This document shows positions 1-64,000 of a DNA stretch of 64,000 nt, piece by piece. This DNA is from Bdellovibrionota bacterium (GTDB taxonomy: Bacteria > Bdellovibrionota > UBA1018 > CAUJDS01). Below the pieces are notes generated by a model that was not told the origin of the DNA, searched no databases, and saw only the letters and a program-made list of their open reading frames with translations. Position numbers and translations under genes: made by a program. Numbering within the stretch: the stretch's first letter is position 1; each line of letters starts with the position of its first letter. The DNA lies in contig CAUJDS010000060.1 of NCBI GenBank assembly GCA_963169695.1, positions 1 to 64,000 on the forward strand, in the 5' to 3' direction.

Positions 1-383
1 ACTCAGCGAGGGGGGTGACAAAACTGAAAGAGTATTCTCAGTAAGTGTGCATGAATACTTGTTACGATGAGTCCCTTTCTGCGCGCGAAATGGAAAGACA
101 TTTTTCATCATCCTATTTGTAATTTAGAATTCTTTCTCAAATCTTCGGTCATTTCTGCTTGACCGAGTTTTTTTATAAAAATGTAATTTGCGTTTTGCAA
201 ATCCAAGCAATGCGTAACACCCCATTACACGCGCAAGACGTCTCGTTGCCGCGTCGACTCCCTAGCAATCCTCCGGGTTCATTTGGATGCTTGTATCGTG
301 TCTCTTATCGAAGACTAATGCCTAAATATTCGCCCAAAAATTCCGTGATATGCAGTCCGAAGAAAAAGAAACGGAGAAATGTA
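1..383. other. Leading non-coding stretch
   Basis: I see no convincing gene here. The reading frame of the HNH gene stays open back to 159, but that extension is low-complexity, has no ribosome binding site and looks unlike protein. The AT-rich segment around 160-190 may carry the promoter of the HNH gene; no clear -35/-10 pair could be assigned. Confidence 0.4.
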
Positions 384-1457
384 ATGCGGCAAAATGAATC
401 CACTCAAGCTTCAAAGATTAAAAACATTAGCACAGGGCAATTGCCTTCTAGCCTCAAGGCATTGTCTGATTCCCAGTTGCAGCTTCGAATCCGAGAGCTT
501 GCCAGAGCTGAGCAGAGACTGACTTTGCAAGTGCTGCTTCACCTCAAAGAAATCTCCGATCGCAAGCTCCATGCAAAACTTGGATACGCTTCCTTGTGGG
601 AATATGCGGTGAAGGAACTTGGCTATTGCGAAGCATCTGCTTCTTCCCGTATCGCCGCTATGCGATTGATGGTGAGTGTCCCAGAAGCTAGGACTCAGAT
701 CGAAAACGGGAAACTCACGCTCTCTCAGGCAGCAAAGATTCAGCAGTTTATCCGCAAGGAGAATCAAGCTTCTTCGGAGCCCATTACGAAAAAAGAAACC
801 AAAGCAATCATTCAGGCCTCTTTAGGTTCTACCATCCGCGAGACCCAGAGGATGCTAGAAGCCAAAGCCCAAGAACGAAGGCCCAGTTTGATTGCTGAAA
901 ATCCGAATCAACCTACCATCTCCTTCCAAGCGGATGAAGAAACTCTGCAGATGCTAGAAAGACTAAGAGAGCTGCGTGGCAACTTAGGAGCCTTGGAGTT
1001 ATTTAAGCTCAGCCTGAAAACCACTTTGGATAAACTCGATCCACTCCGAAAGAAGCAGAAGGTAATAAGTAGCAAACCAGATCTGTCTCTTTTTGCGCAG
1101 AAACTCAAGGATGATTGCCTCGATTTTGATAGGTATTTATGTCCAACGCCTCCAAAGTCTTCACGCTTTATTCCGCAATGGATTCGAATCGAAGTAGCCA
1201 AGCGTAGCAAAGGCCAGTGCGAGTACCACAGTCCTTTAAGTGGCAAACGATGCGAGAGTCGGTACCGAGTTCAATATGATCACATTATTCCAATTGCTCG
1301 TGGAGGAGTAGGAACTCTAGAAAATATTCAGCATCTATGTGGACTACACAATCGCACCAAGGGAGTACAGCTCGAGCCGGCTTACTTAGGGACAGGTCTT
1401 GCGGCTAACCATTCAGAAGGAAGAGCTCCTAATTTAAGTACTCAATCCGATAGGTAA
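384..1457 (+). CDS. HNH endonuclease with DUF222-like N-terminal region
   Basis: Likely an HNH-family nuclease of 357 residues. The C-terminal part shows the zinc/metal-binding HNH pattern: Cys in GQCEYH, then DHIIPIARGG, then N-x-x-x-LC-x-x-HN. The N-terminal 200 residues form a helical region with the pattern LGYASLWEYAVKELGY, shared with the truncated protein at 36384-36749, so the window holds two members of one family. The start at 384 is chosen because CGGAG lies about 8 bases upstream; an open extension back to 159 has no such signal. The family is often multi-copy in predatory bacteria, and its cellular substrate is not known to me. It is followed on the opposite strand by the CCA/poly(A) nucleotidyltransferase. 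Confidence 0.8.
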   Translation: MRQNESTQASKIKNISTGQLPSSLKALSDSQLQLRIRELARAEQRLTLQVLLHLKEISDRKLHAKLGYASLWEYAVKELGYCEASASSRIAAMRLMVSVPEARTQIENGKLTLSQAAKIQQFIRKENQASSEPITKKETKAIIQASLGSTIRETQRMLEAKAQERRPSLIAENPNQPTISFQADEETLQMLERLRELRGNLGALELFKLSLKTTLDKLDPLRKKQKVISSKPDLSLFAQKLKDDCLDFDRYLCPTPPKSSRFIPQWIRIEVAKRSKGQCEYHSPLSGKRCESRYRVQYDHIIPIARGGVGTLENIQHLCGLHNRTKGVQLEPAYLGTGLAANHSEGRAPNLSTQSDR

Positions 1458-1502
1458 TGAATCCCTTGCATCCACCAAGGAGACCTCCCGTGTTGTTTAG
1501 AA

Positions 1503-2924
1503 TCAGGTTACAAAGTGCTTCACCACGAATTCGAGCGCTTCTTCTTTCGTTTGCAGGCGCTTTTCCAATACTAGGTCCTCAACGGTTCTTAGGATTTGAG
1601 TAAAATGGGGTCCTGGTTCAAAGCCGAGTTGAATGAGATCCTCGCCGTCCAAAAGACGCTGGGAGGGCGCACTTTGACGAAATTCCTCTAACTTACTAAA
1701 GCAAAAATCATAATAGGAGAGATTCCCGTCCTGGCTGAGTGTCGATATGCGATGCAGCTCCAATAATTCAGGAAAGCCGGGGTGCTGAATCCATCTCTGG
1801 AGGGTTGCGTTTCGCATTTGAAATACTTCTTTGAACTTAAAAAGCTCTGAGGAAAGGTAAAGAACCTTGGTAGTAATTTCATTGGGCAATTTCAGTCGGC
1901 GACAGATTTGTTCGATATAGAAAAGAAAATCTCGCTCAGGCGTTTTCTCCGGGGTGATGTTCTTGGTTGGTTGAGGCTTTTTGATTTCGTGGAGGAGTAC
2001 GGCCCAGGCAAGAGTTAGGGTTCGGTGGGAACTTTTGGAAAAAAGTTTAAGGCAATGGAGGGTTGTATTCCAAGCGGTGGACTCAGTTTGATCCAAGTGA
2101 GGTTGCTTGATGCTTTTTAGCCACTCCGCTTCCGGAATAATTTCTAATATCAGGTTGGTTTGAGAAAGGAGTTGCAGTGCTTGATCGGGGTGTGGACCCA
2201 TAAGAATGGGTGACAGCTCGGATTGTACACGCTCTCGACTTACTTTTCCCAAGAGTCGAAACCGCTTTTTCAGAGCCTTTAAGGTGTCAGGATCGATTTC
2301 GAAGTGAAGGGTCGTTGCAAATCGGACGGCTCGGAGCAGCCGAAGCGCATCTTCTTGAAACCGATCATCTGGGTCCCCAATGGCTCGAAGGCTCCGTTTT
2401 GCAAGATCCCCGAGTCCTCCCACCAAGTCGAGAATGCGTTGAGTCTTGGGATCGTAATAAATTCCATTGATCGTAAAGTCTCTTCGAAAGGCATCCTCTA
2501 CAGGTCCCTTAAATTGGACGGATTGTGGGCGTCTGTGGTCTTCATAATCTGAGTCCTGCCTAAAAGTGGCAACCTCAACTTCATGATCTCCATCAATAAT
2601 TCGGATGACTCCAAATGCCTTTCCCACTGGATAGGCGTTCGGGAATAGTTCCATTAATTTCTCTGGTCGCGCGCTGGTGGCTATATCGTGATCCTTCGTG
2701 GGGCGACCCATCAAGTAATCCCGCACACTTCCTCCGACGAGGTAAGCGACGTGATCAGCGTCATTGATTTTCTGGACAACATTTCGAACGATCTGTGGCA
2801 ACGGAAATTTCTGGTCAGTCCGGATCCACGTCAAGTCTTCGACCGTCCGTTCGATACTGGCTTTTGATCGTTGACGGCTTGATGTCAGTTTTTTTTGCTT
2901 TGGTGCCTTCCGCTTTTTTTTCAC
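1503..2924 (-). CDS. cca: CCA tRNA nucleotidyltransferase / poly(A) polymerase family protein
   Basis: Class II nucleotidyltransferase that adds CCA or A residues to RNA 3' ends. The head domain shows GGSVRDYLMGR followed by DHDIAT, whose two Asp bind the catalytic metals. PVGKAFGVI, VEVATFR and RRDFTINGI follow, then the EDALRLLRAVRFA segment of the neck. The PVG-x-x-FG and VEVATFR forms favour CCA-adding over PcnB, but this is not decisive. Frame is open to ATG 3023, but a GTG at 2924 is preceded by TTTAGGGG five bases upstream and is my preferred start (473 residues). Either start overlaps the upstream lipoprotein gene out of frame. It is the last gene of the ftsK operon. The N-terminus is an unusually Lys-rich tail. 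Confidence 0.85.
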   Translation of the reverse strand: MKKKRKAPKQKKLTSSRQRSKASIERTVEDLTWIRTDQKFPLPQIVRNVVQKINDADHVAYLVGGSVRDYLMGRPTKDHDIATSARPEKLMELFPNAYPVGKAFGVIRIIDGDHEVEVATFRQDSDYEDHRRPQSVQFKGPVEDAFRRDFTINGIYYDPKTQRILDLVGGLGDLAKRSLRAIGDPDDRFQEDALRLLRAVRFATTLHFEIDPDTLKALKKRFRLLGKVSRERVQSELSPILMGPHPDQALQLLSQTNLILEIIPEAEWLKSIKQPHLDQTESTAWNTTLHCLKLFSKSSHRTLTLAWAVLLHEIKKPQPTKNITPEKTPERDFLFYIEQICRRLKLPNEITTKVLYLSSELFKFKEVFQMRNATLQRWIQHPGFPELLELHRISTLSQDGNLSYYDFCFSKLEEFRQSAPSQRLLDGEDLIQLGFEPGPHFTQILRTVEDLVLEKRLQTKEEALEFVVKHFVT

Positions 2925-3117
2925 TGCTACCCCTAAATTTTTTTGTTGGAACGGGAGTTTCCGATTCTTCTCCCAGCTCAATGGCTCCGTCTGCCTCTGA
3001 GTCAGATTCAATGACGGTTTCACCAGCCACGCCTGAATCGGGCTCTTGAGTAGGTTGCAATGCCCAACTGTTGGAGCAACTGAGAAGGACTCCCAAGATA
3101 AAAAAGCGATTCATCAT
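2815..3117 (-). CDS. Small acidic/Lys-rich putative lipoprotein
   Basis: A 100-residue protein with a signal peptide (MMNRFFILGVLLSC) whose LLSC fits a lipobox with Cys14 as the acylation site. An alternative is signal peptidase I cleavage after SNSWA. The rest is low complexity: Glu/Asp-rich at residues 25-55, then Lys-rich. GCAGGAAAA sits just before the ATG. It lies 12 bases after ftsK and its last 110 bases overlap the start of the nucleotidyltransferase in another frame. I recognise no family. It could be a real short lipoprotein or a reading-frame artefact of a sequence error in the A-runs; signal peptide plus SD makes a real gene more likely. Confidence 0.6.
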   Translation of the reverse strand: MMNRFFILGVLLSCSNSWALQPTQEPDSGVAGETVIESDSEADGAIELGEESETPVPTKKFRGSSEKKAEGTKAKKTDIKPSTIKSQYRTDGRRLDVDPD

Positions 3118-3129
3118 TTTTCCTGCGAT

Positions 3130-5556
3130 CTATCTTATGAGGACTTCCCGGGGTCTGGATCCATCGGCGGGTCCCACGATTCCCCTGGCTTCCATGGTTT
3201 CAATCATGCGAGCTGCTCGGTTATAGCCGACTTTGAGGTGTCTTTGAAGAAAACTTGCAGATGCGTGGCCCGTTCTTTGGACCAGCTCGGTCGCCTCTCG
3301 GAAGAGTTCATCGTGCTCCACGGCTTCCTCTTCATTGCCTTCAGTGCCTTCCTCGTCGTCGATGAGAATTTCATCGCGATAGACGGGTTTACCTTGGGAC
3401 TTAAGAAAAGCTGTAATTTTGTGAATCTCGTCGTCGTCAACAAAGGCTCCATGGAGGCGAATGGACTGAGAGCTTGCCGGAGGGACGAAAAGCATATCGC
3501 CCTGCCCAAGGAGTCTCTCGGCGCCTCCGCGATCAATGATGGTTTTGGAGTCTATATGGCTGGCCAACTGAAAAGACACTCGAGTAGGTAGGTTGGCCTT
3601 AATAAGCCCAGTAATGACGTCGGTTGATGGTCTCTGCGTTGCAATGACCAAGTGGATGCCCGCCGCTCGTGCTTTTTGAGCAATGCGGGCTACGCTTACT
3701 TCAACTTCCTTTCGCGCTACCATCATTAGGTCTGCCAATTCGTCGATGACTAAGACGATGAATGGCAGCCTTCCAACACGAGGTGTGCCGTCCTCATTGG
3801 TTTCGAAAGAATTGATCCAGTCATTGCCGAAGGAAGAACGAGTTTGGTGTTCTTGATTTTCTTCTGCAAGGAGGAGGTCATGAACCACGTCGGCGCCCAT
3901 TTCTTCGACCTTTTGGTTGTAGGAAGAAAGATTTCGGACTCCCATAAGAGCCAATATTCGATAGCGTCTTTCCATTTCTCGAACGGCCCATTTCAGAGCA
4001 ATTGCAGCAGCTTTAGGATCATCTACTACGGGTAGCATGAGGTGAGGCGTATCTTGATAAGCGCGAAACTCAATAAACTTAGGATCAACTAGAATCATCC
4101 TAAGCTCTTCTGGTGTGAATCGGTACAGAAGTGAGCAAATCAAGTTGTTCATGAATACGGATTTTCCAGATCCTGTCTGACCGGCGCAAAGGAGGTGAGG
4201 CATCTTAGACAAATCAGAGAGCATGGGCTGTCCACTGATGTCCTTACCCATTACCACAGGAATGGAGTAACGATCTCCGTAGTAGTCGGGATGCTGAAGA
4301 AGCTCGCGAAGGAAAACGGTTTCTCTGTTTTCACTTGGGATTTCGATTCCGATGACGTTCTTTCCACGAATTGGGCCGAGGATTCGGACGTTTTCTGCTG
4401 CGAGCGCCATTGCTAAGTCGTCTGCCAATGCAACGATCCGAGAAACTTTCACTCCGGGGCCAGGCTTGAATTCATAAAGGGTAATAACGGGTCCGGGTCG
4501 TACGGCGGTAATTTCTCCTTCGATTCCGAAGTCCGTCAACTTTTGAACAAGGATCTTGGAATTCTCAATCAGCTTTTCTTTGCTAAATTCGGTTTTGACA
4601 TTGGGTTGGGGTCGAAGAAATTCAAGTGGAGGTAATTTCCAAGCCCCCTTTTTGGTTGGAATTTTATGGGGTGGCTTGGGTTTGGTGGGTGGCTGAGTTT
4701 CAAGTGGTAATGCATAAGCGCCAGAGGGCTGAGTGGGCAAGGCTGTCTCGGGCTCTTCAATGGCAAGATCAAACTCGGGTTCCCCAGCATCTGTATCCTC
4801 AAGCAATTCCAGCGCCTCATTTTTCGCTGGGAGCGTCGCTTCTGCTTTTTGGCGTTGAGAAAACGCAGTCCATTGCTCACGAGCCCTTTCGAAGGCTCCA
4901 ATTCTCCATTGATGCAACTTGGCTGTCGTAATAGAAAATCCGTTGTGCACGATAATTTCTAAAAAACTCCAAGTATAGGTAGCAACTACGGTAAGAATTT
5001 TTGCAGTAGATTGCGCCACCCAACTCAATGTTCGTCCAATCATCAGCGCAAATGAAAGCGGGGTAGAAAATGCGACAGCGAGAGAGAATACGAGGAGCGA
5101 TACAATGGATGCGCCAAGGTGATTGAGAGAGCGCAGTAAGCTTCCTGCGATCCATGCACCTAAGGCTCCTCCAGTAAGGAGGATTTGACCCGAATAGGGA
5201 AGGTACTTCCATTGAAGCGTGACAAACACCGTGAAAGCCGTAACAGCGACGAACATTCCTGCCAAGCTGCTCGCTACCTTCGAGAATGAGTCGCGTTCGT
5301 ATAGTGTTCCAGCAAGGAAGAGCAAAGCTGCCGGAATCAGAAAGGATCCAAGTCCAATCGTTTGAAGCAAGATTGCAGACAACCCTGCTCCCAACCAACC
5401 ACAGGCATTGAGTGCCGGTTTCGTGGAATTACTGAAGAGTGATGGGTCTGCTGGGTGATGCGTGATCAATGCTGCAAGTGAAAATACCGCAAGTGCGAGG
5501 AGCGTCAGTGTTGCTGCATCTAAAACTAGGCTTTTGGACTTCCGTGTCTGTTTCAT
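3130..5556 (-). CDS. ftsK: DNA translocase FtsK/SpoIIIE
   Basis: Septal DNA pump that clears chromosome from the closing division plane and activates dimer resolution. The 808-residue protein has about four membrane helices in residues 10-180, a short Pro/Glu-rich linker (about 240-320) rather than the very long linker of E. coli FtsK, and the RecA-like motor. Walker A is AGQTGSGKS at about 459-467; Walker B is FIVLVIDELADLMM. ATQRPSTDVITGLIKANLPTR is the usual post-Walker segment. The C-terminal 65 residues are the winged-helix gamma domain that reads KOPS sites (GYNRAARMIETMEARGIVGP). It is the first gene of a leftward operon with the lipoprotein and the nucleotidyltransferase, and is divergent from the barrel gene at 5719. 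Confidence 0.97.
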   Translation of the reverse strand: MKQTRKSKSLVLDAATLTLLALAVFSLAALITHHPADPSLFSNSTKPALNACGWLGAGLSAILLQTIGLGSFLIPAALLFLAGTLYERDSFSKVASSLAGMFVAVTAFTVFVTLQWKYLPYSGQILLTGGALGAWIAGSLLRSLNHLGASIVSLLVFSLAVAFSTPLSFALMIGRTLSWVAQSTAKILTVVATYTWSFLEIIVHNGFSITTAKLHQWRIGAFERAREQWTAFSQRQKAEATLPAKNEALELLEDTDAGEPEFDLAIEEPETALPTQPSGAYALPLETQPPTKPKPPHKIPTKKGAWKLPPLEFLRPQPNVKTEFSKEKLIENSKILVQKLTDFGIEGEITAVRPGPVITLYEFKPGPGVKVSRIVALADDLAMALAAENVRILGPIRGKNVIGIEIPSENRETVFLRELLQHPDYYGDRYSIPVVMGKDISGQPMLSDLSKMPHLLCAGQTGSGKSVFMNNLICSLLYRFTPEELRMILVDPKFIEFRAYQDTPHLMLPVVDDPKAAAIALKWAVREMERRYRILALMGVRNLSSYNQKVEEMGADVVHDLLLAEENQEHQTRSSFGNDWINSFETNEDGTPRVGRLPFIVLVIDELADLMMVARKEVEVSVARIAQKARAAGIHLVIATQRPSTDVITGLIKANLPTRVSFQLASHIDSKTIIDRGGAERLLGQGDMLFVPPASSQSIRLHGAFVDDDEIHKITAFLKSQGKPVYRDEILIDDEEGTEGNEEEAVEHDELFREATELVQRTGHASASFLQRHLKVGYNRAARMIETMEARGIVGPADGSRPREVLIR

Positions 5557-5718
5557 GTTCTCTCTATTTTACATGAGCAAGCCCGCTTTTGTTGTGGATG
5601 TGAGAATTTCTCTTTTCAAGATTACGCGGAGCAGTGCGAGCGAAAAAAAATTGACACCCTAGAAAGTTCGGCACAACCTGTAGCAAGTCAGAACTAAAGA
5701 AGGTGGGAGGCCTGCATC

Positions 5719-6723
5719 ATGAATTTTAATCGAAATCGTATTTACTTCGCTGCAACTGTTATTCTTGGCGCCGCTTTATCGATGCCGCAGGGAGCATGGG
5801 CATCGCGCGCGCGAACCATGGTCTTGGGAGATGGTACTGGCGGACAGGTGCTGGGCGGAATGGCTGGTAGCGGAAACTCTGGAAGTTTGATGTACGATAC
5901 CTATTACAATCACTTCTATAATCCTGCTTTAATTGTTAGCCAGCCGGATTGGGCCATCATTGAAAAATCCAATAGTCAAAATACTGCCGAAGCTGGATTT
6001 ACGACGAGTCTCTTGAGCTTCAAGCTAGGTGGATTCTTCAATCGACCCCTATCTGGAAGTTATGGAGCCTCCATGGCGCCGGTAGATATAGTCTTCGGTG
6101 CGGATATGTTGGTGAAATGGGGATTGGGTTTTACCTATGCCCAAGGCGATGCGGCCAATAAATATGCTGGAATTCGTTTGGGATTTTCGTACCTAGGTAT
6201 TGAGCCCTTTTTTGGAACTTCGCTGATGGGTAATTCTTCGACCGTCACAAAAAATTCGGACCTCCTTACTGGGGTTCGATATCGCTTCGGAGAGTGGACC
6301 CCTCATTTTACCTATCGAAAAAATAAGATCGGTACTGCAGACACCAATTCCACGAAGACTTGGGGGTTTGGAATCGGTCGTCACTTTGATCTCGCTCAAG
6401 GTGCCAAGATGAATTGGGGCTTTAGCTATTGGAATAGAAGCCTAGGTACTAGTTCCGCGACCCATCTCTTTCCAATTGAAATTTCAGTGGAAGCTGAAGC
6501 AACGAGCTGGCTCACCTTGCGAGGCGGATTTACGTTTTCAAAGAGCAATTCTGCCGCTCGTGTAGGTTCAGGCATCATGATTGGCAAAGCTTCTTTTGAC
6601 TGGGTATTCGGACTCAACAACGTGGTCCTCGGATCTACTGAGTCGGGAGAAAAGGTAGACACTACCAATCTAGGATTTGGGCCAGGGTTTTTCTCTGCGG
6701 CTAGCTTGTCTTACGAATGGTGA
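5719..6723 (+). CDS. Putative outer-membrane beta-barrel protein
   Basis: A 334-residue exported protein. The signal peptide covers roughly residues 1-28 (hydrophobic AATVILGAALSMP, cleavage near AWA-S). The mature part alternates short Gly-, aromatic- and polar-rich strands and ends in SLSYEW, with a C-terminal aromatic residue typical of BAM-inserted barrels. The start is preceded by GAAGGTGGGAGG. A conserved-looking YYNHFYNPALIV segment lies near residue 75. I cannot assign a substrate or family. Its own promoter probably lies in the 162-base gap to ftsK, which holds a TTGACA at 5651 without an obvious -10 partner. Confidence 0.65.
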   Translation: MNFNRNRIYFAATVILGAALSMPQGAWASRARTMVLGDGTGGQVLGGMAGSGNSGSLMYDTYYNHFYNPALIVSQPDWAIIEKSNSQNTAEAGFTTSLLSFKLGGFFNRPLSGSYGASMAPVDIVFGADMLVKWGLGFTYAQGDAANKYAGIRLGFSYLGIEPFFGTSLMGNSSTVTKNSDLLTGVRYRFGEWTPHFTYRKNKIGTADTNSTKTWGFGIGRHFDLAQGAKMNWGFSYWNRSLGTSSATHLFPIEISVEAEATSWLTLRGGFTFSKSNSAARVGSGIMIGKASFDWVFGLNNVVLGSTESGEKVDTTNLGFGPGFFSAASLSYEW

Positions 6724-6732
6724 GCGCTTTGG

Positions 6733-7230
6733 CTAAAACGGAACCGAAATTCCGGCGGTCATCCATTCGTGGCTGATGTCGGCTCGGATCCATAGGTAGT
6801 CAAGAGCGCGATAAAAGGCACCGATTCCCAATCGTGGGAATAGTTCGAAGCTTCGAGTCATGATGGCACCACCTAATCCGCCAACGGCAAAGAAAGTCCA
6901 ATTGCTGTTATAGAGAAAGTCCCAACGAAGGTGCAGGCCGTATTGAAAGGGAGTTGTTCCCGCTAGGCCAAGGAGGGGTCCTGCACTTGCTTCAATGCTG
7001 AGTTGGTTGGTCATATCAGGAAAAAATCCGCGATCTTGAATGACCGCAGATACCTGTCCAGTTAGTGCAAAGCCAGCTCGACCGTCAACTACGCCAAGTC
7101 CAGATGAGGCCCCAAAGGCACCATGATGGTCAAAGTGAGGGCCTTTCCATAATTCAGCAGAATAACCCGTAGACGGAACAAGCACGGCGAATCCTAGGAT
7201 AAGGGCAATAAGACTTAGTTTTTGAATCAT
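6733..7230 (-). CDS. Exported hypothetical protein, possible small barrel
   Basis: A 165-residue protein with a clear signal peptide (MIQKLSLIALILGFAVLVPS, cleavage after GYSA). The start at 7230 is set by AGGAGG four bases upstream; ten upstream in-frame codons are unlikely to be used. The mature part is rich in Gly and aromatic residues in alternating strands and ends in VPF, so a small outer-membrane barrel is plausible. It runs convergently against the barrel gene at 5719, with ten bases between the two stop codons. No family is recognised. Confidence 0.6.
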   Translation of the reverse strand: MIQKLSLIALILGFAVLVPSTGYSAELWKGPHFDHHGAFGASSGLGVVDGRAGFALTGQVSAVIQDRGFFPDMTNQLSIEASAGPLLGLAGTTPFQYGLHLRWDFLYNSNWTFFAVGGLGGAIMTRSFELFPRLGIGAFYRALDYLWIRADISHEWMTAGISVPF

Positions 7231-7278
7231 GGAGCCTCCTTTATTGAGTCGAGGAAACAAGATCTACCTCAAAGCAAC

Positions 7279-7920
7279 TTACAACTCCAGACGCGAAAGG
7301 AGGTTGTGAATCATGGCTGCTGTGGCGCCCCATATGCGGTGCGTCTCAATTGTGTAAACATGAGTAGCAAATGTCTGACCGTTGGACTCAAAGCGATCAA
7401 GACGATAGTGAAGGGGGTTTTGAAAAGAAGAGAGCGGAATCCAGCCAGCCCACTCCATCTCTCCTGGATCCAAATCAATTTTCTGCTTTGACACTGCTTC
7501 TTTCAGAACTCCGACCCATGGTCTGACCCAGTATCCAGAACTAAGCGTTGGAAGGATCGGGAGATGACCAATGATTTCGAAAGACTCAGGATCCAAGCCC
7601 GTTTCTTCGTGAGTCTCGCGCAGGGCTGTGGCTTTGGAGGTTTCGAGAGGGTCTGATTCTTCGTCCTCATCATGGCGCTTTCCTCCTGGAAACGCATAAT
7701 GACCTTTATGGGTGGGTACATTTTGCGATCGACGTGTCAAAAGGAGCTGTGGTTCTTCGGTCCCATCTTCAAAGCCCCAAAGGGCCAAGACACTGGCTTC
7801 CACGATTTCTTTTGAAGACTTGGCAAATTGGGCATTTTGAAAGTAGGGGAGGTTTTTCTGAAGTCCATTTTGGAGCAAATCGATCCATTTTTTTCGATCC
7901 ATGGCCTTTTTCCGATGCAT
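7279..7920 (-). CDS. Nudix hydrolase, CoA pyrophosphatase-like
   Basis: A Nudix hydrolase of about 213 residues. The Nudix box is recognisable as GG-x-x-x-x, then TALRETHEETGLD, the REx2EExGLD-like core that binds Mg2+. The segment ALLLTRRSQNVPTHKGHYAFPGGKRH matches the NudL/CoA-pyrophosphatase group, where an R-x-x-x-V-x-x-H-x-G-x-x-x-FPGG pattern precedes the box. The likely reaction is hydrolysis of CoA or a related nucleoside diphosphate derivative. The frame is open to 8043, but that part lies under the divergent epmA gene; ATG at 7920 or 7902 is preferred, neither with a strong SD. Confidence 0.8.
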   Translation of the reverse strand: MHRKKAMDRKKWIDLLQNGLQKNLPYFQNAQFAKSSKEIVEASVLALWGFEDGTEEPQLLLTRRSQNVPTHKGHYAFPGGKRHDEDEESDPLETSKATALRETHEETGLDPESFEIIGHLPILPTLSSGYWVRPWVGVLKEAVSKQKIDLDPGEMEWAGWIPLSSFQNPLHYRLDRFESNGQTFATHVYTIETHRIWGATAAMIHNLLSRLEL

Positions 7921-7966
7921 TTTTTGAGGGTTGTCATTACAAGGGGACACTATACGAGGTGGAACT

Positions 7967-9031
7967 TTGAATAGTCCAATCCAAACCTTTCGCAGCCAAA
8001 TCCAAGATCCCGCGCGCCAACATGCCGTTCGTGTACGAGGCAAAGTGGAAGGAGGGATTCGGTCCTATTTTCAATCTCACGATTTTTTGGAAGTAAGAAC
8101 ACCGCTTCTTGCGCCTTGTCCTGGAATGGAAGTACACATCCGCCCGTTTGCAGTCACGGATTGGAAAAAGAATCGACGCTACGCTTTGCCAACCTCTCCC
8201 GAGTTTGGAATGAAGAAGCTTCTTGCCGGTGGAATGGAACGAATCTTCCAGATCTGTCCTGCTTTTCGCGATGAACCTGTTTCGACAACTCACCTTCCAG
8301 AATTTACGATGTTGGAGTGGTATCAAGTAAGTCAGGGTCCACATTCTGGATTCGAATGGGTGATGAAGCAGACAGAAGAGCTTGTACAGTCTATTGCGCT
8401 TGCCTTTGACGGGCAGCTCGTACGAAATTATCAAGGCAAGCAAGTAGACCTTCGCGGTCCTTGGCCTAAGTATCGAATCAACGACCTCTTCAAAAAATGG
8501 ATTGGCATTGATTTGCTCTCGCATCAAAGCAGCTCGTCGCTTGCTGCGGTTTGTGAATCGCGAGGGCTTCCGATTTCTCCCGAAGACACTTGGGATGATC
8601 TCTACTTCAAGCTTTGGTTGAATTTTATTGAGCCCGAGCTGGATGATGGTCGCCCGTGTTTTGTGACAGACTATCCTCCTAGTCAGTCAGCTTTGGCCCG
8701 AGTCGAAACAAGTCCAATCGATGGCGCGCCATGGGCGCTTCGTTTTGAGGTTTATATGGCGGGATTTGAATTGGCAAATGCCTTCAATGAACTCCTCGAT
8801 CCCTATGCGCAAGAAAAGCGTTTTGAGAAAGACATGGAATTGCGAACCGAATTGTATTCTGACGACTTTCCGAAGACTCCCGTGGATCAAGCCTTTCTGC
8901 GTGCCTTGCGCGAAGGAATGCCGGAATGCGGTGGAATCGCTTTAGGTGTGGATCGACTGGTCATGTTTTTTGCAGATGTTGCTGATATCCGGCTCACTCA
9001 GTGGCTGCCGGTCACTTCTGAAGATTCTTAA
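7967..9031 (+). CDS. epmA: EF-P--(R)-beta-lysine ligase EpmA (GenX/PoxA)
   Basis: A truncated lysyl-tRNA-synthetase paralog (354 residues) lacking the anticodon-binding domain. It attaches beta-lysine to the conserved Lys of elongation factor P. Motif 2 is visible as FRDEPVSTTHLPEFTMLEWY, the Lys pocket as GFELANAFNEL, and motif 3 as GGIALGVDRLVMFF. A TTG at 7967 with GAGGTGG three to six bases upstream is the best start; an upstream TTG at 7931 has a poorly spaced signal. It overlaps the convergent pseudouridine synthase by 20 bases. Its presence predicts efp and the aminomutase epmB elsewhere; neither is in this window. Confidence 0.9.
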   Translation: MNSPIQTFRSQIQDPARQHAVRVRGKVEGGIRSYFQSHDFLEVRTPLLAPCPGMEVHIRPFAVTDWKKNRRYALPTSPEFGMKKLLAGGMERIFQICPAFRDEPVSTTHLPEFTMLEWYQVSQGPHSGFEWVMKQTEELVQSIALAFDGQLVRNYQGKQVDLRGPWPKYRINDLFKKWIGIDLLSHQSSSSLAAVCESRGLPISPEDTWDDLYFKLWLNFIEPELDDGRPCFVTDYPPSQSALARVETSPIDGAPWALRFEVYMAGFELANAFNELLDPYAQEKRFEKDMELRTELYSDDFPKTPVDQAFLRALREGMPECGGIALGVDRLVMFFADVADIRLTQWLPVTSEDS

Positions 9032-9935
9032 ACTCAAATTCCTTTGGAAGTGGGGCTTCAATTTTCAATTTCTCGCCAGTGAGTGGGTGCTTGAGTTCCA
9101 AAGTCTTTGCGTGCAAGAGGAGTCGTCCCCTTGCATTCGAAATCCCGTAAAGTGGGTCACCCACAATAGGTAAGTCATTTTCTGAAAGGTGCACTCGAAT
9201 TTGATGGGTCCTTCCCGTTAGTGGCTGGGCTTCAATGAGTGCGAAATCCTTTTGAACTTCGAGCGTCCGAAACGCCGTTTCTGCCATTTTTCCACCCGAG
9301 CGAACGGAGGCATAAGTCTTCATCTTACCGAGGCGCTTGCCTTCGCCCAAAAAATTGCGAACATTCCATCGCGGTGCTGGCGGATTCTCTGGCCTGAAAT
9401 GCACCCAGGCCCAATAGGTTTTGGTGATGGTGTGATCCTGAAATTGACTTCCTAGTGCGGCATTGCAGGACGGGTCTTTGACAAAGACCAATACTCCTGA
9501 GGTATCTTTATCAAGTCGATGATGGAGACCTAAGTAGGCACTGGGATCTTTCTTCTGCACATAAGCCTTGGTCAGCGCAAAGGCATTGTCTCGGGCTTCG
9601 TCCACCGTGGGTTGTGTCGGAATTCCGGAGGGCTTATTGATAGCGAGCAGGCTTGCATCCTCATAGAGCACCCAGCTGTCACTCCAAATGATCGTGGGAC
9701 CCGTGGCCTTCAATTTCGAAGAATCATAAAGCACCTTCACGTGAGCAAAAGGCAAAAGGTTCTTCGAAGCAATGCGGCAACGCTTTTGATTGAGGTAGAC
9801 GGCACCCGCAACGATGAGCTTTCTGACCGTCGATTTAGATAGCTCCTTTTCAGCCAATTTCTGAGCGAGGAAATGATCGAGCCGAAGGCCCGCCTCTTCT
9901 TTTTGTACTTTCCACTGAAATGTTTGAATCGCCAT
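9012..9935 (-). CDS. RluA-family 23S rRNA pseudouridine synthase
   Basis: A 307-residue enzyme that isomerises uridine to pseudouridine. The N-terminal S4 RNA-binding domain is seen in GLRLDHFLAQKLAEK and STVRKLIVAGAVYLN. The catalytic domain holds HRLDKDTSGVLVF with the catalytic Asp and TGRTHQIRVHL downstream. This is RluA family, RluC/RluD-like in architecture, but the target uridine cannot be told from sequence alone. It is divergent from uvrB 37 bases away and overlaps the 3' end of epmA. Confidence 0.92.
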   Translation of the reverse strand: MAIQTFQWKVQKEEAGLRLDHFLAQKLAEKELSKSTVRKLIVAGAVYLNQKRCRIASKNLLPFAHVKVLYDSSKLKATGPTIIWSDSWVLYEDASLLAINKPSGIPTQPTVDEARDNAFALTKAYVQKKDPSAYLGLHHRLDKDTSGVLVFVKDPSCNAALGSQFQDHTITKTYWAWVHFRPENPPAPRWNVRNFLGEGKRLGKMKTYASVRSGGKMAETAFRTLEVQKDFALIEAQPLTGRTHQIRVHLSENDLPIVGDPLYGISNARGRLLLHAKTLELKHPLTGEKLKIEAPLPKEFEFKNLQK

Positions 9936-9972
9936 AGTTTAGTTTGTCAAATGAGGTATACTTGACGGTTGC

Positions 9973-12114
9973 ATGAGTCCAGTATTTTCGCAGAGACCCT
10001 TTAAGCTTCATACTCCTTTTCAACCGACGGGTGATCAACCTGAGGCTATTCGACTCCTCACTGAGGGTTTTCGATCGGGTGCCAAACAAGAAGTGCTCTT
10101 GGGTGTAACGGGATCCGGAAAGACCTTTACGATGGCAAATGTCATCGCAGCTTTGGGACGCCCTACGCTGATTCTCAGCCACAATAAGACACTGGCAGCT
10201 CAGCTCTTTTCTGAAATGAGAGAGTTTTTTCCAGAAAACGCGGTGGAGTACTTCGTTAGTTATTACGACTACTATCAGCCAGAAGCCTACATTCCTTCAA
10301 CGGACACCTTTATTGAGAAGGATTCGCAAATCAATGACGAGATTGACAAACTTCGGCATTCGGCCACCCGCTCACTCTTAGAGCGCAACGATGTCATTCT
10401 TGTTTCATCTGTTTCGTGTATTTATGGTTTGGGATCGCCTGAAGCCTATGAAGGGATGATCCTTTACCTTCAAGAGGGGCAGACGATTTCTCGACAAGAT
10501 ATTCTTAAGAAACTCGTCGAAATACAATACCAACGGAATGACATCGATTTTCACCGTGGGGTTTTTCGAGTTCGAGGGGATGTTATTGAAGTTTTTCCTA
10601 GTTATGAGGAAGAGCGTGCAATACGGATTGAACTCTTTGGCGATCAGGTGGAGCGCATCGTTGAATTTGATCCGCTGCGCGGAACTAAGATTCAAAAAAT
10701 TCCTCGCGTCACTGTTTTTCCGGGGAGTCACTATGTGACAACGCTTGAGAATCGCAGAAGGGCCATGGATTCTATTCGGGAAGAATTGCGAGAACGTCTG
10801 ACGCAATTTGATGAAGCAGGAAAGCTTGTTGAGGTGCAGCGACTCACTCAGCGAACTCTCTTCGACCTAGAAATGATGGATGAGTTGGGATTTTGTCCCG
10901 GGATCGAAAATTACTCCCGTCACTTAACGGGTAGAAAGTCGGGCGACGCTCCTCCGACCCTCCTTGAATATTTTCCAAAGGATTGGCTTCTGATTGTAGA
11001 CGAAAGCCACGTCACGGTACCACAAATCGGAGGTATGTATCGCGGGGATCGAGCCAGAAAATCAACTTTGGTGGAACATGGATTTCGACTTCCATCCGCT
11101 TTAGATAATCGCCCGCTTAGCTTTGAAGAGTGGGAGCGTTCTATCCATCAAGTTTTATTTGTTTCTGCAACGCCTGGTGATTACGAATTGAATCTTACTC
11201 ACGGTGCCGTTGTTGAACAGGTCATTCGACCGACGGGCCTATTGGATCCAGAGGTAGAAGTGCGTCCCGCTACTGAACAGGTAGAGAATCTGTTTCAGGA
11301 GATTGCAATTCATGTCAACAAAGGTTTTCGGGTATTGATCACTACGTTAACCAAGAAATTAGCCGAAGAACTTGCGCAGTTTTATACCAAAAAAGGAGTG
11401 CGGGTGAAGTACCTGCATTCGGATATCGATACATTGGAGCGCATAGAAATCCTTCGAGATTTGCGCATGGGAAAGTTCGATGTGCTTGTCGGAATCAATC
11501 TTCTTCGAGAGGGATTGGACCTTCCAGAAGTCTCTCTTGTTGCGATCCTTGATGCGGATAAAGAAGGATTTCTGAGAAGCTATCGGTCTCTGATTCAGAC
11601 CATGGGTCGTGCGGCAAGAAATGTTGAAGGCAAGGTCATTCTATATGCCGATCGCATGACAGGAAGCATGAGTAAGGCTATTGAAGAAACAAGAAGGCGT
11701 CGGGTGATTCAAGAAGCCTACAATGCCGAACATGGAATTGAGCCCAAGAGTATCGTCAAGGCAATCCATGCCCGCTTGTCGCCTTTGGGAGAAGAAGACG
11801 AAAACGAATCGTATGCGAGCGAAAAGGACTATCGTATTGCTCAGACCCAAAAGGCGCTTCGTACGGGCAGAGGGCAGCGATCGCAGGAAAGCCTTTGGGC
11901 AGCTGCTGAACCCGATTGGGCAGAAGGCGTCGATCCCACCAACAAGATTCAGGAATTGGCCGGAGAGTACTTTAGCTCCATGCAGGATCTCAAGACAGTT
12001 GTCTCGAAGATGGAGGAGGCCATGAAGAAAGCCGCCCAGTCCACCGACTTTGAGAAGGCGGCAGATCTTAGAGATCGAGTTCGATCCGTTAAGCGGCTTA
12101 TGCTTCGATTATAG
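9973..12114 (+). CDS. uvrB: UvrABC excision repair subunit B
   Basis: Damage-verification helicase of nucleotide excision repair (713 residues; family about 660-700). Walker A is [10 protein letters not shown] near residue 45. The damage-binding beta-hairpin is [26 protein letters not shown]. The helicase C-terminal part has [32 protein letters not shown] and QTMGRAARN. The last 40 residues form the UVR domain that contacts UvrC ([27 protein letters not shown]). The product is slightly longer than usual because of a linker before the UVR domain. It appears monocistronic, with a weak ribosome binding site before ATG 9973. Confidence 0.97.
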
Positions 12115-12163
12115 CTTCGAAACGGTTCTTTACCTAGATTTGGCCATGAGATACTGACGTCGT

Positions 12164-13060
12164 GTGGCTATCAAAGATCGGGAATTGTTTTTCGGAAACC
12201 TCTACGCAGTCATTGCTTTTTTCTTATGGGGATCGTTGCCCATTTATTGGAAAGCCATGCATGATTGTTCTCCTTTAGAGATTTTGTCTCATCGAATCTT
12301 GTGGGCGTCAGTTACTATGACGTTTGTTATTCTTTGGATTCGTCGAAATAAACGGCCTATCTTTTTGATACCCAATCGTAAAACGTTTTTTGTTTTGTTA
12401 TCGACGGCGCTACTTTTGATTTCAAACTGGGGAGTCTACATCTGGGCAGTCCAACATGATTTGGTGCTCGAAACCAGCCTGGGCTATTACGCTTGTCCGT
12501 TGGTTACGATATTTCTTGGTTTTGCGGTGCTAGGGGAGCGTTTCAGCTCGCTACAGTGGATCGCGATTGTTTTGGCGGGAATTGCTGTGCTGATTCCGTT
12601 GGTGGCCTATGGTCAGTTTCCGTGGGTGGCGATGACCATCGCCTGCAGCTTTAGCGTGTACGCTTTACTGCGCAAACAAGTAAAATTGGATGCCTTGAAT
12701 GCGCTCTGGGTTGAAACAACCCTGCTCGTTCCCTTTTCGATTTATTATCTTATGGGCCATCGGGCAGAGTCGATTGTTTGGGGCGAGAGGGTTAAGCCTT
12801 GGATTGCGCTACTCTTGGTTATGACGGGTCTCGTGACTTCGGTGCCATTGATCCTCTATGCGGTTGCAGTAAAGCGCATGAAACTTTCTGCACTTGGATT
12901 TTTGCAGTTTCTTACCCCTACCATCAGCTTCGGTGTGGCGGTCTTGATTTATCACGAGGCTTTCACGGTGAGTCGCGCCTTTACCTTTGGCTTGATTTGG
13001 TTAGCGATTGTTCTTTTCCTTTGGGATGGGTTTCGAACCCGAAGAAGACGGGTGGCCTAA
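12164..13060 (+). CDS. rarD: RarD-like EamA/DMT-family permease
   Basis: A 298-residue integral membrane protein with about ten hydrophobic helices in the two-repeat EamA arrangement. The conserved RarD pattern FFLWGSLPIYWKAM at the N-terminus and SHRILWA, NWGVYIWAV, ETSLGYY and LGERFSSLQW place it in the RarD subfamily; the transported substrate is unknown. It starts with GTG at 12164. Its stop codon overlaps the stop of the convergent next gene by four bases. Confidence 0.88.
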   Translation: MAIKDRELFFGNLYAVIAFFLWGSLPIYWKAMHDCSPLEILSHRILWASVTMTFVILWIRRNKRPIFLIPNRKTFFVLLSTALLLISNWGVYIWAVQHDLVLETSLGYYACPLVTIFLGFAVLGERFSSLQWIAIVLAGIAVLIPLVAYGQFPWVAMTIACSFSVYALLRKQVKLDALNALWVETTLLVPFSIYYLMGHRAESIVWGERVKPWIALLLVMTGLVTSVPLILYAVAVKRMKLSALGFLQFLTPTISFGVAVLIYHEAFTVSRAFTFGLIWLAIVLFLWDGFRTRRRRVA

Positions 13061-14013
13061 GCTGGAAGGGCTCTTCGTGAATTCATGGCTCTGAGGGTGA
13101 GGGCCAGTACCATCCAAAGGATGCTGAAGGTTGCAGCCATCCATAGGAAGATTCGGCGCCACGCCATCCACTGGTAGGCTTCTTCGTTTTGATACGGCTC
13201 TTGAATCATCACGGTGGACTGGGTGAGGGGCTCTTTGTTGTAGCCAGCAAGTTTGAGCGGTTCTCCCGGAAATTCTCGATAGCGAATCCATCCGGCAGGT
13301 TCGCGCTGATTCATGGTGTGCCGGATAGCGGGTAAGTAGGAGAGATCTTCGCCCAGGACAAAATGATCGGTCTCCGTTTGAAGGACTAAGAGTCCCCGCT
13401 CATTGGTCACCAGGATATGGGATTCGAGGGCGCTGGATTTCAAGTAGTCTTGGACCCATTCTTGGTCTAGCTCCACCCCCAGCACGGATCCATCAGGTAG
13501 TGACCTTGCCACTCTTAGGACCGGCGTTTCGTCTTGGAGCTTGGCAAACTGAGTGAGGATCCCCTTAGGCTGAGACTTGAGGACATCGAGATCCATCAAT
13601 GCCGTTTGATGCAGGGACTTCAGTGTTTCAAAGTCGATACGCTTGGGGTCATCATGGGGTCGACTCAGGTGAAAGGCTAGCCTCCAACCTTGTGCTTCCT
13701 TTTGGTAAATTCCAAAGGCCAATAGTGAGGCATCGGATTGAATCAACCCTTCAATAAATCGGATCTGCTCGCTTCGACTCTTAAATCGCTGCATGGCAAT
13801 TTGGTAATAGGCTTCCGCGTTGGCAAGGCGTTGCTCATAGAACTGGGCCAGCTGCTCAGAAAGTTTTTTGGCGAGGAGGGTGCGGGTTTCTGCAAAAGCA
13901 CTTCGCTGACTTTGAAGACTGCTTTGCATGCCGAGGTAGCACGCAGCGCCCACTGCAAGAGCACTGACGGATATCCAGAAAAAGAGTATTCTTTTGAATA
14001 GATAAACCTTCAT
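13057..14013 (-). CDS. Membrane protein with extracytoplasmic sensor-like domain, no output domain
   Basis: A 318-residue protein with two membrane helices, one at residues 8-30 and one near 285-310. The roughly 250-residue periplasmic region between them resembles a dCACHE-type sensor in size and helix-strand alternation; this is inference from topology. After the second helix only about ten residues remain, so there is no HAMP, kinase, cyclase or methyl-accepting domain. ATG 14013 follows AAGG closely; GTG 14016 directly precedes it. It is divergent from aspS and convergent with rarD. Confidence 0.6.
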   Translation of the reverse strand: MKVYLFKRILFFWISVSALAVGAACYLGMQSSLQSQRSAFAETRTLLAKKLSEQLAQFYEQRLANAEAYYQIAMQRFKSRSEQIRFIEGLIQSDASLLAFGIYQKEAQGWRLAFHLSRPHDDPKRIDFETLKSLHQTALMDLDVLKSQPKGILTQFAKLQDETPVLRVARSLPDGSVLGVELDQEWVQDYLKSSALESHILVTNERGLLVLQTETDHFVLGEDLSYLPAIRHTMNQREPAGWIRYREFPGEPLKLAGYNKEPLTQSTVMIQEPYQNEEAYQWMAWRRIFLWMAATFSILWMVLALTLRAMNSRRALPA

Positions 14014-14100
14014 CACCTTAACTTTTCGGCTAATTTGGCTTATGGATGAGTCTCAAGCCCCAAAAAGGGGCGAAAAAGTTGAAATAGGAGTCCGAAATTC

Positions 14101-15912
14101 ATGAGAACCCATACTTGTGGTGAATTAGACACCACTAACCTGAACGATACAGTCAAGATTTGTGGTTGGGTCTCTATCCGTCGGGATCACGGTGGTCTGA
14201 TTTTTGTGGATCTACGAGATCGCTATGGAATGACGCAGGTTGTTTTTGATCCGGGAAATGCGGAAATCGGAAAAGCTGCCCACGATCTTGCTCAAAAATT
14301 GAGGAATGAATTCGTCATTGAGTGTGTTGGCACCGTCCGCAATCGTCCCGAGGGGATGACCAATGCCAAAATGCCTACCGGCGAAATCGAAGTCCTTTGC
14401 CGTGAGCTAAAGATTCTTTCAGAAGCGCGAACGCCTCCCTTTTCTATTTTGGATGAAGAGGTCTCCGAATTACTACGATTGAAATATCGCTACCTCGATT
14501 TGCGTCGACCTTCCCTTCAAAAGAATTTCATTGTTCGACACCACACAGTGCAAGCGATTCGGCAGGTTCTTAACCGTCATGATTTCTTGGAAGTTGAAAC
14601 ACCGATTCTCTACAAATCCACCCCCGAAGGTGCACGAGATTTCATTGTCCCGAGTCGTCTGAATCCTGGGCAGTTCTATGCGTTGCCTCAGTCTCCCCAA
14701 ACACTGAAGCAGCTCCTCATGGTGGCTGGATTTGACCGCTACTACCAAGTCGCTCGATGTTTTCGAGATGAGGATTTGAGAGCTGAGCGCCAACCGGAAT
14801 TCTCCCAAATCGATATTGAAGCATCGTTTATTAATGAAGAGGTGCTTTTTCCGATCATGGAAGAAATGATGGTAGAAGTTTGGCAATTGATTCACCAAAA
14901 GAAAATTAGCACGCCATTTCCACGAATGACTTATCACGAAGCGATGACCCGCTACGGATCAGACAAGCCTGATACTCGATTTGGTTTGGAGTTGAGAGAC
15001 CTCTCATCGCTCTTTGCTAAAAGTACGTTTCAAGTTTTTCAAAAAGCGTTGGCTTCCGGTCCTCATGGGCAAGCTGGCTCGATTCGAGCAATCAAGGTTG
15101 ACCGAGAGGCTGCACGTTTTTCAAGAAAAGACCTGGACGATCTTGCCAAAGTTGCATCAGACTACGGCGCGAAGGGCTTGTTATGGATCAAGGTCCAGGA
15201 AGATGGAACGCTTCAGTCGCCCGCTGCAAAATTTTTCTCCGAGACCGAGGTGCAGGGGCTGCGTAACCTTTTGACCCTTGCTCCAGGTGATTTGGTGCTT
15301 GTCGTGGCTGACGCACGTGACAAGGTAGTTTGTAATTCACTAGGATCCGTGCGCCTGCAACTAGCAGCTAGCTTGAAACTTCTGCCTCCTCTTGGAGAGG
15401 GTCCGATGAACTTTCATTGGATCGTGGGGTTTCCGCTTCTAGAATTCGATGAACGCGACGGAAGGTACTATGCCGCGCATCACCCCTTCACTTCGCCCAA
15501 GGAAGAACATAAGGAATGGTTGCTTCAGCAAAGAGACCTTCATAAGATTGAAGCTGCAGCCTATGACTTGGTACTCAACGGAACTGAAATTGGCGGAGGT
15601 TCCTTGAGGATCTATGATTCGAGACTTCAGGACGCTATGTTCCAGTCACTTGGAATTTCTCCCGAGGATGCTAAAGAAAAATTCGGATTCTTTGTAGAAG
15701 CGCTCCAGTACGGTACGCCACCTCACGGCGGTATTGCGATTGGATTGGATCGGCTCACTGCCATTCTATGTGGGGTTCCGGCGATTCGTGATGTCATGGC
15801 TTTCCCAAAGACGCAGCGTGGGCAGTGCCTGATGTCCGGGTCACCATCGACGGTAACGCCCGAGCAACTTGCGGAACTTGGAATTTCGGTGACAAAGCGA
15901 TCTACCGTGTAG
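14101..15912 (+). CDS. aspS: Aspartyl-tRNA synthetase, apparently non-discriminating (Asp/Asn)
   Basis: Class IIb synthetase of 603 residues. The N-terminal OB-fold (1-110) reads the anticodon. Motif 2 is FRDEDLRAERQPEFSQIDIE, and motif 3 is GIAIGLDRLTAILCG. The bacterial GAD insertion is present. His at residue 30 (RRDHGG) stands where the E. coli discriminating enzyme has Leu, and the segment RPEG replaces the discriminating form, as in enzymes that also charge tRNA-Asn. If so, GatCAB must convert Asp-tRNA-Asn. The start is supported by TAGGAG 11 bases upstream. glpD follows after 25 bases. Confidence 0.97.
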   Translation: MRTHTCGELDTTNLNDTVKICGWVSIRRDHGGLIFVDLRDRYGMTQVVFDPGNAEIGKAAHDLAQKLRNEFVIECVGTVRNRPEGMTNAKMPTGEIEVLCRELKILSEARTPPFSILDEEVSELLRLKYRYLDLRRPSLQKNFIVRHHTVQAIRQVLNRHDFLEVETPILYKSTPEGARDFIVPSRLNPGQFYALPQSPQTLKQLLMVAGFDRYYQVARCFRDEDLRAERQPEFSQIDIEASFINEEVLFPIMEEMMVEVWQLIHQKKISTPFPRMTYHEAMTRYGSDKPDTRFGLELRDLSSLFAKSTFQVFQKALASGPHGQAGSIRAIKVDREAARFSRKDLDDLAKVASDYGAKGLLWIKVQEDGTLQSPAAKFFSETEVQGLRNLLTLAPGDLVLVVADARDKVVCNSLGSVRLQLAASLKLLPPLGEGPMNFHWIVGFPLLEFDERDGRYYAAHHPFTSPKEEHKEWLLQQRDLHKIEAAAYDLVLNGTEIGGGSLRIYDSRLQDAMFQSLGISPEDAKEKFGFFVEALQYGTPPHGGIAIGLDRLTAILCGVPAIRDVMAFPKTQRGQCLMSGSPSTVTPEQLAELGISVTKRSTV

Positions 15913-15937
15913 AAGGGCTATTAATTGGGGGACGGCA

Positions 15938-17656
15938 ATGAGTTTTTCGTTTCAGGGGCGTGAGAAGAGTCTTCGTACGCTGGGATCAGATACCTTTGAT
16001 CTACTCATCATTGGTGGGGGAATCACCGGAGCAGCAGTCGCTAGGGATGCTGCAACTCGAGGACTAAAGGTCGCATTGATAGAAAAAGGAGACTTTTCTC
16101 AAGGTACCTCCTCTCACAGCTCCAAGCTTATTCACGGTGGCTTGAGGTATTTAGAGAAACTTGAGTTTCATTTGGTCTTTGAAGCGCTCTCAGAAAGAGC
16201 CTTTCTACTGAAGAATGCTCCACACCTTGTTCAGCCCCTTCCATTCTATTTTCCCGTGTATCGAGGTATGCGACCGGGTAAATTTATTTTAGGGCTGGGG
16301 CTTTGGCTCTATGATTTGCTTTCATTGTTTCGTACTCCTGGTTTTCACAAACGATTTTCCGCCCGTGCTTTGAGTTCTGAAATTCCTAGCCTCAATCCAA
16401 AAAATCTATTAGGTGGCTTTCGGTATTTTGATGCGACGATGTGGGATGATGTCCTGGTCGTGGATACGATGCGTTCCGCTTTTGATTCGGGCGCTCATGT
16501 CGTCAACTACGTGGAAGCCATCAATCCCTTATGGAAGGAAGATCAGATTCAGGGTTTCACCGCTCGAAATGTTGATCCCTATGGAAAGGGTGAGGAGATC
16601 GAGATTCGGGCCCATCGGACGATTCTCTGTGCCGGCCCTTGGACCGATCTTTTGGGATCGAAGCTCTCAGTCAATTGGGAACCCTGGCTTCGGCCAAGCA
16701 CGGGAATTCATCTTGTGTTTGACTATGAAAAGCTTCCGGTTCCCGGCGCCGTGGTGATGCATCACGACGATGGTAGGATTGCCTTTGTCATTCCGCGAAA
16801 GGACTTTGGCAAGGGTGTTGTCATTGTTGGAACGACGGATGGTCCCTCACCGAAGCAGCCTGAGGATGCAGTCGTAACTCTGTCGGACTTGGACTATTTG
16901 ATGAAGTTGCTTACGAAGTACTTTCCTTCCGCCAATCTGCAACGCAGAGATATTGTTTCAGTTTATTTGGGTATTAGGCCGCTCTATTCTGATTTTGGAA
17001 AAGCTAAGGCGTCACTGAAGAGTGTCAGTCGAGAGCATCATATTGATCGAGGGCCTGGCGGTGTGACGTTAGTTGCAGGGGGAAAATACACCACCCATCG
17101 ACCAATGGCTCGCGAGATTGTCGATTTTACGCTCAAACAATGGGAGCGAGATACCAAGCGAGGTAAATCGGTTCGTATTCCATTTGGGTTGACTTCAGGT
17201 TCAACGAAAGCTCCGGTACACACGCGTGTGGGTGAGAAGTGGATGGTGGAAGGAATGAAAGAAGCTGAAGGCAGGGGTTGGAAGATTCCGCGCGAGCTTT
17301 TTGAGCACTATGGAATGGATGCGCTTGAACTCTATGAGTCTGAATCTCTCTTAGGATCTTCGGTGGGTAAGGGAGGATCGTTGGAAGATCCTGAGGGGTT
17401 TCCCTTCCTGATTGCACGATTGCGCTACGCACTTCGAAAGCAAATGGTGATGAGGCTTGAGGATTTTTATTTTCGTCGGACCGCATTGTTTTTGGCTCGT
17501 GCAGATCATGGTGCATCCTGGATTCCGGTTCTTACCAAAGTATGGGCTGAGGAAAGAGGATTGTCTTCAGAGCAAGCTAAGATGGAGGCCGATGCACTGA
17601 TTCAGAAAATTCGAGAAAGAGAAGATGCGTTGAAAGCACTAAAGGAATGCACCTAG
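15938..17656 (+). CDS. glpD: FAD-dependent glycerol-3-phosphate dehydrogenase
   Basis: A 572-residue membrane-associated flavoprotein oxidising glycerol-3-phosphate to dihydroxyacetone phosphate and passing electrons to quinone. The FAD-binding Rossmann motif is LLIIGGGITGAAVARDAATRG; SSHSSKLIHGGLRYLE is the family signature. The substrate-region segment GIRPLYSD and GGKYTTHRPMARE follow, then the C-terminal GlpD cap domain. GGGGGACGG precedes the ATG. Its 3' end overlaps the convergent holB by 18 bases. No glpK or glpF is adjacent. Confidence 0.95.
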   Translation: MSFSFQGREKSLRTLGSDTFDLLIIGGGITGAAVARDAATRGLKVALIEKGDFSQGTSSHSSKLIHGGLRYLEKLEFHLVFEALSERAFLLKNAPHLVQPLPFYFPVYRGMRPGKFILGLGLWLYDLLSLFRTPGFHKRFSARALSSEIPSLNPKNLLGGFRYFDATMWDDVLVVDTMRSAFDSGAHVVNYVEAINPLWKEDQIQGFTARNVDPYGKGEEIEIRAHRTILCAGPWTDLLGSKLSVNWEPWLRPSTGIHLVFDYEKLPVPGAVVMHHDDGRIAFVIPRKDFGKGVVIVGTTDGPSPKQPEDAVVTLSDLDYLMKLLTKYFPSANLQRRDIVSVYLGIRPLYSDFGKAKASLKSVSREHHIDRGPGGVTLVAGGKYTTHRPMAREIVDFTLKQWERDTKRGKSVRIPFGLTSGSTKAPVHTRVGEKWMVEGMKEAEGRGWKIPRELFEHYGMDALELYESESLLGSSVGKGGSLEDPEGFPFLIARLRYALRKQMVMRLEDFYFRRTALFLARADHGASWIPVLTKVWAEERGLSSEQAKMEADALIQKIREREDALKALKECT

Positions 17657-18529
17657 AAAGTACTGAGCCAGAAGTTTTTTATTACAAGGGGTTTCAAGTT
17701 GAAACCTCGTATCTTGAATAAGTTGAAACTGCATAAAGCGTTTGTCTACTGCCTCTTGAGAATGGAGTGCGCGCTCCAATTCACTAAGGAACGCATTGAA
17801 GTCTTCCATGTTTTTGGAAATGCACTCAAAACTGGATTCCCACTCTTTTTGGGGATTCTGTAGAAAACGCTGGGCTTTTTGATAAACCTCCATGCCCTGC
17901 CCTTCCTTCAATTGGAGCGCTTTCTGAAGGCTGCCTTGAGCTAAGCGTGCAACGGTGGTGTCTTGAGTAATCGTCAGTAGCTCGGCTTCTGAAAAAGGCA
18001 GTAGACGCAAACGTTGACAGCGAGAAAGCAGTGTCGGCAAAAGATTCGATTCGTGCCGTGCCGTCAAAATGAAAACCCAATCGGCAGGAGGTTCTTCGAG
18101 CGTCTTAAGCAGTGCATTGGCGGCTTGCGGTGTCATTGCGTCCGAGGGGTCTAGGATCACGGTTTTATATGCGGCTTCCATGGGTCCATGACCCAGGTCT
18201 TTGAGAAGGCTTTGCAATTGGTCGATTTTTATCTTTCCCGTTTTCTCTTCGGATACTTCAGGTTGAAGACGATAAAGATCTACGAGCGCATTTTTTTCAG
18301 CCTTTTTGCACATGACACATTTTTGGCAAACCAAAGGCGAAAAAACTTTGGATTTCGATTGATCGGCTACCTCACAATTCAACCATTGGGCTAAGTAGTT
18401 GGCTATCCAAGATTTTCCAATTCCATCCAATCCGGTTAAGAGAAGTGCAGGTGCTACTTTCTTGGTTTCGTACCATTGTTTGAGCAAAGGTTGAATACGT
18501 GGAAGGTGGTGCTGAAGGTAAGGATTCAC
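17639..18529 (-). CDS. holB: DNA polymerase III delta-prime-like subunit
   Basis: Clamp-loader subunit of 296 residues. P-loop-like TGLDGIGKSWIANYLAQ lies near residue 35. Four zinc-type Cys occur in CEV...CQKCVMC. The segments KTVILDPSDAMTPQAANALLKTLEEPP and LLPTLLSRCQRLRL (SRC sensor) are diagnostic of delta-prime/tau. The GTG start at 18529 overlaps the tmk stop in a GTGA tetranucleotide, which fixes the start better than the upstream open frame to 18595. Translational coupling to tmk is the common bacterial arrangement. Confidence 0.9.
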   Translation of the reverse strand: MNPYLQHHLPRIQPLLKQWYETKKVAPALLLTGLDGIGKSWIANYLAQWLNCEVADQSKSKVFSPLVCQKCVMCKKAEKNALVDLYRLQPEVSEEKTGKIKIDQLQSLLKDLGHGPMEAAYKTVILDPSDAMTPQAANALLKTLEEPPADWVFILTARHESNLLPTLLSRCQRLRLLPFSEAELLTITQDTTVARLAQGSLQKALQLKEGQGMEVYQKAQRFLQNPQKEWESSFECISKNMEDFNAFLSELERALHSQEAVDKRFMQFQLIQDTRFQLETPCNKKLLAQYFLGAFL

Positions 18530-19167
18530 GATGCTTTTTTCTTTTTGAGTGAAAAGGATAGAATGCGCCGATGGAGTTCTTGCGCAGCGATGCATTCAAC
18601 TTCTTGCGCGGTACGGTCTTTGACGTCGATCGAAAACCAGCGCCGTCCTGAAGTTTTCATGATTCTACGGTAGGCCTGGTAGACTTTTTTCTGAAAAGCG
18701 AGGCCTTCTTTTTCCATCCGCGTCCTCTCTCGGACACGTTTCATGCTTTTGCCCGGATCTTGATCGAGGAAGAAGGTAAGGTCTGGTTGAAGTCCTTCGG
18801 TAGATTCCTTGTTGAGTTGTGCCAGTCGCTTGAGATTTAATCCACGCCCGCCACCTTGATAAGCCAAAGTCGAGTCGGTGTAGCGATCACATAAAATGAT
18901 GGCCCCTTCCTTCAATTTGGGAAGTAGGACCTTCTTGACGTGTTCATGTCGAGCAGCTTGCAGGAGATAAAGCTCTGTAAGGTCTTCGATGGGCTGACTT
19001 ACTATAATAGCTCTTAGCGCATCAGCGACTTGGGTGCCTCCCGGCTCCTTCGTGCAATAGACGTCATAGCCTGCGGCAGTGAGATTGGCTTGTAGGCGAT
19101 GGAGCAGCGTAGATTTTCCTACGCCGTCGGTTCCTTCTAGGCTTATGAACATTCCTCTACGCTTCAT
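18526..19167 (-). CDS. tmk: Thymidylate kinase
   Basis: A 213-residue kinase phosphorylating dTMP to dTDP. The P-loop is LEGTDGVGKST near residues 10-20, the DR motif is ILCDRYTDSTLAYQGGGRGL, and the lid carries RVRERTRME. The start ATG at 19167 has only a weak SD; an internal ATG at 19152 follows AGAGG closely and is an alternative. It is coupled to holB by a four-base overlap. Confidence 0.94.
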   Translation of the reverse strand: MKRRGMFISLEGTDGVGKSTLLHRLQANLTAAGYDVYCTKEPGGTQVADALRAIIVSQPIEDLTELYLLQAARHEHVKKVLLPKLKEGAIILCDRYTDSTLAYQGGGRGLNLKRLAQLNKESTEGLQPDLTFFLDQDPGKSMKRVRERTRMEKEGLAFQKKVYQAYRRIMKTSGRRWFSIDVKDRTAQEVECIAAQELHRRILSFSLKKKKAS

Positions 19168-19216
19168 CTCACTAAGCGTTAAGGTCTGAACAGATTTCGG
19201 TCAAGTGGAATGAAAC

Positions 19217-20080
19217 CTAGTCCTCAAAGAAGCTGCCTGAGTCTTCTCGTACGCTTTCGGGAGGTTCTACCTCGTCATTGTTGGGGTAGTCGTCCGAATT
19301 GATCGGTGGACTATCTACATCGCTCTGTGTCGCGTCATTCTTGGGTTCTGCTGTTGGGCTTGGATTGGCGGGCTTTATTGGATCCTCATCAATCAATCGA
19401 TCCTGGTAGTCTTGCCGTATCTCTTCGTCCGTAGGTTCATCACTTGCTGGCTGGCGAGGTTCCCAACGCTTAACTTTGCCCTGAGATTCCGTAGCCGGGG
19501 ACTTAGTCTCTCGGGCACCGCTAGGAAAGGGTTTAGGTCCACCGAGTGGTGGCGCAATGTTCATACCTTTGGAGTGGTCGTGCGCTATTCCATCGTGTTT
19601 CTCTTCCCAGATCTCTCGTGGCGCTTTTTTTTCGCCTGCTGGAGACCGAGTGGCTTCGCTATTTGAAGAGGAGTTGGTTTCTTTTTCGGCATATCGAAAA
19701 ATAGCCCATGAATAAATTCCTAAGAAAAGAACCGTTACACTTGCCCAAATGGCTGAGCGGCTTCTCCATCCGCGCTGAGGAGCGCGTTGTGTGAATTTGG
19801 TAATCTCTTCTTCGATGCGATCCTTCTCCGATTTCTGAAGATTGAATTGAGATTCCACTTCCTTCAGTGCAGTTGAAGCTTTAGCGGATTTCTTCTGGCG
19901 TACGTTTTGAAGAGCATCAAAGAGGTCGACGATGGGATCCGTGGGGGTTTTCGTCGTATCGATGAATCCCGTAGGTTCTTCAAGACCGTCGGGCCTATCT
20001 GGCAGATGGAGTCCTTGCTTTTTACTTTTCGGGGACTTCTTTGAATCGTCAGCCAAGATCGGCACCTTCCTATGCTTCAT
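19217..20080 (-). CDS. Single-pass membrane protein with acidic/Pro-rich tail
   Basis: A 287-residue protein of unknown function. A Lys/Ser-rich cytoplasmic stretch is followed by a helical, possibly coiled-coil segment (residues 55-95), one membrane helix (SAIWASVTVLFLGIYSWAIF) and a long low-complexity extracytoplasmic tail rich in Pro, Glu, Asp and Asn, ending EDSGSFFED. The start is uncertain: ATG 20080 has no SD, while a TTG at 20056 has AGGAAGG eight bases upstream. It lies upstream of tmk with a 49-base gap and might be cotranscribed. I recognise no family. Confidence 0.55.
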   Translation of the reverse strand: MKHRKVPILADDSKKSPKSKKQGLHLPDRPDGLEEPTGFIDTTKTPTDPIVDLFDALQNVRQKKSAKASTALKEVESQFNLQKSEKDRIEEEITKFTQRAPQRGWRSRSAIWASVTVLFLGIYSWAIFRYAEKETNSSSNSEATRSPAGEKKAPREIWEEKHDGIAHDHSKGMNIAPPLGGPKPFPSGARETKSPATESQGKVKRWEPRQPASDEPTDEEIRQDYQDRLIDEDPIKPANPSPTAEPKNDATQSDVDSPPINSDDYPNNDEVEPPESVREDSGSFFED

Positions 20081-20162
20081 GTAGGATAGCACGCGTAGAC
20101 TGGACCCACCTGATAGGCAAAATCGGCCTTGTTCGGTAGGCGGACGGCAGTTTTTTGGCAAA

Positions 20163-20205
20163 AAAAAACCGATGATTCAAATCCATTTTGAATCATCGGT
20201 TTTTT
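20163..20205 (-). terminator. Strong intrinsic terminator
   Basis: A perfect 19-base inverted repeat (20163-20181 and 20187-20205) with a five-base loop. Arms are A-rich on the outside, so the stem is followed by a T-run in both directions and could act bidirectionally. It sits 60 bases past the stop of the barrel gene 20266-21141, whose transcript it most likely ends. Confidence 0.9.
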
Positions 20206-20265
20206 CCTTAGCAACTTGGCACATCCTAGTGCCTAGCTGCTTAGGAAAGTTGTTCAGCAGTCCTA

Positions 20266-21141
20266 CTAAAACACCGTTCCGGAAATTTCCATTCCGATAG
20301 ACGTTGAATTAATATTGAAGGCTTGCTTTGGTCGAAGCTGAATATAAGGGTTAAAGCTTAGCTTCTTGGTAACGTTCCAAACAACCCCTGGCTGGAGCAA
20401 CATCAAAACGCCGCCAGCTGAGCCGCGGTCAATTTCGTCTGCAAGCGCAAAGCTAGCAGAGCCAGAAGGATAGTACTCAAAGCGTGCCAAGAATCGGAAA
20501 TTAACGTTCTCAGAAAGCTGGTAGTCCATTTCTGGGTAGAACTCAATTCCTAGGATGGTTTGTGGTTCGTTTGGACGTCGGCCGTAGAAATATGCGCGAA
20601 GTGTAGACCACTGTCCGTAAGACCAACGGCTTCCTTGAAAAGTATGATTCAAGAAATTGCTGAAACCTGGAGCGATTGCCAACGAGTTATTGGATCCATC
20701 ACCCAATGGAAGTTCAGCGTGAATTTCGCCATAGAGGGTCGTGTTGCCAGATTGTGAAGTGTACATCGCATTGTCTTTGAAGCCGATGCGAGGATTCTTC
20801 CATCGTGTCTGTCCAAGTTGGGTGCCGTTTCCGCCAACTAACTGGGTATTGAGGCGCGGATTAAAAAAAGCAGCTTGATCTGCATTGAATTTATAGCCCA
20901 ATCGAGGAGAGCTATAAAGATTCAGGGTGTCTCCGTCTGGATTGGTGCGAGAAGGATCCTTAATGCCTGGACCAGTAACTTCTCCCCAGTAAGTGAGAAG
21001 CAGGCTGTCTTTGAGACTCTTGGATGTTGCAACAGATTGGCTATCTGAAGCTGCAAATGCTGATGCTGATGCCAGCATCGCAATCGCTGTCAAATAACCT
21101 GTAACAGTCGAGTGATTTTTTTTCATGGAAATGGTTCTCAT
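20266..21141 (-). CDS. Putative outer-membrane beta-barrel protein
   Basis: A 291-residue protein with a signal peptide (KKNHSTVTGYLTAIAMLASASAFA, cleavage near AFA-AS). The mature part consists of repeated strands rich in Gly, Asn and aromatic residues and ends in GMEISGTVF, a C-terminal Phe typical of outer-membrane barrels. It contains LGIEFYPEMDYQL and FLARFEYYPSG, which read as paired strands. The start may be ATG 21141 or ATG 21126. The 230-base gap upstream to pnp is AT-rich and probably carries its promoter; the perfect hairpin downstream ends its transcript. Confidence 0.7.
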   Translation of the reverse strand: MRTISMKKNHSTVTGYLTAIAMLASASAFAASDSQSVATSKSLKDSLLLTYWGEVTGPGIKDPSRTNPDGDTLNLYSSPRLGYKFNADQAAFFNPRLNTQLVGGNGTQLGQTRWKNPRIGFKDNAMYTSQSGNTTLYGEIHAELPLGDGSNNSLAIAPGFSNFLNHTFQGSRWSYGQWSTLRAYFYGRRPNEPQTILGIEFYPEMDYQLSENVNFRFLARFEYYPSGSASFALADEIDRGSAGGVLMLLQPGVVWNVTKKLSFNPYIQLRPKQAFNINSTSIGMEISGTVF

Positions 21142-21371
21142 ACCTTTCTTAAATGTTAAATACGTCTTCCTATTCAGGGAGGACGTCTTTTACCTTATTC
21201 GTCCACGCATCGCACGGTTTATCTATCAACCGATTTACGACGACTGCGCGGTACGTCAAAAGTTTGCATATATAAACAGATGTGTCGGGTATCCGTCAAT
21301 GAAAAAGATGCATTGCATGATATTTTTACACGGATAAACTAAATTAAATCAACTTACTTAATTTAATAAGT

Positions 21372-23651
21372 TCAATCTTGTGGAGGACGGGATCCGACGG
21401 GACGGGGTCCACGGCCACCGCCGCTGCCACCACGTGGAGGAAAGCCTCCGCGACGTCCGCCGCCACCACCGCTGTCTCGTCCGCCACCAGGTCTTCCGCC
21501 ACCGCCAGAGGAGGACGGAGGGGTCCAGCCTTCCGGAGGAGTGAGAAGCGCCTTGCGGGACAAACGGATTCGTCCTGTGGGGTCTACTTCAATACACTTT
21601 ACTTCCAGCTTATCGCCTTCTTTGAGGTAATCCCCTACTTGGTTGACCCGTTCATAGGCGATTTCGGAAACGTGAAGCAATCCTTCCTGACTTGGAAGGA
21701 TCTCAACAAATGCTCCAAAATCTACTACGCGTTTCACGGTGCCTTGGTACACGCGACCTTCTTCAGGCTCAGAAGTAAGTCCCACGATGATCTCTTGGGC
21801 GCGTTTCATCGCTTCAGAATCCGTGGAAGCGATTCGAACCATTCCGTCGTCATTGATATCGACTTTGCAACCTGTCTCAGCAACGATTGCTTTGATCTGC
21901 TTGCCTCCGGGTCCAATAACCAATGCGATTTTATCTTTTGGAACCATGACCGTCTGAATGCGTGGTGCAAATTCGGACATCTCAGTGCTGGCACTTTGAA
22001 TAGTTTCGGCCATTCGTCCGAGAATGTGCAATCGACCTTCGCGGGCCTGAGAAAGAGCCTTTTCCAGAATCTCTTTGTTCACGCCTTCAATTTTGATGTC
22101 CATCTGAATGGCGGTGACGCCATCTTTTGTACCGGCAACCTTGAAATCCATATCACCAAGGTGGTCTTCGTCGCCTAAGATGTCAGAAAGGATGGCGACT
22201 CGCTCACCCTCTTTGATCAATCCCATGGCGATACCTGCAACAGGCTTTGGAATGGGCACGCCTGCAGCCATCAAGGCCATAGAAGAACTACAAACAGATC
22301 CCATAGACGAAGAGCCGTTGCTCTCGAGGGTCTCGCATACCACTCGAATGGTGTAAGGGAATTCCTCAAAGCTTGGCAACACGCCTTGGATCGCGCGCTG
22401 AGCGAGGGCGCCGTGACCAATTTCGCGTCGACTCTGTCCGCCCATACGACCCACTTCACCTACGCTGAAAGGAGGGAAGTTGTAGTGGAACAAAAATTTA
22501 CGCATGGAGTTTTCGAATAGGCTGTCGACGATTTGCTCGTCATCGGCTGTTCCGAGCGTGACAGCTGCAAGGACTTGGGTTTCGCCGCGAGTGAAAAGAG
22601 CACTACCGTGGGCACGTGGCAATAGTCCAGTCTCAGTGTCGATTTGTCGAATCAGTTTGGTGTCTCGTCCATCGATGCGCTTTCCATCCGTCAGGATCAT
22701 TTCACGCATCATTTGGTACTGAAGATCTTCGAGCGCATGAGCGGCTTCTTTTTTCTTAGCTTTTGCTGCTTCAGGATCTGATTTAATCAGCGATTCTGGA
22801 ACCAAGGTTTCCATCACCTTTTTCTTGGTCTCTTTGACGTGATCGTATCGTAATTTCTTTTCCCGAGTGGCGAGGGATTTTGCAATTCCTTCTTTGGCTT
22901 GCGCATGAACGGCCTTTACTACTTCCGCGTCTTTGGGTTTTGGCACGAAGGCTCGCTTTGGAACTCCTGCGAGGTCGCGAAGTTCTTGGATCACTTTGAT
23001 GACGTTCTTGATTTCGTCGTGTGCTTTGAGAATGGCTTCAAGGAGCGCTTCCTCAGTTGCTTCTCGTGCACCACCTTCGACCATCATGATGGCCTTCTCA
23101 GTTCCAGATACCAAAATTTCGAGATCAGGCTTTACTTCAGGATTGCTCAAAAGGGTCCAGCCTGGATTAACAAAAAGCTCTCCATCGATGCGTCCAATTC
23201 GGCAAGCTGCGACGGGACCGTTGAACGGGATGTCCGAAAGGTGCAACGCTGCAGAAGCTGCGATAGCGGCTGGAGAATCAAGGTCTAATGTTGGATCGAG
23301 AGACAAGATCGTAACGACCACTTGTGTTTCGTTGTAGAAGCCCTCTGGAAAAAGAGGACGCATAGGTCGGTCAATCATTCGTGCCGACAATGTGGCTTCT
23401 GAAGAAGGTCGACCTTCTCTTCGAAAAAAGCTGCCAGGAATTTTTCCGGCTGCGTAGAATTTTTCTGAAAATTCTACGGTAAGAGGAAAGAAATCAATTC
23501 CTTCTTTGGGTTCACTGGATGCAACGGCCGTTGCGAGGATTCGCGTATCGCCGTAGCTGACAAGTACTGAGCTAGCTTGTTTGGCAAGCTTGCCTGTTTC
23601 GATAGTGAGTGTTTGACCACCAAGTTCACATTTTACACGTTGGGTAGACAT
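21372..23651 (-). CDS. pnp: Polynucleotide phosphorylase with RGG-type tail
   Basis: 3'-5' exoribonuclease (759 residues; family about 700). Two RNase PH domains surround an all-helical domain; KH appears as [12 protein letters not shown] and S1 as [40 protein letters not shown] and [11 protein letters not shown] are conserved catalytic-core segments. After S1 there is a tail of about 48 residues that is almost only Gly, Arg, Pro and Ser with several RGG/GRG units. AGGAGG stands 8 bases before ATG. It follows rpsO in the usual rpsO-pnp order. Confidence 0.97.
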
Positions 23652-23743
23652 AGAGGACCTCCTGTTGTGCGAATCGGAGCCCTCTTAGGATCCCAAGTTC
23701 GCTGGTAATAATTTATTGCGTGCGGAAAATAAGGAGTGATGTC

Positions 23744-24022
23744 TTACTTTCGCAAATTCAATGTTTGAAGAATCGTGGCGTAACGCGCCTGACTTTCGTT
23801 CCTCAAATAATTGAGGAGGCGGCGTCGCTGCCCAACGAGTTTCAGAAGACCTCGGCGGGTAGAGAAATCTTTCTTATGCTCTTTGAGGTGGCCGGTGAGG
23901 TCATTGATTCGGCGAGTGAGAAGTCCAACTTGAACTTCTGTCTTGCCGGTATTGGTAGCTCCGCCACTCAACTGGGCGACGATTTCTGCTTTCTTATCCT
24001 TGAGTTCTGACTTACTGATCAT
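23744..24022 (-). CDS. rpsO: 30S ribosomal protein S15
   Basis: 92 residues, close to the usual 89. It contains the S15 signature [39 protein letters not shown]. It binds the central domain of 16S rRNA. The frame is open upstream to 24070, but the start at 24022 matches the family N-terminus. It precedes pnp by 92 bases, a conserved arrangement. Confidence 0.97.
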
Positions 24023-24098
24023 TGCTTCTACTTCTTCTTTCTTTTTCTTTATATAGGTGCTGAATCTCATACCTCCGATCAGGCATAATGAAAAGAGC

Positions 24099-25103
24099 CT
24101 ATTGAGAAGTTGATTTTTTTGGTTTAATTTTAGGTTTTGCCGGTGGGTCAGGAGATTCCAATTCGAGAGAACCTCGAAGGTAGTCTCTTAGCTTTTCGAG
24201 CACGCGGGTTTCTATTTGGCGTACCCTTTCTCGAGTAAGACCATATTCGTCGGCTACTTCTTGGAGGGTCTTGGGTTGTTCAGCAAGGAGTCGCTCTCGG
24301 AAAACTTTGAGTTCTCGCTCGGCCAGGGTTTCGGCAAATGCTGGCAGCTTGTCCTTAAGAATGTCTAGCTGTTCATGATGCAGAAGGGCCTGGTCAGCAC
24401 CTTCTGTGGGATCTTGGAGGAACCCAAGAAACCGAGAGCCGGAATCAGAATCCGAATCGACCGGTGCATCCAGAGAAACTTCTGATCCGGTCGAACCCAG
24501 GCGCTGTTGCATTTCTACGACGTCTTTTTCGCGAACGTCTAACCGCTGGGCAAGGAGCTTGGGGGCGGCCACAATACCTTGGGCTTCCAGGCGCTGTTTT
24601 TCGCGGACGAGCTGATAAAAAAGCTTCTTTTGGGCCTGAGTTGTACCAATTTTGACCAGTCGAAAATTATCTAAAATGTACTTAAGAATGTAGGAGCGTA
24701 TCCACCAGGAAGCGTAATAGCTCAGTCGAGCGCCCTTGGTGGGGTCGTATTTTGAGACCGCTTTCATCAAGCCGATATTACCTTCTTGAATCAAATCCAT
24801 GGTATTGGCGTAAACAGAACGATACTCAAATGCGATTTTGACTACGAGACGGAGATTGGCCGTAACGAGACTTTTTGCAGCGTCGAGATCTCCTTCCTCG
24901 TGGAGCTTCTTTGCGAGGGCGAGTTCCTCGTCCGGCTCAAGAAGGGCATAACGCGAAAGCTCCTTCATGTAGCGTTGCAGGGGATCCGATGGAGAATAGG
25001 GGACTATTCCAGTCTTTTGGGTCACCAACGGGGATTTGATGTCCTCGTCCAACCCGTCCGGCTGCTCACTTAGCTCCGTTTGGTCTTTGGGTTTGATTGT
25101 CAT
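24099..25103 (-). CDS. rpoH: RNA polymerase sigma factor, RpoH-like
   Basis: Sigma-70 family, 334 residues from ATG 25103. Region 1.2/2 is seen in [25 protein letters not shown] and [51 protein letters not shown] is region 2.2-2.4. The RpoH-box-like [14 protein letters not shown] follows, and region 4 is [27 protein letters not shown]. This supports a heat-shock-type sigma-32 role, with the target promoters unknown. It carries a Pro/Lys-rich C-terminal tail. It lies upstream of rpsO by 76 bases and divergent from the gene at 25140. Confidence 0.88.
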
Positions 25104-25139
25104 GAGAGATCTATTTACCCTAATTGGATGGGGTGATCT

Positions 25140-26000
25140 ATGGAAAGGCGTTGCGTTATGATCGCAATCTGGTTGATAGTACCTATCATTTTTGCTCAAG
25201 CTACAACGTCTCAGGACTGGTGTAGCCGAGCGCTCTTAGGGGATTTAAAGACAGCGTCTTCTTCTGGTCAGTCGCAGCGGAGGTGGATGGCGATCGTAGA
25301 TCCTGAAGTGTCTTTAGCGGTTGCCCTCGATTCGGGAGCTCATTCTGACGTGGATTCTCAACGAGCGGCTAGTGCCATTGCTGCAATGAGAGGGCTTGCT
25401 CGGACCCTGCTTGGTCAATCGATGGGCGAGGGGGTTGACTCAACGAAGCGCCTTCTGGCGATTCGCGGTTTGACAGCCTTGGGCGAGTCGAGTGACCTTG
25501 TGGAACTTCGCAAGCTGGAGGGCAGGTACAGTGAAGGATTGGATCATGCGGTCTGGCGTGCCCGGCTTGTCATCGAAAATAGAGTCCATTCACCGGGCGA
25601 GGTCTTTCGCTATGGGCGAGTTTTGGAGTCCTCACTCGGCAATCGAGTTCAGGCGCAGCTTCGTCAGGTTATGGTTGAGCGGCAGATCTATTCATCAGCG
25701 CTCCTGGGTCTTTTAAATGAAGTTGAAAGAAACCTCCGGTACTTTTCAGAAGTAGAGCTGAGAGTTCTTTTGGATCAATTTCTTTTGGTTCAAAATCCGT
25801 GGCCAGAAGGCGCTGTGCGACTCTTGGGCAAGGTCATCGAGATTTCTTCTGATCAAAAAAAATCCAAGCCCACGCTTTTGCCAGCCCACGCAGAGGTGCT
25901 TCAGGATTTTGCAGATCGTGCAAAGAGGTCCGCCAACTTTGGCTATGATGCCAAATTTGCAGCATCGGTCCGCGACGTACTACGTCTCGATCGACGTTAG
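25140..26000 (+). CDS. Exported hypothetical helical protein
   Basis: A 286-residue protein beginning with a hydrophobic signal-like segment (MIAIWLIVPIIFAQATTSQ), preceded by a few charged residues; ATG 25140 or 25158 are both possible starts. The remainder is predicted mostly helical with repeated short helix pairs, suggestive of HEAT-like repeats, but no family is recognised. Its stop overlaps the stop of the convergent gene at 25997 by four bases. Confidence 0.55.
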   Translation: MERRCVMIAIWLIVPIIFAQATTSQDWCSRALLGDLKTASSSGQSQRRWMAIVDPEVSLAVALDSGAHSDVDSQRAASAIAAMRGLARTLLGQSMGEGVDSTKRLLAIRGLTALGESSDLVELRKLEGRYSEGLDHAVWRARLVIENRVHSPGEVFRYGRVLESSLGNRVQAQLRQVMVERQIYSSALLGLLNEVERNLRYFSEVELRVLLDQFLLVQNPWPEGAVRLLGKVIEISSDQKKSKPTLLPAHAEVLQDFADRAKRSANFGYDAKFAASVRDVLRLDRR

Positions 26001-26734
26001 TCTTGTTTCTTCCTTCGTCGAAGAAGAATGATGACTAGGATCGCGCCACCAAGAATGAGGAGTAGATTTGACATCCCGCCTTCTTTCTTGGGCTTCTCTG
26101 GTTTGTCAGACGCGCCTTCAATATCGACACTTGGAAAGACCGTGCCTTGAGAGACGGTGTCCGGAATTTTGGAAGAATCAAAGAGATTGGTATCGGCTTG
26201 CTTGACATTAAGTCCCCCCGACTTGCGGAAGACCTTCAGGGTCTTTACGAGGTTGTCCATGTCTTGGAGGTAGTTCTGGTACTTGGCTTTGTTGACAGAA
26301 AAAGTGACGAGTACGCCAATGTCTTTTTTCACAGTGGCAATGTATCGGGTGTAGAAGCCAGGTAGCTCGGACTCTAAGTGAAGGGAGTCTACCCACGCAT
26401 GGTCGTTGATGTTGATGGTCTTGGCATACTTAGGTTCTGACTTTACGGATTTGCCGTTGAGTCCTTGGTAGGTCTTGGCTTGTTTCAAATGCGTCAGGTA
26501 TTGATCGAGGCTGTCTTGATCTCCGCGCAGTTTGGCGGCGAGGATCACAATGGCATCTTTTTTCTTGGCTGCGTCTGAGCTTTGGCAAACCCACTCGGCA
26601 CCCTCAAGGTTGCAATTCCACTGTGGCGGATATTCAAACTCTACAAACTGGTTAGCAAAGCGAGAAGCGTGCGCATTTGCAGAAATAACTAAAACTACCC
26701 CAAGACCCAGCCAGCGCATTTTGAATCCACTCAT
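25997..26734 (-). CDS. Exported protein with C-terminal membrane-anchor/sorting-like tail
   Basis: A 245-residue protein with a signal peptide (cleavage near NAHA-S). The globular part resembles short exported domains of about 150 residues that begin FVEFEYPPQWNC. It holds a Cys pair (C41 and C50). The C-terminus is tripartite: a Pro/Lys/Glu linker, GGMSNLLLILGGAILVIILL, then RRRKKQD. That layout is seen in anchored or sorted surface proteins (GlyGly-CTERM-like) or in a simple tail anchor; I cannot tell which. Confidence 0.6.
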   Translation of the reverse strand: MSGFKMRWLGLGVVLVISANAHASRFANQFVEFEYPPQWNCNLEGAEWVCQSSDAAKKKDAIVILAAKLRGDQDSLDQYLTHLKQAKTYQGLNGKSVKSEPKYAKTININDHAWVDSLHLESELPGFYTRYIATVKKDIGVLVTFSVNKAKYQNYLQDMDNLVKTLKVFRKSGGLNVKQADTNLFDSSKIPDTVSQGTVFPSVDIEGASDKPEKPKKEGGMSNLLLILGGAILVIILLRRRKKQD

Positions 26735-26869
26735 ACTCCCATTATGCTCGATTTCTCAAAGGGTTCTAGTGGAAAAGGTTCCTCTTTTAGCGAGTTCACC
26801 CGGGCAAATGAATCGTCATCTATGCTTTGACATGTCTTGTTGCGTCAAAGTCTCGAATTTACTTCAGCA

Positions 26870-28114
26870 CTACTTCACGGGGCGCTTCACGAGGAAGCCC
26901 TCCTCAATCCAGACTTCTTTAAGGTATTTGACGATGGTGAGTGCTGCTTCCTTTTCTTTGAGGCTGCTGACTCGGGCATGGGCAATCATTTCGACCGGTT
27001 TTCCGTCGGTGGTGACCGTAAAGACGTCTAGGCTTTCACCCAGGGTGACGCCGTCGTCTTTGCCTTTATCGATCTTGATCATCTGAAAGCGATCATTGAC
27101 TCGTTGCACGCGCGCTTCGAGAGGGTAGTATTCGACGAATTCCTTTTTGTCGTCAGCTTTGGGGTCTTTGGAAAAGCGGTTTTTCTTATCCTTGCCCCAA
27201 AGTTGAAGGCTGACTCCGCCGCCAACTTGCCACCCATTGGGAGCGTTGGTTCCCCAGAGTCCTTTGGCATAGTGAGCACTGAATCGAAAGGTCTCAGAAA
27301 TATCGTAGGCCGCTTCTACTCGTAGCGTGATGAGAGATGGGTCGCGTACGCCTACGGCACAGCTGTCGTTTCCGAGATTGCCGAAGCACGGATTCTGAGT
27401 CGAAAGTGCGCTCGTCTTCGTGGTCAAGGAATGAAAGCCGTAGACCATGGCATTCAAATTGAGGCCGGAGACAAGTCCATTTAACTGAAGGCCCGTCGAC
27501 CAAGGAATGCCGTGAGAGTAGTCGTCCGTACGATAACGAAATCCCGATCCGCCCGAGAGCCGCAAACTTCTCACGGAGTCCTCAATAATAGGGATGGCGA
27601 GAAAGGCGCCCGCTGTTCCTTCGTGAATGCCTTCTCCTAGGGCTGGGGCTGCACCAGTAATGGAATAAGCCGGAAACTCCCACTGAAATTGCAGATTGGC
27701 TTCGATTCCACTTTTGGATTTCAGCAAAAACCAATTCAAGCCTACCGTTTGATCTGCGAGTCCCGTTTTGTCGCCGGTTTTGGCAGCTGTTGTGTTCTCA
27801 GTAGAAACGCGTGCAAAGGATAGCCGCCCATAGATCGTCCAATCGGTCCAAAGCACAAACTTGGCGTCCACATCCAGCATCGAGCGCGTGTAATTCTGAA
27901 ACCCGGTGCTTGTCACCAAATTTCCGGTGGATCCATAGTTGGAGGTGGATCGGTAGTAAGAAAAGCTCGGAGCCAATTCTACTCCTTCGAGCGTGTGCCT
28001 TTCGTCTTTCCAGGGATGGAAGAGAGAATCCGCTTGAGCATAGGATCCCACCAGTCCAAGGACCAATCCCAAGAGCACTAACTGATTTGCTTTTTTTAAC
28101 GCGTTCAACCTCAC
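26870..28114 (-). CDS. Outer-membrane-type protein with C-terminal FlgT_C-like domain
   Basis: A 414-residue exported protein; the signal peptide is LVLLGLVLGLVGSYAQA. The central 250 residues read as a beta-barrel with many aromatic and Gly residues and end near VGGGVSLQLWG. A separate C-terminal domain of about 80 residues carries a V-x-x-V, I-x-ID-x-G-x-x-DGV-x-x-G-x-x-L-x-VF pattern, similar to FlgT C-terminal-type domains; this is an inference from pattern. Start codon uncertain (GTG 28114, or TTG 28108); no ATG is near. Confidence 0.65.
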   Translation of the reverse strand: MRLNALKKANQLVLLGLVLGLVGSYAQADSLFHPWKDERHTLEGVELAPSFSYYRSTSNYGSTGNLVTSTGFQNYTRSMLDVDAKFVLWTDWTIYGRLSFARVSTENTTAAKTGDKTGLADQTVGLNWFLLKSKSGIEANLQFQWEFPAYSITGAAPALGEGIHEGTAGAFLAIPIIEDSVRSLRLSGGSGFRYRTDDYSHGIPWSTGLQLNGLVSGLNLNAMVYGFHSLTTKTSALSTQNPCFGNLGNDSCAVGVRDPSLITLRVEAAYDISETFRFSAHYAKGLWGTNAPNGWQVGGGVSLQLWGKDKKNRFSKDPKADDKKEFVEYYPLEARVQRVNDRFQMIKIDKGKDDGVTLGESLDVFTVTTDGKPVEMIAHARVSSLKEKEAALTIVKYLKEVWIEEGFLVKRPVK

Positions 28115-28250
28115 ACCTCAGCCAAGATTCTAGCACGATTTTTTTGGGATGCTATTGCGAGGAGCGTGCCATTTCTTAGGTTTGGTGCAATGGGCCATGA
28201 TCGACGTGTGGTATGACCGAAGATTACATAGAGAAAAGGAAATAAAGCCC

Positions 28251-30542
28251 ATGGATTTACATGATGACGCGCTCGAATACCATTCAATGGGTCGTAAAGG
28301 CAAAATCGAAGTAATCTCTTCCAAGCCAGTGCTCACTTCTCGCGACTTGTCTCTGGCCTATTCGCCTGGAGTCGCCGAGCCCTGTCGCATGATTGCAGAA
28401 AAAGATGAGCTTGTTTACGAATACACGACGAAGGGCAACCTTGTGGCCGTGGTCTCCAACGGAACAGCCGTCCTAGGTCTTGGAGACATTGGTCCCCATG
28501 CCGCCAAGCCAGTGATGGAAGGAAAAGGAATCCTTTTCAAGAAATTTGCGGACATAGATGTCTTTGATATTGAGCTCAATGCCAAAGACCCGGAAGATGT
28601 TATTCGCGCTTGTGTCTATATGGAGCCGACGTTTGGCGGGATCAACCTTGAAGACATCAAGGCTCCCGAGTGTTTCTACATTGAAGAAGAACTGAAGAAG
28701 CGACTCAAGATTCCTGTATTTCATGATGACCAACACGGTACAGCCGTCATCAGCGCTGCTGCTTTTTTGAACGCGCTTGAGCTTGTTGGCAAAAAAATGG
28801 ATGAAGTCAAAGTCGTATTTTCTGGTGGCGGCGCGGCCGCTATTGCTTGCGCGCAACTCTACTGCGATTTGGGCGTAAAGAAAGAAAACGTGCTTATGGC
28901 CGATTCTAAGGGCGTCATCTATCACGGCAGAAAAGAAGGAATGAATCCCTACAAAGAGCGTTTTGCTACCAACGGCCCGCAGAGAACCTTAGCCGAAGCA
29001 ATGCAAGGTGCGGATGCATTTATTGGAGTTTCGGTCAAAGGTTTGGTCACGCAAGCCATGGTCAAGTCCATGAATCGAGATCCGATTATTTTTGCGATGG
29101 CCAATCCCGATCCAGAAATTCTGCCAGAACAAGTCAAAGAAGTTCGTGACGACGCCATCATGGCGACGGGGCGATCGGATTATCCCAATCAGGTCAATAA
29201 TGTGCTGGGGTTTCCTTTTATTTTTCGAGGCGCACTCGACACAAGGGCTACCTCCATCAATCAAGAGATGAAGTTGGCTGCAGTCAAGGCGCTTGCTCAG
29301 CTCGCCAAAGAACCGGCGCACGAAAGTGTGGCACGCGCCTATGGAGGAAAGCGGTTTTATTTTGGGAGAGAGTACCTTATTCCGACCCCCTTTGATCAGC
29401 GTGCTTTGATTTGGGTGGCGAGTGCTGTTGCCGAAGCTGCAATGAAATCCGGCGTCGCACGTCGTAAGATTGATTTGGATCGCTACAAAGAAAAACTCGA
29501 GAGCCTATTGGGATCTGCCTATACGGTGATGCGCGAGATCAAGAATCGTGTCAAAGAATACGGCGAACTCAATAAGAAGCTGGCGAAATTGGTGTTTCCA
29601 GAAGGTGAGAATCTCAAGATCCTTCGGGCCGCTCAGGTTTTGCGTGAAGAGGGATTTGCAGAGCCCATTTTACTCGGAGATGCCCAGATCATTGCAGAAC
29701 GGATTGAGCGCAATGGCCTCAGCCAGGTACTCAAGGATGTGGTCATCATCGATCCTCATAAGAGTACGCACCGTGAGGAATTTGCGCAGCGCTTTTATGA
29801 AAAGCGTCAACGCAAAGGCGCTACCTTGCGATCCGCTAAGACCTTGATGGGTGATCCCAATTTCTTCGGATCGATGCTGGTAGAGCAAGGGCTGGCCGAC
29901 GGATTGGTGGGTGGCGTGGCACAGTCATATCCCGAAACCATTCGTCCAGCGCTTCAAGTCGTAGGGCATCGAGAAGGATCCTTGTTGGTGGGGATTTATC
30001 TCATCATTGCTAAGAAGAAGGTTTATCTTTTTGCGGACACGACGGTGAATATCGATCCGAGTGCTGAGGTGCTTGCCGACATTGCGCTTCAAACGGCGGA
30101 AGTTGCCAAGACCCATTTCAATATGGATCCGCGTGTGGCGCTTCTCTCCTTTTCTAACTTTGGATCGGTCAATCACCCCACAGCTCAGAAAGTTCGAGAC
30201 GCATTGGATATTATTCGGGAAAAAAATCCACAACTCATGGTCGACGGAGAAATGCATGCGGATACTGCAGTGGTGCCAGAGATTTCGGAAGAGAACTTTC
30301 CATTCAACAAGGTACCAGGCAATGCCAATATTCTGATCTTTCCTGATTTGCAGTCCGGCAATATTGCTTACAAGTTGATCTCAAGGATGGGTGAAGCAGA
30401 AGCGATTGGGCCAATCCTTTCGGGAATGAAGAAGCCCGTGTATGTCTTGCAACGCGGGTCTGGAATCAACGATATCGCCAATATGGCCGCCCTCTGCGCC
30501 TTACGAGTTCAGCAGCGTGCGCTGCGAGATCGCTCGACCTGA
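28251..30542 (+). CDS. maeB: NADP-dependent malic enzyme with phosphotransacetylase-like domain
   Basis: Oxidative decarboxylation of malate to pyruvate (763 residues). The malic N-terminal and NAD-binding domains are seen in [36 protein letters not shown] and [16 protein letters not shown]. The C-terminal 330 residues resemble phosphate acetyltransferase ([39 protein letters not shown]) and usually play a regulatory role in this family. The start at 28251 follows AAAAGGAAATAAAGCCC and matches the family N-terminus [11 protein letters not shown]; open frame to 28149 is not used. It appears monocistronic. Confidence 0.95.
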
Positions 30543-30575
30543 GAAGAGCTCGTCAATCAGCCACAACGAAGGCTT

Positions 30576-33500
30576 TTATTTTTTTTGATTGAGCTCGATC
30601 AACTCAGCCTTTTTTGCTTCGTGCAACTGAAGGGCGTGGAGTCCCTGCAGGCGTTGCTTTGCTCGTGCAATCCTAGGGAGAAGCCAAGCTTGGTCAGGCG
30701 TCGACTGGACGGTGCTTTCGAGTGGTTCAAAGAAGGATTTTAGAATGTTTAGGTAGTTGAGCGAAGGATGAAGGCTCTGCTCGCTAGTGAGTCGATCCAA
30801 TGAAACTTCCAAAGCGGTAATAAGATTGGCGTTGGTAGGAGCCTTTGGAGCCCAAGAGGTGTGGATCTGTTCGCATCCCTCTATGCTGAATTCAGTAAGC
30901 AGGTTCAAAACGCCAGATGAAGCTCGACCACTAGAAGAGAATCGGGTGTTTTGGAGGATTTTCTCCATCTCGGCTCGTGTCCATTCCCTGCTCCGCCAGG
31001 CATAAGATTGGACAGTCCAAGGCGAAAGCCGGCTGAATCGATGGGACTCATAGTGTGGGTCGGCCTCATTTTGATCATGATACTTCGCTACAGCCTCCCA
31101 AAATTTCGGATGGTCAATAAGTCGATAGTCATAGACAAATTCATCTGCAAGTTTCAGGAATGTCAATGCAGTACTCACAAAGCTATTTGGATACCAAGGT
31201 GCCGTTGGAGTCGTTCCTGAGCGCAGGGTGCTATCCAACATCCAGTCAATGGGTAGATCTCTTGGAGAAAGCCTGGGCAAAGCCCTTGTCAAAACCCTTG
31301 TCAAAACTCTAAAGACATCATGTTCTCTGAAGCCTTCTTGTTCATTGACCAAAAACATCAGCGCATAGAACTCACCCGCTGTCTTGAGTGGCAAGCTTTG
31401 AAATCTCTGAAGGCGGATCTCACAATCTTTCTCAGTCTTTGCTCTCCAAAGCACCGATGGGTCGGACTTAAACAGCTGGGCCTCCCAGGGTTCGATTTTT
31501 ACCCGCGCTTTTTTTGGCTCCCTATTGGGGCGATCATAAAGTGCTAAGAGGGATACCCCGGATTGAAGGATCCTATCGATCCATTGATTCTTTTGGTCCG
31601 AGTTTAATTCAGCAAAGCCCATTTTGAAGGTTTGGCCGATTGCTTCAGCGGTGTTTTGCTTTCCGAGATTCTGGGTGCGCCCTTCTACTAGCTGATCAGC
31701 CCATTCGGCGAGCGAGTTGAGGTACCTTGTATCATTGGCTACTTGTTCGCGATTTAAGCGGCCATTGTTGGCAGCGCCTTTTGAAGTGATCAATTGCTTT
31801 ATTGCATCAATGATCGGTACACGCACTGGAAGCGGAAGCACTGGCTTGCCACTTTTGTCATCGGCAAACTCTATCTCTAAGAATTCCTGGCTTCGCTCCC
31901 AATCTTCGGCAGTTAGTGTGAGACCGCTTCGAGAATAGTTCTTCAAGGATTTGGATCCAAAGCGAATCAAGAGAGCGTAGGAGGCAGAACTCGATGGATT
32001 CTTTTCATTCCAATCTGCGACCTGATCCCAGAGCGCGCTATTCCTATCATCATTAACCCAAATCAGTGTCTCAACCAGGGGTGAAAGGGGCCAAACATTT
32101 CCGGCTGAATCAAGATCCAATAGTTCGAGATAGGCCTGTAGCATTTTCCAGGTCCATCGGTTCGAGGCTCTATTGGTTTTTGCAATAGAGTGAATAACTT
32201 CTCTCATTGCAGTTCTAGCAGCCTTAACATTTGAGTTTTCGTACGATCCAATATCAAATTTAGAAATAATTTCCGGTAGCGTTGCTAGTGTGTCCAAAAT
32301 ATATTTCTCAGCTCTTTCAGGGTCACGATGGAATTTCAGCATTTCTATAAGCAAGGATAGTTCCTTCTCTTCCGAAGCTACCGATTCAAAGATTGGGTCC
32401 GTATCGGAGGCCTTAGCATTTGCAAGGTGGCTAGCCAGTCTTGAGAGTTCGTCCAATTGAGATGAGGTTTCTGATTCGAGCTTTTCCACCCAAGAAGTGT
32501 TCTCTAGTGCCAAGATTACTGCACCAACTTTTTTGCCGCTGAATAAATCCAGTAATATCGATCTAGAACTCTCAGGTCCTTTGGCAAATTCGGACTTAGG
32601 ATTTGCTTTCTCAAACTCATAGGCCGACTGAAACTCATGCGCAAGTACCTCTAAGGCAGAGGGCTCTACCTCTTCTCTGGCAAGGTAGGACCTTCTCAAG
32701 TAGCGGCGGAATCGTGGATTCTTGCTTGTAAGAAGGATGGGGTCCTTGAGCGATTGGTAGTGTGCAAAGATCTCTCGGGTTGAAAGGGCCGGAAATTCCT
32801 TGGCTGTCTTTGTTGTGTTCCCTTTCGAGCTCCACAGGACGTGTTTGTTGTCCATGGAAAGTTGACAAACAAGAGGGTGATCTGTTTGATCAAAGCAGTG
32901 CTGCTCTCCTTGATTCATCCTTCCTATTTCAGTGACACCGCGAAGCACGGTCCATGCGTCATTGCCTAGAGCAAGAGTGTCGGAGGTGGAAGCGCCAAAG
33001 ATCTCGATGTCGAGCGAGCTCTCGTACTTTAATGCGGATTCCATCGCATGAATGGCGGAACCTGCGTGGCAGGCATTAAGATAGAGCCGAATCTTAATTC
33101 CGTCTCGGGCTGCTTGGACAATGGGAGTTACGAAGGCTTCATAATCTACTCTCTGCTGGTAGTCGGGGAAAAAATTGTTTCCTATCGATAGGCAATTGTT
33201 GTCCCCGTGAGCGTCAATTGCGATAACGAGGGTGGGATTTTCAGCTTTAAGTAACTTCTGGCTGGTTTCCCATATGGCTTGATCAAAGGTAGGACGCTTC
33301 GTTGCAACCATGGAAGCTCGCGTCTCTTCAGGGCGTTCAGGATCGAGGAAGGGGTCATCTTTGGATTGGATGTAAGCAAGGAGACTTAATTTTGCTCTAT
33401 AATCCACCGCGCTCCATGTACCGAGGTCGATCCAGTTTTCTTTCGGGATCTTAAATATTCCGTTCTCACCACAAAAAGTGAGCTCCTGATAGCCCAGGGC

Positions 33501-33653
33501 TGCTTCACGAAAATCCTTTCGGTCAAAGTGTGTCACCCAGCCAATGCCCGCAATATTGCTCTGGTCGCTAGGTTGCTGCGCAAAAGCAGATAGACCCATT
33601 CCGAGTGCTAAAAGGCTCAGATAACACGGTCGAATCAGTAAACGGGTGATCAT
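30576..33653 (-). CDS. Exported clan-CD (caspase/legumain-like) peptidase with long C-terminal region
   Basis: A 1025-residue protein with a signal peptide (RPCYLSLLALGMGLSAFA). The first 250 mature residues fit a caspase-like fold: a hydrophobic strand ending in His (TLVIAIDAHGD, His149) and a second strand ending in NACHAGSA (Cys195), the His-Gly/Ala-Cys-x-x-Gly dyad pattern of clan CD peptidases. The remaining 750 residues are mostly helical with no domain I can name; one stretch is Trp/Arg-rich. ATG 33653 is chosen; TTG 33662 is an alternative. No pro-domain or metacaspase p10 segment is obvious. Substrate and role are unknown. Confidence 0.65.
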   Translation of the reverse strand: MITRLLIRPCYLSLLALGMGLSAFAQQPSDQSNIAGIGWVTHFDRKDFREAALGYQELTFCGENGIFKIPKENWIDLGTWSAVDYRAKLSLLAYIQSKDDPFLDPERPEETRASMVATKRPTFDQAIWETSQKLLKAENPTLVIAIDAHGDNNCLSIGNNFFPDYQQRVDYEAFVTPIVQAARDGIKIRLYLNACHAGSAIHAMESALKYESSLDIEIFGASTSDTLALGNDAWTVLRGVTEIGRMNQGEQHCFDQTDHPLVCQLSMDNKHVLWSSKGNTTKTAKEFPALSTREIFAHYQSLKDPILLTSKNPRFRRYLRRSYLAREEVEPSALEVLAHEFQSAYEFEKANPKSEFAKGPESSRSILLDLFSGKKVGAVILALENTSWVEKLESETSSQLDELSRLASHLANAKASDTDPIFESVASEEKELSLLIEMLKFHRDPERAEKYILDTLATLPEIISKFDIGSYENSNVKAARTAMREVIHSIAKTNRASNRWTWKMLQAYLELLDLDSAGNVWPLSPLVETLIWVNDDRNSALWDQVADWNEKNPSSSASYALLIRFGSKSLKNYSRSGLTLTAEDWERSQEFLEIEFADDKSGKPVLPLPVRVPIIDAIKQLITSKGAANNGRLNREQVANDTRYLNSLAEWADQLVEGRTQNLGKQNTAEAIGQTFKMGFAELNSDQKNQWIDRILQSGVSLLALYDRPNREPKKARVKIEPWEAQLFKSDPSVLWRAKTEKDCEIRLQRFQSLPLKTAGEFYALMFLVNEQEGFREHDVFRVLTRVLTRALPRLSPRDLPIDWMLDSTLRSGTTPTAPWYPNSFVSTALTFLKLADEFVYDYRLIDHPKFWEAVAKYHDQNEADPHYESHRFSRLSPWTVQSYAWRSREWTRAEMEKILQNTRFSSSGRASSGVLNLLTEFSIEGCEQIHTSWAPKAPTNANLITALEVSLDRLTSEQSLHPSLNYLNILKSFFEPLESTVQSTPDQAWLLPRIARAKQRLQGLHALQLHEAKKAELIELNQKK

Positions 33654-33776
33654 AGCGGCCAAGTCTCCAAAAAAACTTCTCTCTCATATATAGGGATGGC
33701 AAAGGGTGGACCATAGAAATCGTTTTTAAATTTAATGCCTTAGGAGATTCTAAGTGTTGAGTAAATGCGTTTTACG

Positions 33777-33800
33777 GACAGCTGTCTAATCTTTAGACAG
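33777..33800. promoter_or_regulatory. Overlapping palindromes, probable operator
   Basis: Two dyads share bases: GACAGCTGTC (33777-33786, perfect 10-base palindrome) and CTGTCTAA-tct-TTAGACAG (33782-33800, perfect 8-base arms, 3-base centre). They lie about 75-95 bases upstream of the ATPase start and next to the repeated units at 33819-33873. The shared GACAG half-site suggests several binding sites for one regulator. Confidence 0.6.
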
Positions 33801-33818
33801 GTAAAAGGGCATCTGCAT

Positions 33819-33873
33819 AAAATGGACAATAGTCCGCTTTACACACGCCTAAAATGGACTATACTCTACTTTA
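33819..33873 (+). promoter_or_regulatory. Promoter with two helically phased 23-bp repeats
   Basis: Two copies of a 23-base unit (33819-33841 and 33851-33873, 19 of 23 identical) start 32 bases apart, three helical turns. The unit begins AAAATGGAC and ends CTTTA; the first copy carries a GGACAATAGTCC dyad. A promoter fits exactly: TTTACA (33838-33843), 16-base spacer, TATACT (33860-33865). The predicted start site is about 33872-33873, the A of the likely ATG, so the transcript may be leaderless. The second unit overlaps the -10, so a bound regulator would block transcription. Confidence 0.6.
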
Positions 33874-35012
33874 TGCATGATCGTTCAAAGACGTTCCGCC
33901 GAGCTGTTTTAGAAGCACTGGAGAAGAAGATTGTGTTCGTAGCCGGGCCAAGGCAGGTGGGTAAAACGACGTTCTCGCTCTCTCTATTAGGTTCCTCAGC
34001 TACCGAGCAGCATCCGGCCTATCGCAATTGGGATCGGCCTCAGGTGGCCAAGGAATTGCGAGATGGAAAATTGCCGTCCAATCAAAAGCTCATTGTTCTT
34101 GATGAAATTCACAAATACGCGCGATGGAGAAATCTCATTAAGGGTTTCTATGACACTGAGAAATCTCGGCATCAGTTTTTAGTAACAGGATCTGCGCGCC
34201 TGGACTATTATCGAAAGGGTGGAGACTCTTTAGTCAATCGCTATCGGCTCTTTCGGCTGCATCCTTTTAGTCTGATGGAGATGAGCAAGGATCCGTCAGA
34301 TCAAGACCTACAAGACCTATTGAAGTTTAGCGGCTTCCCCGAGCCGCTCTTTAGTCGGAGTGAATCGGATTGGAGAATTTGGCAACGTGATCGGGTCTCG
34401 AGAGTGGTACGCGAAGACCTTAGAGATCTAGAGCAGGTTAGAGAAATATCCTTGATCGAGGCATTGGTGGAGCTTCTTCCGAGTAAAGTGGGATCGCCGC
34501 TTTCGATCAAGAGCCTTCGTGAAGATCTAAATGTCGATCACAAGACCGTCGAACGATGGGTCCATGCTTTAGAGAATCTCTACCTCTGTTTCCGAATAGC
34601 GCCCTTTGGGGCTCCTAAGGTTCGCGCTGTTAAGAAGGAGAAAAAGCTCTATCTTTGGGATTGGTCGATGGTGCCTGATGCCGGTCCAAGGTTCGAGAAT
34701 TTGGTCGCTTCCCAGCTTTTAAAGTACTGCCATTGGATCGAGGACACTGAGGGCCGTGTCATGGAGCTTAGGTTCCTGAGAGACTCGATGAAGCGGGAAG
34801 TGGATTTTGTTGTCATCCAGGACAAAAAGCCCATTTTTGCTGTCGAATGTAAGACAGGCGACGTCGCTGTGAGTCCTGCTTTGCGGTACTTCTCAGAAAG
34901 AACCCCTATTCCAAAGTACTTTCAGGTCCATCAAAGAACTGCGGACTTCTCAACCGGAAAGATCCGCGTTCTTCCGTTCATTCAATTCTGTAAGGAAATG
35001 GATATGCCTTAG
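33873..35012 (+). CDS. AAA_14/DUF4143 family ATPase
   Basis: A 379-residue ATPase of the AAA_14 plus DUF4143 type. Walker A is GPRQVGKTT near residue 24; Walker B is KLIVLDEIHKYARW; a sensor-like FLVTGSARLDYYRKGGDSLVNRY follows. The C-terminal half is DUF4143 with a PD-(D/E)xK-like element (REVDFVVIQDKKPIFAVECK). The family's cellular role is poorly known. ATG 33873 coincides with the predicted transcript start; an in-frame ATG at 33822 would have to read through the repeats. A remnant of a relative lies downstream at 35174. Confidence 0.85.
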   Translation: MHDRSKTFRRAVLEALEKKIVFVAGPRQVGKTTFSLSLLGSSATEQHPAYRNWDRPQVAKELRDGKLPSNQKLIVLDEIHKYARWRNLIKGFYDTEKSRHQFLVTGSARLDYYRKGGDSLVNRYRLFRLHPFSLMEMSKDPSDQDLQDLLKFSGFPEPLFSRSESDWRIWQRDRVSRVVREDLRDLEQVREISLIEALVELLPSKVGSPLSIKSLREDLNVDHKTVERWVHALENLYLCFRIAPFGAPKVRAVKKEKKLYLWDWSMVPDAGPRFENLVASQLLKYCHWIEDTEGRVMELRFLRDSMKREVDFVVIQDKKPIFAVECKTGDVAVSPALRYFSERTPIPKYFQVHQRTADFSTGKIRVLPFIQFCKEMDMP

Positions 35013-35023
35013 TGTTGATGTAG

Positions 35024-35179
35024 TTATTTTTGCTGGGCAGCGATTTTGAGCTTTTTAGCCTTATGAGGCAGAAAAAAAGCAAGGAGTTCGTCGTACTGTG
35101 CGACATCGGAAGTCGAGCTTGGCTTGCCAAAAATGCCTGTATATATTGTGTCAAAAATGACGGCAAATTTTGAGGTGAT
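35024..35179 (-). pseudogene. Remnant reading frame containing VAQYDE
   Basis: An open frame of about 51 codons with no start codon, bounded by stops, on the strand opposite the ATPase fragment. It reads like the C-terminal end of a protein (KFAVIFDTIYTGIFG ... VAQYDELLAFFLPHK). The VAQYDE portion is encoded by the 19-base repeat at 35087-35105. I do not recognise the family; a transposase-like or toxin C-terminus is possible but not supported. Confidence 0.3.
35087..35105. repeat. 19-bp direct repeat, copy 1
   Basis: TTCGTCGTACTGTGCGACA, identical to 36096-36114, 1009 bases away in the same orientation. It contains a GTCG-tactgtg-CGAC dyad. The pair brackets the Cys-rich secreted gene. It could be a shared regulatory site, a duplicated coding end (it encodes VAQYDE on the minus strand in both places) or a recombination footprint. 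Confidence 0.7.
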
Positions 35180-35398
35180 CTATACAAGAAGCTTCAGGCC
35201 TTCAGAGCAGTCATTTTTTTGTTTGGCCCACGGGCTACTGGTAAGACCACTTTTTTGCAAAAGAACTTCGAGAATACTGTCAAGCGGGTCCATGGAGTTT
35301 ACCTCGGAGATCGCTCTTTGAACCACGATGGAGTTCAGATACTCCCGTGGAGGACCTTTTCCAAGCAACTCGCCGCTGGGAAGATCTTAGAAGAGTAG
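35174..35398 (+). pseudogene. Fragment of a second AAA_14-type ATPase
   Basis: About 74 codons open on the plus strand from a stop at 35171 to TAG at 35396-35398. Residues include a clear Walker A, FLFGPRATGKTTFLQK, in the position typical of AAA_14 ATPases (DLYKKLQAFRAVIFLFGPR before it). No start codon is found and Walker B, sensor and DUF4143 parts are missing, so this is a decayed 5' piece. It lies 160 bases past the intact ATPase 33873-35012 and differs from it, so it came from a different family member. Confidence 0.65.
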
Positions 35399-35404
35399 AT
35401 TTCG

Positions 35405-35977
35405 TTATTCTAGGGGGTTCCCCGTTGCTGCATCAGTGAAATAAGACCAGACTTTGTTGTGAGTCTTCAGGCGATCAATGATCCAATGGTGATGGATGTA
35501 ATCGCCTTCGGGGCCATCTTCGTCTGAAAGCGTGGTCTTGTATGAAAATCCCGCCAGAACACAAACGGTGTCTGAGTTCTGAAGAATGGCCTTCCACTCC
35601 TCCTGCTGGTCAAAACAGATATTTCGAGGAAAGGATCGTCTGGTTGAGAAGTGGTGGACGTCACCGCCGTTCGCGATCCAGAAAACTGGTCGAAACATTT
35701 GTCCCTCTTCCTGTCCGTCCTCAGGAGCCCGACAATCCATGTACAAGTGGGTAGTGGGTAGGCACTGCCAGTAAGTCGCACACCGTGCCCGGGCTGCGGC
35801 GGGTATTGATGAATGGTTCTCTGTTGTTGTATGGCAAGTCCCGACGTCTTCTGCCTCTAGGTCGAATTTCTTTATGATTCCGTAACTTTCGGTGAGTAGA
35901 GCGGGATGCCGCATTTCTGCATAGGGTCCGAAAGAAAGCAACTCGAAGGAAAGTAGAACAAGAAGGGTGCGCTTCAT
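35405..35977 (-). CDS. Secreted Cys-rich hypothetical protein
   Basis: A 190-residue protein; the signal peptide is KRTLLVLLSFELLSFGPYA. The mature part carries six Cys (GTCH, ARCA, WQCL, MDCR, NICF, TVCV) that could form three disulfides, plus YIHHHWI near the end. ATG 35977 follows GGTGG; the open frame extends to 36115, which overlaps the second 19-bp repeat. I recognise no family. It is flanked on both sides by the 19-bp repeat and by gene remnants. Confidence 0.55.
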   Translation of the reverse strand: MKRTLLVLLSFELLSFGPYAEMRHPALLTESYGIIKKFDLEAEDVGTCHTTTENHSSIPAAARARCATYWQCLPTTHLYMDCRAPEDGQEEGQMFRPVFWIANGGDVHHFSTRRSFPRNICFDQQEEWKAILQNSDTVCVLAGFSYKTTLSDEDGPEGDYIHHHWIIDRLKTHNKVWSYFTDAATGNPLE

Positions 35978-36383
35978 TGTAACCACCGAGATTCGCTCTT
36001 GGTCATTTAAAAAAAGTATACCAGCTCCACGCCTCAAGCAATAGCTTGGTGCGACGGGAGAGCGAGAGGGCGGACTAGCAACGGTCGGTATAGGTTTCGT
36101 CGTACTGTGCGACAATTATCGCATTTACGTGATTGGTTTTAATTTTGTTCATTCACTATTTCCTTGAACCGATCACAAATCGCTTTTTGATTTCATGAAT
36201 GTCTTTTTAAACTCCGCTTTTAATGGCTCTATAGGTCTCTTCCTTGCCGTTCTGCGAGTTGTTCCAATGGAAAATAGCCGCTTTCGTGGTGTTTGTGTTT
36301 TGACGAGCTAGCGTGGCAATCAGAGGCCTGAAATGGCTTCAGAAATCTCGTGATAAGTAGAGTCTGTTGAAAGGAACTTTGCC
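35978..36383. other. Non-coding stretch with repeat
   Basis: No convincing gene. It holds the second 19-bp repeat and, on the minus strand at 36075-36152, a 25-codon open frame (MNKIKTNH ... VAQYDETYTDRC) which shares VAQYDE with the remnant at 35024. Promoters for the flanking divergent genes probably lie here; AAAGGAA precedes the gene at 36384. Confidence 0.4.
36096..36114. repeat. 19-bp direct repeat, copy 2
   Basis: Identical to 35087-35105 in sequence and orientation. It lies just upstream of the secreted gene 35405-35977 when that gene is read on the minus strand. A local duplication is possible because only these 19 bases match; flanks differ. Confidence 0.7.
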
Positions 36384-36749
36384 ATGACCGATCTCAAAAC
36401 AACTTTGCACGAACAAGCGGTTGCGCTCTCAAAGAAGTACCTCGCGTGTGAGAAGGAACTTTTTGAAGTCCTTTCTCAGATCGATGCCAAGAAGGTTTAT
36501 CTCCACCAAGGTTATGGAAGTCTTACGGAGTACGCGCAGAAGGCGCTTGGACTTTCTCGTGATGTGACTTGGAATCTGGTGACGATTGTTCATCGGTCCA
36601 AGGAAGTGCCGGAGATCAAGCAAGCCGTGCAAACTGGAAGCTTGCCGCTCAGCAAAGCCCGCCAGATCGCGACGCATATCACAAGGGAGAATTCTCAGAA
36701 GTTCATTGCGATGGCTCAAGAGCTTCCTAGGGAGAAGCCAGTCTTTTGA
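36384..36749 (+). pseudogene. Truncated HNH-family protein (N-terminal region only)
   Basis: A 121-residue reading frame related to the N-terminal helical region of the HNH protein at 384-1457. Both show a run resembling GY-x-SL-x-EYA-x-K-x-LG, then PE-I/A-x-x-A/T-x-x-x-G-x-L-x-LS-x-A-x-x-I-x-x-x-I-x-x-EN. It ends 10 residues later with no HNH domain, and I found no obvious continuation in another frame. AAAGGAA precedes the ATG, so it may still be expressed. It is either a truncated pseudogene or a short stand-alone relative. Confidence 0.6.
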
Positions 36750-36889
36750 CAGGTAGTAGGGTCTCTATCAGATTTTTTATTACCAAGGGAAAGTACCCAA
36801 ATAACTGCAGAGAAAAACATGAAGTCGTGAGGACCGTTAAAGCAGCGAATAAGACTTGGATGTCGGCAAAGCAGTGACCAGCAAACCTT

Positions 36890-38143
36890 TTACTCTTTAA
36901 GAAGCTTCAATACGGCGTCGGCACCTTCAGCGACCAATCTCTCATCGATCCTGCCGTCTTGAAGGAATTCAACGAGGCGTTGAATGCCGGAAAATCCTTC
37001 TTTGAGAATGATCCTCTTGGTTACGCTTGCGACAAGGTCAGCCAAAGGATCTCTTTGGCGATGGTAATTCGCCGCGTCCTTAACCGCTTCTTTTATGGCC
37101 GTTGTTGCGGAAGAGTATCGAAGAAATTCCTCTGTACCGATGCTAGTAATGAATGCCGATTCAATCGTGGACAATTTCTGTTCTGTGCTCTTGGTTCTAT
37201 ATCGCTTCGACGCCAGGTAGAGTTGCTGATGTGCGCGAATTGAAATATTTAAATGGATGGACTCAGCATTCATGGGGTCCAGATACAGGTCGGATACACT
37301 TATTACGAATGAAGGTCTTTGCGAATCAGATTGCGCTTTTCGAGCGCCTTCAGCCTGACTTGGCATGCTCTCAAAAAAAATATGGATCTGCTCGTCTAGA
37401 GGGTAGAGCTTTGCACCATTGAGTATTCGCGCGACGGCATCCGGCAGAATTGAATTGAAAACTCGTCTAGTTTCTGCGTTTTTTGACGCGTCAAATAGGT
37501 TAATTGGCCATTGAAATCCTTCGTTTTTTTCATGCTCTAAAAGGTCTTTCATCGCTGCTATGGCGGCAGGAGCTTTCACTGCGTTTCCAAGCATTTTCGT
37601 AAGATCGATGTCTTGAGGAAGCGCTCCTTTTTCCTGGAAATACATAAAAGTCACTAGCATTTCGGCCATCAGCGTTTGCATTCGCCAGGTTTTAAAGTTG
37701 CTATCATGTCGAAGAATGATGCTCGCATCTTCTTTCGTTAGAGAAATTTCTTTCTCTGTTGAAACATGGCGAGCCAAGGATGTCAGGTAGCAATTGATAT
37801 CGTCGGCGTGGGTTTGACAGAAATTAATTGTTTGCTTGAGCTGCAATTCGGTCGAGCGAGCTGTAATCCATTCAAGCGCGGCCGCGACGTCTTCCGGCTT
37901 AACTTCTGTGTCCAATCCTCTTGCGTAGGTTTGCAAGGTGGACTCACTAATAACAGACTTAAAAAATGACTTTGGTGGAAAGAAGATGAGAGACCATAAG
38001 CTTGTGCTCATGGTCTCTTTGTCAAATTTCAAAGGATCTGCCGCTTCTGCCGAAGGCTGGGGCGTATCCTGCGCCATTAGAGTGAAAAGCGGCATTGCAA
38101 TACCTAGCGCGAGTACGAACCAAAAATTTTTGAGCATTTTCAT
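36890..38143 (-). CDS. Secreted hypothetical protein, tandem paralog 1
   Basis: A 417-residue protein with a signal peptide (KNFWFVLALGIAMPLFTLMA). It is mostly helical. It shares with the next gene WSLIFFPPKS-like (W-x-L-x-x-FPPKS), FCQ-x-HAD and RLVEFLQDGRIDE, ending in LVAEGADAVLKL. The start at 38143 follows AGGAG ten bases upstream. The last 88 coding bases are almost identical to those of the neighbour although the rest has diverged much more. No known family is recognised; the pair probably arose by tandem duplication. Confidence 0.7.
   Translation of the reverse strand: MKMLKNFWFVLALGIAMPLFTLMAQDTPQPSAEAADPLKFDKETMSTSLWSLIFFPPKSFFKSVISESTLQTYARGLDTEVKPEDVAAALEWITARSTELQLKQTINFCQTHADDINCYLTSLARHVSTEKEISLTKEDASIILRHDSNFKTWRMQTLMAEMLVTFMYFQEKGALPQDIDLTKMLGNAVKAPAAIAAMKDLLEHEKNEGFQWPINLFDASKNAETRRVFNSILPDAVARILNGAKLYPLDEQIHIFFESMPSQAEGARKAQSDSQRPSFVISVSDLYLDPMNAESIHLNISIRAHQQLYLASKRYRTKSTEQKLSTIESAFITSIGTEEFLRYSSATTAIKEAVKDAANYHRQRDPLADLVASVTKRIILKEGFSGIQRLVEFLQDGRIDERLVAEGADAVLKLLKE
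36903..36990 (-). repeat. 88-bp near-identical 3' coding tract, copy 1
   Basis: 84 of 88 bases match 38304-38391, 1401 bases away in the same orientation. It encodes the end of the paralog proteins (RLVEFLQDGRIDE-x-LVAEGADAVLKL). The sharp contrast with the diverged remainder points to recent gene conversion or strong DNA-level constraint. Confidence 0.85.
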
Positions 38144-38293
38144 GAGCGATAGATCTCCTAGATTCTTTAACTGAGCTAGCAGTTTGTCGCGCATCTCGTC
38201 AACGACCCTTTTTGCCTTAAAAGAAATTCGAATTAAACTTTGCCAAGACGGCTAGTCTACCCGGCGAAGGCTTAGCCAAATGAAACCTAAAAA

Positions 38294-39562
38294 CTACTCG
38301 AAGAGCTTCAATACGGCGTCGGCACCTTCAGCTACTAATTTCTCATCGATCCTGCCGTCTTGAAGGAATTCAACGAGGCGTTGAAGGCCGGGAAAACCAC
38401 TTTGGAGAAAGACCTGCTTGGAAACTCTCATGGCGACTTTAAACAGAGGGTCATTCTTGTGAGCTAATGCTATCCAGTTCTCGGCATACTGAAGTGTAGA
38501 TTCCTCCAGAGAATGGGAAGCACGATAGTCTTGAACCGCAATCGCAGCTACAAAAGATTTTTCTAGTGCGGAAGCCAGAGCTTTTGGGTCATGGGTTCGA
38601 ATTTTCTTTGAGACCAGGTAGAGCTTGTCGTGGACTAAATCAGCGACTTTCAATCGAAGCAGCTGGAATTCAGCAGGCTGCATGAAAATCGCTGACGCAT
38701 CGATAATGAAGGAGCCTTCAGGTGAACGAGCAAGTTCATCTTGCATCTCTTCTTCTTGGCTCGGCCAATTCTTCATTATGATGTTAGATTCCTCTGGTAG
38801 ATTTCCGTAAAGCTTAGATTCATTGAGGATACGATACAGGGCGCTAGGCACTTCCTTTGTGAAGTTAGTCCGAGCTTTTATGATATTGGCGCTGTCGAAA
38901 ATGGTAACGGGCCACATCAGCAAATTGGCTTTCTTGGATGTCTTGACGTCAGCAAGGATCATTGCTGTAATGGTTGTTTGAACGTTAGCTTCAGCAAAAA
39001 CCTTTGCCACGAGTTCGGCAATATCACTATCCTTCGCTAGGTGTCCGAGGTCCCTTAGGCGGCTTACAAGAGTAATTATTTCGTCGTAAGCAATTCGGAC
39101 GCGCCATTCGACATAGTTTCTCAAATGCTGGCTGCTAATAGCATTCTGCTCAGTGGCCTGCTGGCCCTTTTCTTTTGAAAACATTAAGTGGGCCAGGTTC
39201 TCAAGATGTTTATTGAGTTCATCCGCGTGATCCTGGCAAAATTTTACGGTGGTATAGGTCTGTTGATCTACTGATTTTTTAAGGGTCCACTGAAGGACGT
39301 CTTCAAGTTGCTTTGGGCCGAGCTCAACGCCGAGAATCTTTAGATAGTCCTTCAATCGAGATTCATTGAGTACGGAGGGGGCCAAGGACTTAGGTGGGAA
39401 ATACAAAAGGCACCACATATTGGTGCTTATGTCTTCTTTGTTTAACTTGATATTTGCAAATAGCTCTTGATTGGGAACGGGATCCTGTTGTGCCATGGTT
39501 GATTGAGATGGCATTGCGAGGGCAAATAAAAGCAATAGGCCTAAGCTTTTTCGAATCATCAT
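38294..39562 (-). CDS. Secreted hypothetical protein, tandem paralog 2
   Basis: A 422-residue protein with a signal peptide (SLGLLLLFALAMPSQSTMA). It has the same layout as the protein at 36890-38143: FPPKS near residue 55, FCQDHAD, and the C-terminal RLVEFLQDGRIDE. The predicted fold is helical and both are exported, so they may form a pair or complex in the periplasm. GGAG lies about nine bases before ATG 39562. The 150-base gap between the two genes has no clear terminator, so cotranscription is possible. Confidence 0.7.
   Translation of the reverse strand: MMIRKSLGLLLLFALAMPSQSTMAQQDPVPNQELFANIKLNKEDISTNMWCLLYFPPKSLAPSVLNESRLKDYLKILGVELGPKQLEDVLQWTLKKSVDQQTYTTVKFCQDHADELNKHLENLAHLMFSKEKGQQATEQNAISSQHLRNYVEWRVRIAYDEIITLVSRLRDLGHLAKDSDIAELVAKVFAEANVQTTITAMILADVKTSKKANLLMWPVTIFDSANIIKARTNFTKEVPSALYRILNESKLYGNLPEESNIIMKNWPSQEEEMQDELARSPEGSFIIDASAIFMQPAEFQLLRLKVADLVHDKLYLVSKKIRTHDPKALASALEKSFVAAIAVQDYRASHSLEESTLQYAENWIALAHKNDPLFKVAMRVSKQVFLQSGFPGLQRLVEFLQDGRIDEKLVAEGADAVLKLFE
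38304..38391 (-). repeat. 88-bp near-identical 3' coding tract, copy 2
   Basis: Partner of 36903-36990. Recombination between the two copies would delete 1401 bases and leave one chimeric gene that keeps the shared C-terminus. Confidence 0.85.
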
Positions 39563-39712
39563 GGTTTTAGCTCTCCGTTTTCTTGAAGTGAAGTAACAGA
39601 CATCCTTGTCCTTCGTCAATCAGACAACCAAGTGTGAATCGGCCATGCTACTTACCTGTCGACTTGCACCTCGCGGCTTCCTCGGTTATCTCTCAACAAA
39701 GAGGACAAACCA

Positions 39713-40090
39713 ATGGAAGCCATTTTGACAGAGAACGCCCCTAAGCCAATCGGACCTTACAGTCAGGCCATCCGAGTCGGAAGGACTCTTTACTGCTCGG
39801 GTCAGATTCCGTTAGATGCCAAGAGTGGCGAAATTGTTTCTGGCGATGTCAGTGCGCAAACTCTGAAGGTCATGGAAAATCTTGGTGAGGTCCTGAAAGC
39901 AGCAGGTGCCGGATTCGGGCAGATCGTGAAGACCACGATATTTTTGAAGAACATGGGAGACTTCCCTAAGGTCAACGAGGTCTACGGAAAGTATTTTCAA
40001 TCCACGCCACCCGCTCGAGCAACGGTTGAAGTCGCTCGATTGCCTAAGGACGTCCTCGTAGAAATCGACTGCATTGCAGAGCTTTCCTAA
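39713..40090 (+). CDS. ridA: RidA-family enamine/imine deaminase
   Basis: 125 residues, the family's usual length. It hydrolyses reactive 2-aminoacrylate-type enamines made by PLP enzymes. [14 protein letters not shown] and the PARATVEV segment, whose Arg binds the substrate carboxylate, are both present, with a C-terminal EIDCIAE. Likely cytosolic trimer. AGAGGACA precedes the ATG. It sits between the secreted paralogs (opposite strand) and the exported protein at 40156, with no obvious functional tie. Confidence 0.93.
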
Positions 40091-40155
40091 CAGGTCCTCT
40101 TTTTTGTCTATCAGGCACTAGAAATTCAAGACCAAATAATGCATAAGGTCATGCT

Positions 40156-42222
40156 ATGGCGAAACGTCGTTGGTGCATGGTCTTGGGCATGTTTTGGGTT
40201 TTCGCTTCAACGGCTTGGGGGCAATTGCCTAGACGCATCGAGGAGTTGGGCCTTAGCTCTCATCAACGCGCCTTTCGGGTTGGGGGCGAGGTCGTTTGGA
40301 TGGATGGAGCGGCATTGCGCCGAGACTTTCCTGAGCTGGTAGGGTTGTCAGACGAAGCCTTGCGCGCGTGGATTTTGCGCGGTTTTTGTTACGTTACTGA
40401 GGCGCAGCTAGCCTTGCGAGGCAATCTGCTGCCGGAGTTTAATTTTGATTCAAAGAACTTTCGAACGATTTTTCATCCCGACAGCTATCATCGCTCCAGT
40501 GTGGCAGCGGCGGAAGACCCCAATCAGCTAGGACAAACGATTGGTCTAGTAGACCTCAAGGGTACAGGATGGGGATCCGCGCCTCTGTCAGATGGAAGGA
40601 GAATACCGACGCTTCTGCGTCTTGTTCATCAAAGTGCTCCGTATGATGACACGGATTGGTATTGGCTTGAAAGAGGCCGGGAATCTTTGAAGTCCGAAAT
40701 TGGCTTGCTGGAAAGGGACCTTCTGAAGCCCTCTATGTCGGATCGAGGGAGGACTTTGTTTCAAAGATCACTGCGTATTAGGCGACAGGATCTTGCCTTA
40801 TTGAACCTTGCTGCCCAGCAGATGAAGGTTGGCAATCATGACCTCTCTCCGTTGGTGAGTCATATGAAAAAAGGCGATTACTACACAGGCTCGGCTGAGC
40901 TTCCGAGACTTCTCAAAGAAGTGATCGCGCAAAAGACCTTGCAATATATCTTAGACAGAACACCAGAAATCAAATTGCCGGGTGGCTCGATGGTTTCGAC
41001 CGTGGACAATTATTTTGTTATCGCACTTCCGTGGTCAGTGACGTCCATGAGTGAAAAAGCCAGAGCTGGAATCCTTGGGCGGAGAGCACACTGGGGGCGA
41101 ATGCCGGTGGGCGAGCCTCTTCACTCTGATACCAGCAGCTTTCCTGCAATGGACCGATTGGCAGATCTTCAACACAGCAGACTCAGGGAAGTCGTCGACT
41201 TTGAAAATGTCGGGATGACTTCGCCAGAGTTTCCACTTTTGTACTCGGGGGAAGATGGAAGCCTGATTCCGCCGATTGATGACGCTGCCAAAAGGCGTGT
41301 CCGACTTTGGGAGGATATTGGCTCCGAAGCGGATTTGCAGGGCTGGGTAGATCAGCAGCTTCAATTTCAAGGGCACCGATTCAGGGATGGACTGGCGATG
41401 GCGCTGGATCGTCCTGAACTTCGGGCGGTGGATGCGGAGATTCAGGCGTTGCTACGTCACCCAGATGTCGGCCCCAATATCGAGATACTCGGAATGGAAG
41501 AAGGCGCTTACAAAATGGCGAATCAGGGCATTGCTCTCTTAAGAATCTTCCATACTCGTCCGGGAGATGTCCTAGAATATTTTAGAATCATGATGGAGCC
41601 TTTGCAGCATTTTCTCAAAGAGAAGAAGCACAATCCATCTCTTTCAAAAAGCAGGGCCCAAATTGCTTTCGCAGAAAGCCTATCGGACCAATTGATTCTG
41701 CTCTACGGGGCCGGGTTCATGGCACGCTCCGCGGATACGGCTGAGGTGGTGAAGCGTTTTCTCGTACCCCTGGAAGAATTTTGGAAAATTCCAGCGGATG
41801 GTAAGTGGTCTCACGCGGATGCTAAGTTAGCTCTAGCTTGGGTGGCGCGGTTGAGCCCCTTTTTTCAGGAGGCTGCGCGTATGTTGCTTTCAATAAAAAG
41901 GGGCCCCCCCGAAATGCTGGATGTGACGCTTATGCCTTCTTTTTGGTGGGGCGTTCATATGAGTTTGGTGATGTTTCCAGAGTATTCAGTGGACGATACT
42001 ACCCTTTCTCTTAGGTCACGATATTGGTCAAAGAGTTCTGATAGTTTTCATAGCGCGTTTGATCATATTGCCAATAGGATCATTCCTCCCACAAAATATC
42101 AAAGGCACTTCGAAATCGGAATGAGGTCTATACTATTCGGGGATCCTATTACCCGTCCTGAAAATGATCCCTGTCAAAACTTGTTTTGGGTCCCATTACT
42201 GGATTCAACATCACAGGATTGA
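40156..42222 (+). CDS. Exported protein of unknown function, possible kinase-like motifs
   Basis: A 688-residue protein with a signal peptide (WCMVLGMFWVFASTAWG). Residues 130-145 read VDLKGTGWG, which is reminiscent of the KGAG segment of SelO-type kinases. A VVDFENVG motif occurs about 200 residues later and could hold a catalytic Asp. Between them lies NYFVIALPWSV and AGILGRRAHWGR. The C-terminal 350 residues are helical, with an IKRGPPEM segment. This is a speculative link; I cannot name the family. The 65-base gap to ridA leaves operon status open. Confidence 0.5.
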   Translation: MAKRRWCMVLGMFWVFASTAWGQLPRRIEELGLSSHQRAFRVGGEVVWMDGAALRRDFPELVGLSDEALRAWILRGFCYVTEAQLALRGNLLPEFNFDSKNFRTIFHPDSYHRSSVAAAEDPNQLGQTIGLVDLKGTGWGSAPLSDGRRIPTLLRLVHQSAPYDDTDWYWLERGRESLKSEIGLLERDLLKPSMSDRGRTLFQRSLRIRRQDLALLNLAAQQMKVGNHDLSPLVSHMKKGDYYTGSAELPRLLKEVIAQKTLQYILDRTPEIKLPGGSMVSTVDNYFVIALPWSVTSMSEKARAGILGRRAHWGRMPVGEPLHSDTSSFPAMDRLADLQHSRLREVVDFENVGMTSPEFPLLYSGEDGSLIPPIDDAAKRRVRLWEDIGSEADLQGWVDQQLQFQGHRFRDGLAMALDRPELRAVDAEIQALLRHPDVGPNIEILGMEEGAYKMANQGIALLRIFHTRPGDVLEYFRIMMEPLQHFLKEKKHNPSLSKSRAQIAFAESLSDQLILLYGAGFMARSADTAEVVKRFLVPLEEFWKIPADGKWSHADAKLALAWVARLSPFFQEAARMLLSIKRGPPEMLDVTLMPSFWWGVHMSLVMFPEYSVDDTTLSLRSRYWSKSSDSFHSAFDHIANRIIPPTKYQRHFEIGMRSILFGDPITRPENDPCQNLFWVPLLDSTSQD

Positions 42223-42261
42223 TCTCTGTTCTTCATTGCCGGATCCGGTTATGATCAATGG

Positions 42262-42864
42262 GTGAGTAAGTCAGGACAGTTTCTGAAGTTTTTGTTTCAC
42301 TCTTTGCGCCGTCCTGGGCGAGTGGGCGCGATCGCTCCTAGTTCTGCACAGCTTGTTGAAGTGATGATCTCCAATATACCTCGAGGTTATACGGGGCGAG
42401 TTTTGGAAGTAGGCTTGGGGTCAGGCACATTGACTGATGCAATTCTACGTCGACTTCCATCCGAGACACAGTATTGCGGGGTCGAATTGGATCCCAGGAT
42501 AGCCTCATCTCTGCAAAATCGCTTTTCTCAGGCAAGGATTCTCCTTGGATCTGCGGCTGATTTGTCTCAGCTATTGCAGGGACAAAAATACGATCGAATT
42601 GTCTGCAGTTTGCCGTGGGGATTGTTTTCTTCGGCGTTGCAGGATCAGATTCTGCGCGAGCTGGTCAAATCTTTGACGGAGAAGGGAGAGCTTTCTAGCT
42701 ACCTTTATTTGCAAACAGTTTGGCTGCCGGGAGGCGCTACTTTTTTGAGGAAGGTACTCGGATATTTCGATTCTCTCAGTATTTCTCCTATTATTTGGTC
42801 TAATTTGCCCCCTGCTCGTGTCTATCGGTTCCAGCCTAAGTCTGTGGTAAAATTGAAGGCGTGA
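42262..42864 (+). CDS. SAM-dependent methyltransferase, phospholipid N-methyltransferase-like
   Basis: A 200-residue methyltransferase. It begins with FLKFLFHSLRRPGRVGAIAPSSAQL, a start shared by PmtA-type phospholipid N-methyltransferases. The SAM-binding Gly loop is VLEVGLGSGTLT, the acidic ribose contact is GVELD, and a later motif is RIVCSLPW. A lipid headgroup substrate is inferred, not shown. GTG 42262 is the start; the next gene overlaps the stop by GTGA, so the two are translationally coupled. Confidence 0.75.
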   Translation: MSKSGQFLKFLFHSLRRPGRVGAIAPSSAQLVEVMISNIPRGYTGRVLEVGLGSGTLTDAILRRLPSETQYCGVELDPRIASSLQNRFSQARILLGSAADLSQLLQGQKYDRIVCSLPWGLFSSALQDQILRELVKSLTEKGELSSYLYLQTVWLPGGATFLRKVLGYFDSLSISPIIWSNLPPARVYRFQPKSVVKLKA

Positions 42865-43589
42865 GGCACCCAGGCTTGAGAAAATTTTTATTTCGTATGG
42901 GCTTAGTACTCTTCGGCTTTTTTGGGGGAGTCGGTGTGCTTGCCTTCTTTGCAGCCAATTCCGTCTACGAATTTGATGATACAGGAAGTGTCAAGGACCT
43001 CCCTCCAGTCGATACAATTGTTGTACTTGCCGGCGGTCGCGGAAGAATTCGAGCTGCATCGGACCTCTGGTATCGCTACGCACAAAAGTCTATGGCAAAT
43101 CAGCCGGTTCCGATCGAGCCGCCCAAGACAAAAAGGCTGAAAAAGAAAAAGTTCCAGGAAAAGAAACAGCCAGCTCGTTCGTTGGTGGGTGTTCCTGTGC
43201 TCTATGTTTCGGGAATGGATGCCCACGCAGATTGGGAGACCTTTGCTAGGCAAGTACGCCCAGAGGTACTGAAGCACCTGGATAAAAAATGGGTGGTGCT
43301 TGAGACCGTGAGCGTGAGTACGCAGGAAAATGCGATTTGGTTTAAGCGACAAGCGAGTAAATTGGGATGGCGTACCATTGTGTTGGTGACCTCGGGTTAC
43401 CACATGAGGCGCGCACGTTATATTTTTGAGGAAGTGGTAGGTAAAAATGAAATTCGCGCCACCTACTCGGTTTTGTTTGATCCTCACATGGCCGGTAAAT
43501 GGCGAAATTCTTTTGCGGGCGTTCGACTTACGCTGAACGAATTCTTCAAGCTGATTTTTTATCGCTCAATTGAAAAAGGTTTTTGGTAG
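42861..43589 (+). CDS. DUF218 (SanA/ElyC/YdcF-like) membrane protein
   Basis: A 242-residue protein with one N-terminal membrane helix (VLFGFFGGVGVLAFFA). The DUF218 core is seen as TIVVLAGGRGRIRAASDLW, VPVLYVSGM, STQENAIWFK and IVLVTSGYHMRRARYIF. Members act in envelope homeostasis. A Lys-rich insertion lies at about residues 85-100. GTG start overlaps the methyltransferase stop by four bases. The large hairpin element downstream at 43619 probably ends the operon. Confidence 0.85.
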   Translation: MRHPGLRKFLFRMGLVLFGFFGGVGVLAFFAANSVYEFDDTGSVKDLPPVDTIVVLAGGRGRIRAASDLWYRYAQKSMANQPVPIEPPKTKRLKKKKFQEKKQPARSLVGVPVLYVSGMDAHADWETFARQVRPEVLKHLDKKWVVLETVSVSTQENAIWFKRQASKLGWRTIVLVTSGYHMRRARYIFEEVVGKNEIRATYSVLFDPHMAGKWRNSFAGVRLTLNEFFKLIFYRSIEKGFW

Positions 43590-43618
43590 GAGAGCATTTG
43601 TTGACTTTGCGCCAATAC

Positions 43619-43734
43619 AAGAAGCTTTTTGAAATCAGAAGCATCGCTCGAGGCACTCAGGTCCATGAGTCATCGCGGGCCATCCCTGGCCCGCTCTTTT
43701 AGCTCGCGATTCCTCTGATTTCAAAAAGCTTCTT
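43619..43734. repeat. 116-bp nested inverted-repeat element
   Basis: Perfect 20-base arms (43619-43638 and 43715-43734; AAGAAGCTTTTTGAAATCAG and its complement). Inside lies a perfect 8-base GC-rich hairpin (GCGGGCCA-tccc-TGGCCCGC) and a 5-base one (ACTCA/TGAGT); an ATCGC/GCGAT pair extends the outer stem. The outer stem is followed on the plus strand by eight T, so the whole may be a terminator for the upstream operon or a MITE-like palindrome. No coding capacity. Confidence 0.75.
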
Positions 43735-43773
43735 TTTTTTGCGGCCAATTCAATCTACGGCACTTCGAAAAAG

Positions 43774-43900
43774 GTGCCCGCTAATTTTTTTTCAGGCGGA
43801 GCGACTTACCCCGAAGTGAGGGCAAGGAGGCCCGAACCGGGGCTGGGGCAGAACCATGGATGGTGGATGAGCTTCGATTGAAAAAAAGATTAGCGGGCAC
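43774..43900. repeat. 127-bp inverted-repeat element, possible structured RNA
   Basis: Perfect 12-base arms GTGCCCGCTAAT (43774-43785) and complement (43889-43900), lengthened inward by a T-run facing an A-run. The GC-rich interior has further pairings: CTTAC/GTGAG, GGGC/GCCC and ACCAT/ATGGT. On the minus strand the closing stem is followed by CTTTTT. It looks like a structured transcript or small palindromic element next to the 116-bp one. I recognise no known RNA family. Confidence 0.55.
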
Positions 43901-43960
43901 TCTCAAATCGAAGGACGTCTTTATCTGCTTTTGGAGTCAGGTATCTTTAACCTACAAACC

Positions 43961-44599
43961 CTACGGTTTCGCTAATCGTAGGCCATGCGTCTGCACTTGC
44001 TTCATCAATTCATGGACGGCTCTTGCGCGGTGAGAAACTTCATTTTTTTCGTCCGCGGTCAATTCAGCAAGGGTTCTTTGAAATCCTTCTGGAATAAAAA
44101 TAGGATCGTACCCAAAGCCACTTCTTCCCTGGGGAGCTTCGGCGATCGTACCATTCAAAATACCCTTGGTTTGAAGGGTCATTCCCTCCATGACCAGCGC
44201 AAGTGAGCAAACAAAAGTGGCACTTCGCTTGCTCATAGGGTGCCCCTTGAGTGCATCCAAAAGTTTTTGCATATTGGCCTGGTCCTGGGATTGACCTGCC
44301 TTGGGGATAGCATACCGTCTCGTGTGAACACCCGGTTGGCCGTTCAATGCTTCCACCATCAAACCCGAGTCATCGCCCAAGCTAGGGTAGTGTGCAGCGT
44401 GATTGGCAAGTCGCGCTTTGGCGAGCGCGTTTTCTTCAAACGTTGCAAAGTTTTCGACATGCGCAAGTTTGTCTGAGTTTCGAATGATTTTGTGGGCCGG
44501 CAAAATGGTGATCTGTCCATAGGCCGAAAAAATTTGTTGAAACTCCGCAAGCTTGTCTAAGTTGGTAGAAGCCAAAACGATTTCGTGTGTCTCTCGCAT
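43961..44599 (-). CDS. rdgB: XTP/dITP pyrophosphatase RdgB/HAM1
   Basis: A 212-residue house-cleaning enzyme that hydrolyses non-canonical purine NTPs. The N-terminal LASTNLDKLAEFQQI, the EENALAKARLANHAAHYPSLGDDSGLMVEAL active-site segment (DDSG), SGFGYDPIF and the C-terminal SHRARA are all family hallmarks. Where most members read GVYSARYAG, this one reads GVHTRRYA, an unusual local variant. The start at 44599 has no clear SD. Confidence 0.93.
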   Translation of the reverse strand: MRETHEIVLASTNLDKLAEFQQIFSAYGQITILPAHKIIRNSDKLAHVENFATFEENALAKARLANHAAHYPSLGDDSGLMVEALNGQPGVHTRRYAIPKAGQSQDQANMQKLLDALKGHPMSKRSATFVCSLALVMEGMTLQTKGILNGTIAEAPQGRSGFGYDPIFIPEGFQRTLAELTADEKNEVSHRARAVHELMKQVQTHGLRLAKP

Positions 44600-44632
44600 G
44601 AGCAGGAGCTTAGCACTAAGTTTTGTCAGGGT

Positions 44633-45385
44633 CTATTCGTAGGAGACATCAAATCCAAATCCGCGAAGTCGTGGAAATTCCTCGAAGGTAAGGAGGTGCG
44701 CGTCCAGAAAAGGTTGGTACCTCAATCGTTGGACTTCTTGCACTTGCTGGCGTTCGTCTGCGGACTCTCCTAGGCAAGCATTCACGTTTTGAAGGCACTG
44801 TGCCATTGCAGTAAGCGAAGCATCGCAGCTCGTGGCTCCCTCTTGAGGAGTGATTGTGTAATAGAAATTAAGGTCCATCTGAATCCTTCCCCGAGTGGTT
44901 ATGCTCGAGAATGTCGTATGGATGGATGGATCGATACTTCCCGTCCCAGAGAAAAAATACTGTCGAGTGCAAGCGGGGTCATTCCAGGCTAGTAGCAGGT
45001 TGCTTTGCCCATCAGTGACGAGGCGCGTATTATTTTGAACCGCAATCGGCAATCCGTCGGTAGGGTTAGAAACCAAGGCGCTGATTAAGAGTCCGTAGCC
45101 TTGCTTGAGATCCTGCATGTAGAGAATGACTGGGTTGGTAGTAATGGCGCCAATGGGGTAGGGAATTTGGCTGGGAGGGTGTTGACCTTCGCGCGCTCCA
45201 GTCTCTCCATCCAACTGTAAGAAGAGGCGGACGCTTTGGGGTCTCATTTCGTAATAGCCGGTTAGTTGATCGGGAGATTCGGCGTATTGAACCGAATTTC
45301 CAAACTTACAGCCTGCCACCATCCAGGACATCAGAACTGCCAGAACAGCGGTAACAAAATACGAAGGTAAATCGAGTGCTCTCAT
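44633..45385 (-). CDS. Putative lipoprotein
   Basis: A 250-residue protein; signal sequence ends in MVAGC, a good lipobox with acylated Cys at residue 26. The mature part is rich in Gln, Thr and aromatic residues and reads as beta-rich; it has Cys pairs near residues 140 and 190-200. No family is recognised. Its start codon lies inside the 3' arm of an 11-base inverted repeat (see 45383-45437), so its translation may be regulated by RNA structure. Confidence 0.65.
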   Translation of the reverse strand: MRALDLPSYFVTAVLAVLMSWMVAGCKFGNSVQYAESPDQLTGYYEMRPQSVRLFLQLDGETGAREGQHPPSQIPYPIGAITTNPVILYMQDLKQGYGLLISALVSNPTDGLPIAVQNNTRLVTDGQSNLLLAWNDPACTRQYFFSGTGSIDPSIHTTFSSITTRGRIQMDLNFYYTITPQEGATSCDASLTAMAQCLQNVNACLGESADERQQVQEVQRLRYQPFLDAHLLTFEEFPRLRGFGFDVSYE

Positions 45386-45437
45386 AACGGGTCATCCCTT
45401 TCCCTCGTTTCCTATCGGAAGTGGGCGACCCGTTATG
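45383..45437 (-). promoter_or_regulatory. Inverted repeat that would sequester a start codon
   Basis: Perfect 11-base arms: CATAACGGGTC (45383-45393) and GACCCGTTATG (45427-45437). Read on the minus strand, the downstream arm ends with the ATG of the lipoprotein gene, and AGGG lies in the 33-base loop just before it. Folding would hide the start codon, a layout expected for a translational switch. A DNA operator is an alternative reading. Confidence 0.65.
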
Positions 45438-45477
45438 AAGAGGCATTTTTTGCCTAAAGCGTGGCAAAGAGACCGGA

Positions 45478-45963
45478 CTATTGAATCTTACAAACACCAG
45501 AAACTTCTTGGCCTTTTAAGAAACCGTCGGACTGAAGTAGCGCTTTGGCTTCTGTCATGCCGCCCGCTTCAGAATCACTTCGATTCGAAAGAACGTGGAT
45601 CTTGGCATCCTTGGCGCTGTAAGTTTGAACAATGTCGTCTGCCTTCGCGCCGGTGACATAAACTTTGACAAACATTTCATTGATGACGATTTTTCGGGTC
45701 GTATCCGCTTTGTCAGTTTCAGAAATCGTTTCAACCGCGTCAAAGTTAATCTTCTTGCGCTCGTCGGCATCGGGTTCGCCAGCAAGCTTGTAAAGTTCTT
45801 CAAGTGGAATATTGATTGCTAATTTTTGTTTGGTGGCGCCTTGTGCTTCGGATTCACAATGAAGGCCCGCGCCGACCATTGACCACTGAAGTGTCTTGGC
45901 TTGCGAAGTTCCTGCAAGAGCAAGCGAAAATACAGCTAAGAAATACACGGAACGTTTTTTCAT
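45478..45963 (-). CDS. Exported hypothetical protein
   Basis: A 161-residue protein with signal peptide KKRSVYFLAVFSLALAGTSQA. The mature 140 residues hold two Cys (LHCES and GVCKI), probably one disulfide, and a predicted mixed alpha/beta fold; no family recognised. The start at 45963 is fixed by a GGGGGG run four bases upstream; 106 upstream in-frame codons are spurious. Confidence 0.65.
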   Translation of the reverse strand: MKKRSVYFLAVFSLALAGTSQAKTLQWSMVGAGLHCESEAQGATKQKLAINIPLEELYKLAGEPDADERKKINFDAVETISETDKADTTRKIVINEMFVKVYVTGAKADDIVQTYSAKDAKIHVLSNRSDSEAGGMTEAKALLQSDGFLKGQEVSGVCKIQ

Positions 45964-46016
45964 AATTCCCCCCGGAATCATCTGGTTGAAGTTCAGAGGG
46001 ATCGTAACATGAGAGG

Positions 46017-46757
46017 CTATTTTTTCAACTGATGCTTTGTAGAAAATAGCAGCGTGCCGCCCACTACGGCAATGGGAAGTCCCAGGATAGAGATGAAGGG
46101 AATTAAATAAATAAAAGAAATCGCCGCACCGAATCCTAAACAGGCCCAGAAGTGTTGAAAAAGAAAACGGCTTCCGACTATCATTCCGATCCCGCGTCGC
46201 GTCTGAGGATAACTCAAGTACTGAAACGAAATGAGCAAGAGCGAAAGGATCAGGGCCAAGACATTGAGCACCGGAATCCATGAAAGCGCAAAGGCGAAGA
46301 TCGCGACAATGGCAGTCGCGAGGGTCTTGATGAGATCGATAAGGATATTACGGATCATTGCACGCCATCCACTTGCTAGTGCCGGTGGGAGAGGTGGGGT
46401 AGCATAGCGTTCGGATCGTTCGGCCAAGAAATCATTGAAGGGCGTCGCAAGGATGGTGCTCGTGAAAGTGAATGTGAGGATTCCTGCGGTCAGAATGACG
46501 ATTTCTGAAAGGATTCGGATAAACCAACTGATCCATCCTTCATGGTTCCATCCCCATGCTGCTAGCATTGTCCGAATCTCTTGAGACGCCCAGCTCTGAG
46601 CTCCAGCCAAAACGTAGACATAGAGAAAGGTGGTGAGCAGCAAAGGGAGGAGGCTCAAAAAGAACAAGCTTCGATGGCGCAGAATCAATCGCCCCGCTAC
46701 CAAGGGAAGTTTGAGTCCGAAGAGAAAGTCGTCTTTGATTCGTTGTATCCAGCTCAT
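46017..46757 (-). CDS. EI24/CysZ-like membrane protein
   Basis: A 246-residue integral membrane protein with five or six hydrophobic segments. The LATPFNDFLAERSE segment and the overall order match the EI24 domain family that includes CysZ, a sulfate transporter; transport of sulfate is therefore possible but not shown. The start lies five bases after the stop of the beta-lactamase-fold gene, so the two are probably one operon. Confidence 0.75.
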   Translation of the reverse strand: MSWIQRIKDDFLFGLKLPLVAGRLILRHRSLFFLSLLPLLLTTFLYVYVLAGAQSWASQEIRTMLAAWGWNHEGWISWFIRILSEIVILTAGILTFTFTSTILATPFNDFLAERSERYATPPLPPALASGWRAMIRNILIDLIKTLATAIVAIFAFALSWIPVLNVLALILSLLLISFQYLSYPQTRRGIGMIVGSRFLFQHFWACLGFGAAISFIYLIPFISILGLPIAVVGGTLLFSTKHQLKK

Positions 46758-46762
46758 GGTTC

Positions 46763-47719
46763 TTAAAGTTGGATTGGGGTTCCAGGCAGAAAGCCGCGTT
46801 TGGGATCCTTGATGACCATCGTTGCCGCATGGGTAGGGCAGTGTTCATAGAAAATAGCCGTGTTTTCTTGCACGCATCGCTCAAGGAGCCGTTTTTTTTC
46901 CGCGAGGATAAACATCGGGTAGCAATCATAGCCCATGATGTATGGAATTCGGACGTGGCTTGCCGTAGGTATCAAGTCTGCACAATAGATCAGGCTTCCA
47001 CCTGGTTTGCCGCTGCCATCCGATACTCGTACGAGTTGCATGCCCAAGGTATGACCATGGCTTACTTCGACCGAAATACCTGGAAGGAGCGTGGTCTCGT
47101 CCGAGTCAGGACCCGTAAAGGCGGTTCTCCCACTAGGGTCCGTGGCACGGGTTTCGATGAACTCAATCTTGCTTTTGTAGTGAGAGTCGTCGCGATAAGG
47201 AAGGTAGTTCTCGGTGAGGTAGCTAGCCTGGTCCTTTTCCGAAGGGCTCCATGCTAGGTCCCAGTTCTGGCGTTGGATCCACACTTTTGCATTGGGGAAT
47301 GCGGGCCGGACGGGCGAATGGGGGTCCGAAGGGTCGTCTCGAACAGTGAGCCCCCCAGCATGGTCAAAATGGAGGTGAGTGAGAATAACGTCCGTAATAT
47401 CCTCCATTTTAAGACCGACCTTGCCAAGTTCTGACACAAGGGACCATCGTGCGTGGTCTATTTTGTACATCTGAATATACTTGTCGGCCCACTTCAAGCC
47501 CATCCCGCAATCGATGAGGATGTTTCGGGCGGGCCCACTCTGGTCCTTGGCCTTTTGGATCAAAAGGCAGCGCAAATTCATCTCTATTCGATTGGCGTCG
47601 TCTGCGGGATTGCTTTTCTCCCAGAGCGGCTTTGGAACCACGCCAAACATGGCGCCACCATCGAGAGCAAACTGGCCACTTTCAATCGACGTAAGTTGGT
47701 AGGGTCCAATCTTCATCAT
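46763..47719 (-). CDS. Metallo-beta-lactamase-fold hydrolase
   Basis: A 318-residue zinc hydrolase. The motif is HLHFDHAGG (HxHxDH) after ILTH; later His-Gly-His-Thr (SHGHTLGMQ) and YCADL supply the remaining ligands. The family spans AHL lactonases and related esterases; the substrate is unknown. No signal peptide, so probably cytosolic. It is transcribed with the EI24 gene. ATG 47719 follows AGAGG; GTG 47722 directly precedes it. Confidence 0.88.
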   Translation of the reverse strand: MMKIGPYQLTSIESGQFALDGGAMFGVVPKPLWEKSNPADDANRIEMNLRCLLIQKAKDQSGPARNILIDCGMGLKWADKYIQMYKIDHARWSLVSELGKVGLKMEDITDVILTHLHFDHAGGLTVRDDPSDPHSPVRPAFPNAKVWIQRQNWDLAWSPSEKDQASYLTENYLPYRDDSHYKSKIEFIETRATDPSGRTAFTGPDSDETTLLPGISVEVSHGHTLGMQLVRVSDGSGKPGGSLIYCADLIPTASHVRIPYIMGYDCYPMFILAEKKRLLERCVQENTAIFYEHCPTHAATMVIKDPKRGFLPGTPIQL

Positions 47720-47830
47720 CACTACAACCTCTTGACACTGCAGGTCCGCTTCGGTAATTCAATAGCCGATGACCCAATTTAGCCTAAATCAGCCGGTAAG
47801 TCTCGGCTTCAAACCCACCCAAGAAAATTG

Positions 47831-48496
47831 ATGATGGTTTTTACTCCTTCAAATAATTCAGCGCCCCCTGCTCGTCGTCCCTCAATCATTAAGGCCAAGC
47901 GCCCCATAGGACCTTCCTCTGAAGAGCATCGTCTCAACGAGCGAATCCGGGTGCCTCAGGTCCGGCTCATTGACGAAAAGGGCAATCAGGTCGGCATCGT
48001 GGCCACGCAAGAAGCACTCAGCATGGCTCGAAGCCGTGGACTAGACCTGATGGAAGTGGCTCCAAACTCCAGACCCCCCGTCTGTAAGATTTTGGACTAC
48101 GGCAAGTTTAAGTACGAAAAAAAGAAAAAAGACCACGCTGCCAAGAAGAAGCAGACTGTTGTAAAGATTAAGGAAGTTCAGATTCGTCCCAATACTGAGA
48201 CCCACGATCTGGAATACAAATCTCGGAATATTCGAGCCTTTTTGGAAGAAGGCGATAAGGCCAAAATCAGCATGCTCTTTCGAGGTCGAGAAATCACTCA
48301 CTCGGACCTGGGCTTTAAGCTGATGAACGAGCTTGCTCAGAAGATGGTGGACGTGAGTATTGTGGAGTCTCGACCGGCGATGGAAGGCCGAAAGCTCATC
48401 ATGATTCTGGCTCCCGTGAAGAAGAAGTCTGATGTAAAGGCGTCCAAGACCAAGCCAGACGAGAAGGCTCCAGCTACGGACAAGGATAAGGAATAA
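47831..48496 (+). CDS. infC: Translation initiation factor IF-3
   Basis: A 221-residue protein that keeps 30S subunits free and checks the start codon. N-domain: RLNERIRVPQVRLIDEKGNQVGIV; then LDLMEVAPNSRPPVCKILDYGKFKYE; C-domain: IRPNTETHDLEYKSRNI and GREITHSDLGF. A Lys-rich linker and Lys/Asp-rich tail are longer than in E. coli. ATG 47831 has only weak SD. In-frame ATT 47888, then AAG GCC AAG CGC, aligns with the rare AUU start of E. coli infC, but no SD precedes it, so I prefer the ATG. First gene of the infC-rpmI-rplT-pheST cluster. Confidence 0.95.
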   Translation: MMVFTPSNNSAPPARRPSIIKAKRPIGPSSEEHRLNERIRVPQVRLIDEKGNQVGIVATQEALSMARSRGLDLMEVAPNSRPPVCKILDYGKFKYEKKKKDHAAKKKQTVVKIKEVQIRPNTETHDLEYKSRNIRAFLEEGDKAKISMLFRGREITHSDLGFKLMNELAQKMVDVSIVESRPAMEGRKLIMILAPVKKKSDVKASKTKPDEKAPATDKDKE

Positions 48497-48509
48497 AATC
48501 CTTGAAATA

Positions 48510-48523
48510 AGGGGGTTACCCCT
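48510..48523 (+). promoter_or_regulatory. Small hairpin in infC-rpmI spacer
   Basis: AGGGG-gtta-CCCCT, a perfect 5-base stem in the 86-base spacer. In many bacteria this leader carries L20-dependent autoregulation of rpmI-rplT; whether this hairpin takes part is inference. Confidence 0.35.
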
Positions 48524-48582
48524 CGAAAAGATTCGTTGTTTTTCTTGACGGCAGAAATGGCTCTGGGTAAGGTTCACAGCTT

Positions 48583-48771
48583 ATGAAAACGAATAAAGCA
48601 GCATCAAAGAGATTCCGCTTCACAGCTTCTGGCAAGGTTAAGTTTAAGCGAGCCGGCAAGAGGCACAACTTGGGCGGAAAAAGCTCTAAAAAGATGTTGG
48701 GCAAGCGCAAGGCTGGATATGTGAATGACTCTGATGTAGGTCATATTCACCGTTTATTGCCCTTTGGCTAA
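48583..48771 (+). CDS. rpmI: 50S ribosomal protein L35
   Basis: 62 residues, matching the family (about 65). It contains MKTNKAASKRFRFTASGKVKFKRAGKRH and ends in HRLLPFG, highly basic. It follows infC and precedes rplT as usual. GTAAGG lies 10 bases before the ATG. Confidence 0.96.
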   Translation: MKTNKAASKRFRFTASGKVKFKRAGKRHNLGGKSSKKMLGKRKAGYVNDSDVGHIHRLLPFG

Positions 48772-48810
48772 ATCGTTATTTTAGATTTCATTTAAGAGGA
48801 GTTCGGTTCG

Positions 48811-49173
48811 ATGGCACGTGCAAAAAGAGGCTTTAAACGCCGCAAGAGAGTAAAAAAAGTTTATGACGCAGCCGAAGGTTTTGTCCTCGGTAGGCGAAAA
48901 ATATTTCGACGTGCCGATGAAGCTGTTCGTCGCGCAGGTAAGTATGCTTATAAAGATCGTAAGCGAAGAAAGCGTACCTTTCGTGAGCTTTGGATTACTC
49001 GATTATCCGCAGCTACTTCTGAAAATCAAATGAGCTATAGCCGGTTTATTTCTGCCTTGGGCAAGAGTGGTATTGGACTTGATCGAAAGGTCCTTTCAGA
49101 TATTGCGATTGCAGATCCCCGCGCATTTGCAGCTATTGTTGATCAAGTACGCGCAGCTGCACCTGCTCATTAA
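48811..49173 (+). CDS. rplT: 50S ribosomal protein L20
   Basis: 120 residues, the family length. The N-terminal arm is very basic (FKRRKRVKK, AEGFVLGRRKIFRRADEAV) and the body has RKRTFRELWITRLSAATSENQMSYSRFI. It assembles early on 23S rRNA and in many bacteria represses its own operon. AGAGGAG precedes the ATG. Confidence 0.97.
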   Translation: MARAKRGFKRRKRVKKVYDAAEGFVLGRRKIFRRADEAVRRAGKYAYKDRKRRKRTFRELWITRLSAATSENQMSYSRFISALGKSGIGLDRKVLSDIAIADPRAFAAIVDQVRAAAPAH

Positions 49174-49196
49174 AAGATCAAAAAAATCAAAAAAGA

Positions 49197-50192
49197 ATGA
49201 TCGATCAACTTGATTCCTTGGGTGAAGCATCCTTAAAACAGATCCAGTCCGCCGGTTCTGTGGATGCTATTGAACAAATCCGTGTTTCCGTTCTTGGAAA
49301 AAAAGGCTCCTTGAGCCAGGTCCTTCGAGGACTAGCTCAGGTTTCGGCCGAGGAGCGACCTAAGATTGGCTCAGTCGCCAATCAATGGAAAGCGCGGCTA
49401 GAGACCGCAATAGAGGAGCAAAAGGCGACTCTCGAAGCTGGGCAATTGGAAGCTCGGATCAAAAATGAAAAAATCGATGTTACCGCCCCGGGCCTCCTGC
49501 CTCATCAAGGGCGATTGCACCCCCTCACTGCAACGACTCGAAAAATTGTGAAGGCGCTTGAGCGTTTAGGATTTGATACTGCGCTAGGTCCAGAAGCGGA
49601 AACAGAGATCCTCAATTTTGATGCTATCAATATCTCCGCAGATCATCCTGCTCGAGACATGCACGATACTTTTTTTGTGAATCCCGGTGTGGTTCTAAGA
49701 ACGCACACTTCTCCTGTCCAGATGCGTACGATGCAGAGCCAGCCTTGGCCGGTTCGGGTACTTTGTGCTGGAGCAGTTTATCGCTGCGATCACGATGCGA
49801 CTCATTCGCCCATGTTTCATCAGATCGAAGGATTATGGGTCGATCAAAAGGTTTCGATGAGCGACTTGAAGGGAGTTCTTTCCTATCTATTGAAAGAACT
49901 TTTTGGGCCAGATGCTGAAATCAGAATGAGACCGAGTTATTTTCCTTTTGTTGAACCGGGAGTTGAAGTGGACGTCCGAGCCAAAGGATTATTTAAGGGT
50001 GATGGCTGGATCGAAATTTTAGGTGCAGGATTGGTTCATCCAGAGTTGTTTAAGTTTGCGGGTTACGACATTAAAAAGGCGCAAGGCTTTGCTTTTGGAA
50101 TTGGCGTTGAACGGGTGGCGATGCTCCTTCACAAAATTTCTGATATTCGACATTTTTATCAATCCGATTCTCGGTTTCTCTCCCAGTTTTAA
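49197..50192 (+). CDS. pheS: Phenylalanyl-tRNA synthetase alpha subunit
   Basis: 331 residues (family about 330). N-terminal coiled coil binds tRNA; the class II catalytic core has HPARDMHDTFF, AGAVYRCDHDATHSPMFHQIEGLWVDQ, RPSYFPFVEPGVEVDV and GIGVERVAMLLHKISDIR. The A294-region (GFAFGIG) is intact. It starts 24 bases after rplT with an A-rich SD-poor leader and is followed 12 bases later by pheT. Confidence 0.97.
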   Translation: MIDQLDSLGEASLKQIQSAGSVDAIEQIRVSVLGKKGSLSQVLRGLAQVSAEERPKIGSVANQWKARLETAIEEQKATLEAGQLEARIKNEKIDVTAPGLLPHQGRLHPLTATTRKIVKALERLGFDTALGPEAETEILNFDAINISADHPARDMHDTFFVNPGVVLRTHTSPVQMRTMQSQPWPVRVLCAGAVYRCDHDATHSPMFHQIEGLWVDQKVSMSDLKGVLSYLLKELFGPDAEIRMRPSYFPFVEPGVEVDVRAKGLFKGDGWIEILGAGLVHPELFKFAGYDIKKAQGFAFGIGVERVAMLLHKISDIRHFYQSDSRFLSQF

Positions 50193-50204
50193 AAAGGGGC
50201 AAAA

Positions 50205-52658
50205 ATGAAAATTTCTTGGAAATGGCTCAACGAATGGGTGGACCTCAAGGGCATTGAAGATGCCAAACAATTGGGAGACCTCTTGACGTCGCGGGGACTT
50301 GAAGTTGAATCCATTCAGACGCAGGGGCTAGGGCTTGAGCGAGTCGAAGTTGCGCTCGTAAAATCAAAAGAAAAACATCCTGATGCCGATCGCTTGAGCC
50401 TTTGCCAGGTAGAAACAGCACGCGATGGAATCTTGTCCATCGTCTGTGGCGCACAGAATTTTAAGGCGGGCGACTATGTTGCTTTGGCCCGAGTAGGAGC
50501 CGAGCTGCCCAATGGAATCAAAATTCAAGAAGGAAAAATTCGGGGACAGCTTTCTCAAGGCATGCTCTGCTCTTTGGATGAATTGGGGTTGGCCAAAGGC
50601 TCTGAGGGGATTTGGGTACTTCCAGAATCGTCTAAGCTTGGCACACCTGTAGCAGAAATCCTTGGCTTCGATGACACGATCTTAGATCTGTCCATTACAC
50701 CCAATCGTGGTGATTGCATGAGCCACCTAGGCATTGCTCGAGAAGTGGCGGCAGCGACTAAGAAGAGTTTGAAATTTCCGAAAATTTCGAAACTTCCCGT
50801 TAAGAAAAGTTCGATTGCAACAGGGATTACTTCAGGGGCTCCCTGCAGTCAGTTCTTTGGAATTCAAATCAATGGGATCCAAGTCGGTCCTTCGCCCGAC
50901 TGGTTGATCCAAAGGTTGGAAGCGGTAGGTGCAAGGTCGATAAACAATGTCGTAGATGTTACCAACTGGGTTTTATTCGAAGCCGGCCAGCCACTCCATG
51001 CCTATGATTTTGATCGACTGAGCGGCAAAAAACTTTTGGCTCGCCAAGCAGAGTCTGGCGAGAAAATTCAGCTCCTCGATGACTCCACGGTAGCATTGAC
51101 CACCAAAGACCTGGTAATTGCCGATAATGAAGGTCCTGTTGCATTGGCGGGAGTCATGGGTGGAAAAGCTTCTCAGGTGACGAACGGGACTACCGCTATT
51201 TATTTGGAAGCAGCTTGTTTTGCTTCGGCCACAGTTAGGGGAACGGCGAGGACTTTCTCTAAGGTGACGGAAGCTTCGCAGCGATTCGAAAGAGGTGTTG
51301 ATCCAGACCGAGTGAGTTGGGCCTTGCAGCGCGCATGCGATTTGATTCTCAAGGTTGCTGGCGGACAAATAGTGGGAATCAGTTCTTCCGTTTCCGCAGC
51401 TGAAAAGAAAGAAAAGGCAAATGCAAAGGCCCGATTGATTCAAGTCCCGCGTAACTTTTTCTCGGAGCGATTGGGTTTGCTACTCTCAGACAGCGAAATC
51501 GAGCGATCCCTGAAAAGCCTCGAATTCGAAGTAAAGAAAGTTGCCAAGCAGTGGATGGTGCTGCCGCCGCGTTTTCGAAGCGACGTGAAAATTCCTGAAG
51601 ATTTGCTCGATGAAGTCGCACGTTCAATTGGCTATGAAAAGATTCCTACAAGCTTACCTGCATTGACCTCGATTCAGACTCGCTATGGAGATGCGATGTC
51701 TCGAAAGGTGAGTCTGCGCGAAACTGCTAAGGATCACCTTGTTGCTTTGGAGTTAAGTGAGGCGTTGCACTACGGATTCTCTTCTCGTAAGTCGCAGGAA
51801 GCTTTTGGATTTCAGCCTACGGTCGCATTGAAGAATCCAATGCACGAGGATCAAGAGGTCATGGTTGCTTCGTTGCTGCCTGGTCTTGTTGAGGCCTATG
51901 CGTTGAATGAGCGCTTTCATTTCTCGTCCGAAAAAATGAATATTCGCCTCTTTGAGCTGCGTCCCACTTTTTGGTTGGGAGAGTCCGATTCTGGAACGGG
52001 GATTCAAGAACGATGGCGGCTAAGCATGATTCTTTCGGGGCAAACCTCTGCCGAAGGACTGCATGCGTCAAACAATTCTTTGGATTTTCTGAAGGTCAAA
52101 GGGCTCCTTCAATCTTTTTTTGAGCGATCTCGAGTACGCGGTGTTCGGTGGGAGTCGGCGTCGAATGAAGCGCCATCCTTCCTCCATTCTGGTCTGAGTT
52201 CAAAACTAACCATTGGTCGCGATCTGGTGGGGTGGGTCGGGGTATTGCACCCTAGCATCGCATCAAAGCGAAAGTTGCGGCAGACGGTCTTCTTGGTGGA
52301 TTTGGACTGGGATTTTCTGGAGAAGAAAATGCGTAGCCCTTGGGAAGCCAATACTTATAAAGAATGGTCGGACTTTCCACCGATGGAACGGGATTTCGCC
52401 GTGCTTATCAAAAAAGGCACCCCTGTTGAAAAATTGACGCAAATAGCGATGAAGGTAGGACGCCCTCTGGCGAAAGACGCAAAGGTTTTCGATATTTACG
52501 ATGGTCAGCAGGTCGCTGAGGGGATGACAAGTGCCGCAGTACGAGTTATCTTTTTTGAAGAGGGACGCAGCCTGCGAGACGAAGAAGTCGACGAAAGGTC
52601 TGCTCTCATTCGGACGCAGTGGAAGCAAGAACTAGGAGCGGAGCTCCGTGGAGGGTAG
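50205..52658 (+). CDS. pheT: Phenylalanyl-tRNA synthetase beta subunit
   Basis: 817 residues (family about 800). Modules: N-terminal MKISWKWLNEWVDL, tRNA-bind domain (HPDADRLSLCQVE), B3/B4 editing domain (NVVDVTNWVLFEAGQPLHAYDFDRL; VTEASQRFERGVDP), B5, and the C-terminal ferredoxin-like anticodon-binding domain (FPPMERDFAVLI). Forms the alpha2-beta2 enzyme with PheS. ATG follows AAAAAGGGGC. It ends within GAGGGTAG, upstream of ihfA. Confidence 0.97.
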   Translation: MKISWKWLNEWVDLKGIEDAKQLGDLLTSRGLEVESIQTQGLGLERVEVALVKSKEKHPDADRLSLCQVETARDGILSIVCGAQNFKAGDYVALARVGAELPNGIKIQEGKIRGQLSQGMLCSLDELGLAKGSEGIWVLPESSKLGTPVAEILGFDDTILDLSITPNRGDCMSHLGIAREVAAATKKSLKFPKISKLPVKKSSIATGITSGAPCSQFFGIQINGIQVGPSPDWLIQRLEAVGARSINNVVDVTNWVLFEAGQPLHAYDFDRLSGKKLLARQAESGEKIQLLDDSTVALTTKDLVIADNEGPVALAGVMGGKASQVTNGTTAIYLEAACFASATVRGTARTFSKVTEASQRFERGVDPDRVSWALQRACDLILKVAGGQIVGISSSVSAAEKKEKANAKARLIQVPRNFFSERLGLLLSDSEIERSLKSLEFEVKKVAKQWMVLPPRFRSDVKIPEDLLDEVARSIGYEKIPTSLPALTSIQTRYGDAMSRKVSLRETAKDHLVALELSEALHYGFSSRKSQEAFGFQPTVALKNPMHEDQEVMVASLLPGLVEAYALNERFHFSSEKMNIRLFELRPTFWLGESDSGTGIQERWRLSMILSGQTSAEGLHASNNSLDFLKVKGLLQSFFERSRVRGVRWESASNEAPSFLHSGLSSKLTIGRDLVGWVGVLHPSIASKRKLRQTVFLVDLDWDFLEKKMRSPWEANTYKEWSDFPPMERDFAVLIKKGTPVEKLTQIAMKVGRPLAKDAKVFDIYDGQQVAEGMTSAAVRVIFFEEGRSLRDEEVDERSALIRTQWKQELGAELRGG

Positions 52659-52671
52659 GGATCCCGTGGCA

Positions 52672-53016
52672 ATGACCAAGGCAGATCTAGTTGAGGCGAT
52701 TTATCAGAAAATTGGGTTTTCCAAAAAAGAAGCATCGGACCTAGTCGAGATGCTTTTTGACGCGATAAAGGGGACACTTTCTCGCGGCGAAAAAATTAAG
52801 GTATCTGGATTTGGAAACTTCCTCGTTCGCGAAAAGCGATCGCGGACAGGTCGAAACCCGCAGACAGGCGAGGCTATTGAGATTTCAGCACGTCGAGTGC
52901 TGACGTTTCGCCCATCGCAAGTCTTGCGTTCTGAAGTCAATGCAAGTCTTCAGGACAAGCCGGTGGTGCCGACGGCGGGCCGTCCAAAGCAGGATGAGGA
53001 AGATGACGATGAGTAA
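52672..53016 (+). CDS. ihfA: Integration host factor alpha subunit
   Basis: 114-residue histone-like DNA-bending protein. It carries MTKADLVEAIYQKIGFSKKEASDLVEM and KVSGFGNFLVREKRSRTGRNPQTGEAIEI with the intercalating Pro, typical of IHF/HU. Placement after pheT is the classical ihfA position. ATG 52672 fits best; GTG codons at 52648 and 52666 are alternatives. The C-terminal tail is acidic (DEEDDDE), unlike E. coli. Confidence 0.93.
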   Translation: MTKADLVEAIYQKIGFSKKEASDLVEMLFDAIKGTLSRGEKIKVSGFGNFLVREKRSRTGRNPQTGEAIEISARRVLTFRPSQVLRSEVNASLQDKPVVPTAGRPKQDEEDDDE

Positions 53017-53443
53017 GGACGCGCCGTCGAAAAAATCAGTCACTCCCGTCATACCGGATAAGGTTTATTTTAGGATTGGTGACGTTTCGGACATCGTAGG
53101 AGTCAAACCCTATGTGCTTCGGTATTGGGAGTCAGAATTTTCTTTTGTCGCACCCGAAAAATCCAATACCGGACAACGTGTCTATCGAAGGTCAGATGTT
53201 GAAAAGCTCCTCCTGATCAAGCACCTACTCTACTCTGAGCGTTACTCGATTGAGGGTGCTCAAAAGAGAATGAGTGAACTGCGAAGAGATGGCCAACTTG
53301 CTGAATACCAACAGGATAAGGTTTTTGGCGGCGGCGAAACTGAAAAGCGCAATATCAGACGCCAGAAAATGGTTGAGTTGTCTGAGACTCTTGTGCAACT
53401 TGCACAGCGATCCGTTCAGGATTTTTTTCCAAAAGGCATCTGA
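53009..53443 (+). CDS. MerR-family transcriptional regulator
   Basis: 144 residues. The N-terminal HTH is FRIGDVSDIVGVKPYVLRYWESEFSF, followed by RVYRRSDVEKLLLIKHLLY (wing and dimer helix), then a coiled-coil. The effector domain is very short, with no Cys-based metal site. It starts inside the ihfA stop region (ATG 53009, SD GAGGAAG), so the two are coupled. This ihfA-merR pair after pheST is common, and its targets are unknown. Confidence 0.9.
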   Translation: MSKDAPSKKSVTPVIPDKVYFRIGDVSDIVGVKPYVLRYWESEFSFVAPEKSNTGQRVYRRSDVEKLLLIKHLLYSERYSIEGAQKRMSELRRDGQLAEYQQDKVFGGGETEKRNIRRQKMVELSETLVQLAQRSVQDFFPKGI

Positions 53444-54393
53444 AGCTGTCGCACGATAGGCTCCGCAAAGTCTTGCTGGAGAAGCGCCTCCATCTGAACA
53501 ACCAAGCCTGGGCTAGTAAAATTAAAATCGATAATTTTCTCTGCAACTAAGTCCACAGCAGCGAGTCGGATTTTGAGTTCCTTCAAACGTGTGGCAATTT
53601 TGTCTGCTACCGCCAATTCACCTTTGGTGAGATCGGTAGCTTCAATTCGTGAGCCTCCCGATACATTCACCCTAAAGTCATCTCCCAACGGAAATTTTCT
53701 GAATTGGGCCAAGCGAGTTCCATCCAGATACCACAATCGAATTTCGCCTTTTTCGATCTGGGGAAGAAAAACCTGAAGGAGTACTGGTGTGGAAAATCCA
53801 CTGGTTAATTTTTCAAGTGTGGCACGTGATTCATCACGTTCGGACGAGGTTTTTCCTTTGAGGATTTGCGTTCCTCTTCCTCGGGCGTCATCTAACGGTT
53901 TCAAAACCGCATTCTCATAACGCTTCAAAAAGGACATCAAGTTATCAGGGTCTGCAGAAATGCAGCTCGTCGGAAAGTGAGGTGCCAGAAATGCGCCTTC
54001 CCATTTTTCGTTTTGTGAAAAAAGTACTTCAGCGGGATTGATGATTTCCGTTCCAGACGTCGAGCTGGCTCTTGCCAGAAACTGTAGGGGATGCAAAAAG
54101 TGGGCATTAACCGGTGGGTCTAGGCGAAAATGAATTTGTTGAAATTGAGAAGGATCCTTCCATTCCCAAGGACCGAGGTTGAAGTCCTCTGCTCGTCGAG
54201 CTTTCGATACGGACAAAACCCTTCGAACTCCCACTTGAATGGTGCCATCCAGTAGCGCAACTTTTCGGGCTTCACCCCAATAAGTCTCGATTCCATTTTG
54301 GAGAGAGGCTTCAATGAGCCGTAGCGAGGTGTCTTTTGGATGAAGTAATTGATCCCAGGGGTCGGTGATCCAAAGCACCTGCTTGTGCTTCAC
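53416..54393 (-). CDS. GshB-like ATP-grasp enzyme
   Basis: A 325-residue ATP-grasp protein resembling glutathione synthetase. FRLDPPVNAHFLHPL corresponds to the GshB DPPF motif; VLKPLDDARGRG is the ATP-binding loop, QVFLPQIEKGEIRLW and AAVDLVAEKIIDFNFTSPG match the C-terminal catalytic region. The usual EIN triad reads DFN here, so activity and substrate may differ. It is last in the type II secretion operon, four-base overlap with the prenyl synthase, and overlaps the convergent MerR gene by 28 bases. No gshA is nearby. Confidence 0.7.
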   Translation of the reverse strand: MKHKQVLWITDPWDQLLHPKDTSLRLIEASLQNGIETYWGEARKVALLDGTIQVGVRRVLSVSKARRAEDFNLGPWEWKDPSQFQQIHFRLDPPVNAHFLHPLQFLARASSTSGTEIINPAEVLFSQNEKWEGAFLAPHFPTSCISADPDNLMSFLKRYENAVLKPLDDARGRGTQILKGKTSSERDESRATLEKLTSGFSTPVLLQVFLPQIEKGEIRLWYLDGTRLAQFRKFPLGDDFRVNVSGGSRIEATDLTKGELAVADKIATRLKELKIRLAAVDLVAEKIIDFNFTSPGLVVQMEALLQQDFAEPIVRQLQMPFGKKS

Positions 54394-55286
54394 TTCATTC
54401 GATCCAAGATTTCCTGGGCCACATTTGCAAGTTCCGTCGTACTGTCTTTTCCGAAGAGAAGTCGAACACGCTCGGTTGCAAGGCGTAGTCGCTCATAAGC
54501 AGGTTCTACGTTTTTTTGACCATCTACCGAAGTAAGGAGATTGATAGCGTCGGCCCCGCGATTCTGGTCTTGCGCCAAATCCTCTCGGTCGTCTGCAAGT
54601 TGAAACGCCAAGCCCAATCCTTCTGCATAGTGAGTTAATGCTTGGTACTCTTCGGACTCAGGCGCAATGCCGTGCAGGTCTAACGGCAAAAGAAGAGCCG
54701 CTTCAAAAAGTATTCCTGTTTTTTTTCTGTGCATTTGCACAATGGCAGAAAGCGGAGATTCTCTACTAAGGATCATTTCTTCGGCCTGGCCACCCATGAC
54801 ACCACGAAGTCCTGTGGCCGTAAGTAGTCGTCGCAATCCTCGGTAGAATGCTTGTGGAGCGCAGGATTTCCCATTTTCTGAAAAGGACTCGTAGGTCAAA
54901 GTGAGGAGTGCATCCCCTGCTACGAGGGCCAAACCCTCCCCGAATACTTTGTGATTTGAAGGGCGACCTCTGCGAAAGTCATCATTGTCTAAGCAAGGTA
55001 GGTCATCATGAATCAGTGTGGAGCAGTGATACATTTCGAGGGCGGTGGCTGTATGGACAGCTGCTTCAGCCGAAAGGCCAATGAGCCTACTAGAAGCGAG
55101 GCAAAGCCGAGGCCGAATCCGCTTTCCAGAACCCAGCAGGCTGTAAAGCATGCATTCCTTGAGATTAGAAGGGGCACCCAATCTGGAGTCAGAAGATTCG
55201 CTGCAGTAGGCTTCTACGCGGTCGCGAAGCTCCCGGTCGAAAGCCTCGGAGGACCAGTTTGTTAACAGAGCACTACTATCTGCCAT
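54390..55286 (-). CDS. ispA: Polyprenyl (farnesyl/geranylgeranyl) diphosphate synthase
   Basis: A 298-residue trans-prenyl transferase joining isopentenyl and allylic diphosphates. The first Asp-rich motif is DDLPCLDNDDFRRGRPSNHKVFGEG, the second FQLADDREDLAQD; GSGKRIRP and MGGQAEEM also fit. The chain-length determining residue before the first motif is a Cys/Ser pair (HCSTLIHDD), consistent with a short product such as C15, but chain length is inference. Coupled to the GshB-like gene; 63 bases after gspN. Confidence 0.88.
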   Translation of the reverse strand: MADSSALLTNWSSEAFDRELRDRVEAYCSESSDSRLGAPSNLKECMLYSLLGSGKRIRPRLCLASSRLIGLSAEAAVHTATALEMYHCSTLIHDDLPCLDNDDFRRGRPSNHKVFGEGLALVAGDALLTLTYESFSENGKSCAPQAFYRGLRRLLTATGLRGVMGGQAEEMILSRESPLSAIVQMHRKKTGILFEAALLLPLDLHGIAPESEEYQALTHYAEGLGLAFQLADDREDLAQDQNRGADAINLLTSVDGQKNVEPAYERLRLATERVRLLFGKDSTTELANVAQEILDRMK

Positions 55287-55349
55287 GGCGACATCCTAAT
55301 CGGAGGCAGGGGAGTGGTAAAGTCCAAATTTCAGGAACCCAGCGAGATG

Positions 55350-56303
55350 TCACCCATCCGTCATCGGAGTGGCCTCTGGGTAGGAAGCTGGGCCTTTGAC
55401 TGTAAATCCAAAGCTTCCGTCTTTTCTTTTGGCCGTTTTCAAGAGCGTGTCCAGAAGTGCGAAGGACTTTTTGACGTCCCCAAAGAGATTGAAAAAAACC
55501 TGTAGATCTACTTTGCTGGTGTCCCACGTATTTTGAAGGATGATTTCGCCAGTGGCGCTCAGATAGAGGTCTGCGTCCTTTCCTTGAGGGTCTCCCAATT
55601 TGACATTCTTGAAACTGACGCGCCCATCTCTAATTTTGAATAGAGCAGAGCCTTCTTTAACCCTAAGGGTCGAGGGTATTTCAGGCGAAAAAAACAATCC
55701 AGGAATCACGAGTTTCTGAGCGGGTATCTCAAGTTTTTGAACCTTCATCGAAGCATCGCCTTTGAAGGTGCTGAGGTTCATGGGGTTTCCTGACAGGGAG
55801 GCTGAAACATCTGCAATGAAGGAGCCTTTTACGGGAGAAAGAGCCTCTAGGATTTTGACTTTTCCAAAATCAACTCGGTTCATGTCGAAGGTCAAGTCCA
55901 CTTGCTTCTGATCTTTCGACATCGAGAAGGAAAGATCGACATCTCCTCCACCCAACTCGAGGGAGGCGCTTCCCCCTAGGGATCCTGAGATTAATCCAAG
56001 GAGAGATGGAGAGAATGAAACGCGTTCAAGACGGACGGGATCGGAAGATCCATGAAAATACAAACGGACATCCTTCATGACGTATCGAACACCGAAAAGA
56101 AGTGAGAGATCGCTTTCGCCTGCGTTCATACGGATTCCCATGGCTGCGAGCTGGCTTGAGAGTTCACTGTGGAGTGTACTCTTCAGCTTGGATGTAGGAA
56201 ATTTAGCCAAGGTAAAAACTAAGATGCAGGCCAAGCCGAAAAAAATCCATCCCAACCTCTTCAAGTAGGGCTTAGGAAGAGGAGCTTCTATTACGTCATT
56301 CAT
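55350..56303 (-). CDS. gspN: Type II secretion protein GspN
   Basis: A 317-residue bitopic inner-membrane protein with one helix (LGWIFFGLACILVFTLAKF) near residue 20 and a periplasmic beta-rich domain of AsmA-like character. Position after gspM, and DVRLYFHGSSDPVRLERVSFSPS, support GspN; its role in T2SS is auxiliary. ATG 56303 overlaps the gspM stop in an ATGA, so the start is secure. Confidence 0.82.
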   Translation of the reverse strand: MNDVIEAPLPKPYLKRLGWIFFGLACILVFTLAKFPTSKLKSTLHSELSSQLAAMGIRMNAGESDLSLLFGVRYVMKDVRLYFHGSSDPVRLERVSFSPSLLGLISGSLGGSASLELGGGDVDLSFSMSKDQKQVDLTFDMNRVDFGKVKILEALSPVKGSFIADVSASLSGNPMNLSTFKGDASMKVQKLEIPAQKLVIPGLFFSPEIPSTLRVKEGSALFKIRDGRVSFKNVKLGDPQGKDADLYLSATGEIILQNTWDTSKVDLQVFFNLFGDVKKSFALLDTLLKTAKRKDGSFGFTVKGPASYPEATPMTDG

Positions 56304-56965
56304 GGCTCGTCCTTTCCTTCGGTTTTCATCGCATAGGATGTCACCCAAAGCGTAGCCTTGAGGTACCCATCCGAACCTTCGGTATCTACTGAGAGGGTTC
56401 GAACCTTTACTGGCTCACTTGAATTCTCAAGGGCAAATGCAAATCGTACAAGTTGCTTGATGTTGACTTGCTGAACCGCAATTTGAAAATTAGATTGCGT
56501 GATAGTGGCTTCTTGAGATTCTTTTTTCTTTTTGTCGGTTTCCTTAGGTTCTTCGTTTGCTACCACGGGTGTCACTTTCATCCGAGTGCTATCAATCCCA
56601 GCCTGGATCGCTTTATCCTGAATGAACGAGTCCCATGAGGGAGGTGCGGCGGAACTTGCACCACGATAGTCCCCTTTCAAAGCGCCCAATTCTTGGCTGG
56701 CGGATTGAATTTTTCCGAGAAGGTCGAGCTTGAGTTCCATATCGTGCTTGGTTTGGTAGACCGACAGTACCGAACTTAACGTGAACCACGCCAGAGACAA
56801 GGCAAAGAATCCTATGGTCACCAGCTTAACCGTATTACGCTTTTGGTGGTCGAGGTTATTCCATTTTTCGATGAGTTCTCGGTACCACTCCTGCTCTTCA
56901 AGCCATTGGACGGTGGTCTCAATCTTTTCTTTCAAAAATGCTAGGACGCGTTCTTTAGCGTTCAT
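56300..56965 (-). CDS. gspM: Type II secretion protein GspM
   Basis: A 221-residue protein: short cytoplasmic helix, one membrane helix (TVKLVTIGFFALSLAWFTLSSVL), periplasmic ferredoxin-like domain. The family is poorly conserved; identity rests mainly on size, topology and position between gspL and gspN. GspM stabilises GspL in the assembly platform. Its start overlaps the gspL end by 11 bases and its stop overlaps gspN by four. Confidence 0.8.
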   Translation of the reverse strand: MNAKERVLAFLKEKIETTVQWLEEQEWYRELIEKWNNLDHQKRNTVKLVTIGFFALSLAWFTLSSVLSVYQTKHDMELKLDLLGKIQSASQELGALKGDYRGASSAAPPSWDSFIQDKAIQAGIDSTRMKVTPVVANEEPKETDKKKKESQEATITQSNFQIAVQQVNIKQLVRFAFALENSSEPVKVRTLSVDTEGSDGYLKATLWVTSYAMKTEGKDEP

Positions 56966-58592
56966 AGGCTGCCTCTTTTGGTACTCCTGAAAAAGATACT
57001 TGCCACCGGGACTCTTGAGTTCCCGGAAGCGTAGTAGCGGTGACTTCTCCTTTTTGCAGGGATTCGATTACTTCCTTGAGTCGTGATTCCACTGCATCAA
57101 TGTCGTCCTTGCTTTTAAAAAGAAAAACAAGGTTCATCTGGTCTTTCTTTTCGGGAGCAGCACCAATCTCAAAGTGAACCAAGTCAACGACTACTCGGCT
57201 GGGTATCTTGGTCGAAATATTCTTAAGAAACTGAATGGGAGATTGAGCATTGCCACTGAAGAGCGAGGCAATTTCTCTTTGCTTGGTCAACTCATTATTG
57301 ACATCCTTTTGGAGTTCTTCAGGTTTGACGAGGTAATTGGCTAACGCTTTGACCGAAACCAATGGAAAAAGAAGCTTCACGGTTCTTTTGAGTTGAGTGT
57401 CGAGGTCCTCTATCTTGGAGCGATAGATTCCTGATTGAAGGCTTAAGCTGATGAGTAGGCAAGTGCTGATCGTCGCTATCGAAATGAGAGGCCCCTTCAG
57501 CTGCTGTATCTCAATTTGCGAAGTTCCTCGAGATCGCTGAAATTCTCCTTTGCGAAAATTGAGCCAGGTGCCTTTTTCTTGATCCAATCCGCTTAATGCC
57601 AAGCCTGCTGCAAAAGAAAAGTGCGCTTCTGTTTGTTCACTATAGGTGACGCCGCCAGGGGGATGGACTTGGCTGAGTCCTTGAAGCAATACGGTGGGGA
57701 GCTTGAATTCATCTTCTAGGGATTGCCGCAACCCGGGCAAAAGGCCACCTCCTCCAGTAAGGTAAATGCGCGCTATTCGCTGGCCGGTGGCGTTCTTGCT
57801 CGCAAGATTTGCCTTTCGAATTTCGGTGAAAAAGGGGCTAAGTGCTTCAAGTAGAATGTCCGAGAATTCAATTTGCTCAGCGGTTGCCTGTGCTTGAAAA
57901 GCTTTCGACAAGACAAAACCGCTATCGATCTTGGCCTTTTCTGCCTGATCGGTGGGAACATTGTATTTCCTGCTCAGGGCTTCCGTCAGGTCATTTCCAC
58001 CCCAGGAGAGATCTTTGATCATAACGGGTTCTTCGGATGTCTGGATATAGAGGCAGGTATGAGAACTACCAATATCAATCACCAAGAAGGGCTGCTGTTT
58101 GTCTTCTGTTTTTATGGAACGGTCACAGATTTTTTTTAACGCCCATGCCCTTGAAGTCACTAAGTCGGGATCCACTTGAGCACTGCTCAGCAATTCGAGG
58201 TGAGACTCCACATATTTTTTTAAGGTAAGTTCAACGTGGACTAAGGAACTCTGTTTGCTCTGGTTAAGGATTCGGTAGGAGGTAATACAGTCCTCGAGGT
58301 TAAAAGGGAGGTCGTCTTCCAGCTCGAAATGAACCGCTGCCAGAATTGCTTTTCGGTCTCGCGTTGGGAGATTCATGCTTCGAAAGGTTACTTGTTGCGT
58401 ATCCAAGGAGGTTACGACTCGATCGGGCTTTCTCGGCAAGCGGCTCATCAACCGTCCCAGGGCCTGAGTAGCATTTTCACCTAACTCGATGGGTTCCTCA
58501 TAATATTCGAGCACCTCCGTGCGGCGAAAAGCGTTTTCTACCTCAACCGCCTTTACTCGACTGCTTCCAAGATCTACGCCAAGAATTCTCAT
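56955..58592 (-). CDS. gspL: Type II secretion protein GspL (PilM-like cytoplasmic part)
   Basis: A 545-residue protein. The N-terminal 350 residues have the actin-like fold with ILGVDLGSSRVKAVEVE, VIDIGSSHTCLYIQ and IYLTGGGGLLPGLRQSLEDEF; then a membrane helix at about 375-390 (LISIATISTCLLISL) and a PilN-like periplasmic domain. The phosphate-binding loops resemble PilM as much as GspL, but the position in the gsp operon and fused periplasmic part indicate GspL. It docks the GspE ATPase. ATG 58592, weak SD. Confidence 0.87.
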   Translation of the reverse strand: MRILGVDLGSSRVKAVEVENAFRRTEVLEYYEEPIELGENATQALGRLMSRLPRKPDRVVTSLDTQQVTFRSMNLPTRDRKAILAAVHFELEDDLPFNLEDCITSYRILNQSKQSSLVHVELTLKKYVESHLELLSSAQVDPDLVTSRAWALKKICDRSIKTEDKQQPFLVIDIGSSHTCLYIQTSEEPVMIKDLSWGGNDLTEALSRKYNVPTDQAEKAKIDSGFVLSKAFQAQATAEQIEFSDILLEALSPFFTEIRKANLASKNATGQRIARIYLTGGGGLLPGLRQSLEDEFKLPTVLLQGLSQVHPPGGVTYSEQTEAHFSFAAGLALSGLDQEKGTWLNFRKGEFQRSRGTSQIEIQQLKGPLISIATISTCLLISLSLQSGIYRSKIEDLDTQLKRTVKLLFPLVSVKALANYLVKPEELQKDVNNELTKQREIASLFSGNAQSPIQFLKNISTKIPSRVVVDLVHFEIGAAPEKKDQMNLVFLFKSKDDIDAVESRLKEVIESLQKGEVTATTLPGTQESRWQVSFSGVPKEAAYER

Positions 58593-58609
58593 AGTTTCCT
58601 ACCTATCCA

Positions 58610-59890
58610 TCATACCATTCTAAAATAAGTTATCTTCAAGCCGGGATCTTTTCCTCGCTTACTATCAGGCTGCCCGCCAGGTGCAGGCTGACCACCGGGA
58701 GTTGGGGCTTGCTGCGGGGGGTCGGAGGTGTGAACCTTTGCTCGAATAAGGACTACTGCGGTATTGACCGTTGCCCGAACCTCTACCAAGAAAACTTTTT
58801 CGTCGGTGACGAGCGCAATATTGCGATCCGCAAGTTCGGTCTTGAGGTCAGCTACTTGCTGGTCTGCTTGATACGCAGAAACATTGCTCTGTAGGTACTT
58901 GTAGAAATCGTCGATAGTCTTGAAGGTATTGTCTTCGGCTTTGCTATCTCGGAATTCAAAGAAAGCTTTCACGTCATCCTCAGTCATTAGGGGAAGAAGG
59001 GCTTTGAGGACATATTTATTGATGGTGTTGACGTTGACTCCGGAAGTAGGTTCTGTCGTTAGGTTGGGTTCAAAGAGGTCGTAGAGTGTGTCATCCATTC
59101 CAGGGATCATGTGAAGTTCATCAAGAGAATAAAAGGCGGCACCCTTTCGAGCTGGATTGTCCTGATCTCGGTAATTCAGGGCATCGGTGTATTTCGAGTC
59201 AACCCAACCATAGATATGTTTCACTAGCTCACTAACTTGAAAATCGCGATACTCCGCTGCAAAGGCTTCGTCGTGGAGGCTTTTGGTGCTGAGGATATTG
59301 GTGAGGAAGTCTTGAAGTCCCTTTCTGGCCTTCTCCGGATCGAATTCAGTGGGAGCTGGTGTCGGTTGAGGAGGAGCGGGGTTACCAGCTCCAGTATTAC
59401 CGGGAGTTCCATTGGCTGCAGGAGCTGCGGGCTGAGCAGCATAGGCCGGCAGAAGGAGGTTTAGATTGTATCGAGAAGATTCAGAGGTGATGGTTGCCGT
59501 AGCATCGCCTTCTAGGTTGGATTCGAGTTGAAACTTCTTGATGGCATCCCTTTGACCGGCATCAATGCCTGGAAGTTCGGACGGAATCGGGTAAACAAAT
59601 GGAAATTGCCAAATCTGATCCAAAACCTTTTGCGGAATAGTGACGGAATTTTTTCCGCCCGAAATTCCTTTAAGTGTCTTGTAAGCTTTGAGGCGCAAGA
59701 GAGAGAGCTTAAATATAGTTTTGCCTAGGTACTCAGCTTTGACTCGGTCGAGGCGATCGTAGGCGAGCTTTTGATTGATCTGAGACAGGTAAGTAAACTC
59801 TGTAACAAGAATAGAAAGGACGCTGATCGCCGCTAAGACCATAAAGAGCGCGATGCCGCTTTGATTGAGTTTCGGCTTAGAAGCTTCCAT
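58610..59890 (-). CDS. gspK: Type II secretion minor pseudopilin GspK
   Basis: A 426-residue pseudopilin that caps the pseudopilus tip (family about 300-330). A prepilin leader is followed by GIALFMVLAAISVLSILVTEF; GspK lacks the Glu5 of other pseudopilins, as expected. The helix-hairpin region reads LDELHMIPGMDDTLYDLFEP and VNVNTINKYVLKALLPLM. Two Pro/Gly/Asn/Ala-rich insertions (about residues 145-190 and near the end) explain its length. ATG 59890 follows GAGGGAC; overlap with gspJ is 14 bases. Confidence 0.9.
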   Translation of the reverse strand: MEASKPKLNQSGIALFMVLAAISVLSILVTEFTYLSQINQKLAYDRLDRVKAEYLGKTIFKLSLLRLKAYKTLKGISGGKNSVTIPQKVLDQIWQFPFVYPIPSELPGIDAGQRDAIKKFQLESNLEGDATATITSESSRYNLNLLLPAYAAQPAAPAANGTPGNTGAGNPAPPQPTPAPTEFDPEKARKGLQDFLTNILSTKSLHDEAFAAEYRDFQVSELVKHIYGWVDSKYTDALNYRDQDNPARKGAAFYSLDELHMIPGMDDTLYDLFEPNLTTEPTSGVNVNTINKYVLKALLPLMTEDDVKAFFEFRDSKAEDNTFKTIDDFYKYLQSNVSAYQADQQVADLKTELADRNIALVTDEKVFLVEVRATVNTAVVLIRAKVHTSDPPQQAPTPGGQPAPGGQPDSKRGKDPGLKITYFRMV

Positions 59891-60689
59891 AGAGTCCCTC
59901 GATAGGTGCTTCTGAGCGAAAAAGGTAAGTTCCGTCAAAATGCAGGTTTTGAGGGCCTTTGATAGAAACTTCCACCTTAAACAAATCAGGCAGGCGATTG
60001 AGGTAGTCCGCCTTTGCATTGTCCCACTCTGCTTGCCAACGGTCCTTTGATTTATCAAAGAAAGTCCACTTCCAACTCTCAATTCCGCGAAGCAGTACTG
60101 TTTTGCGATACCTCTTTGAATCATCGCGCTCTAAATCAAAGACATCCGTATCTACGGTCTTGTATAAGACTTGGGTATTCTTATAGGCGTCATCCTCACC
60201 GTCATACTTTTCGAGAAAGTAACTGACCTTTGCATACTCCGACTCCTTGGATTCTCGATAGATGCGAAGGTTCGAGGTTGCAATAAAGCTGACAAAAGTT
60301 TCCTTTCCCAAAAAACGCGTGTTTCGAATTCCCGAAGCAGGGTCCAGCAACTTTCCCCAGTAGGCGCTCGTCACGCCATCATCCGGATTGGGATTACCGG
60401 GGGCCGGTGGTTGGGTGCCGCCCGGTGGCTGGCTTCCGTTGGAGGGAGTACTGCTGGGAGCAGGTACTAGGTTTTTAGGGCTGAAAATCATGGAAATATC
60501 TTGTCCCAAAATCCCCATGGAGAGACGGACTTCGGTATAGAAATCTCCTTCTGTGGTCAGGGTGGTTCGGAGTTTAAAAGTATTGGTCATCAATTGGTAA
60601 ACCGAAAAAGAGATCAGTACCAACATCACGGTGGAGATAAGTACTTCGACTAATGTGAAGCCCTTATTATTGGGAGATTCTAAAATCAC
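59877..60689 (-). CDS. gspJ: Type II secretion minor pseudopilin GspJ
   Basis: A 270-residue pseudopilin. Prepilin motif: NNKG|FTLVEVLISTVMLVL with Glu5. The body has MGILGQDISMIF and an uncommon Pro/Gly/Asn-rich insertion at about residues 72-105, then TRFLGKETFVSFIATSN. It forms the tip complex with GspI and GspK. Start overlaps gspI by 23 bases; translationally coupled. Confidence 0.9.
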   Translation of the reverse strand: MILESPNNKGFTLVEVLISTVMLVLISFSVYQLMTNTFKLRTTLTTEGDFYTEVRLSMGILGQDISMIFSPKNLVPAPSSTPSNGSQPPGGTQPPAPGNPNPDDGVTSAYWGKLLDPASGIRNTRFLGKETFVSFIATSNLRIYRESKESEYAKVSYFLEKYDGEDDAYKNTQVLYKTVDTDVFDLERDDSKRYRKTVLLRGIESWKWTFFDKSKDRWQAEWDNAKADYLNRLPDLFKVEVSIKGPQNLHFDGTYLFRSEAPIEGLYGSF

Positions 60690-61161
60690 TATTCAAGTCC
60701 ACCCAGTACGTTGAAATTTGATAAGACTGCCTGCCATTGCCTCGTTCCCAAGAGATCGACACTGTAATTTCTCGAATGGCTTGATTGAGAAAGGTCGTAA
60801 ACATTTTTCCGAACATTTCGGTCGCTTCTGCATTTTGAGAGTCATCACCCGTTTTTCCTGCGGCCGCTGAGAAATTCGGAAATTCCAACTCCTTTACTTT
60901 TCTTGTCCATGTATAAGCGTCGAAGGGCTTATCGAACTGAAATGTCTCTTCTTCTTTGATTTCAGAGAATCGCTTGCCTTCCATGTCAAGCTCCGTGAGA
61001 GACATCGCATTTTTTGCTAACATTGCAGCCACGGTAATCTCTCTTGCTTTGAGTGTGGATTGAATGCTTCCGGATTGAACCATAAGAATCGCACTGAATG
61101 CGATTGCCATGATGGAGACAGCAATCATCACTTCCAGAAGCGTGAAGCCCTTATTTGACAT
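60667..61161 (-). CDS. gspI: Type II secretion minor pseudopilin GspI
   Basis: A 164-residue pseudopilin; MSNKG|FTLLEVMIAVSIMAIAF is the prepilin signal. It contains LAKNAMSLTELDMEG, the typical N-terminal GspI segment. AGGAGG six bases before ATG 61161 fixes the start; the longer frame to 61179 is not needed. Tip-complex partner of GspJ/K. Overlaps gspH by 11 bases. Confidence 0.9.
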   Translation of the reverse strand: MSNKGFTLLEVMIAVSIMAIAFSAILMVQSGSIQSTLKAREITVAAMLAKNAMSLTELDMEGKRFSEIKEEETFQFDKPFDAYTWTRKVKELEFPNFSAAAGKTGDDSQNAEATEMFGKMFTTFLNQAIREITVSISWERGNGRQSYQISTYWVDLNSDFRISQ

Positions 61162-61780
61162 TGTAGGCCTCCTCCTCATCTACGTGCCGATTGAAGACGT
61201 AGGTCTTTCCGACCAAGGCAGAAATGACGAGGGAAACTTCATTGCCGGAAGAGTCTTCAATGTAAATAATGGCTTGTTCCGTAAATCCATTGGGAAAGAA
61301 ATGAACAGAAGCTTCTCCTTGCGTGATGGGTTGCTCGGTTCCTTGGGCTTTGATTTCAGTAAATTTCAAATCACCGGGAAGAGACCGCTTTTTGGCGGTA
61401 ATGCTTGTATCGATTTGAAACTCAGGTGCGGCTTTTCCTTTTTTGGAGGCTGTCCATTTTTTCCTATATTCTTCTTTTTCGAGAGTTTCCTTGGTGTGGA
61501 GTAAGAACCCGGGGGATCCGCCTTCAATCCAGTATTTGCTATGATCAAGGTCAATGACCAGCCGATGAATTCTGCCGCTTACTAAGGTAGCGTTATAGGT
61601 TTCGCGCACCAAAGTCGCCATCTCTCGAGTAATGGAGTTCATCGAGACGCGGAAATAACGAGAAATTCCTGGTAGAGCCAAAGCAGTGATCAAACCAATA
61701 ATGGCGACCACAATCAATAGCTCTACCAGGGTAAATCCTGATGAATTATTCCGTTTCCTTGGAAGAAAGGTCTTTATCAA
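61151..61780 (-). CDS. gspH: Type II secretion minor pseudopilin GspH
   Basis: A 209-residue pseudopilin with leader IKTFLPRKRNNSSG|FTLVELLIVVAIIGLITALALPGI. I choose the TTG at 61780 because GGAGAAGG lies two bases upstream and gives a normal-length leader; ATG codons further upstream (for example 61828) would give a long leader with 83 bases overlap to gspG. The C-terminal half is rich in Lys and Glu. Links GspG fibre to the tip complex. Confidence 0.82.
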   Translation of the reverse strand: MIKTFLPRKRNNSSGFTLVELLIVVAIIGLITALALPGISRYFRVSMNSITREMATLVRETYNATLVSGRIHRLVIDLDHSKYWIEGGSPGFLLHTKETLEKEEYRKKWTASKKGKAAPEFQIDTSITAKKRSLPGDLKFTEIKAQGTEQPITQGEASVHFFPNGFTEQAIIYIEDSSGNEVSLVISALVGKTYVFNRHVDEEEAYNVK

Positions 61781-62201
61781 GTCCTTCTCCGCCTTCTTTG
61801 CCGTCTTGGCCAAGGGATCGTATCTCATATGACTTTCCATCCGATGAATACTGAAAAGCGTTATCAAAGCCGTCTTTAGGTACCTTGTGGTCCTTGATGT
61901 ACCCTTCGGGATCGTAGCTTTTGCACTTTGGACCAGAGGTTGGCGGCTCAATAAGTGCTTCCAGACCTTGATCTGAATTTGGATAAAATCCACAGTCTAA
62001 TCGGTATTGATCCAGGATCGTGCCGATTTGTCGAATTTGAACCTTCGTCGCTTCTGATCGAGCCTTGTTGTAGCGATTGAAGACTTGCCCCGTAACGAGC
62101 GTGCCGATCAATGCAATGATCGCAATGACGATCAGCATTTCGGTCAAAGTGAAGCCCTTTTCGGAGCGGAGGTATTTTTTGATGAGGTCAGTGTGGTTCA
62201 T
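61746..62201 (-). CDS. gspG: Type II secretion major pseudopilin GspG
   Basis: A 151-residue major pseudopilin. MNHTDLIKKYLRSEKG|FTLTEMLIVIAIIALIG carries Glu5. The Ca-binding/C-terminal region is seen in RLDCGFYPNSDQGLEALIEPP and GYIKDHKVPKDGFDNAFQYSSDGKSYEIRSLGQDGKEGGEG. Two Cys (LDCG, PKCK) could form a disulfide. AAAGGAG lies nine bases before the ATG. Overlaps gspH by 35 bases with the chosen start there. Confidence 0.95.
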   Translation of the reverse strand: MNHTDLIKKYLRSEKGFTLTEMLIVIAIIALIGTLVTGQVFNRYNKARSEATKVQIRQIGTILDQYRLDCGFYPNSDQGLEALIEPPTSGPKCKSYDPEGYIKDHKVPKDGFDNAFQYSSDGKSYEIRSLGQDGKEGGEGLDKDLSSKETE

Positions 62202-62225
62202 GTGGTTTTCTCCTTTTAGAATGGT

Positions 62226-63443
62226 TTATTGAATATTACTGATTTCCAAGAGCGGTACAAAGATAGAAATAACAATAAAAGTTACAAATCCACCCATCAT
62301 GATGATCATCAAAGGTTCCATGAGTGCTGTCATCCCGTCGATTCGTGTATTTACCTGGTCTTCGTAAGTGTCAGCGACGGTCTGTAGCATATTGGCGAGT
62401 TCCCCAGTTTTTTCGCCAATCGCGATCATATGAATGACAAGGGGTGGAAATTCTCCACTTCGACGAAGCGGATCAGCGATGGATTGACCTTCCGTGATGT
62501 TCTCTCGCGCATTGTCGATGGCTCGTGCGATCAATACATTGCCCATCAGGTTGCGAGCAATCGTCATGGCATGAAGGATGGGGACTCCGCTGCCCAGGAG
62601 CGTGGACATGGTGCTCGCGAAGCGAGTGACAGCCACCATTCGCATCAGATCCCCAAAGAGTGGCAGCTTGAGTTTGAAAGCGTCCCAGCGTGGCCTACCG
62701 TGAGGCGAGCGGATGTAACTTTGAAAAAAGGTAAAGCCTAGAAATCCGGCGATCCCAAATAAATACCAGTAGCTCAAAATAGCATCGCTTAAAAAAATCA
62801 AAATCTTCGTACTGACGGGGACTGGCTTTTTTAAAGAATCAAATATCTTCGTCAATTTCGGTATCACAAAGGCAAAGATAACCACGACCAATACCAGAGA
62901 GATAAGCATCATAAGGGCCGGATACGTCATTCCACTGATGACTTTGGAGCGCAAACGCATTTGGGCTTCTTTGAGGTCGGCAAGCTTCAGGAGTACCAAT
63001 CCTAGGGTTCCTGAGCTTTCGCCTGCCTCCACCATATTGATGAAAATATGATCAAAGACTTTTGGATGCGCCGCTAGAGCTTTGGCAAGACTTGTTCCTT
63101 CGTTGACCTCTTGGCGAACTTGATCCAAGACAACCTTGAGCCGCTCTTGTTCTGTCTGATCGACCAGCGCGTGAAGGGCTTCCACGAGTGGAATATTCGC
63201 CTTGACCAAGCTGGCCAGCTGACGAGTCATAAGTGAAATATCTTTAACGCCTACTCGCCCACCGATAAAGGGCATCTGAAAAGACTTGGATGGTTTATTT
63301 GCATTGCGCTCATGAATGTCAGTGACGAAAAAACCTTGCTTCTTAAGTTTTTGGCGTGCGCTTTTTGCAGATTCCGACTCCACAATGCCCCGCTGAGTTT
63401 TTCCCGAGGGAGTCAATGCCTGGTATTCAAAAATCGGTGGCAT
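62226..63443 (-). CDS. gspF: Type II secretion inner-membrane platform protein GspF
   Basis: A 405-residue polytopic protein with two repeats of the T2SSF domain and three membrane helices (about residues 168-195, 220-240, 375-400). MPPIFEYQALTPSGKTQRG and LLGSGVPILHAMTIARNLM, GEKTGELANMLQTVAD and FEPLMIIMMGG-like (MEPLMIIMMGGFV) are family signatures. It couples the GspE motor to the pseudopilus. Eight bases separate it from gspE; 25 from gspG. Confidence 0.95.
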   Translation of the reverse strand: MPPIFEYQALTPSGKTQRGIVESESAKSARQKLKKQGFFVTDIHERNANKPSKSFQMPFIGGRVGVKDISLMTRQLASLVKANIPLVEALHALVDQTEQERLKVVLDQVRQEVNEGTSLAKALAAHPKVFDHIFINMVEAGESSGTLGLVLLKLADLKEAQMRLRSKVISGMTYPALMMLISLVLVVVIFAFVIPKLTKIFDSLKKPVPVSTKILIFLSDAILSYWYLFGIAGFLGFTFFQSYIRSPHGRPRWDAFKLKLPLFGDLMRMVAVTRFASTMSTLLGSGVPILHAMTIARNLMGNVLIARAIDNARENITEGQSIADPLRRSGEFPPLVIHMIAIGEKTGELANMLQTVADTYEDQVNTRIDGMTALMEPLMIIMMGGFVTFIVISIFVPLLEISNIQ

Positions 63444-63450
63444 GAGTTCT

Positions 63451-64000
63451 TCAATCCTCCGAGTGAGTGACGCGCATCAGCTCGTCAATGGTAGTGGCAC
63501 CCGTTAATACTTTTCTTATACCATCTTCTCGCAGAGAGCCCATCCCCATCTGAGTCGCGGCCTTACGAAGTTGAGAGGAGTCGGCTCGTTTGACGATGAG
63601 TTCTCTGACTTTTTCGTCCATTTGGAGAAGCTCGTGAATGACTGTTCTGCCCGAATAGCCACTATTCGAGCAGTGCGGACATCCCACGGCTTTGTATATT
63701 TCGGCTGACATTGGAATGCTTTTGAGACCCAATTCCTCAAGTTCGAATTTTGTAGGGACATAAGGTTGTCTGCAGTGCATGCATACTTTTCGAATCAATC
63801 GCTGAGCAATGACACCCACCAAAGAACTCGCGACAAGAAATGGCTCGACACCCATATCGATGAGTCGAGTAGGAGCCCCTGCGGCATCATTCGTGTGAAG
63901 GGTAGAAAGCACAAGGTGACCTGTCAGTGAAGCATTGATCGCAATTTCAGCGGTTTCTTTATCTCGAATTTCTCCCACCATAATGACATCTGGATTTTGT
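63451..64000 (-). CDS. gspE: Type II secretion ATPase GspE (C-terminal part, cut by window end)
   Basis: The 3' 183 codons of the secretion motor ATPase; the gene continues beyond 64000. [50 protein letters not shown] includes Walker B and the His box. The zinc-binding subdomain shows CMHC and CPHC (VCMHCRQPY ... [14 protein letters not shown]), and the end is [18 protein letters not shown]. It is the first of the operon genes visible here. Confidence 0.96.

Follow-up and report, generated by a model that had tools for sequence, protein, structure and literature searches.

The open reading frame at positions 30576 to 33653 on the reverse strand of the window (the whole 64,000-nucleotide stretch of DNA analysed here) encodes an exported caspase-like protein of 1,025 residues, P0001, which is probably a Sec-exported cysteine peptidase of clan CD. 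It belongs, as a divergent member, to a Bdellovibrionota family and has a C-terminal tail that may take the place of a partner protein. Members of this family normally have a tail and a small partner gene, and P0001 is unusual in two respects, the length of its tail and its solitary gene. What the initial annotation observed is confirmed; its interpretation, an exported caspase-like peptidase of a rare type, is partly supported, being right on the fold and wrong on the rarity.

The reading frame runs for 1,025 codons from an ATG at 33653, the same extent as initially annotated, and a ribosome-binding site, GGAGA (33664..33668, reverse strand), can be read in the sequence 10 nt 5' of the ATG. 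The alternative start, a TTG 3 codons upstream, would overlap GGAGA. Because the third-position GC (0.48) and the total GC of P0001 agree with those of the adjoining genes, it is taken to be a native gene. The gene is monocistronic and, as had been remarked, stands alone; it is flanked by a malic enzyme-phosphotransacetylase gene (maeB-pta; 28149..30542, forward strand), which is convergent with it across a gap of 33 nt, and by the gene of an AAA_14/DUF4143 ATPase (33765..35012, forward strand), which is divergent from it across a gap of 111 nt. Both neighbors were assigned by Pfam and lie outside the system. There is no small gene on either side of P0001, and the flanking gaps leave no room for a partner. 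Elsewhere in the window, positions 26870 to 28114 (reverse strand) encode an exported protein of 414 aa that lacks a Pfam match and may be an outer-membrane barrel followed by a soluble part at its C-terminus, and positions 36384 to 36749 (forward strand) hold a short ORF without a Pfam match, possibly a remnant, which resembles the start of HNH-type proteins common in Bdellovibrionota.

By eye, the N-terminus of P0001 (MITRLLIRPCYLSLLALGMGLSAFA|QQ) is a typical Sec signal peptide; residues 1 to 25 (33579..33653, reverse strand) contain two Arg residues, a hydrophobic core, and an AxA site, with predicted cleavage after AFA and no lipobox, so that the earlier proposal of export is supported. 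The caspase-like domain spans approximately residues 34 to 270 (32844..33554, reverse strand), as delimited by the hhalign alignment of residues 11 to 234 with the divergent family profile and by predicted alternating strands and helices. The dyad that had been read as His-Gly and Ala-Cys-x-x-Gly is present as His149-Gly150 and Ala194-Cys195-His-Ala-Gly198, and the codons of the predicted catalytic His149 (33207..33209, reverse strand) and Cys195 (33069..33071, reverse strand) align with the invariant His and Cys of the family. In clan CD peptidases, the His precedes the Cys and a Gly adjoins the His (PMC4357240), a definition that P0001 fits with H149-G150 and C195 on the invariant family positions. 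In caspase-7, the residue 2 before the Cys helps to form the S1 pocket (Gln184 with Cys186; PMC4357240); the equivalent residue in P0001 is Asn193, and the P1 preference is therefore not predictable. As a DNA pattern, NACHxG occurs a single time in the 2.79 Mb genome. In relatives, the pattern was rejected as a marker, since the other in-frame matches there are cytochrome-like or lie in spurious reading frames.

Direct searches with P0001 gave no sequence match in Pfam, NCBIfam, PADLOC, or the PDB. Against Peptidase_C14, the protein lies below the curated cut-off, with no match even at an E value of 10, and its own genome has zero Peptidase_C14 matches. Tblastn with the whole protein or the N-terminal domain found chance matches only in 58 genomes of the class, 369 genomes of the phylum, phages, and plasmids, and the same was true of GTDB contigs searched by tblastn and of GTDB genomes scanned for the pattern. 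Close relatives may have been missed because the GTDB family of the host consists, in the search set, of this genome alone. The general C14 profile scored 24.9 against the P0001 domain, barely above shuffled sequences (23.0) and too weak to decide; the link to clan CD accordingly runs through the Bdellovibrionota family.

That family came to light in a Peptidase_C14 search of the phylum, which led to proteins that combine a signal peptide and a caspase-like domain with a long tail. With one member (L059) as a single query, matches were found in 65 of 359 phylum genomes, at up to four copies per genome, and the named carriers include Bacteriovoracaceae and Bdellovibrio bacteriovorus kdesi. Caspase-like proteins that are exported and tailed are thus common in Bdellovibrionota, contrary to the initial supposition that they are unusual; possible signal peptides have been noted earlier on many bacterial caspase homologues (PMC3501461). 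The dyad is invariant among the aligned family sequences (His in 62/62, Cys in 63/63), and in the PDB the family profile matches GSU0716, yeast metacaspase-1, and Arabidopsis metacaspase-4 best, with E values of 0.001-0.003 and both His and Cys aligned. The relatives are poorly covered by the Peptidase_C14 and C13 models, which match 4 and 7 of 48 members, respectively. The open-access literature searched contained no description of the family or of its partner pair, and no Bdellovibrio caspase-like proteins were found there. The family is a large and apparently undescribed set of caspase-like (clan CD) proteins spread across Bdellovibrionota. Other exported Peptidase_C14 proteins of the phylum (L050 and L053, from the same order, as well as L043 and L046) carry different long tails, and those of L050 and L053 have many repeated 'GAQIG'-like motifs and may end in a membrane barrel.

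Profile comparison places the N-terminal domain of P0001 within this family as a divergent member. When a profile of 64 family members was aligned with the domain by hhalign, the E value was 2.4e-6 (probability 89 percent, score 48.7), and H149 and C195 coincided with the family dyad. The best non-C14 control in this comparison, oL109_-1_811, scored 40.3 and is presumably the remaining portion of a family gene that a stop interrupts at its locus; the next control, which lies outside clan CD and does not look like a piece of a family gene, scored 29.6. With a profile of 28 more divergent members, which belong mostly to the class of the P0001 host, the score was 58.5 (E 1.1e-6; 186 columns aligned), and none of ~400 controls exceeded 25.6. 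HMMER profiles built without P0001 scored it at 10 bits in round 1 and at 14-18 bits (E 4e-5 to 4e-4) in rounds 2-4. Identity between P0001 and the family is only 12-20 percent, and P0001 lacks near-invariant family residues outside the dyad, such as the GGGGEP stretch and the Cys of the strand after the catalytic Cys, which is Glu217 in P0001.

A model of the P0001 domain guided by 26 family sequences from GTDB, which depends on the membership alignment, has a pLDDT of 59 overall and 70-91 in the core. In this model, His149 is predicted at the C-end of strand 141-150 and Cys195 directly after strand 187-194, the placement expected of the initially annotated dyad. Caspases, an asparaginyl ligase, and a CHAT protease account for about half of the 50 best-ranked folds; the E values are no better than 3e-3, von Willebrand domains take the first two ranks, and clan CD first appears at an E value of 5e-3. 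The single-sequence model (pLDDT 39) has the same order of strands and helices in the domain at low confidence, and in it, too, His149 ends one predicted strand and Cys195 lies just past the next. Its own fold matches (importins and designed repeats) were unusable beyond the helical look of the tail. The family profiles, their metacaspase matches in the PDB, and the alignment-guided model together support the earlier proposal of a clan CD-type fold that carries the predicted dyad.

The tail (residues 301-1025; 30579..32753, reverse strand) had been described as about 750 helical residues without a match; the great length and the want of a match stand, and the number is ~725. Beyond approximately residue 290, the low-confidence single-sequence model is almost wholly helical. 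Counted from Cys195, 830 aa follow in P0001, versus at most 403 (median 304) in 77 family members. At the profile level, the tail does not match the tails of the family; no homologue sharing it was found in the searches, its internal repeats are not above shuffles, and a partner protein fused within P0001 was looked for and not found. Longer tails in partner-less family members generally were not supported (P 0.12).

In the family, a partner gene adjoins 75 of 98 distinct protease genes on the same strand, 32 upstream and 43 downstream (profile searches of GTDB loci), and the two reading frames often overlap. Examples are L214:5311-5796, L187:5466-5816, and L194:3624-3971, all on the forward strand. 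The partner protein has a signal peptide and ~100 mature residues with one Cys near each end, and it matches nothing in Pfam and nothing convincingly in the PDB. Beside two of the protease genes (L107 and L186), there are at least two further candidate partner genes, which by eye seem to be divergent versions, and several divergent family members have no partner gene. At L191:673-4581, a same-strand cluster has a pair of partner genes between two caspase-like genes. Across 58 genomes of the class, 16 have protease and partner, 7 protease only, 3 partner only, and 32 neither (Fisher P 1.8e-6), a value that is driven by the same adjacency among related genomes and adds little beyond it. In the genome of P0001, which is 95.6 percent complete, no partner gene was detected at E 0.05. 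Small inhibitor genes lie upstream or downstream of the genes of exported cysteine proteases such as SpeB (with Spi), the staphopains, and the Bacteroides C10 proteases (PMC3462683). Because linked inhibitor genes are established for exported bacterial cysteine proteases, the leading guess is that the partner may be a cognate inhibitor of the family protease; it may alternatively be a chaperone or a substrate.

P0001 shares the signal peptide, the domain, the register of the dyad, and the helical tail with family members such as L214:3971-5311 of Bdellovibrio bacteriovorus kdesi and L187:3941-5452; on the other hand, it differs from the family in the longer tail and in the absence of a partner, of GGGGEP, and of the second conserved Cys. 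The metacaspases (MEROPS C14; GSU0716, 3bij; Yca1, 4f6o; AtMC4, 6w8s) have their strands and helices in the same order around HG and xCxxG, whereas no direct sequence match to P0001 exists. Metacaspases carry an Asp two residues before the Cys, the position that is Asn193 in P0001. As for the legumain/asparaginyl ligase family C13, the fold matches of P0001 include an asparaginyl ligase and some family domains match the C13 model, whereas P0001 itself does not. The likeness to SpeB/Spi, staphopain/staphostatin, and Bacteroides C10/Bfi belongs to the family and not to P0001, and it consists in a protease gene beside a small gene (the Bfi inhibitors have 116-138 aa; PMC3462683). SpeB, staphopain, and the C10 proteases have a papain fold, unlike the caspase-like family, in which inhibition by the partner is only proposed.

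Several other explanations of P0001 have to be weighed. Its caspase-like fold might be catalytically dead and serve as a binding or scaffold protein, which would suit a protein dominated by its tail, with a divergent domain, no partner, and a tail that no relative shares; bacterial caspase homologues are known to include pseudo-enzymes (PMC6426788). Nevertheless, P0001 keeps both catalytic residues and their glycines at such low identity to a family in which the His and Cys never vary, and we regard a dead enzyme as unlikely. P0001 might also be a clan CD peptidase from another branch (C11, C13, or C14) or separately acquired, given the low identity, the missing signature residues, and the fact that Peptidase_C13 and C14 each match some family members. 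In a comparison of the family with the C14 proteins of the phylum, its scores against the family (48.7-58.5) exceed that against C14 (24.9), and it matches best the divergent members, mostly from its own class, and has a native codon composition, which makes such an origin improbable. A coincidental motif in some exported alpha/beta protein unrelated to caspases is very improbable: motifs as short as NACHxG do arise by chance, the matches in other genomes are not proteases, and direct searches for known families in P0001 are empty, yet the alignment, over 76-186 columns, far exceeds ~400-525 real and shuffled controls, and even the single-sequence model puts His149 at the end of one predicted strand and Cys195 just past the next.

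The remaining alternative accepts an active enzyme and concerns the tail. P0001 would be a self-sufficient exported protease used as a weapon or in predation, with a tail that binds prey or surface targets instead of restraining the enzyme. The family does occur in Bdellovibrio and Bacteriovoracaceae, groups to which predators belong, with several paralogues per genome; however, no secretion signal other than Sec is seen in P0001 and nothing marks this organism as a predator, and we give this explanation little credence.

The preferred reading, a Sec-exported clan CD peptidase whose tail replaces the partner, can be put as follows. After removal of the signal peptide, P0001 would act in the periplasm or beyond, where His149 would activate Cys195 to attack a peptide bond in its substrate, a protein of the envelope or from outside the cell. 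Most relatives would be made together with the small exported two-cysteine protein as an inhibitor or chaperone, whereas in P0001 the helical tail would restrain the enzyme or present the substrate, turning a two-gene arrangement into one gene. The modeled tail suggests such a scaffold, which may restrain the enzyme or hold a substrate. The more specific proposal, that the Bdellovibrionota possess an undescribed system of exported caspase-fold proteases and cognate inhibitors for predation or envelope remodelling, in which the tail of P0001 replaces the inhibitor, seems to us doubtful.

Bacterial relatives of caspases have been discussed mostly as cytoplasmic regulators or cell-death proteins. 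That exported ones occur across a phylum noted for predation, often in several copies and usually paired with a small exported protein, points to regulated proteolysis outside the cytoplasm. The wider interest thus lies less in the single gene P0001 than in the exported family and its conserved small partner, for which P0001 offers a natural exception for asking what the partner and the tail do.
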